Shown: one piece after another, positions 1 to 24,894 of the stretch
Numbering within the stretch: position 1 is the first letter of the stretch
Layout: the number at the start of each line of letters is the position of its first letter
Virus record (IMG/VR): IMGVR_UViG_3300031656_000034
Span: 1-24,894 of that record
Length of the DNA stretch: 24,894 bases
Reading direction: 5' to 3' (one strand)
Source: a virus
Notes under the pieces: model-generated
Seen by the model: only the letters and a program-made list of their open reading frames with translations
What the model was told of the DNA's origin: nothing
Databases searched by the model: none
Made by a program: the position numbers and the translations under genes

Positions 1-376
1 AGTCGCCTGTGGCATAAAAATCCTTGGTCGCTACATTACGTACCTTAGTGCCTACTACTGTGGTGCCCTCCTGACTGTGGTATGGGTAATGGTGCTTACT
101 AATGCTACCATCCTTAGATTCTGTGGTTACGCCATATTGTTTGCACGTTTCCATGCTTATGCGTCTATCCTGTATTGCTGTAATAGTGCCTGTCATTTCT
201 AAAGGCCTCGCTCTTGTCTTATTGGGGTTAACTACTGAACCATCCCCATGCTCATATGCGTCACACACAAAACAAACGGAATGGTTATCACTGTATATAG
301 CCTTACCATCAGATGAACCACAAGAACCACATGGCCCATGCTTAACAAAGGTACTTTCTATTCTCTCATATTTCAT
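1..376 (-). CDS. Primase-helicase, T7 gp4-like (N-terminal part, runs off the left edge)
   Basis: This is the first 125 codons of a gene reading leftward out of the window. The visible part is a zinc-binding primase domain. Cysteines at residues 16, 19, 35 and 38 form C-x2-C-x15-C-x2-C, almost the same positions as the zinc site of T7 gp4 (17, 20, 36, 39). The local motifs CGSSDGKAIYSDNH and CFVCDAYEHGDG also resemble gp4. In that family the domain recognises the priming site and makes RNA primers, while a C-terminal RecA-type helicase unwinds the fork; the helicase part is not visible here. The ATG is preceded by AGGAG. It follows the candidate SSB gene by 84 bp that include a stem-loop. The family call is strong. 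The full length and the presence of the helicase half are inferred. Confidence 0.87.
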   Translation of the reverse strand, partial: MKYERIESTFVKHGPCGSCGSSDGKAIYSDNHSVCFVCDAYEHGDGSVVNPNKTRARPLEMTGTITAIQDRRISMETCKQYGVTTESKDGSISKHHYPYHSQEGTTVVGTKVRNVATKDFYATGD

Positions 377-412
377 ATAGCTCTGTAAGCTCCTGTAGTG
401 CGTTGTAAGGTG

Positions 413-443
413 CCTAGCTCTACTGGGGAATAGTAGGGCTAGG
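413..443. other. Stem-loop between SSB and primase-helicase genes
   Basis: An inverted repeat pairs CCTAGC with GCTAGG and CTACT with AGTAG, with one mismatch between the two blocks and a 7-base loop: 11 pairs in a 31-base element. No U-run follows it in the direction of transcription, so it does not look like an intrinsic terminator. It may be an RNA processing or stability element that sets primase level relative to SSB (inference). Confidence 0.6.
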
Positions 444-460
444 GGTTAACTTAAGAGGCC

Positions 461-826
461 TTAGAAGTCCTCGTCTGTGTTTCCTGAGGCAAGCTCCAGC
501 ACTTTCACCTTATCTAAGTATGGTGTAAATCCGTGGACTGGGTGCTCGTCACCTAAGCTATATTGTACCCGAACCAAGGAACCACGGGTGACCTGACCCA
601 TAAACTCATCACCATCGGCCTCATATAAGGGTACGTTAAACTTACTGGCAAACTTGCGTTGTTTCTGACCCTCATACTCACGCATTTTGACACCCTGAGC
701 CTCTAGCTGCTCAATAGACTTATCATCTAAAGTGACTGTTAATGAATACTTACCAGTTGATTGACCTTGGTAAAGCTCATGCTCTGACAAATTGATAAAC
801 GCTGCACTGCCTTGAATTACTGACAT
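461..826 (-). CDS. Candidate single-stranded DNA-binding protein (T7 gp2.5-type role)
   Basis: A 121-residue protein. It ends in an acidic tail with a terminal aromatic residue, NTDEDF, a hallmark of phage and bacterial SSBs that use the tail to contact replication partners. The body alternates short beta-prone stretches (YSLTVTLDD, FNVPLY, SLVRVQYSLG, KVKVLELA) as expected for an OB fold. It is about half the length of T7 gp2.5, so it would be a minimal OB-fold SSB. It lies directly upstream of the primase-helicase gene and is the first gene after a consensus promoter and long leader, so replication functions are grouped. SD AAAGGA precedes the ATG. The call rests on the tail, fold pattern and context, not on recognised sequence identity. 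Confidence 0.65.
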   Translation of the reverse strand: MSVIQGSAAFINLSEHELYQGQSTGKYSLTVTLDDKSIEQLEAQGVKMREYEGQKQRKFASKFNVPLYEADGDEFMGQVTRGSLVRVQYSLGDEHPVHGFTPYLDKVKVLELASGNTDEDF

Positions 827-871
827 ATAAATTATCCTTTCGGGTTTAGTGTTTTGACCATCATTGGCCTA

Positions 872-945
872 CTTAAGAACTACTTAAGTTATTCTTTAAT
901 TAATAATTAATGAATTAACTAAAGGTTTTCTTTGTTCTTAAGTAT
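872..945 (-). promoter_or_regulatory. Structured 5' leader of the SSB/primase operon
   Basis: The leader downstream of the 946-974 promoter shares blocks in the same order with the leader of the rightward late promoter (5083-5188): ATACTTA after the -10, then AACCTTT-AGTTA, then AATTAAAGAATA, then a pair of CTTAAGTA elements. AGTTAATTC (near 912-920) can pair with AAAGAATAACT (887-897). The two CTTAAG hexamers at 872-877 and 883-888 are 11 bp apart. It is likely a shared regulatory module. Confidence 0.6.
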
Positions 946-974
946 ATTATACCAAAGAACAAAGAACGTGTAAA
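946..974 (-). promoter_or_regulatory. Sigma-70 promoter for SSB and primase-helicase
   Basis: Reading leftward, TTTACA (969-974) is followed by a 17-base spacer and a perfect TATAAT (946-951). The predicted start near 939 gives a leader of about 110 bases before the SSB start codon at 826. It sits in the gap after the 84-residue gene, so replication genes can be expressed independently of the upstream small-gene operon. Confidence 0.85.
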
Positions 975-987
975 GCATTATTTTAAT

Positions 988-1242
988 TTAATATGTATTC
1001 TCATCACAATTTAAATGGATTGTGTCTAAATACTCCTCCTCCAGTAAGTAAGTAGTCTCAATGATCTTATGTAACCAAGGCGGTATGCGGTCATACTCAC
1101 CCGTTTTTATGTCAAAATGATAACCATGAAAATCGTCTATGGTAAGCTCGTCAGCTTCGCTCATATGCCATTGAACCTCGATTTCTAGTGCTACATCTAC
1201 ATTTAATACGTCTATCTCAATGTTTATCGTGCTGTTAGCCAT
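988..1242 (-). CDS. Highly acidic small protein, unknown function
   Basis: An 84-residue protein that I do not recognise. It has 20 Asp/Glu and only 3 Lys/Arg (net about -17), spread along the whole chain and not confined to a tail. Such charge is typical of phage DNA-mimic inhibitors such as Ocr, but no sequence match is claimed. SD AAGGGGA lies just before the ATG. Its first 19 bases overlap the end of the upstream zinc-ribbon gene, so the two are probably translationally coupled. It is the last gene before the internal promoter at 946-974. Confidence 0.75.
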   Translation of the reverse strand: MANSTINIEIDVLNVDVALEIEVQWHMSEADELTIDDFHGYHFDIKTGEYDRIPPWLHKIIETTYLLEEEYLDTIHLNCDENTY

Positions 1243-1421
1243 GGGCTATCCCCTTTAACTTCATTTATGTTTGTATTTACGTCTAGGCTGATATTATACA
1301 TTGCATGTGTGCTAGTTGTATAGCATTTTCCGCATAAATCTAAAAATTCTCCTGTGTCTGGCTCTTTTCTGCTTAATTCATAATCATTTAAAAACTGTGT
1401 GTCACAAGCTTTGCATTTCAT
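1224..1421 (-). CDS. Small zinc-ribbon-like protein, unknown function
   Basis: A 65-residue protein with two cysteine pairs, C3-x2-C6 (KCKACD) and a second CGKC knuckle near residues 30-33, which should bind one zinc. Small phage zinc ribbons often contact DNA or host enzymes, but the target cannot be told from sequence. The C-terminal half has no metal ligands and overlaps the start of the acidic gene downstream by 19 bases. It belongs to the leftward run of small genes. Confidence 0.75.
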   Translation of the reverse strand: MKCKACDTQFLNDYELSRKEPDTGEFLDLCGKCYTTSTHAMYNISLDVNTNINEVKGDSPWLTAR

Positions 1422-1437
1422 CTCATTTACTCCCTTG

Positions 1438-1563
1438 TTACTTACTTAAAAAGGTTATTAATACCGCTATTGTAGCGCCTAGTACACTTACGGCAAACAT
1501 GACGCCTATAGTGTATAAAGTTATTAGGCCTAGTATTAGTGCTATATCCATTACATATTGCAT
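1438..1563 (-). CDS. Small single-span membrane protein
   Basis: A 41-residue ORF, MQYVMDIALILGLITLYTIG onward, almost entirely hydrophobic and ending in LSK. It contains one or two membrane-spanning stretches. AAGGG lies 8 bases before the ATG, inside the last codons of the upstream gene, and only two bases separate that stop codon from this ATG, so coupling is likely. The tight packing and good SD support it as real. No function is recognised; small phage inner-membrane proteins can act in superinfection exclusion or host takeover. Confidence 0.6.
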   Translation of the reverse strand: MQYVMDIALILGLITLYTIGVMFAVSVLGATIAVLITFLSK

Positions 1564-1565
1564 TG

Positions 1566-1877
1566 TTAAATACCCTTAGGTTCTAATTTATTTTTCTTAT
1601 ATTCATCGTAGTTTTTGAAGTAGTCTAATGGAAATCCATACGCCACTCCCTTGATCTTAGGCGTGTAGGTCTGTAAAACTACGCCTAAGGCCTCTTCGTT
1701 ACCATACAATACCTTACCTGCGCATACCAGTTCAGTAAGCATAGGGAGCAATTTAGAGCGTCCTAGGCCTGTGGCTGCTTGGATGTTATCTATAATTATG
1801 TAAGGCTCGCTCCACGATAAATCTAGTAGGCTGTTGTATAGCTCTATTGCTTCGTTACTTAATTTATTCTTACTCAT
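1566..1877 (-). CDS. Small protein with possible winged-helix fold
   Basis: A 103-residue protein. Residues about 26-60 (IIIDNIQAATGLGRSKLLPM, then a second helix and VLYGNEEALGVV) read like a helix-turn-helix followed by a beta wing: helix, turn with G-x-G-R-S, recognition helix, short strand. This is a pattern-based guess, so a DNA-binding role is only possible. The C-terminus is Lys-rich (YKKNKLEPKGI). A strong SD, GAGGAG, precedes the ATG. It lies between two very small genes in the leftward operon. Confidence 0.7.
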   Translation of the reverse strand: MSKNKLSNEAIELYNSLLDLSWSEPYIIIDNIQAATGLGRSKLLPMLTELVCAGKVLYGNEEALGVVLQTYTPKIKGVAYGFPLDYFKNYDEYKKNKLEPKGI

Positions 1878-1881
1878 GGCC

Positions 1882-2052
1882 TTAGGCCTCCTCTTTTCTT
1901 AAATTTACTAGCAGCTCATTAGCTTTTGCTATGGTTATTAGTACGCCATGGTCGCTCAACGATGCTACCAATAAATCAGCGTCATTAGTCGTTATGGCGT
2001 GTTGAAAATTAAAGTCATACTGCACTTGGTCTAACTTTTCTAAAATATCCAT
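1882..2052 (-). CDS. Small unknown protein (56 aa)
   Basis: A 56-residue ORF beginning MDILEKLDQVQYDFNFQ and ending LLVNLRKEEA. It is mixed charged and predicted mostly helical, with no recognised motif. The start is supported by AAAAGGATAAATT directly before the ATG, the same leader motif used by its neighbour at 2056-2295 and, slightly changed, by the SSB gene. It ends four bases before the next gene's ATG, and its last codons carry that gene's SD. The tight packing argues that it is real. Confidence 0.65.
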   Translation of the reverse strand: MDILEKLDQVQYDFNFQHAITTNDADLLVASLSDHGVLITIAKANELLVNLRKEEA

Positions 2053-2055
2053 AAT

Positions 2056-2295
2056 TTATCCTTTTGCGTATTGCATCATAAAGCGTATATGCTCAAGCCT
2101 TGCGGCCCCTTTGCGACTTGCTAGGTTCCCTAGCCATATGGCAACATCGTTTCCAGACTTGCCTACACCGCACCATATGCCCTTAGTTTCATACTTGCCG
2201 TCTTTACCTGCGGTTATCCATTGTCCTGCTTGTAAGCCTTTCCTTTGCTCTTGTGATAGTTTCCATATATCCACAGTCTTTTGATATTTAGCCAT
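2056..2295 (-). CDS. Small basic unknown protein (79 aa)
   Basis: A 79-residue protein rich in Lys, Gly, Trp and aromatic residues, with segments WKLSQEQRKGLQAGQWI and GIWCGVGKSGNDVAIWLG. It could be a compact beta domain that binds nucleic acid (inference). No known family is recognised. The SD AAAAGGA lies before the ATG, and the gene is separated from the downstream ORF by 3 bases. It is part of the leftward operon of small genes. Confidence 0.75.
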   Translation of the reverse strand: MAKYQKTVDIWKLSQEQRKGLQAGQWITAGKDGKYETKGIWCGVGKSGNDVAIWLGNLASRKGAARLEHIRFMMQYAKG

Positions 2296-2319
2296 GATAA
2301 TTTATCCTTTTGATTATAA

Positions 2320-2472
2320 TTAGTTTAGCGCCACGTGTGTGGCGAATATGATACAGAAAACGCCTATGAGCGCCCCTGACAAGCTTAAGGCCTGACCTAC
2401 TAGTCTAGCTTGCCTTTCCTGCTTAAGCACCTGATAAGACGCCTGTAGGCTCTTGTGTGTGTGGTCTCGCAT
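2320..2472 (-). CDS. Small membrane protein (50 aa)
   Basis: A 50-residue protein with a soluble, basic, helical N-terminal half (residues 1-28, QERQAR region) and a C-terminal membrane span (LSGALIGVFCIIFATHVAL). A longer reading from 2505 exists, but that start lies inside the upstream gene. The ATG at 2472 is preceded by AGAGG at good spacing and begins 4 bases after the upstream stop, so I chose it. Tail-anchored topology is inferred. Function unknown. Confidence 0.65.
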   Translation of the reverse strand: MRDHTHKSLQASYQVLKQERQARLVGQALSLSGALIGVFCIIFATHVALN

Positions 2473-2476
2473 TGTG

Positions 2477-2662
2477 TTACCTCTTCTCAAATGGTTTTTT
2501 TTCAAGTTGATAGTATGGATACTCTAAAAAGTCATTGTTGTTGTAATGATGCTCAAAGATAACCCTTGCTTCATTTACAGATATTTTAGCTATTGCCGCT
2601 AGATTGCCGAGGTTTAAATCACTATTGTTTAAGTGTATTTCAATCAATTCTTGGTTTAACAT
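2477..2662 (-). CDS. Small unknown protein (61 aa), helix-turn-helix-like
   Basis: A 61-residue protein. The middle segment LGNLAAIAKISVNEARVIFE resembles a helix-turn-helix, with a hydrophobic first helix, a turn at KIS and a second helix, but this is a visual judgement. The C-terminus (EKKPFEKR) is basic. The start follows the stop of the Gp88-like gene by one base, and the SD GAGG sits in that gene's last codons, indicating coupling. It may be a small regulator. Confidence 0.7.
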   Translation of the reverse strand: MLNQELIEIHLNNSDLNLGNLAAIAKISVNEARVIFEHHYNNNDFLEYPYYQLEKKPFEKR

Positions 2663-2663
2663 T

Positions 2664-3323
2664 TTATGCCGCCTCTTTTAAATCAATCAAACGAATTACT
2701 TTAGCCATAGATACCCCATGAGCCACATATGCTGTAGTTTTGACCTCTTTAGACCAACAAGCCCGACACGTACCACATTTACCTTCTCGCTCGTAGGCAT
2801 AACACACGAACATACTACTATCAGCATATTCTAGAGTAGGTATTATTGTGCTTGTGGGTAGTTCAGTGTCTATTGTGTCGCCTAGTACACTATCACTAGA
2901 CAAGCGCACCACCACATTAGATAGCCTAGACATAATATTAATAATGTCGTTAAACTTGGAAAATTTGTGCATACGTGTAGGTAGCCAATGATTGCAATGT
3001 GGTGTTTGTTCCATTACTGCTAGCATCTTACGAGCTAGTCGAATGTCATACATATCACCCGAATCAAACCATCGAAAATACCTATCGTTGTCTAGTTCTG
3101 CCACCATATCTGATACCCACTCACTACGCTTCCAATCCTCTTTGTTGTGCGCTCTAGGCGCTTTGACATTGGGAAAGCGGTAGTTTCCTGTAGTGGCATA
3201 ACAACCTTTACAAGCGTCTACTAGCTCGCCTGTGGTAGGTTCTAGGCTAGCAGGGCACGTTACAAGCGCCTCAAGCGACCAAGAGCGACAAGGCATTTTA
3301 CTTGCTTTAGATAGTTTGATCAT
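2664..3323 (-). CDS. Gp88-like cysteine-rich phage protein (possible Fe-S or radical-SAM-like)
   Basis: A 219-residue protein, the largest gene of the leftward operon apart from primase. It has two cysteine groups. The N-terminal one has C12, C23 and C38-x2-C41 in DACKGCYATTGNYRF. The C-terminal one lies near residues 174-190 (CYAYEREGKCGTCRACW). Between them are RWFDSGD (about 84-90) and HWLPTRMHKF. This pattern matches a phage family I know as Gp88 from mycobacteriophages, related in style to CxxC proteins suspected of iron-sulfur chemistry. The biochemical activity is not established to my knowledge. The eight conserved cysteines suggest a metal cluster or two zinc sites. The SD is weak (GTGAG). 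An inverted repeat lies upstream at 3362-3389. Confidence 0.7.
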   Translation of the reverse strand: MIKLSKASKMPCRSWSLEALVTCPASLEPTTGELVDACKGCYATTGNYRFPNVKAPRAHNKEDWKRSEWVSDMVAELDNDRYFRWFDSGDMYDIRLARKMLAVMEQTPHCNHWLPTRMHKFSKFNDIINIMSRLSNVVVRLSSDSVLGDTIDTELPTSTIIPTLEYADSSMFVCYAYEREGKCGTCRACWSKEVKTTAYVAHGVSMAKVIRLIDLKEAA

Positions 3324-3361
3324 AATAGTGTACTCACTTGTTATTGTTAATTGCGTTATTC

Positions 3362-3389
3362 GATAGGCCTGAGTTTAACCGAGCCTATC
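3362..3389. other. Inverted repeat in the gap before the Gp88-like gene
   Basis: GATAGGC (3362-3368) pairs with GCCTATC (3383-3389) around a 14-base loop, in an 83-bp gap of the leftward operon. There is no T-run on either side, so it is not a clear terminator. It could be an RNA processing site or an operator. Confidence 0.4.
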
Positions 3390-3406
3390 TGACAATACAA
3401 TTCTAT

Positions 3407-3601
3407 TTATAATGTTCTATTCATACTGATAGTATCCTCAATACTGCCAAAGTCGGGCAGTATGTCAAACATAAGAAAATGTTTAATGTCTCTATTCTTT
3501 TTAAATGATGGATAGTCGCCATTGATCACAGCCCTATCCATTGCCTCAACGGCATTTACTAGCTCTAGCCTTAGTGCCTCAGTCATTCCTATATTATTCA
3601 T
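3407..3601 (-). CDS. Small unknown protein (64 aa)
   Basis: A 64-residue, mostly helical protein beginning MNNIGMTEALRLELVNAVEA. It has no recognised motif. The SD AAGGGG lies in the shared junction sequence AAGGGGCGCACGTAATG, where the stop codon of the upstream gene overlaps this ATG by one base, so translation is probably coupled. It is the last member of a chain of four genes joined by this junction type. Confidence 0.7.
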   Translation of the reverse strand: MNNIGMTEALRLELVNAVEAMDRAVINGDYPSFKKNRDIKHFLMFDILPDFGSIEDTISMNRTL

Positions 3602-3741
3602 TACGTGCGCCCCTTTTCTATTACGTTTTCAGCTTGTTTTCTTAGCCATTTACGATATAAAAATCGTTGCCATTGTGATTCCCTAGCGGCCTCTATAGCA
3701 GCTTTTGACATACAAATCATATCAGTAGTATATACCCCCAT
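3601..3741 (-). CDS. Small basic unknown protein (46 aa)
   Basis: A 46-residue ORF, MGVYTTDMICMSKAAIEAAR onward, ending in ENVIEKGRT. The C-terminal half is strongly basic and aromatic (WQRFLYRKWLRKQ), a likely amphipathic helix that could bind RNA, DNA or membrane. The start overlaps the upstream stop by one base (TAATG), with SD AAAGGGG 9 bases before it. Reality is supported by the junction, which is repeated at three consecutive gene boundaries. Confidence 0.65.
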   Translation of the reverse strand: MGVYTTDMICMSKAAIEAARESQWQRFLYRKWLRKQAENVIEKGRT

Positions 3742-3902
3742 TACTTGCGCCCCTTTGGATTGTTTTTAAAATATTCCTGAGCATGACAAAATCTATCAAA
3801 CTCTTTCTTTTCTTTTACTGTCATAGATTCGACAACAGCCGATTTGACCTCTTGCTTACAAGCTTTTATGAAGTCGGAACGCTCTTTATTTGTCATAATC
3901 AT
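3741..3902 (-). CDS. Small charged unknown protein (53 aa)
   Basis: A 53-residue ORF rich in Lys and Glu (VKEKKEFDRF), with two cysteines, predicted all-helical. It ends PKGRK; those codons double as the SD for the next gene. Its own start is preceded by AAGGGGCGCAAG within the last codons of the 104-residue gene and overlaps that stop codon by one base. No family is recognised. Confidence 0.65.
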   Translation of the reverse strand: MIMTNKERSDFIKACKQEVKSAVVESMTVKEKKEFDRFCHAQEYFKNNPKGRK

Positions 3903-4216
3903 TACTTGCGCCCCTTAAATTCTGCCCATGCTTTTAACTCGTTGTCACTATAGTAGTGACCATCATGAAAGCCACCATTAGCCCATACCCATGTTACAAA
4001 CTCTAGCTTTTCATTTTGTGCCATAACTACAAAATGATGATCATTATGGAAGTCATGAAGCACCTGTGATGCAGCGTCTTTCCAAGCTAGTATGGCCACG
4101 CCTTTAGCTCTAGCAGTGTTAAACATGTGCCTTTGGGCAATAATGCTGGCCTCTAGCCATGCCTCATGCTTGAGGCCTTGTGCGTCGATTTGTGCGTCAG
4201 TAGTGTAGTTAGTCAT
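3902..4216 (-). CDS. Unknown protein (104 aa), first gene of the leftward operon
   Basis: A 104-residue protein, rich in His and aromatic residues, with HDFHNDHHFVVMAQ and a Gly/His turn GGFHDGHYYSDNE. It may bind metal, but the spacing does not match a known site. The SD AAAGGG lies 7 bases before the ATG, about 60 bases downstream of the predicted transcription start of the 4284-4311 promoter. Being first after an early-type promoter, it should be among the first phage proteins made, a position often held by host-takeover or anti-defence proteins (inference). Confidence 0.75.
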   Translation of the reverse strand: MTNYTTDAQIDAQGLKHEAWLEASIIAQRHMFNTARAKGVAILAWKDAASQVLHDFHNDHHFVVMAQNEKLEFVTWVWANGGFHDGHYYSDNELKAWAEFKGRK

Positions 4217-4283
4217 TGTGTTACCCTTTAGGTTAGTGTCAATATTTTGACTGTTGTGCTGCTGTTGCGTTGTTGTTGGGTTA

Positions 4284-4311
4284 AGTATAATTGAATAAAC
4301 AAAAGTGTCAA
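4284..4311 (-). promoter_or_regulatory. Sigma-70 promoter of the leftward operon
   Basis: Reading leftward, a perfect TTGACA (4306-4311) is followed by 16 bases and TATACT (4284-4289). Transcription should start near 4277 and run into the 104-residue gene at 4216. Unlike the other two operon promoters, it lacks the CTTAAG-containing leader. Confidence 0.8.
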
Positions 4312-4377
4312 GCTTTTATTTCATTTAATTTTATATTGGAAGCATAAGGAGTCTTGAGTATCACAAACAATAAACAA

Positions 4378-4406
4378 AGTAAACAAATAAATACAAATAA
4401 AGTCAA
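4378..4406 (-). promoter_or_regulatory. Possible second leftward promoter
   Basis: TTGACT (4401-4406) is followed by 17 bases and TTTACT (4378-4383), which matches the -10 consensus at 4 of 6 bases. It lies in the A/C-rich tract of the origin region. It could also prime replication. The base composition makes chance similarity likely. Confidence 0.3.
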
Positions 4407-4502
4407 TAAATTACTCTAAGCTTGATTCTCACCTGAGATATAGCAATGTGTCTAGGGTGCGTAAGCTACCCTTAAAACGGCTTATATAAAGCCTCAGATA
4501 CT

Positions 4503-4541
4503 TGTGGATAACTTATACACATATGCACAGAGTTATCCACA
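4503..4541. repeat. DnaA-box cluster, left group
   Basis: Three nonamers: TGTGGATAA at 4503-4511 (perfect box, minus orientation), TTATACACA at 4513-4521 (fits the relaxed consensus TTATNCACA, plus orientation) and TTATCCACA at 4533-4541 (perfect, plus). The first two are head-to-head and 1 bp apart. Confidence 0.75.
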
Positions 4542-4564
4542 GACTCACAGGTTTGCTTGGGTGT

Positions 4565-4642
4565 CAAGTGTCTCCATAGGCACCCACCTAGGCATACACT
4601 TGTCAAGCTGTGACTACACAAGACACAATAGTCACGCTATTG
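4565..4642. repeat. Overlapping inverted repeats inside the origin region
   Basis: There are three inverted repeats. CAAGTGT (4565-4571) pairs with ACACTTG (4596-4602), with an inner TAGG/CCTA. GTGACTA (4610-4616) pairs with TAGTCAC (4629-4635). CAATAG (4626-4631) pairs with CTATTG (4637-4642). The last two overlap, so they are alternative folds. Such hairpins could serve primosome loading or strand switching at an origin (inference). Confidence 0.55.
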
Positions 4643-4675
4643 CATACCTAAGTTACTTATGTTAACTCAAGAACC

Positions 4676-4838
4676 TGTGGATATATCTGTGGATATATCT
4701 GTGGATTACCTGTGGATAACTCAAGTCCTTAGGTAGCCTGTGGATAAACCTGTGGACAACTCAGGTGCCTTGAGGCCTGTGGATAAGCTGGGGATAACCT
4801 GTGTGCTGCCTGTGGATAACTTAAGAGCCTGTGGATAA
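4676..4838 (-). repeat. DnaA-box array, right group (ten boxes, one orientation)
   Basis: The plus strand reads TGTGGATAA (reverse complement of TTATCCACA) perfectly at 4711, 4739, 4778, 4811 and 4830. Single-base variants occur at 4676, 4688, 4700, 4751 and 4789. All ten point the same way. Several neighbours are 11 or 12 bp apart, about one helical turn. Many copies extend to a longer unit, CCTGTGGATAACTTAAG. Confidence 0.8.
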
Positions 4839-4988
4839 CTTAAGGGGACGGGGGGGCTGGAGTGTTCTCTATAAACTAAGGCTACCACCTAGGCACAAAA
4901 AAGTAGCATTTTGCTTTGACACAAGCAACCAAAAGTCAATAAAAGATTACAAAAGAAAACACAGGTAACTTATTGGTATACATGGGAA

Positions 4989-5003
4989 TGACTCTCATTA
5001 TCA
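4989..5003. promoter_or_regulatory. Fur-box-like site
   Basis: TGACTCTCATTATCA compares with the Fur 7-1-7 consensus TGATAATNATTATCA: the right heptamer is perfect and the left matches 4 of 7. It lies about 50 bp upstream of the -35 of the late promoter. A single site of this quality can arise by chance in AT-rich DNA. Confidence 0.3.
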
Positions 5004-5018
5004 TATGCACACTAAAGG

Positions 5019-5030
5019 AAACATATGTTT
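5019..5030. promoter_or_regulatory. 12-bp palindrome upstream of the late promoter
   Basis: AAACATATGTTT is a perfect palindrome 24 bp upstream of the -35 element of the rightward promoter. It could be an operator for an activator or repressor. No known binding protein is assigned. Confidence 0.35.
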
Positions 5031-5053
5031 ACAAAAGAAACATGAGAAATAGA

Positions 5054-5082
5054 TTGACTTTCTGCTCTAAATATGTTATAAT
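5054..5082 (+). promoter_or_regulatory. Sigma-70 promoter of the rightward structural operon
   Basis: TTGACT (5054-5059), a 17-base spacer and a perfect TATAAT (5077-5082). Transcription should start near 5089, giving a leader of about 125 bases before the small terminase start. It is one of three TTGACT or TTTACA / 17 / TATAAT promoters in the window. Confidence 0.85.
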
Positions 5083-5188
5083 ATACTTATGTTGTAAAGC
5101 TTCTTAAGAACCTTTTAGTTATTTCTTTGTTTATAAATTAAAGAATAGCTTTAAGAGTCTTAAGTATACTTAAGTACACTTAACTTCT
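5083..5188 (+). promoter_or_regulatory. Structured 5' leader of the rightward operon
   Basis: The leader contains AACCTTTTAGTTA, then AATTAAAGAATA, then three 10-bp direct repeats beginning CTTAAGTA at 5159, CTTAAGTA at 5169 and CTTAACTT at 5179. Bases 5117-5128 can pair with 5140-5150 (AGTTATTTCTTT with AAAGAATAGCT, one bulge, one G-U pair). The same blocks in the same order follow the leftward promoter at 946-974, so the two operons probably share a control mechanism. Confidence 0.6.
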
Positions 5189-5214
5189 TCAATCTCAACA
5201 CAGAGGTAATTGAT

Positions 5215-5613
5215 TTGTCAACTACTAAAGAACCTATAGTAGCTAAAAGAAAAGGTAGGCCACCTAAAGCAGCACTAAAGAAACCTAAGGGGATTATTGG
5301 TCGGCCTAAAGGTGACGCTACAATTATAAACGAGTACAAAGCTAGGATGCTTGCGTCACCTAAGTCAGCTAAAGTTCTGGATGCTATCTTTGATGCAGCC
5401 TTAGACCATGACCATAAGAACCAAGCGTCAGCATGGAAACTTGTCATGGACAGGGTAGCCCCTATAGCAGCCTTTGAGAAAGAAATCATTAAGGGTGGAG
5501 GCAAGTCAGCCATACAGATTAACATTACTGGTGTAGGCCAAACTGACATAAGTTCTCCTCAGTCTCCTGATGATCAAGAAGATGCTCAAGAAGGGGAGTA
5601 TACTTTAGTATGA
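5215..5613 (+). CDS. Terminase small subunit with AT-hook motifs
   Basis: A 132-residue protein directly upstream of the large terminase and overlapping it by 4 bases (ATGA), the usual place for TerS, which recognises packaging sites in phage DNA. The N-terminus holds two AT-hook-like motifs (KRKGRPPKA near 11-19 and IGRPKGDA near 28-35) that bind the minor groove of AT-rich DNA. A helical middle (about 47-90, VLDAIFDAALDHDHKNQASA) follows, and the tail is acidic (DDQEDAQEGE). The start is TTG, supported by AGAGG 9 bases before it. The next in-frame ATG (5347) would remove both hooks. Identity rests on position and composition. Confidence 0.75.
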   Translation: MSTTKEPIVAKRKGRPPKAALKKPKGIIGRPKGDATIINEYKARMLASPKSAKVLDAIFDAALDHDHKNQASAWKLVMDRVAPIAAFEKEIIKGGGKSAIQINITGVGQTDISSPQSPDDQEDAQEGEYTLV

Positions 5614-6884
5614 GCGACCTAAGCATAGAACTACTTGAGTGGCAAAAGAAAGTATGGGCAGATGAGACTAGATTCCGAGTAGTTGCAGCAGGTCGAAGGT
5701 GTGGTAAGTCACGCCTAGCTGCTTGGTTGTTGGTTGTCAACGGCCTACAGGCTAACCTACCTAACTCACACGTGTTCTACGTAGCGCCTACACAAGGTCA
5801 GGCTAGAGACATTATGTGGAAACTACTAGTCGAGCTAGGTGCTCCTGTCATACGAAGTTCACACATAAACAATATGCAGATAACCCTAATCAATGGTTCT
5901 ACCATTAGCCTTAAGGGTGCAGACAGACCAGACACTATGCGAGGCGTAAGTCTAAAGTTCCTAGTGCTTGACGAGTATGCAGACATGAAACCTGAGGTGT
6001 TTGAAGAAATCCTACGTCCAGCCTTAGCTGACCAAAAGGGTAGCTGCTTATTCATAGGAACACCTAAGGGTCGTAATCACTTCTATGACCTATACAAGTA
6101 CGCAGAGTTGTCTGGTGACGATGATGAAACTTTCTCTGCATGGCACTTTACCAGTTACGACAATGAAACCCTAGACCCTAACGAAATAGATGTAGCTAAG
6201 AAAAGTATGTCTACCCATGCTTTCCAACAAGAGTTTATGGCCTCCTTTAAGAACCAAGGCTCTGAGATGTTTAAAGAAGAATGGTTATCATTCGGTTCTA
6301 AGCCTACAGGTGACGGAGACTACTACATTGCTATTGACTTGGCTGGTTTCCAAGATGTGTCTAAAAAGAAAGGTAAGACAAGTAGATTGGATAACTCTTC
6401 CTTAGCTATTGTGTTTGTCAATGAAGATGGTTGGTTTGTCGAAGATATGATCTATGGTCGATGGACTTTAGATGAAACAGCTCAGAAAATATTCCAAGCA
6501 GTACGAGACTATAAACCCTTGTCAGTAGGTATAGAGAAAGGTATAAGCAAACAAGCTGTTATGTCTCCCTTAATGGATATGATGAAAAGACAATCATTCT
6601 TTTTTAGAGTTGAAGAATTAACTCATGGAAACCAAAAGAAAACAGACAGAGTTATGTGGGCCTTACAAGGTCGTTTTGAACATGGTCGTATTACCCTTAA
6701 CAAGAAGAAGAAAGAATGGCACTCACGTTTCTGTGATGAGTTATTTCAGTTTCCTGACCCATTAACACATGACGACTTGGTAGACTCCTTAGCCTACATA
6801 GACCAATTAGCCAAGGTAGCTTACATAGGCAACTTTGAAGAACAAGATGATTTTGAAACCCTAGACTCAATTAGCGGATACTAA
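5610..6884 (+). CDS. terL: Terminase large subunit
   Basis: This 424-residue motor packages DNA into proheads at the portal and cuts concatemers. The ATPase domain has Walker A GRRCGKS (28-34), Walker B FLVLDE (117-122, catalytic Glu122) and the coupling motif FIGTPKG (148-154). The C-terminal RNase H-like nuclease has metal-binding acids at Asp243 (YYIAIDLAG), Glu309 (VGIEKG) and the HDDLVD motif (387-392). All key residues are intact and the length is normal. The ATG overlaps the stop of the small subunit gene (ATGA), and the portal gene starts 4 bases after its end. Confidence 0.96.
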   Translation: MSDLSIELLEWQKKVWADETRFRVVAAGRRCGKSRLAAWLLVVNGLQANLPNSHVFYVAPTQGQARDIMWKLLVELGAPVIRSSHINNMQITLINGSTISLKGADRPDTMRGVSLKFLVLDEYADMKPEVFEEILRPALADQKGSCLFIGTPKGRNHFYDLYKYAELSGDDDETFSAWHFTSYDNETLDPNEIDVAKKSMSTHAFQQEFMASFKNQGSEMFKEEWLSFGSKPTGDGDYYIAIDLAGFQDVSKKKGKTSRLDNSSLAIVFVNEDGWFVEDMIYGRWTLDETAQKIFQAVRDYKPLSVGIEKGISKQAVMSPLMDMMKRQSFFFRVEELTHGNQKKTDRVMWALQGRFEHGRITLNKKKKEWHSRFCDELFQFPDPLTHDDLVDSLAYIDQLAKVAYIGNFEEQDDFETLDSISGY

Positions 6885-6888
6885 ACAC

Positions 6889-8937
6889 ATGAATGACTAC
6901 AACGAAAGTACAGACCCTATTATCATTGAGCAAAGCCTAGAAGATTGGGTACTCAATAAGGTAGATACGTGGGGAGAGTATTACGAGAATAACTACGCAC
7001 AGAAGCATGAGGAATACTATCGCTTATGGCGAGGTATTTGGAACGCTAGTGACAAGACACGACAAGCAGAGCGTAGTCAGATCATTGCACCTGCCCTACA
7101 ACAGGCAGTAGAGTCTAACGTAGCTGAGATAGAAGAGGCTACCTTTGGTCGTGGCAAATACTTTGACATTAAAGACAACATGGGTGACTCTGAGACTCAA
7201 GACATTATGTTCTTGCGTAAGAAGCTACATGAGGACTTTGACCTAGCCAAGATACGTAGGGACGTAAGTGAGTGTTTAATTAACTCAGCAGTCTTTGGTA
7301 ACGGCATAGGAGAGGTTGTCTTAGAAGAAATTAATGAGATGAAACCTGCGACTGAGGAAGTCATGGGCGGCTCTATGGAAGCTGTGGGCGTTAACATCAC
7401 TAAACGCACTGTAGTACGTCTACGTCCTATCCTACCTCAGAACTTCCGTATTGACCCTGTAGCCACTAACATTGAAGAGGCCTTAGGTGTAGCCATTGAC
7501 GAGTTTGTCAGTTCTCACTTAGTAGAGCAACTACAAGAGCAAGGAGTCTACCGAGAAGGTTACATAGGCAACGCTAGTGAAGACTTTGACTTAGAGCCTG
7601 ACAGTGAGCTAACTGTACATCAGGATGATAAGGTTAGGCTTACAAAGTATTATGGTCTAGTACCTCGTCACTTACTTGAGCAAGAGTTAGACTATGATCT
7701 AGAAGAAGATGAAAAAGAAAGCTACTACATTGAAGCTATTGTAATACTAGGTAACGAGTCTGTCTTACTCAAGGCCGAGCCAAGCCCTTACATGATGAAA
7801 GATCGACCAGTAGTGGCGTTTCCTTGGGACGTAGTGCCTAGTCGTTTCTATGGTCGAGGTGTCTGTGAGAAAGGATACAACAGCCAGAAAGCCCTAGACG
7901 CAGAGCTACGGGCACGTATAGACGCCCTAGCACTAACAGTACACCCTATGCTTGCTATGGACGCTACACGCATCCCTAGGGGCACTAAGCCAGAGATTCG
8001 TGCTGGTAAGATACTACTAACCAATGGTGACCCTAAAGAGATTATCAACCCATTCAACTTTGGCAACGTAAGCCAAATAACTTTTGCTCAGGCTCAAGCA
8101 CTACAGACTATGGTTCAACAATCGACAGGTGCCGTAGACTCTTCTGGTGTTGGAGGTTCTATAAATGGTGAGGCGACTGCTGCTGGCATTTCAATGTCTC
8201 TAGGTGCAATCATTAAGCGACACAAGCGCACCTTGATTAACTTCCAAGAGTCTTTCTTGATACCTTTCGTATCTAAGGCTGCTTGGCGTTATATGCAGTA
8301 TGAGCCTGAGCTTTACCCCGTTAGTGACTATAAATTTAATGCAACTAGCTCCTTAGGTATTATTGCTAGGGAGTATGAGGTAAGCCAGTTAGTACAACTA
8401 TTACAGACAATGGGTAAGGATACACCTTACTACCCTGTCATGCTTAAGTCTATTGTTGATAATATGAATGTTGCCAACAGGGAAGAGTTAATAGGTTTAA
8501 TTGATAAAGCTTCTCAACCTACACCAGAGCAGCAGAAAGCAGGTGAAGAGACTCGACAAGCTGAATTAGCGTTCCAAGCGTCACAAACAGCCGCCTTATC
8601 TTCACAAGCTGAGGAATCTAAGGCTAGGGCACAGAAACTTATGGTAGAAGCTCAGGCTATACCACAAGAAATGGAGATTGATCGTATCAGAGCTATCACT
8701 ACTAACCTAAAGGATGGTGAAAATGATGATCGTGAGTTTGAACGTAGGCTTGCAGTTGCAGATCGTATCTTAAAAGATAAAGAAATTACTTTAAAATCAC
8801 AAGGACAGCAAAATGGTATCTCAACGCGACCTCCAGCAAGTAGTGGAGCAAATCAACGAGAGCTACAGCAAGCTTTTGAACAAAATAACCAAGCTAGAGG
8901 GGCAAATGGAAACATTAGAGTCCCTAGTGGCCTCTAA
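6889..8937 (+). CDS. Portal protein (head-tail connector)
   Basis: This 682-residue protein should form the dodecameric ring at the special vertex through which DNA enters and leaves. It follows TerL, has the length of podovirus-type portals, and carries typical segments: an N-terminal helix region with YRLWRGIWNAS (about 45-55), and a central stretch with RPVVAFPWDVVPSRFYGRGV (about 305-325). A long C-terminal Gln/Glu/Ala-rich coiled coil (about 545-640) would make the barrel or crown. The last 40 residues are low-complexity (Asn, Gly, Gln). The 3' end overlaps a separate small ORF in the +1 frame (8813-8974). Confidence 0.9.
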   Translation: MNDYNESTDPIIIEQSLEDWVLNKVDTWGEYYENNYAQKHEEYYRLWRGIWNASDKTRQAERSQIIAPALQQAVESNVAEIEEATFGRGKYFDIKDNMGDSETQDIMFLRKKLHEDFDLAKIRRDVSECLINSAVFGNGIGEVVLEEINEMKPATEEVMGGSMEAVGVNITKRTVVRLRPILPQNFRIDPVATNIEEALGVAIDEFVSSHLVEQLQEQGVYREGYIGNASEDFDLEPDSELTVHQDDKVRLTKYYGLVPRHLLEQELDYDLEEDEKESYYIEAIVILGNESVLLKAEPSPYMMKDRPVVAFPWDVVPSRFYGRGVCEKGYNSQKALDAELRARIDALALTVHPMLAMDATRIPRGTKPEIRAGKILLTNGDPKEIINPFNFGNVSQITFAQAQALQTMVQQSTGAVDSSGVGGSINGEATAAGISMSLGAIIKRHKRTLINFQESFLIPFVSKAAWRYMQYEPELYPVSDYKFNATSSLGIIAREYEVSQLVQLLQTMGKDTPYYPVMLKSIVDNMNVANREELIGLIDKASQPTPEQQKAGEETRQAELAFQASQTAALSSQAEESKARAQKLMVEAQAIPQEMEIDRIRAITTNLKDGENDDREFERRLAVADRILKDKEITLKSQGQQNGISTRPPASSGANQRELQQAFEQNNQARGANGNIRVPSGL

Positions 8938-8974
8938 TACCACACTTTCTAAGAAAAGTAAAGAAAAATCTTGA
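8813..8974 (+). CDS. Overlapping small coiled-coil protein, out of frame with the portal 3' end
   Basis: A 53-residue ORF in the +1 frame relative to the portal gene. It begins MVSQRDLQQVVEQINESYSK and ends LSKKSKEKS. Hydrophobic residues repeat at heptad spacing (LLNKITKLEGQMETLESLV), as in a coiled coil, which is unlikely for a random frame. AAGGA lies 7 bases before the ATG. It shares 125 bases with portal, then ends within the -35 of the next promoter. In its frame the portal chain becomes low-complexity just where this protein starts. A role as a small head or connector protein is possible but unproven. Confidence 0.65.
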   Translation: MVSQRDLQQVVEQINESYSKLLNKITKLEGQMETLESLVASNTTLSKKSKEKS

Positions 8975-8999
8975 CTTTTTGTTAAAAACATGGTATAAT
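8971..8999 (+). promoter_or_regulatory. Internal sigma-70 promoter before the capsid genes
   Basis: TTGACT (8971-8976), a 17-base spacer and a perfect TATAAT (8994-8999). The predicted start near 9006 lies only about 5 bases before the ATG at 9011, so the transcript would be almost leaderless for that gene. It should boost scaffold and major capsid expression, ending at the terminator at 11358-11382. Confidence 0.85.
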
Positions 9000-9010
9000 A
9001 GGTAGTATAA

Positions 9011-9256
9011 ATGACAGATAACGAATTAGAAGTTTACTTTAGGCAGATGAATGACCTCTTTCGCATGGAAGGTTGGGGTTTACTAATTAAAGACTTAAAA
9101 CTACAAGTTCCTAACATTGACTCTGTAGAACAGGTTAAGACTATTGAAGACCTTTACTTCCGTAAGGGACAACTTAATATTCTTGGCACTCTTCTTCAAC
9201 TAGAAGAAACTAATCTACGTGGACAAGAGTCCTTGAGTGAAGATGCTAATGTATAA
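9011..9256 (+). CDS. Conserved-looking small phage protein, unknown function
   Basis: An 81-residue acidic protein, mostly helical, with YFRQMNDLFRMEGWGLLIKD near the start and DLYFRKGQLNILGTLLQLEE towards the end. Proteins with this FRxEGW...FRKGQL layout occur after the portal gene in marine podovirus-like genomes, as far as I recall, without a known role. The position between portal and scaffold suggests a head assembly or completion function. The promoter at 8971-8999 places its start about 5 bases from the predicted transcription start. A weak SD (AGGTAG) precedes the ATG. Its last codons overlap the next gene. Confidence 0.75.
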   Translation: MTDNELEVYFRQMNDLFRMEGWGLLIKDLKLQVPNIDSVEQVKTIEDLYFRKGQLNILGTLLQLEETNLRGQESLSEDANV

Positions 9257-9479
9257 AATGTACGATTACAAATGCACACTAGGACACATCAACGAACACA
9301 TGGTTAAAGGCTCACCAGACACACAGAAATGTAAGTCCTGTAGTGCCTTAGCAACCAGACAACTTTCCTCTCCACGTTCTTCTTTAGAACCTTTCTCTGG
9401 CGACTTTGCTGGAGCAACTCTAAAATGGGTTAAAGACCATGAACGAGGTAGAGTGCAAGCAGAGAAAGCCAACTCCTAG
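9249..9479 (+). CDS. FmdB-like small zinc-ribbon protein
   Basis: A 76-residue protein whose N-terminus (MYDYKCTLGH) matches the FmdB/CxxC family opening, followed by a second knuckle CKSC at residues 28-31. The first knuckle reads C9-x3-H13, not CxxC, so zinc would be bound by Cys3His. The tail (about 35-76) is Ser/Arg-rich and probably flexible. FmdB-type ribbons are thought to regulate or chaperone; in phages they are often found among head genes. ATGs at 9243, 9249 and 9258 are all possible. I chose 9249 for its SD spacing (GTGAAG). It overlaps the previous gene by 8 bases. Confidence 0.75.
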   Translation: MYKMYDYKCTLGHINEHMVKGSPDTQKCKSCSALATRQLSSPRSSLEPFSGDFAGATLKWVKDHERGRVQAEKANS

Positions 9480-9537
9480 TCTTAGGAAGCTTTCATTTTT
9501 AATCACTTCTCCACAATACTAAGGTACGGAGTTTAAT

Positions 9538-10356
9538 ATGGCAGCAGTTATCCTCGAAAACGAAGAGGACTTTAAAAACGAGCGTTTTGATAGCTTAGAT
9601 GATATGGCTCAAAATACACAAGAAACTACGGAACCTTTGCAAGAGGAAAACCTAGAGTCAAGTGAAACTGAGGCAGTCCCAGATAAGTACAATGGTAAAT
9701 CACTTGAAGATGTAGTACGGATGCACCAAGAAGCTGAAAAGCTCCTAGGTCGCCAAAGCTCAGAAGTAGGTGACTTACGTAAAGTAGTCGATAGTTATAT
9801 CAACACACAACTCAACGATCAGAAGCCAGCACAAACGGCTAATGACACAGATGAAGACATAGATTTTTATTCTGACCCAGAAAAGGCTATCAGTAAAGCA
9901 ATCGAGAATCATCCATCAGTAAAAGCAGCAGAAGAATCTACACGTGCGTATAAACAACAAACGTCTATGGCAATTCTTCAAAAAGACCACCCAGAAATAC
10001 CTGAGATTGTAAAAGACCCTAGGTTTGCTGAGTGGATTCAAGCTTCTAAGATTAGGACTCGTATGTTTGTACAGGCAGACCAACATTTTGATATGGAAGC
10101 AGCAAGTGAACTTTTCTCGTTATGGAAAGATCGTGCTGGCTCTATTAATCAAACACTTCAAGCAGAAAAAGCAGGAAGGCAGAAAGCTGTCAAAGAGGGG
10201 TCGAATGGCTACACACGTGGCAATCCCGACTCAGGTACTTCCAAGAAAATCTATAGACGAACTGACATTATTAAACTTATGAAAACAGACCCAGAACGCT
10301 ATTTAGCACTCTCAGACGATATTACACTAGCATACGCTGAGAAAAGGGTCAAATAA
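9538..10356 (+). CDS. Capsid scaffolding protein
   Basis: A 272-residue protein directly before the major capsid gene. It has the composition of scaffolds: very acidic N-terminus (residues 1-50, many Glu and Asp), no cysteine, and long charged helices. The segment KYNGKSLEDVVRMHQEAEKL (about 50-69), followed by a Gln/Ser helix and VVDSYI, is typical of scaffolds from T7-like and marine podoviruses. The basic C-terminus (IYRRTDIIKLM, AEKRVK) is where scaffolds usually contact coat protein. It would guide prohead assembly and then leave. SD CGGAG precedes the ATG. The 24-bp gap to the capsid gene indicates co-transcription. Confidence 0.85.
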   Translation: MAAVILENEEDFKNERFDSLDDMAQNTQETTEPLQEENLESSETEAVPDKYNGKSLEDVVRMHQEAEKLLGRQSSEVGDLRKVVDSYINTQLNDQKPAQTANDTDEDIDFYSDPEKAISKAIENHPSVKAAEESTRAYKQQTSMAILQKDHPEIPEIVKDPRFAEWIQASKIRTRMFVQADQHFDMEAASELFSLWKDRAGSINQTLQAEKAGRQKAVKEGSNGYTRGNPDSGTSKKIYRRTDIIKLMKTDPERYLALSDDITLAYAEKRVK

Positions 10357-10380
10357 CCTAACTATAGAGAGTAATTAAAA

Positions 10381-11340
10381 ATGGCTACTTCCACATATCC
10401 CGCCACGGGCGGTATTGTAGACAACACATCAGCAGCAAAGTTCATCCCCGAAATTTGGTCTGACGAAGTAATTGCAGCGTATGAGAAATCACTTGTACTT
10501 GCACCTTTAACTAAAAAAATTGCAATGCAAGGTAAGAAAGGCGATACTATTCATATCCCTAAGCCTACCCGTGGTGTTGCTAATGCTAAAGCAGAAAACA
10601 CAGCAGTTACTATTCAGAACGCTACAGAAACAGAAGTTTTGGTAACTATTAACAAGCACTTTGAATACTCACGTATGATCGAAGATATTACTGAGGTACA
10701 AGCACTTGCTTCACTACGTCAGTTCTATACTGGTGATGCTGGCTATGCCCTAGGTAAGCAAGTAGATGATGATCTATTTACCCTTGGTAAGTCTTTTGGT
10801 GATGGTGATGGTTCTAACTTTATCACCAGTGCTACATTCTACAATGATGCTACTTCTGGCACTACAGCATATGCAGCAGACACGATTATTCCTGCTGACG
10901 TATTTGCTGATAGCTTCCTACGTGACATGGTACAGAAGTTGGATGATGCAGACGCACCTATGGACGGACGCTTCTTAGTTATTCCACCTGCACTACGTAA
11001 CAGCATCATGGGTATTGATCGCTACGTTAGCTCTGACTTTGTTAATGGTCAAGGCGTTGTTAATGGTAAGATCGGTGAGTTGTATGGTATTGACATTTAT
11101 GTGTCTACTAACTGTCCTACTCTTGAGACTGCGGCTCAAAACGGAGCAACTGCTGGTGGTATTATCCGTGGCGCACTAATGGGCCATAAGGATACTATGG
11201 TACTTGCAGAGCAACAAGGTGTACGTTCACAGACACAGTACAAGCAAGAGTTCTTAGGAACCTTGTATACTGCTGACCGCTTATATGGTACTCAGGTACT
11301 ACGTCCTGAGACAGGATTCATGTTAGCAGTGAATGGTTAA
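10381..11340 (+). CDS. Major capsid protein
   Basis: A 319-residue HK97-fold-type coat protein, the expected main component of the icosahedral head. The evidence is its position right after scaffold and its N-terminal segment FIPEIWSDEVIAAYEKSLVL (about residues 22-41). It also has KIAMQGKKGDTIHIPKPTRG (about 46-65), a pattern shared by podovirus coat proteins, then the HFEYSRMIEDI segment and a long central helix. The C-terminal part has the usual DTMVLAEQQGVRSQTQYKQE region. The SD is AGAGAG. An intrinsic terminator follows 17 bases after the stop, which ends the capsid transcription unit. Confidence 0.93.
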   Translation: MATSTYPATGGIVDNTSAAKFIPEIWSDEVIAAYEKSLVLAPLTKKIAMQGKKGDTIHIPKPTRGVANAKAENTAVTIQNATETEVLVTINKHFEYSRMIEDITEVQALASLRQFYTGDAGYALGKQVDDDLFTLGKSFGDGDGSNFITSATFYNDATSGTTAYAADTIIPADVFADSFLRDMVQKLDDADAPMDGRFLVIPPALRNSIMGIDRYVSSDFVNGQGVVNGKIGELYGIDIYVSTNCPTLETAAQNGATAGGIIRGALMGHKDTMVLAEQQGVRSQTQYKQEFLGTLYTADRLYGTQVLRPETGFMLAVNG

Positions 11341-11357
11341 CTACTATAAGTAACACT

Positions 11358-11382
11358 AAAGGGGAACTGCGGTTCCCTTTTT
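11358..11382 (+). terminator. Intrinsic terminator after the capsid gene
   Basis: A 10-bp stem (AAAGGGGAAC with GTTCCCTTTT, one G-U pair) around the loop TGCG, running into five T residues. It lies just after the major capsid stop codon, the common site for a phage late terminator. The downstream tail genes have no consensus promoter after it, so they probably depend on read-through. Confidence 0.88.
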
Positions 11383-11412
11383 ATTTATTAAAATTCTTAA
11401 AGTGGTGCAAAT

Positions 11413-12312
11413 ATGGCAATATATCGTGGTATAGGAGGGTCAGGTGACTCGACACAAGACTCCACTCTTAACGAAATAACACAAAAGGCAATAGATGCCG
11501 CTAATTCAGCTACAGCAGCAGCTAATAGTGCTACTACTGCGGCAAACAGTGAATCAACAGTAGCAGGTTCAGCTACAGCAGCAGCTAACGCAGCTACACA
11601 AGGCGCCTTAAGTGCTACGGCAGCAGCTACCAGTAAAGACACAGCAGTAGCACAAGGAACCATAGCTACAAATAAAGCCTCTGCTGCATCTTCTAGTCAG
11701 ACAGCAGCAGCCAACAGTGCTAGTGCAGCAGCCAGTAGTGCTACGGCATCAGCAAACTCAGCTACGGCAGCAGCATCTTCTGCTTCCACAGCAACAACTA
11801 AAGCTAGTGAAGGTTCTACATCTGCCTCTACTGCAACAACTAAGGCTAGTGAAGCTTCTACGTCAGCAGCCACAGCCACTACTAAAGCAAACCTTGCAAC
11901 TACTAAAGCTGACACTGCAACTACTAAAGCATCTGAGGCGTCCACTAGCGCAGGTAATGCAGCTACGTCAGCTACAGCAGCAGCTAGTTCTTTAAGTACA
12001 TTCCAAGGAATATTCCACGGGGCGTTAAATTCCGACCCTAATTCAAACTTATCAACAGGTGATTTGTACTTCAATACTGTTGCCAATACTACTAAAGTTT
12101 ACAATGGTTCTACTTGGCAAGTAGTGTCTCCTACAACAGTAGTTGAACCTGCTGCATGGACTAACAGAACTATATCGTCAAGTCTGGTTTTAGACAATAA
12201 TACGTATTACAACACAGGTTCAAACTTTGTAGTTAATCATGGAGTAGTTCTTACTGTTCCTTTATCTAGTGTACTTGAAGTCCATTATTACGAAACGCAG
12301 AAATCACTTTAA
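11413..12312 (+). CDS. Tail fibre protein with Ala/Ser/Thr-rich heptad shaft
   Basis: A 299-residue fibre-like protein. Residues 25-195 are almost only Ala, Ser, Thr with regular Lys/Glu, in 7- and 14-residue repeats (for example TATTKASEASTSA). This is a trimeric coiled-coil shaft as in phage fibres. Residues about 195-240 hold HGALNSDPNSNLSTGDLYFN followed by VYNGSTWQVV, a motif common at the shaft-to-head boundary. The C-terminal 60 residues are a small beta domain. The N-terminal 20 residues are Gly/Ser-rich and may attach to the virion. It opens the gene module after the capsid terminator. The SD is weak (AAGTGG). Confidence 0.8.
   Translation: MAIYRGIGGSGDSTQDSTLNEITQKAIDAANSATAAANSATTAANSESTVAGSATAAANAATQGALSATAAATSKDTAVAQGTIATNKASAASSSQTAAANSASAAASSATASANSATAAASSASTATTKASEGSTSASTATTKASEASTSAATATTKANLATTKADTATTKASEASTSAGNAATSATAAASSLSTFQGIFHGALNSDPNSNLSTGDLYFNTVANTTKVYNGSTWQVVSPTTVVEPAAWTNRTISSSLVLDNNTYYNTGSNFVVNHGVVLTVPLSSVLEVHYYETQKSL
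11773..11955 (+). repeat. In-frame 14-residue (42-bp) repeats in the fibre gene
   Basis: Residues 121-181 repeat the unit S-x-S-A-S-T-A-T-T-K-A-S-E-x about three times, with extra 7-residue half-units (LATTKAD, TATTKAS). The DNA copies are diverged at third positions. Such repeats can expand or shrink by recombination and so change fibre length. Confidence 0.7.
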
Positions 12313-12324
12313 AGGTCTAATATT

Positions 12325-13176
12325 ATGTCAATCAAATTAAACAGTGCTAATGGCTCAGTCACTTTAACACCTGAGGATGGTAGCGGCAATGCTGACCTTA
12401 CTATACCACGTGCAGGGTTTTTACCAATATCTGGTGGAACTCTTACAGGAGCCTTAGCAACTAACTCTACAATAGATGGAGTAGACGTAGCTACACGTGA
12501 TGGTATCTTAACCTCTACTACCGCAACGGCAGCAGCAGCTTTACCAAAGGCTGGTGGTACTATGACGGGTGGTTTGGCAATGGGTGCAAACACTATTACT
12601 AGCACAGGTAAGATTTTATTCTCTAATATGTATGCCCAGACTAGCGATCTTCCTTCTGCTACTACGTATCATGGAATGTTTGCTCACGTACACGCCACAG
12701 GGCAAGCCTATTATGCTCATGCAGGAGCATGGGTAGAGTTAGCAAAACAATCAGACGTTACAACAACAACTAATACAAGTGGGGCAGCTTTACCAAAGGC
12801 TGGCGGCACTATGACGGGCGCTCTGCAAATGTCTGATCAGTTAGTCCAGCGTCCTGTCTTAAAAGACTATGGCGAGACTAAGGTGGCTATGGCTGCACAC
12901 GCAGTAGACCTAACGCTTGGTAATGTTCAAACATACACATTGTCTGGTGGACAAACATTAACTTTTACGAATCCCCCTGCTTCTGGCACTGCTGGCTCAT
13001 TTACCCTTATTATCACAAATGGCGGTTCAGCCACCTTGACATTCCCATCTAGCGTAGATTGGCCTGCTGCTACTGCACCTACCTTAACTGCCAGTGGAGT
13101 TGATGTGCTTACGTTTACAACCTGTGATGGTGGGACTATTTGGTACGGAATCGCAAGTGGAATAGGGATGGCTTAA
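12325..13176 (+). CDS. Tail fibre protein with GGT-M/L-TG repeats
   Basis: A 283-residue fibre protein. It has three copies of a short repeat: LPISGGTLTGAL (about 33-44), LPKAGGTMTGGL and LPKAGGTMTGAL (near 72-83 and 155-166). This repeat class marks phage fibre shafts. The middle contains SDLPSATTYHGMFAHVHATG, a beta domain. The C-terminal half (QTYTLSGGQTLTFTNPPASG and a hydrophobic strand-rich segment) resembles phage fibre tip domains. There is an AAAGG SD. Its stop overlaps the next start by one base (TAATG). A structural role is likely; the ligand is unknown. Confidence 0.8.
   Translation: MSIKLNSANGSVTLTPEDGSGNADLTIPRAGFLPISGGTLTGALATNSTIDGVDVATRDGILTSTTATAAAALPKAGGTMTGGLAMGANTITSTGKILFSNMYAQTSDLPSATTYHGMFAHVHATGQAYYAHAGAWVELAKQSDVTTTTNTSGAALPKAGGTMTGALQMSDQLVQRPVLKDYGETKVAMAAHAVDLTLGNVQTYTLSGGQTLTFTNPPASGTAGSFTLIITNGGSATLTFPSSVDWPAATAPTLTASGVDVLTFTTCDGGTIWYGIASGIGMA
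12535..12581 (+). repeat. Direct repeat copy A in the fibre gene
   Basis: A 47-base unit beginning GCAGCTTTACCAAAGGCTGG, matched by copy B at 12784-12830 with few differences, mostly at third codon positions. It encodes AALPKAGGTMTGGLAM. It could support recombination between fibre alleles. Confidence 0.75.
12784..12830 (+). repeat. Direct repeat copy B in the fibre gene
   Basis: The second copy of the 47-base unit at 12535-12581, encoding AALPKAGGTMTGALQM. A more distant third version near 12415-12460 encodes FLPISGGTLTGALA. Confidence 0.75.
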
Positions 13177-15326
13177 TGACTATTGAAAAGAAGTTACTTG
13201 GCACTAACCCTGTATCGGGTGAAGTATTGCCAGAAGCGGTTAGCTTTGATGGGACTAATGATTACCTTAGTCGTAGCAGCGATATGACGAATAATGCTGA
13301 TGGTAAGACGTTTACTTTTAGTTGTTGGGTTTATATACCCTCTGGTTATAATGGCACAATAGGAGTTTATAATGTAGGTAGCTTTTGGATTCAACCAGAC
13401 AAAGATGGAGGATTAGGCATTGTCGGATATGGCCCCTCTGGTGGTAATCCAGCTTTTTATTCTAATTTACCAGCAAACACAATCCCACTTGATACATGGT
13501 CAAATATCTTAGTATCTATAAATGTAAATGGCGGTGTCAGCACTAGGCTGCGTCATGTGTATATAAACGATGTAAATGTTACATCATCCGCAGATTGGTA
13601 TGAATCCGAAGGCTCAGGATGGTATAACGACAAGACTATTAACTTTACACCAGATAATGGAACGATAAGAGTAGGGGCAAATGCTGCATCACAAAAACTC
13701 AAGGGCCGACTAGCCCATGTATTCCTTGACTACACCTATCGTGATCTAAGCACCACATCCAACAGACGTTTATTCATAGACGCTGACGGAAAACCTTCTA
13801 GCACAATACCATCTAGCCCCATCCTCTACCTGCCAATGAAGGATGCAGCCACAGCAGGTTCTAACAGTGGTACAGGCGGTGACTTCACTGTCAATGGTGT
13901 ATTAGCTACCGCAGAGCGTGGGCCTAATCAGGATAACTGTAGTGCTAGTAAGTTTGATGGTAGTGCTGATTATTTAAGTAGATCAAGTATTTCAGGTCTT
14001 TCGGATTCAAAGTTGTTTACGTTGAGTTTTGTAGTTGACGGAGGGTCTAATCACGGGGAGATATTTAGCATAGGCACAGGTAGTTGGCCTAGTAAATTTT
14101 CAGCGGATATATTCGATTATGTTTTAAGGCTTGAGGCTAGGGGTTCGTCATCAAATACAGTAATTATGAATTGGAATGTTAATTTAGATCAGAAATTACG
14201 AGGGGCTACAAATTTAATAACAATCTCAATAAATATGGCAAACCAAAGCGCAAGTAAAGTATTTATAAATGGTATTGACTCAGGCGGGTCTTTTGCTACG
14301 TTTTCTAATGTCGCTATTGATTTTACTGCCTCTCAGTATTTTATTGGGAAAGACTATAGTTCCCTACATTCAAATGCAACAATAGGTGAACTTTACTTCA
14401 ACACAACATACACAGACTTAGCCGCAGATAACCCATTCTGGGACTCAGACACCAATCGCCCTAACTCGGTACGCAAGGTTATTGCTGACACTAGCGTTAC
14501 ACCTCTTATCGCTCTGCCTATGATCGGCAATGATGCAGGTAACAACTTAGGTAGTGGAGGAGACTTTACTGTTAACTCAGGGCCGTATACACATGCTAGG
14601 GGCGGTAGTGAGTTTTGGGCTAGGAGTGTTAAGTTTAGTAATGCTGAAACTCAGTATTTAAACATGACTTCTCCATCGGCAACATCGGGTAAAACATTTA
14701 CCTTAGTAATGTTGATAAACCATTCAACAGGAGATAATGGCGAGGCTACCATTGCTTTTTCAAATAGCTCCAATATTGTATATTTTACAGTTGAATCAAA
14801 CACCTCAAACATTAAAATATATGGAAAAAATTCGTCTGGCAGTACCATTCTTTCTGGTCAAATTGATGGAATTTCACGAAGACAGAATCAATGGGATATT
14901 TATTTAATATCGGGTGATATGACTGATGCGTCTAAGTTTAAAATATATTTCAACGGAGTAAATAAAAGCATAGCGTCTGGTGATTGGTCTACCTTCACAA
15001 ATGACACTTTAGGTCTTGCATCATCGACTCACGTTAACATTGGAAGAAGCAACGCAACGTCAGGCCAGTTCTTAACAGGGGAAATAGCAAATGTGTATTT
15101 TAGTAATGAATACACTGATTTTTCTCAAGAGGTAAACCGAAATAAATTTATTGACCAACTAGGCTACCCAGCAGATTTAGGAGAAGACGGTTCTAATCCG
15201 ACAGGCAACCAACCATACATTTACGCCACCATGCCTAGCTCAAACTTAGGTAAAAATGCAGGGTCAGGGCCAGACTTTACCCCTGTCGCCTCCCCGAAAG
15301 CTGGCGAAGACTTCATACCAACATAG
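13176..15326 (+). CDS. Tail spike/fibre with three LamG-like lectin domains
   Basis: A 716-residue protein built of three tandem concanavalin/LamG-type jelly-roll modules. Their openings are AVSFDGTNDYLSRSSDMTNN (about 20-40), ASKFDGSADYLSRSSISGLS (about 255-275) and SVKFSNAETQYLNMTSPSAT (about 485-505). Each is followed by a KTFTFSCW/FTLSFVV/KTFTLVML strand. The modules end in related linkers (SNSGTGGDFTVNG, NNLGSGGDFTVNS, KNAGSGPDFTPV). LamG folds bind glycans, so it probably recognises host surface sugar; no enzymatic active site is evident. The ATG at 13176 has SD AGGGA and overlaps the upstream stop. An earlier in-frame start inside the fibre gene is less likely. Confidence 0.82.
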   Translation: MTIEKKLLGTNPVSGEVLPEAVSFDGTNDYLSRSSDMTNNADGKTFTFSCWVYIPSGYNGTIGVYNVGSFWIQPDKDGGLGIVGYGPSGGNPAFYSNLPANTIPLDTWSNILVSINVNGGVSTRLRHVYINDVNVTSSADWYESEGSGWYNDKTINFTPDNGTIRVGANAASQKLKGRLAHVFLDYTYRDLSTTSNRRLFIDADGKPSSTIPSSPILYLPMKDAATAGSNSGTGGDFTVNGVLATAERGPNQDNCSASKFDGSADYLSRSSISGLSDSKLFTLSFVVDGGSNHGEIFSIGTGSWPSKFSADIFDYVLRLEARGSSSNTVIMNWNVNLDQKLRGATNLITISINMANQSASKVFINGIDSGGSFATFSNVAIDFTASQYFIGKDYSSLHSNATIGELYFNTTYTDLAADNPFWDSDTNRPNSVRKVIADTSVTPLIALPMIGNDAGNNLGSGGDFTVNSGPYTHARGGSEFWARSVKFSNAETQYLNMTSPSATSGKTFTLVMLINHSTGDNGEATIAFSNSSNIVYFTVESNTSNIKIYGKNSSGSTILSGQIDGISRRQNQWDIYLISGDMTDASKFKIYFNGVNKSIASGDWSTFTNDTLGLASSTHVNIGRSNATSGQFLTGEIANVYFSNEYTDFSQEVNRNKFIDQLGYPADLGEDGSNPTGNQPYIYATMPSSNLGKNAGSGPDFTPVASPKAGEDFIPT

Positions 15327-15344
15327 CAGAAGAGGAAACAAACA

Positions 15345-15797
15345 ATGCTATTAATTAAAGCAAACGGCAGTACAGTAGAGCAATACCCATATTCACTTGG
15401 TATGCTACGAAAAGACAATCCAAACACAAGCTTTCCCAAGCAGCCTAGTGTTGCTGACATGGCAGCTTTTAATACCTACCCTGTGACCGAAGTCACTCCA
15501 ACAGTAGGTGATGGGCAGCACTTGATTAAAGTTTGGATACCAACCCTAGTGAGCGGTGAGTGGGTATTGGCGCATGAGGCGGTTGATCTAACAGACGCAG
15601 AAGTAGCAGAAGCTACAGCAGTTCTTGCAGCAGATGCCCGTGAGAAGCGTGATGGATTATTAGCAGCTACTGATTGGGCCGCAATGCCAGACTCACCTAC
15701 TATGAGTTCAGCTATGACTGCATACCGAACTGCACTACGTAATGTACCCGCACAAGAAAACTTCCCTACAACAATTACATGGCCCACAGCCCCATGA
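15345..15797 (+). CDS. Tail assembly chaperone (Phage_tail_APC-like)
   Basis: A 150-residue protein. Its C-terminal 50 residues match the Phage_tail_APC pattern: RDGLLAATDWAAMPDS, then YRTALRNVPAQENFP and a final Trp-Pro. The N-terminal part (YPYSLGMLRKDNPNTSFP, VWIPTLVSGEWVLA) also occurs in proteins encoded after tail fibres. Members of this family are thought to help fold or assemble tail fibres, which fits its place immediately after the spike gene. SD AGAGGA precedes the ATG. The Trp usual before the YR motif is replaced (MTAYRTALR). Confidence 0.85.
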   Translation: MLLIKANGSTVEQYPYSLGMLRKDNPNTSFPKQPSVADMAAFNTYPVTEVTPTVGDGQHLIKVWIPTLVSGEWVLAHEAVDLTDAEVAEATAVLAADAREKRDGLLAATDWAAMPDSPTMSSAMTAYRTALRNVPAQENFPTTITWPTAP

Positions 15798-16069
15798 GCA
15801 TAACTTACAGAGGTGAAACTTTCTCAGGTTACAACAAGCCTAAGGCTAGTTCTAAAGGCAAAAAGTCCCATGTGGTTCTTATTAAAGATAACGGAAAAGA
15901 TCGTATGATTCGTTTTGGTGAGAAGGGTGCTAGTACAGCAGGTAAGCCTAAAGCTGGCGAGTCAGAAGCTATGAAAGCTAAACGTAAGTCATTTAAAGCA
16001 CGACATGGTAAGAATATTGCCAAAGGTAAGACCAGTGCAGCATACTGGGCTAATAGGGAAAAATGGTAG
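15794..16069 (+). CDS. Small basic phage protein with RKSFKARHxxN motif
   Basis: A 91-residue, Lys-rich protein starting MSITYRGETFSGYNKPKASS. A short beta-prone part (KSHVVLIKDNGKDRMIRFG) precedes a basic tail with AKRKSFKARHGKNIAKGKTS and SAAYWANREKW. I have seen this KSFKARH...AxYW ending in small unassigned proteins of marine podovirus-like phages. The ATG at 15794 overlaps the upstream stop (ATGA). A start at 15779 is possible but lacks a better SD. Nucleic acid binding is likely from charge. The role is unknown. Confidence 0.75.
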   Translation: MSITYRGETFSGYNKPKASSKGKKSHVVLIKDNGKDRMIRFGEKGASTAGKPKAGESEAMKAKRKSFKARHGKNIAKGKTSAAYWANREKW

Positions 16070-16084
16070 CAATAGGAGGTGATC

Positions 16085-16234
16085 TTGAGTCTGTACGCAA
16101 ATATCAATGCTAAGAAGAAAAGAATCAAAGCAGGGTCTAAAGAAGTAATGAAACCTAAGGGTGCTAAAGGTAGACCTAAAGCTAGTGATTTTGTTAACGC
16201 TGCTAAAACAGCTAAAAAAAGAAAGGTGAAATAG
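16085..16234 (+). CDS. Small lysine-rich phage protein (49 aa), TTG start
   Basis: A 49-residue protein, MSLYANINAKKKRIKAGSKE onward, with more than a third Lys/Arg and the motif KGAKGRPKA, which resembles an AT-hook. The MSLYANIN opening is familiar from many phage genomes, always small and unassigned. The start is TTG. It is fixed by AGGAGGTGATC (16074-16084), an 11-base match to the 16S rRNA 3' end that directly abuts the start. Such a strong SD suggests high expression, offset by the rare start codon. Confidence 0.78.
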   Translation: MSLYANINAKKKRIKAGSKEVMKPKGAKGRPKASDFVNAAKTAKKRKVK

Positions 16235-16237
16235 CTT

Positions 16238-16399
16238 ATGAAAGGAGTTAGACATTACTTAAAGAGTGGCGTTGAACATAAAGGGGCTATTCATAAAACA
16301 GCAGGTAAGGCTATGACAGGTGCAAAACACACTAAAACTAGCAAGCCTTTATTCCATAAAAGTGAACTATCAACAACAGCTAAAAATAGAGGTAAGTAA
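16238..16399 (+). CDS. Small basic phage protein (53 aa)
   Basis: A 53-residue Lys/His-rich protein, MKGVRHYLKSGVEHKGAIHK onward, containing GAKHTKTSKPLFHKSELS. The pattern MKGVxHYxKxG...HTKTSKxLFHxxxLS recurs in small ORFs of marine phages (from memory). It starts 3 bases after the stop of the previous gene, with AGGTG upstream. Its composition suggests binding to DNA or another polyanion. Function unknown. Confidence 0.75.
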   Translation: MKGVRHYLKSGVEHKGAIHKTAGKAMTGAKHTKTSKPLFHKSELSTTAKNRGK

Positions 16400-16401
16400 T
16401 C

Positions 16402-16512
16402 ATGCCACAAGGTAAAGGAACGTATGGTACTAAAGTAGGGCGTCCACCAGCTAAACCTAAAAAGAAGAAAACACCAGCTAAGAAGACAATGAAAATACGC
16501 AGTAACTACTAA
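16402..16512 (+). CDS. Very small AT-hook-like protein (36 aa)
   Basis: A 36-residue protein. Its sequence opens MPQGKGTYGTKVGRPPAKPK and continues into a Lys-rich tail (KKKKTPAKKTMK). GRPPAKPK is an AT-hook-like core flanked by lysines. About a third of residues are Lys or Arg, so it is expected to bind DNA non-specifically or at AT-rich sites. The GAGG SD is in the end of the preceding gene, and the stop overlaps the next start (TAATG). It is the last of four consecutive basic small genes. Confidence 0.72.
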   Translation: MPQGKGTYGTKVGRPPAKPKKKKTPAKKTMKIRSNY

Positions 16513-16739
16513 TGTGGGCTATCGTGTTAGCCACTATGCTTGCTACTGGTGAGCCTAAAGTACCTTTGATTATGTCTAGCTACAGTACATTTAATAATTG
16601 TAGGCAAGAGTTAATTCGTGTAGGTGCAATAGGAGGCTATGAGCCTGTGGTTAGCCCGATGGTAGGATATGCAGTAGTTAAAGTAACAGATGAAAAAACT
16701 ATCACAGCTTTCTGTGTTAAGGATATGAGAGGTATTTGA
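16512..16739 (+). CDS. Small unknown protein (75 aa), possibly exported
   Basis: A 75-residue protein with a short hydrophobic N-terminus (MWAIVLATMLATGE) that could be a weak signal sequence, and two cysteines (about 30 and 68) that could form a disulfide outside the cytoplasm. No family is recognised. It starts in a TAATG overlap without its own clear SD, so it is translated by coupling. The position before membrane and holin genes hints at a lysis-related role, but this is only context. Confidence 0.65.
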   Translation: MWAIVLATMLATGEPKVPLIMSSYSTFNNCRQELIRVGAIGGYEPVVSPMVGYAVVKVTDEKTITAFCVKDMRGI

Positions 16740-16921
16740 TGTGGTCTAGCCCTTTAGAGTTATATCCTGTCCACGTGTCACCTGATCTAGCACCCTTAGG
16801 TCAATCTTTATTAATTGAACCATCAGTAAACAGAGTAAATGCAGAGTACCTCGTAGTGCAACCATCTAGGGAGCCATACGGTATTCCTCAAGAGTACACA
16901 AGGAGGGTATGGGTATGTTAG
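16739..16921 (+). CDS. Small unknown protein (60 aa)
   Basis: A 60-residue, Pro-rich protein, MWSSPLELYPVHVSPDLAPL onward. It lacks membrane spans and recognised motifs. The ATG at 16739 shares one base with the upstream stop (TGATG) and has AGAGG 6 bases before it. Its last 7 bases overlap the next gene, whose SD AGGAGG lies in its last codons. The tight overlaps on both sides support it as a real gene. Confidence 0.65.
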   Translation: MWSSPLELYPVHVSPDLAPLGQSLLIEPSVNRVNAEYLVVQPSREPYGIPQEYTRRVWVC

Positions 16922-17343
16922 CAGAGCTTATGATAGCCAACGCTGCTTTTAAAGTTATTAAGACTACACTCTCTAATGGCAAAGATATTGCAGATGCAGG
17001 TTCAGCTTTAACTAAATACTTTGGCGCAAGTCAGTCTATAGAACAGAAAGCTAAGATGGGTACGGGAGATGTACTAGCTGCGTACCAAGCAAAACAAACT
17101 ATAGAAAAGCAAGAAAAAGAATTAGAGTTTATGTTAAATAAACAAGGTCTTCTTGGGTACTACAAGTATCAACAATTTAGAACAGAGTTTTTTAAGAAAC
17201 AAAGAACAGCAGCATCTAAACAACTATTAAGAAACAAGAAGATACAAAAGAATGTAGAAACAGGTTTATTAGTAACAATACTAACTGTGTTATTTTTAGC
17301 TTTATTTTCGGGTGTGTTAATTTATATAAAAGGAACTTTGTAA
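16915..17343 (+). CDS. Helical protein with C-terminal membrane anchor
   Basis: A 142-residue protein. The N-terminal half has MLAELMIANAAFKVIKTTLS and ...NGKDIADAGSALTKYFG. A charged coiled coil (about 60-105, KQTIEKQEKELEFMLNKQG) follows, then a strong C-terminal membrane span (TILTVLFLALFSGVLIYI). The MLAELxxANAAFxVIK opening recurs in phage genomes without a known role. The ATG at 16915 sits 8 bases after AGGAGG, whereas the ATG at 16909 is only 2 bases from it, so I chose the second. A tail-anchored protein next to a holin could be part of the lysis cluster or an injection-related protein. Confidence 0.7.
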   Translation: MLAELMIANAAFKVIKTTLSNGKDIADAGSALTKYFGASQSIEQKAKMGTGDVLAAYQAKQTIEKQEKELEFMLNKQGLLGYYKYQQFRTEFFKKQRTAASKQLLRNKKIQKNVETGLLVTILTVLFLALFSGVLIYIKGTL

Positions 17344-17344
17344 A

Positions 17345-17521
17345 ATGAATGATCGTGAATTAACAGCAGCAGAGAAGAATGAAATAGCAGAGTTAGCGGC
17401 AGACAAGGCTTATGAAAGATTCTACCTTGCTGTAGGTAAGTCCGTTACTAAAAAGATACTTTGGATTACCAGTGCAGTATTACTAGCTAGTTGGCTTTAC
17501 TTTAAGGAAGGTACATTCTAA
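17345..17521 (+). CDS. Small single-span membrane protein (58 aa)
   Basis: A 58-residue protein with a charged helical N-terminal part (residues 1-33, AAEKNEIAELAADKAYERF) and a membrane span near the C-terminus (ILWITSAVLLASWLYF). This layout occurs in many phages next to holin genes. It could be an accessory holin, antiholin or small virion protein. It starts one base after the upstream stop, with AAGGA about 10 bases before, and its stop overlaps the holin start (TAATG). Confidence 0.7.
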   Translation: MNDRELTAAEKNEIAELAADKAYERFYLAVGKSVTKKILWITSAVLLASWLYFKEGTF

Positions 17522-17925
17522 TGGGTATACTAAGTAGTTTATTTAGCGGTGGTAGTTCCATTGCCCAACCTATAGAAGCTATTGGCAATATAATTGACAG
17601 TGTGTTTACTTCTGATGAAGAAAAGGCACATGGGGACTTGTTGAAACAAAGGTTAGCTTTAAAGCCAGCCCTTATGCAAGCAGAGATTAATAAAGTACAG
17701 GCAGGTCACAGGTCAATTTTCGTGGCTGGTGCCCGTCCATTTCTCATGTGGGTTTGCGGTATGGGTTTCTTGTTTGCCTTTGTCATTAACCCTGTGTTGC
17801 AGTGGTTAGCACCAGAGCTAGGTAGCCCTGAGTTACCTTTAGATGCAATGCTTGAACTTACGTTAGCTATGCTTGGTCTAGCAGGTCTTAGAACAGTAGA
17901 AAAATTAAATGGTAGAGCCACATGA
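17521..17925 (+). CDS. Holin of the 3TM family
   Basis: A 134-residue protein matching the 3TM holin family (PF11351-type): KVQAGHRSIFVAGARPFLMW (about 59-78), then a hydrophobic span (VCGMGFLFAFVINPVLQWL), a loop with ELGSPELPLDAM, and a C-terminal span ending MLGLAGLRTVEKLNG. Holins form holes in the inner membrane to time lysis. The N-terminal 20 residues (GILSSLFSGGSSIAQPI) are typical of the family too. Its stop overlaps the adaptor gene start (ATGA). No endolysin is visible in the window. Confidence 0.88.
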   Translation: MGILSSLFSGGSSIAQPIEAIGNIIDSVFTSDEEKAHGDLLKQRLALKPALMQAEINKVQAGHRSIFVAGARPFLMWVCGMGFLFAFVINPVLQWLAPELGSPELPLDAMLELTLAMLGLAGLRTVEKLNGRAT

Positions 17926-18572
17926 AAACACATAAAGAAATGGTAAACAACGTATTACTTAGATTACGTGAGCGTGAAGTTGCTAGTGTAAATGAGAATA
18001 GCTACTCAAAACTTATTAGTATCTTTGTTCAAGACGCTAAAGAACTTGTGGAAGCAGCATGGAATTGGTCGGTACTACGGCAGACTCTTACAGCAGTAAC
18101 GCAAAGTGGAGTATTTAACTATGTTCTTACTGACTCAGGTAATAACGTAAACATATTAGACGTAGTAAACTTAACAAGTGATTCATTTTTACAATATAAA
18201 GACCCACACTGGTTTACTAACGCATTTTTAAACACTACACCAGCTACGGGCAATCCTGCGTATTATGTATTCAATGGTGTAAGTGTCGGGGGAGATACAC
18301 AGGTTGATCTTTACCCTATACCTGACGCTGCCTACACTATTTACTTTAACGTAGTTATGCGTTCACAGCCTTTGGTTAATGATGCGGATACTTTACGTAT
18401 ACCACATTTACCTGTACAAGCCTTAGCCTATGCAATGGCACTTGAGGAACGTGGTGAAGATGGTGGTATGTCGGCAGTATCAGCTAAGGCTTTAGCTAGT
18501 AACTATCTTTCTGATGCTATTGCACTGGACGCAGACAAGCACCCTGAGGAACTGATCTGGGAGGCTTGTTAA
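17922..18572 (+). CDS. Head-tail adaptor protein (tail tubular A-like)
   Basis: A 216-residue protein with a helical N-terminal part (MKTHKEMVNNVLLRLREREV, then IFVQDAKELVEAAWNW) and a beta-rich insert. A C-terminal helix bundle follows (LPVQALAYAMALEERGEDGG), ending in a short tail. This is the layout of podovirus adaptor proteins (T7 gp11 and SU10-adaptor type) that form a ring below the portal. The next gene is the nozzle, as in T7-like gene order, although here both follow the fibres and holin. It overlaps the holin gene by 4 bases. Confidence 0.82.
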   Translation: MKTHKEMVNNVLLRLREREVASVNENSYSKLISIFVQDAKELVEAAWNWSVLRQTLTAVTQSGVFNYVLTDSGNNVNILDVVNLTSDSFLQYKDPHWFTNAFLNTTPATGNPAYYVFNGVSVGGDTQVDLYPIPDAAYTIYFNVVMRSQPLVNDADTLRIPHLPVQALAYAMALEERGEDGGMSAVSAKALASNYLSDAIALDADKHPEELIWEAC

Positions 18573-18574
18573 TC

Positions 18575-20131
18575 ATGGGAAAGCAACTAATGTCCTCTTC
18601 CATTGCAGCACCAGCGTTCTTCGGGTTAAACACTCAAGAGTCTGGTGTTACTTTGCAAGAAGGTTTTGCACTACAAGCAGACAACTGTATTATTGATAAG
18701 TATGGTCGCCTAGGCTCACGTAAGGGTTGGCAGACCTTAAGCACAAGCAAAGATTCATCGGCAGGTGCTAACGCTAATGTAAACTTAAAAGGTGTGTCAA
18801 ACTTTAAAGACCTTGATGGTACTGACATTATGTTGTCTTTTAGTAGTGATAAGTTTTATAGAGACACAACAAACTTACTTACTCTAACGCCTAGTACCAC
18901 AGACACAATAGCAGCAGGTAACTGGCAGACAGCTACACTAAACGACCATCATTACTTTTTTCAAAGAAGTTATCTACCACTGGTGTACACTAATGATGGG
19001 AGTGCTAACACTTTCCAATCGGTACTCACACACTCAGGTAGAGCAGGAACACCTCCTAGTGCCCACACAGTATTAGCAGCATACGGGCGTTTATGGGCTG
19101 CGGATACAGCAACTAATAAAACTACAGTTTACTTTACTGATGTACTTGATGGTACTAAATGGACGGGCGGTACTTCTGGTACATTAGATATATCATCTGT
19201 ACTTACGCAGGGCATGGACGAGATTGTAGCCTTAGGTGCCCACAATGGTAACTTGTTTATATTCTGTAAAGATAACATTATTGTATACAGTGATGGTGAT
19301 AACTTTCAAGCTGGAATGACTACTGCAAGTTTAACATTAGTAGAAGTTATTGAAGGTGTTGGTTGTATTGCTAGAGACTCAGTACAGAATACAGGTGAGG
19401 ACATACTGTTCTTAAGCAACACAGGTATACGTTCATTAAATCGTACAGTACAAGAAAAGTCTCAACCTATGCGAGACATATCTAAGAACATACGTGATGA
19501 TGTTATACAGGCAATACGAGCAGAAAACATTGATTTAATTAAGTCAGTCTACTCACCAACTAACGCTTTCTACCTAATAACTTTTCCTACGTCACAACAG
19601 ACCTTTTGCTTTGACACAAGAACAACTTTAGAAGATGGAAGCTACAGAGCTACAATATGGCCCTCAGTGTCACCAAAAGGATTCTTGTCTAAAGGCTCTG
19701 ACTTATTCTTTGCAGAGTCTAATGGAGTAGCTAAGTACACAGGCTATCAGGATAATGGTGCTAAATATGAAATGGCTTATTATAGTAATTTCTTTGATTT
19801 GGGCATGGCTAACGTCACTAAGATAGTAAAGAAACTATCAGCTACCACAGTAGGTGCTACAGGTCAAACCTTTGCACTTAAAATTGGTTATGATTACAGT
19901 CCAGTATACTATGGTTACACATTTACTTTAGACACTGGTACTGTGTTTGAGTATGGTATAACTGAATATGGGATAGGTAAATACTCAGGTTCAGTATTAA
20001 TAGATGAACAAAAAGCATCAACACAAGGCTCAGGTGACATTATACAGATAGGATTCACTACTGATATAAATGGTACGCCTATGTCATTACAGAAGATTTC
20101 AATTTATGCCAAACAAGGTAAGGTACTTTAA
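18575..20131 (+). CDS. Tail nozzle protein (tail tubular B-like)
   Basis: A 518-residue tail-tube nozzle candidate. The N-terminal signature FFGLNTQESGVTLQEGFALQ and then NCIIDKYGRLGSRKGW (about 38-53) is typical of podovirus nozzle/stabilisation proteins. The rest is beta-rich with many Asp/Asn/Gly turns (FTDVLDGTKW, VLTQGMDEIVALGAHNGNLF), consistent with a beta-propeller-like tube. I chose ATG 18575, which follows GGAGG by 10 bases; the longer reading begins with TTG inside the upstream gene. It directly follows the adaptor gene. Confidence 0.87.
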   Translation: MGKQLMSSSIAAPAFFGLNTQESGVTLQEGFALQADNCIIDKYGRLGSRKGWQTLSTSKDSSAGANANVNLKGVSNFKDLDGTDIMLSFSSDKFYRDTTNLLTLTPSTTDTIAAGNWQTATLNDHHYFFQRSYLPLVYTNDGSANTFQSVLTHSGRAGTPPSAHTVLAAYGRLWAADTATNKTTVYFTDVLDGTKWTGGTSGTLDISSVLTQGMDEIVALGAHNGNLFIFCKDNIIVYSDGDNFQAGMTTASLTLVEVIEGVGCIARDSVQNTGEDILFLSNTGIRSLNRTVQEKSQPMRDISKNIRDDVIQAIRAENIDLIKSVYSPTNAFYLITFPTSQQTFCFDTRTTLEDGSYRATIWPSVSPKGFLSKGSDLFFAESNGVAKYTGYQDNGAKYEMAYYSNFFDLGMANVTKIVKKLSATTVGATGQTFALKIGYDYSPVYYGYTFTLDTGTVFEYGITEYGIGKYSGSVLIDEQKASTQGSGDIIQIGFTTDINGTPMSLQKISIYAKQGKVL

Positions 20132-20133
20132 CT

Positions 20134-20754
20134 ATGTCTAATTACACTAAAGCAACTAACTTTGCATCAAAGGACGCTTTACCTACAGGTAACTCACTTA
20201 AGACTGTAAGTGGTACTGAGATTGATGATGAGTTTTCAAGCATACAAACGTCCATAGGCACTAAGGCTAACTTAAGTGCCCCCACTTTCACAGGCATACC
20301 AGTAGCACCTACAGCCACAGCAGCAACTAACAGTACACAGATAGCTACCACAGCGTTCACACAAGCCGCTATAGTCGCTGGTATTACAGCCAAGGCACCT
20401 ATAGCAGCACCTACGTTCACAGGCGTCCCTGCGGCTCCTACGGCTGCTGTAGGGACTGATACTACTCAGATAGCTACTACAGCCTTTGTAAAAGCAGCAG
20501 CCCCTACAGCAGCCTCTATTAACGCTGTAGCTTACCCTATAGGTTCTGTGTACACTGCTATAGTAGCTACTAACCCTGCAACCTTACTAGGCGTAGGTAC
20601 TTGGGTATCCTTTGCTTCTGGTCGTGTATTAGTTGGTATTAATGCAAGTGACACTAACTTTGATACTTCACAAGAGACAGGTAACTTAGCAACAGGTACG
20701 GGAGGTGCAGGTCAGCCTTACATTGTTGTTTACTTTTGGAAAAGGACAGCGTAA
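20134..20754 (+). CDS. Short tail fibre/collar-type protein
   Basis: A 206-residue protein starting with NYTKATNFASKDALPTGNSL, a virion-attachment-like N-terminus common in podovirus fibres. Two 27-residue repeats follow (APTFTG...TQIATTAF, at 49-75 and 92-118). A C-terminal domain starts AYPIGSVYTAIVATNPATLL and then GTWVSFASGRVLVGI, a motif of tail collar and fibre tips. The start follows the nozzle stop by 2 bases and the stop overlaps the next start (TAATG). It is likely a short fibre; the binding partner is unknown. Confidence 0.8.
   Translation: MSNYTKATNFASKDALPTGNSLKTVSGTEIDDEFSSIQTSIGTKANLSAPTFTGIPVAPTATAATNSTQIATTAFTQAAIVAGITAKAPIAAPTFTGVPAAPTAAVGTDTTQIATTAFVKAAAPTAASINAVAYPIGSVYTAIVATNPATLLGVGTWVSFASGRVLVGINASDTNFDTSQETGNLATGTGGAGQPYIVVYFWKRTA
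20278..20487 (+). repeat. Two 27-residue repeats in the short fibre gene
   Basis: Residues 49-75 and 92-118 repeat the unit APTFTG-x-P-x-APTA...TQIATTAF with 16 residues between the copies. The DNA is related but diverged. Confidence 0.7.
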
Positions 20755-23060
20755 TGGCGTTAGTCGATAAATATGGTAATGCAGTTAGATCAGGAAGTGG
20801 GGCTGCTATAGGTTCTCTTTATGATTCTAATAATAATAATATTACTAATACTGGGAGAACAACAGAAACAGGCTCGGTAGTTACGCCACTAGATTTAGCT
20901 AACATTACTGGAGGAAACTACCCCTATAACTTTTTAAACATTCAAGATACTGGGGGTAACCCAAACACACAAGGAAACACATACGCTAATGCGCCTAGTC
21001 TATTCAGCACTAGTGATACTGGTGCATATTATCCCGACTCTGTACCTGATACAATGTTTAAAGGCCTAGGTAGTGGTCTTACTGGTGGTCTAACAAATTT
21101 ACTTTTAGAAAAGCTAGGCGATAAGATAGGAAAAGATAGTTACTTAGGTGGTTTGTTAGATGCCTATATGAATTTTGACCCTGTAGGTGACTTTGCTGAA
21201 CAGACTCAGTTTGGTATGAATAAAGAGTCAATGTTAGAATATAAACTACAGGAATCCTCAAACCCTGATTGGGCTACTATGTCTGAGACTGATCGGGTAG
21301 CAATGGCTCGTAGTCCTCAACTTACCAACCAATTAACTTATGCTTTTATAGCGGGTGGTCAAGGTAATTTAACTCAAGCACAATTAGATAGTATACGCCC
21401 AGAAGGTTACTCTGATGAACAGTGGGATGGTTTGTCTAAGCAGATGAAATCTCAACTAGCCCAAAGTGGTAGTAGTGATAATGATTCTAATAGTGGTGGT
21501 AGTGCCTCAGATAGTGCCTCTAACAACTCTGGTATACTTTCATCTTTAGGTGTAGGTACTGCGGCTGATTCCTCAGAAGTATTAGCTAATCTAATGAATG
21601 GAAACTCTAATTTAAGTAATGGTGCAAACATGGCAAATACAATAAGTGATGCTGGCTGGTTAAGCCAACAATATCAAAATGAATTTAACAGAGGCGAGAT
21701 GGATGAGGCAGGTGAAGCATACTGGCTCAACGAATTATCTACAGGCGCTAAAGACAGGGAGCGTGTACTTGCTGACTTAAGGTATAGCCAAGAAGGTCAA
21801 GGGTACACAACTCAAGCAGAAGCAGATAAATTTGCTGCCCAATCTGCCGAAGGTAGTAATGCTAACTTTTTAAACACTCAGTACAACCAACAGTTTGGTA
21901 GAAATGTGGGTCAGGAAGGTCTTGACTATTATGAAAATCAATTAGCTACGGGTGCTAAAACAAGAGAGCAGATAATTGCTGAGTTAGGTGCAAGTACCGA
22001 AGGTATAGGAAACATAACAGCAGCAGAAGCAGCGGCAGACCCTACGTTAATTGCCTCAGCTAGTCGTATGGATGAAATTGCTAATCCTTTTGATAATATA
22101 CAGTCGCAATTAGCACAGTATGTAGCTCAAGGTGGTGATGGTGACATTAAAAAAACTGGAAACTTAAGTTCAATACAAGCATTATTAGATCAATTTAAAT
22201 CAGAAAGTGGTGGTGCAGCAATACCTAATGGTACAGGTGCAAATACTGGTAACTTCAAACCAGTTACTTTCCGTTCTGGTACTGGTGGTGCTGCTCTGAC
22301 ACCCTCAGGTTCGGCTACACAACTAGCAGAGCCTTACGCCAGCATAAGTGACATGGTGGGCCAAGGTCAAGGTTTGTTTGGTCAAGCCTCTACTCTAGCC
22401 CAACAAGCACCAGATCAGTTTAATTATAACTTCAACCCCGAAGGTCGTGCTACAGAGTTATTTAATCAACGTAGTAAGTTACTTGAGCCAGCCTTTGCAC
22501 AGCAGAACGCTAAGGCTAGAGAGGGTATGTTTGGTCAAGGACGTTTAGGTCTTAGGTTGTCTGGTGAGGGCTTAGGTGCTGGTATGGGCAGTCAGATGAT
22601 GCAGCCTGACGCTTTAGGTGTTAGTAACGCACAATCACAAGCCTTAGCTGGTCTAGCAGCACAGTCTACCAATGACGCCTATGGTCAACAGATGCAACAG
22701 GCTGGTCTTGACTTGAATCAGTTTAACACTAATCAAATGACTAACCAACAACAATACTCTAATCTTATGGGTACTGGTGCAGGTATGTTCTCAGGTGGTT
22801 TACAGGCACCAGCACTTGAAGCTCAGTTAGCTGGCGCACCTCTACAGACAGAAGCTTTACGCCAGAACTACCAGTTAGGTTTGTTAGGTCAAGAGACTGC
22901 ACGTATGACAGGTCAAGCGGCTTTGAATACTTCTAACTATCAACCTAACCCTTGGGTCACAGGTCTTACTGGAATAGGTACAGCATACGCTGGTACTGCT
23001 GGCGGTGGTAAAGCTATAAATGACGCTGGTGGTTGGCTTTATAAGCAAATCTTTGGTTAA
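20754..23060 (+). CDS. Large virion protein with two DUF4214-like repeats (internal or tail)
   Basis: A 768-residue structural protein. Residues about 302-348 and 369-418 are two DUF4214-like modules (for example LNTQYNQQFGRNVGQEGLDY, then YENQLATGAKTREQ). The N-terminal 300 residues are Gly/Asn/Ser-rich. The C-terminal 250 residues are Gln/Ala-rich (LTGIGTAYAGTAGGGKAIND near the end), with a middle of QQAPDQFNYNFNPEGRATEL. DUF4214 often occurs with carbohydrate binding and in phage virion proteins. Its position after the nozzle and fibre suggests an ejection or internal protein. ATG 20754 is chosen for SD AAGGA and the TAATG overlap. Confidence 0.72.
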   Translation: MALVDKYGNAVRSGSGAAIGSLYDSNNNNITNTGRTTETGSVVTPLDLANITGGNYPYNFLNIQDTGGNPNTQGNTYANAPSLFSTSDTGAYYPDSVPDTMFKGLGSGLTGGLTNLLLEKLGDKIGKDSYLGGLLDAYMNFDPVGDFAEQTQFGMNKESMLEYKLQESSNPDWATMSETDRVAMARSPQLTNQLTYAFIAGGQGNLTQAQLDSIRPEGYSDEQWDGLSKQMKSQLAQSGSSDNDSNSGGSASDSASNNSGILSSLGVGTAADSSEVLANLMNGNSNLSNGANMANTISDAGWLSQQYQNEFNRGEMDEAGEAYWLNELSTGAKDRERVLADLRYSQEGQGYTTQAEADKFAAQSAEGSNANFLNTQYNQQFGRNVGQEGLDYYENQLATGAKTREQIIAELGASTEGIGNITAAEAAADPTLIASASRMDEIANPFDNIQSQLAQYVAQGGDGDIKKTGNLSSIQALLDQFKSESGGAAIPNGTGANTGNFKPVTFRSGTGGAALTPSGSATQLAEPYASISDMVGQGQGLFGQASTLAQQAPDQFNYNFNPEGRATELFNQRSKLLEPAFAQQNAKAREGMFGQGRLGLRLSGEGLGAGMGSQMMQPDALGVSNAQSQALAGLAAQSTNDAYGQQMQQAGLDLNQFNTNQMTNQQQYSNLMGTGAGMFSGGLQAPALEAQLAGAPLQTEALRQNYQLGLLGQETARMTGQAALNTSNYQPNPWVTGLTGIGTAYAGTAGGGKAINDAGGWLYKQIFG

Positions 23061-23110
23061 TAAGCTAAACTTTAAGACTACATACACTTAAAAGACACAG
23101 GAAAGATAAC

Positions 23111-24511
23111 ATGGCATATCAAGGTTTATTTACACAAGGCCCGTCTGTTGACGACTTGTTAGAGCAACGTAACAAACGTGCTACAGACTTACAACGGCAG
23201 CTTATGACTCAAGCTGGAAATAGGGCACGTGACCCTGCTAAAGCACAAGCCATAAGTTTCTTAGGTTCAACCTTAGGTCGTGCCTTAGGTAATGCTTCTG
23301 GTGGTGCTGACGAGCAAATGGAGCAACGTGAAGCTACGATAGAAGCACAAAAAGCTATGCAACAAGATTTTGCAACTTCCTCTCAAGGTACAGGAGAAGA
23401 ACAAAAAGCATTAGCAGAGCGTCTTTTTAAAGCAAATTTTTATCAAGAAGCCAGCTTAGTTGCGAAAAATGCTAAGTCTACATTAGCAGAAGAAGCTGCT
23501 GCCATAAAGTTAGAACAAGACGAACTAGCAAAGGCAGACAAGCTGAAACTACAGCAGAAAAGTAATAATAGATTAGCTGATCGTGTTATGAAAGTTATGC
23601 CTAAAATTGCTGAAAGTGTACGTGAGGGCGACCCTCTTGCAATAGAAGCGGCCTACGAGCAACTTAAACTTGAAAGAAATGCTAAAGGTAGTGACCCTAC
23701 AGCAGCAGAACAAAACTGGACTGCCTTAAGTACACTAAGTAAGACAATAACTAATCGTTCTCAGTTAGACCCTAGTGACCCTACGTACCTAAGTCCTGCT
23801 AAAGCGGAAGAAGAATTAAGAGCAGCAAAAGTCCTCTTTGGTGCTGGTGAAGACTCTTATCAAAAGCAGATGGGTAAAGAACAAGCACAGACAATGGGAC
23901 AGTTGTTGACAACAGCCGCTACTAAGCTTGAGCAATCAGAACCTACAAAGCGTTTAATACAGAGTTCTCTTCAACTTCTTAACTCAGGTGACCTTTATAC
24001 TGGCGCTGGCTCTCAAGCTTACTTAGGGTTACAGAAAGTTCTAATGGCTATAGGCGCTCCTGCTGATGTGTATGGCGCTGCTGCTGGTGAAACTTTCCGT
24101 TCTAATGCCATGAGTTTTGTGCTTAAGTACATTGCACAAACCAAAGGTGCTATCTCTAACGCAGAAATGCAAAAGTTTGAGGCTGCTGCAATGGGATTAG
24201 GTAACACTGAACTAGGTAACCGATTAATACTTGACTTAGCCAGCCAAGCTGTAGAGTTTGAGCAAGGTGAATCTTTACACATGGGTAAGTGGTTTGATGC
24301 TCAAGATGGTTACCCAACTCCACAAGCTTATAAAGCAGAGCAACAAGTTTGGCGTGACGCTAACAGGTTTACACCTAAGACAGTGGAAGAGATTGCTGCC
24401 GAGGCTGCTGGTGTAGCTGTAGTTGATGCTAGTGGTCAAGTAACTAATGGGATGCCTGAGGGTGGTAATGCTTTACAAAAACTTATAGACCCTAGGGTAA
24501 GAAACCTATGA
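23111..24511 (+). CDS. Internal virion/ejection-type protein
   Basis: A 466-residue, mostly helical protein. It starts MAYQGLFTQGPSVDDLLEQR and has long Gln/Ala/Lys-rich helices (residues 60-170). A conserved-looking block, AMSFVLKYIAQTKGAISNAE (about 336-355), then QKFEAAAMGLGNTELGNR, follows. KGAIS-x-x-E-M...T..GN recurs in phage virion proteins, possibly a structural domain of ejection proteins that form the transenvelope channel. There is no enzymatic motif. SD AGGAAA precedes the ATG, 51 bp after the preceding gene, and its stop overlaps the next gene (ATGA). Confidence 0.65.
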   Translation: MAYQGLFTQGPSVDDLLEQRNKRATDLQRQLMTQAGNRARDPAKAQAISFLGSTLGRALGNASGGADEQMEQREATIEAQKAMQQDFATSSQGTGEEQKALAERLFKANFYQEASLVAKNAKSTLAEEAAAIKLEQDELAKADKLKLQQKSNNRLADRVMKVMPKIAESVREGDPLAIEAAYEQLKLERNAKGSDPTAAEQNWTALSTLSKTITNRSQLDPSDPTYLSPAKAEEELRAAKVLFGAGEDSYQKQMGKEQAQTMGQLLTTAATKLEQSEPTKRLIQSSLQLLNSGDLYTGAGSQAYLGLQKVLMAIGAPADVYGAAAGETFRSNAMSFVLKYIAQTKGAISNAEMQKFEAAAMGLGNTELGNRLILDLASQAVEFEQGESLHMGKWFDAQDGYPTPQAYKAEQQVWRDANRFTPKTVEEIAAEAAGVAVVDASGQVTNGMPEGGNALQKLIDPRVRNL

Positions 24512-24894
24512 AACTAACTAATCAACAAATAAGTACCTATGAAAGTCAGTTTGGTGCTATGGAAGCTTTAGCTGTAGAGCAGCAACAAGCTTCTTTAAAG
24601 ATGAAAATAGTAGACCCTAACGAAGCTGCAAGTTTAATGAATGATGCTAACAAGCTAGCTACTGATGCAGAAAAAGGTCGTGCTGAGTTAAGGCGTCAAG
24701 TTACTTCTTATACACCTGAGGAAACTTCTGCAAAGGATATTATTCTTCCGTTAGTGTATGACAACAAGGAAGCTAATGAACAGGCAGTAGAAAACTTCCA
24801 AGCAACTAATGAATCTTTGGCAGAGCAAGGTAATTTTGTTAGTGTACCTACGTTACCTTTAGCTAGGGCAGGTACAGAAGAAACATACGCAGTA
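24508..24894 (+). CDS. Virion-type protein, N-terminal part (runs off the right edge)
   Basis: The first 129 codons of a gene that continues past the window. It starts in an ATGA overlap with the preceding gene, so it belongs to the same operon. The visible chain, MKLTNQQISTYESQFGAMEA onward, is Ala/Glu/Gln-rich and helical (VEQQQASLKMKIVDPNEAAS), like other phage internal virion proteins. No domain is identifiable yet. It may be the next ejection protein. Confidence 0.6.
   Translation, partial: MKLTNQQISTYESQFGAMEALAVEQQQASLKMKIVDPNEAASLMNDANKLATDAEKGRAELRRQVTSYTPEETSAKDIILPLVYDNKEANEQAVENFQATNESLAEQGNFVSVPTLPLARAGTEETYAV

Follow-up and report, generated by a model that had tools for sequence, protein, structure and literature searches.

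An array of DnaA boxes beside a conserved G-rich element may form the exchangeable half of a modular phage origin

Introduction

Phage origins and entry signals that contain DnaA boxes are already known in kind, from lambda and T5. Phage P1 is another known case of such boxes at a phage origin: in oriR they assist the phage/plasmid initiator. DnaA, the host initiator, is also a transcription factor. In T7 the primary origin is opened and primed by the phage's own RNA polymerase.

In bacterial oriC, several consensus boxes lie in one orientation with 2-bp gaps, and easily melted AT-rich DNA is found on one side of them. The consensus bound by E. coli DnaA, TTA/TTNCACA, is degenerate at positions 5 (N) and 3 (W), and the oriC site clusters show the 2-bp separation (PMC6070618). 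The DnaA-trio, an unwinding motif of the B. subtilis type, is defined as lying within 16 bp of a box (PMC8287927). A DnaA-box cluster outside oriC, datA, is present in E. coli. Host DnaA is found at the lambda ori region and protects lambda DNA (PMC3985674). A scan of alphaproteobacterial phages did not find clustering of DnaA sites (PMC9437464), and our own literature search, carried out mostly outside subscription journals, found no paper on phage DnaA-box arrays of the kind described here, apart from work on T5 and lambda and one Ori-Finder prediction.

We analysed a virus record from IMG/VR, 24,894 bases long and referred to in full as the window. The window is incomplete, and the primase-helicase gene is cut by its end. 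An earlier note, made from the sequence of the window, had reported an array of DnaA-box-like 9-mers and proposed that it could be either an origin or a sink for DnaA.

Results

The array was found at positions 4503-4838, mainly on the minus strand. A recount gave the seven perfect and six near boxes that the earlier note had listed: exact copies of TTATCCACA/TGTGGATAA start at 4503, 4533, 4711, 4739, 4778, 4811 and 4830, and copies with one mismatch start at 4513, 4676, 4688, 4700, 4751 and 4789, giving 13 boxes with at most one mismatch in 336 bp. The expected number of exact boxes for the entire 24.9-kb window is 0.19 and no shuffle exceeded two, in agreement with the claim that chance would give almost none. 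An origin of the array by chance or low sequence complexity was ruled out by this expectation, by the shuffles and by a letter-permuted control (see below).

The TGTGGATAA sense is shared by 11 of the 13 boxes, namely the box at 4503 and the ten boxes of a main head-to-tail cluster (4676-4838, minus strand); the earlier statement that ten share one orientation is thereby slightly corrected. Start-to-start steps along the cluster are 12, 12, 11, 28, 12, 27, 11, 22 and 19 bp, so that several boxes are indeed 11-12 bp apart and the remainder are more widely spaced. The outlying boxes (4503-4541) face each other: 4503 is on the minus strand, 4513 (with the sequence TTATACACA) and 4533 on the plus strand. 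A comparable outlying pair is present in the relatives L008, L010 and L013. Besides the boxes, the array region contains repeats, and its inverted repeats are weak (19 nt, 79%, 4562-4605).

The intergenic location reported for the array was borne out, since the region is crossed by none of the genes of the predicted operons. On one side of it are the early genes of the minus strand, the last of which starts at 4216, and on the other the terminase genes of the plus strand, which begin at 5215. The leftward operon begins with a gene for a protein of 104 aa without a family match (3902-4216, minus strand) and contains small genes, a gene for a Gp2.5-like ssDNA-binding protein (461-826, minus strand; phrog_112, E 1.2e-4) and the start of a T7-type primase-helicase gene (2-376, minus strand; phrog_239, E 6e-22; PF21268). 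The rightward late operon starts with the likely terminase small subunit (TerS; 5215-5613, plus strand), which has no family match and is assigned by position only, its gene overlapping the start of the gene for the terminase large subunit (TerL; 5610-6884, plus strand; phrog_2, E 6e-41; PF03237); portal and capsid genes are found in the same operon.

The phage is uncultivated and probably virulent. No isolate was close to it at the DNA level; PolA showed 49% identity to that of Pelagibacter phage HTVC103P, and the portal protein a weak likeness to those of HMO-2011-type phages. Terminase matches in metagenome-assembled bins were considered as a guide to the host and distrusted, as the bins belonged to discordant phyla. 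The replication genes of the family comprise PolA, primase-helicase, 5'-3' exonuclease, endonuclease I and ribonucleotide reductase. A single-subunit T7-type RNA polymerase was found in none of 11 relatives of the window, itself incomplete, with a model that was positive for T7 and A7. Phage-encoded DnaA was found in 0 of 16 family members, and a phage DnaA as the reader of the array was therefore ruled out.

The relatives were gathered by a search with TerL (n=80), and the slot upstream of TerL was scored. It was readable in 54 members, window included, with TerL identities of 72-94%. The array occupied the same slot in 21 of these 54 (the window and 20 others), and no such array was present in the other 33. 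The check for the array in relatives, suggested in the earlier note, was thereby clearly positive, with loss or exchange in many of the others. Box copy number differed among close relatives, and the 9-mer was kept. On the TerL tree, the array state switched at least five times on well-supported branches and nine times on the best tree.

The 20 distinct arrays of the family contain 120 exact and 76 one-mismatch boxes. The mismatch fell at position 5 in 30 of the 76 and at position 3 in 20, i.e. 50 of 76 at these two positions versus 22% expected if mismatches were uniform; positions 2, 4, 8 and 9 were changed one or two times each. These counts are of non-independent events, since the arrays are related and internally duplicated, and no p-value is given for that reason. 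The figures are family-wide: among the window's own six variants only some fit TTWTNCACA. Between same-strand neighbours in the family arrays, the commonest spacing was 11 bp (69 of 143), which corresponds to a gap of 2 bp.

IMG/VR was scanned for box triples with start-to-start steps of exactly 11 bp. Such triples were found at no fewer than 119 loci, and a control with the letters of the triple permuted matched 0 contigs. Arrays of the identical 9-mer occurred in unrelated groups, among them T7-like Autographiviridae, Lactococcus 949-type phages and microviruses, and in several host groups. Misfiled bacterial oriC regions were ruled out as their source: in 50 other array-bearing IMG/VR records among the matches listed, a terminase was found in 26 and a DnaA domain in none, and the window itself is phage. 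DnaA-box clusters are thus common in phages, and the term "unusual", applied in the earlier note to the strategy behind the array, needs qualifying.

In the microvirus mar39, four exact boxes at 11-bp steps lie just past the replication-initiator gene (3782-3823), and other microviruses also match. In three Autographiviridae the direct terminal repeats are filled with boxes: A7 (1-177 and 39882-40058), Kp7 (1-238) and phiEap-1 (1-195). These repeats of 177-238 bp hold four to five exact boxes per copy. T7 has one exact box genome-wide and none in its terminal repeats.

On its TerL side, the array of the window is directly followed by a G-rich element, GGGGACGGGGGGG (4844-4856, plus strand), which is kept in relatives with and without the array. 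Further downstream, aligning about 30 relatives, with and without the array, revealed a conserved element, GGCTACCACCTAGGCACAAAAAAGTAGC (4879-4906, plus strand), with a consensus of about GTAGnCACyyAGrCACAAAAnAG. In outline only, the G-run of the window may resemble mitochondrial CSB II.

The 60 bp near the slot that melt most easily, a candidate unwinding region, were located at 5112-5171, that is, 268 bp past the G-rich element; only 0.1% of positions in the window are easier to melt. In 7 of 7 long relatives, the corresponding stretch lay at a distance of 148-341 bp beyond the G-rich element, with 0-0.19% of genome positions easier. An easily melted AT-rich stretch was thus present in every genome tested, but at this distance and overlapping the late promoter and leader; it may be an unwinding region, or may instead reflect the AT-richness of the promoter and leader.

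Two putative sigma-70-like promoters, each with 11 of 12 matches, diverge from the array: TTGACA-16-TATACT (4284-4311, minus strand) faces the early genes, and the TG-extended TTGACT-17-TATAAT (5054-5082, plus strand) faces the terminase and late genes. No DnaA-trio was seen beside the window's array; the motif was absent from most members, with short, chance-like runs in five other arrays. The IHF consensus WATCAANNNNTTR did not occur in the array region. Third-position GC skew gave no leading-strand signal, and skew was dropped as evidence for an origin, its flip at the slot being accounted for by gene orientation.

In many of the relatives that lack the array, the slot was filled with unrelated repeats, such as CCTAAGTCTAACTGTTG, AAGGCCTTGAGTTAG or CATGCCAACTC. 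Those of the first kind are iterons that recur about every 31 bp upstream of TerL in L042, L059, L069 and others.

The TerL proteins of the relatives L052 and L053 are identical, and the two relatives share 96% DNA identity over the stretch that runs from the G-rich element through TerL. Upstream of the element the two are unrelated apart from a 36-bp patch, and their arrays differ. The same abrupt divergence at the G-rich element was observed between L030 and L038. Because two near-identical pairs diverge abruptly at this point, the array side is best described as a swappable cassette. In both pairs the G-rich element coincides with a possible recombination hot spot.

The exchanged tract comprises the array and the neighbouring small early genes; the replication genes farther out are similar again between the types. 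L079 and L038, whose array types differ, share 80% DNA identity over 4.3 kb of early and replication genes. Such similarity of the replication genes across both slot types makes it less likely that a phage replication protein reads the array, and no initiator gene that co-varies with the array-less state was obvious among the relatives.

A GP88-family cysteine-rich protein (PF17338) is encoded near the array of the window (2664-3323), and in other relatives it is replaced by a related-looking type of 250 aa without a Pfam match. The association of the GP88-like early gene with the presence of the array was not significant (Fisher p 0.13), and on this result the link was rejected.

Discussion

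The array, its neighbours, their conservation and swapping, and the gene content are read directly from the sequence. The mismatch spectrum, the 2-bp gap and the recurrence of the identical 9-mer in arrays of unrelated phage groups indicate that the sites behave as DnaA boxes, as had been claimed; on these grounds their recognition by DnaA is very probable.

The explanation we favour, with confidence that is about even, is that the array is a platform for host DnaA and the exchangeable binding half of a modular phage origin, with DnaA as the binding or opening factor. We infer DnaA binding, opening and the start of replication at the slot in the following way. Host DnaA would occupy the array cooperatively, and the bound protein would help to melt AT-rich DNA or bring the host helicase or RNA polymerase there; the phage primase-helicase and PolA would then take over. 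DnaA would replace the opening step that is supplied in T7 by T7 RNA polymerase. In the array-less relatives, the repeats of the slot presumably bind another factor, so that the array serves as a cassette that can be exchanged.

The earlier note had argued that a phage with a T7-like primase-helicase would not need DnaA. This argument is weakened by the finding that the family is without the T7-type RNA polymerase, the opener of T7's origin, and so needs some other opener. An origin at the slot is plausible because the slot adjoins a G-rich element found family-wide, near the easiest-melting DNA of each genome. The position of the slot at the divergence of the early and late arms also favours an origin, as does the conservation of the G-rich and downstream elements across slot types.

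Several observations stand against an origin. The DnaA-trio is absent in most members, and the melting DNA is 150-340 bp away, where it coincides with the AT-rich late promoter and leader. Of the 54 readable members, 33 lack the array or have other sequence in its place, in some cases with replication genes that are similar (L079 and L038). T7-like phages with an RNA polymerase of their own carry similar arrays within their terminal repeats. When compared with bacterial oriC, the locus also differs in that no dnaA gene accompanies it, the melting DNA lies beyond the G-rich element and the carrier phage has its own replisome. Lambda and P1 encode an initiator (O and RepA, respectively) with its own iterons, and none was recognised in the window's family.

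The array could alternatively be a titration sink, the multiple copies of the phage genome soaking up DnaA and halting new rounds of host chromosome replication, with no role in phage replication. This is in line with 13 strong or near-strong sites per genome, with the gain, loss and swapping of the array without change of the replication genes, and with the occurrence of arrays in phages of differing replication modes, microviruses and T7-like phages included; plasmids carrying DnaA boxes do titrate DnaA in E. coli (PMC5835720). A sink could lie anywhere in the genome, yet all arrays of the family share one slot and most directly adjoin the same G-rich element, and the other repeats in the slots of many relatives are left unexplained. 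The comparison with E. coli datA, made in the earlier note, was not supported in detail, since the window array has no consensus IHF site of the datA type. The array also differs from datA in holding more exact boxes and in being phage-borne. We consider a sink unlikely.

A further proposal is that the array, with DnaA bound, serves to stall or mark incoming or packaged DNA, either at the boundary of the early and late arms, where the window array lies, or at a physical end of the genome. A road-block of this type has likewise been proposed for the injection-stop signal of T5, in which DnaA boxes have been described (PMC13250531). We found one exact and three near boxes in the annotated signal of T5 (9437-9518), with two pairs at 12 bp, and two exact boxes (6121 and 6194) between the divergent pre-early promoters. 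T5 is thus similar to the window in its paired boxes near early genes; it differs in that the boxes are few and lie within a 10-kb terminal repeat, and the phage is unrelated to that of the window. A role at genome ends would fit the arrays in the terminal repeats of A7, Kp7 and phiEap-1 and the clustering of the relatives' contig ends near the slot, with 20 of 66 falling 1.0-1.75 kb upstream of TerL. Two relatives, however, form closed circles through an assembly overlap of 127 bp, long contigs also break elsewhere, e.g. in the tail-gene region, and the breaks are equally explained by variation of the slot in the population. The arrays of the three Autographiviridae resemble that of the window as non-coding arrays of the identical 9-mer; they differ in lying inside direct terminal repeats, in the presence of an RNA polymerase of their own (by model search in A7, annotated in Kp7 and phiEap-1) and in that the G-rich/CACAAAA core was not seen in the stretches examined. 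A function in entry or at genome ends appears distinctly improbable.

Two other explanations are less likely. Array-bound DnaA could repress or activate divergent early and late promoters and so time expression to the state of the host; DnaA is known to bind DnaA-box-like sites near the lambda pO promoter (PMC3985674), and the two predicted promoters do flank the array. However, some 190 bp separate the early promoter from its nearest box and some 215 bp the late one, distances too great for simple repression, and the immediate neighbour of the array is the G-rich element and no promoter, so that a transcription switch has little probability. A phage protein such as the terminase small subunit or an initiator might read the repeats, their likeness to DnaA boxes being incidental, as the position next to the terminase genes and the other slot repeats in relatives sharing late genes (as if protein and sites co-varied) could suggest, but this is very improbable given that the exact DnaA 9-mer recurs in unrelated phages, that departures from it fall where DnaA tolerates them, that TerL-identical L052 and L053 have different arrays and that no co-varying initiator gene is obvious.

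Two features appear to be new: a dense array that forms an exchangeable cassette next to a conserved core, and how widely such arrays occur, terminal repeats included. Returning to the origin that we favour, a broader and more tentative proposal, made from sequence comparison, is that a large, uncultivated family of podovirus-like phages that encode neither an RNA polymerase nor an initiator may use a cassette origin, in which the G-rich/CACAAAA core is fixed and host DnaA boxes are swapped for other repeats beside it, switching the opening factor. DnaA-box arrays would then be a widespread and largely unreported phage device. The probability of this proposal as a whole is somewhat below even.

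These findings bear on how DNA synthesis is started by T7-like replisomes without T7 RNA polymerase. Dense arrays for the host initiator are found in phages of many families, genome ends included. The swap boundary at the G-rich element offers naturally occurring pairs of phages that are nearly identical except on the side of the array, and either reading, origin or sink and road-block, is testable in laboratory phages with such arrays. Should the arrays be origins, phage replication would be linked directly to host DnaA; as sinks or road-blocks, they would provide a control of the host or of genome entry exerted by DNA only.
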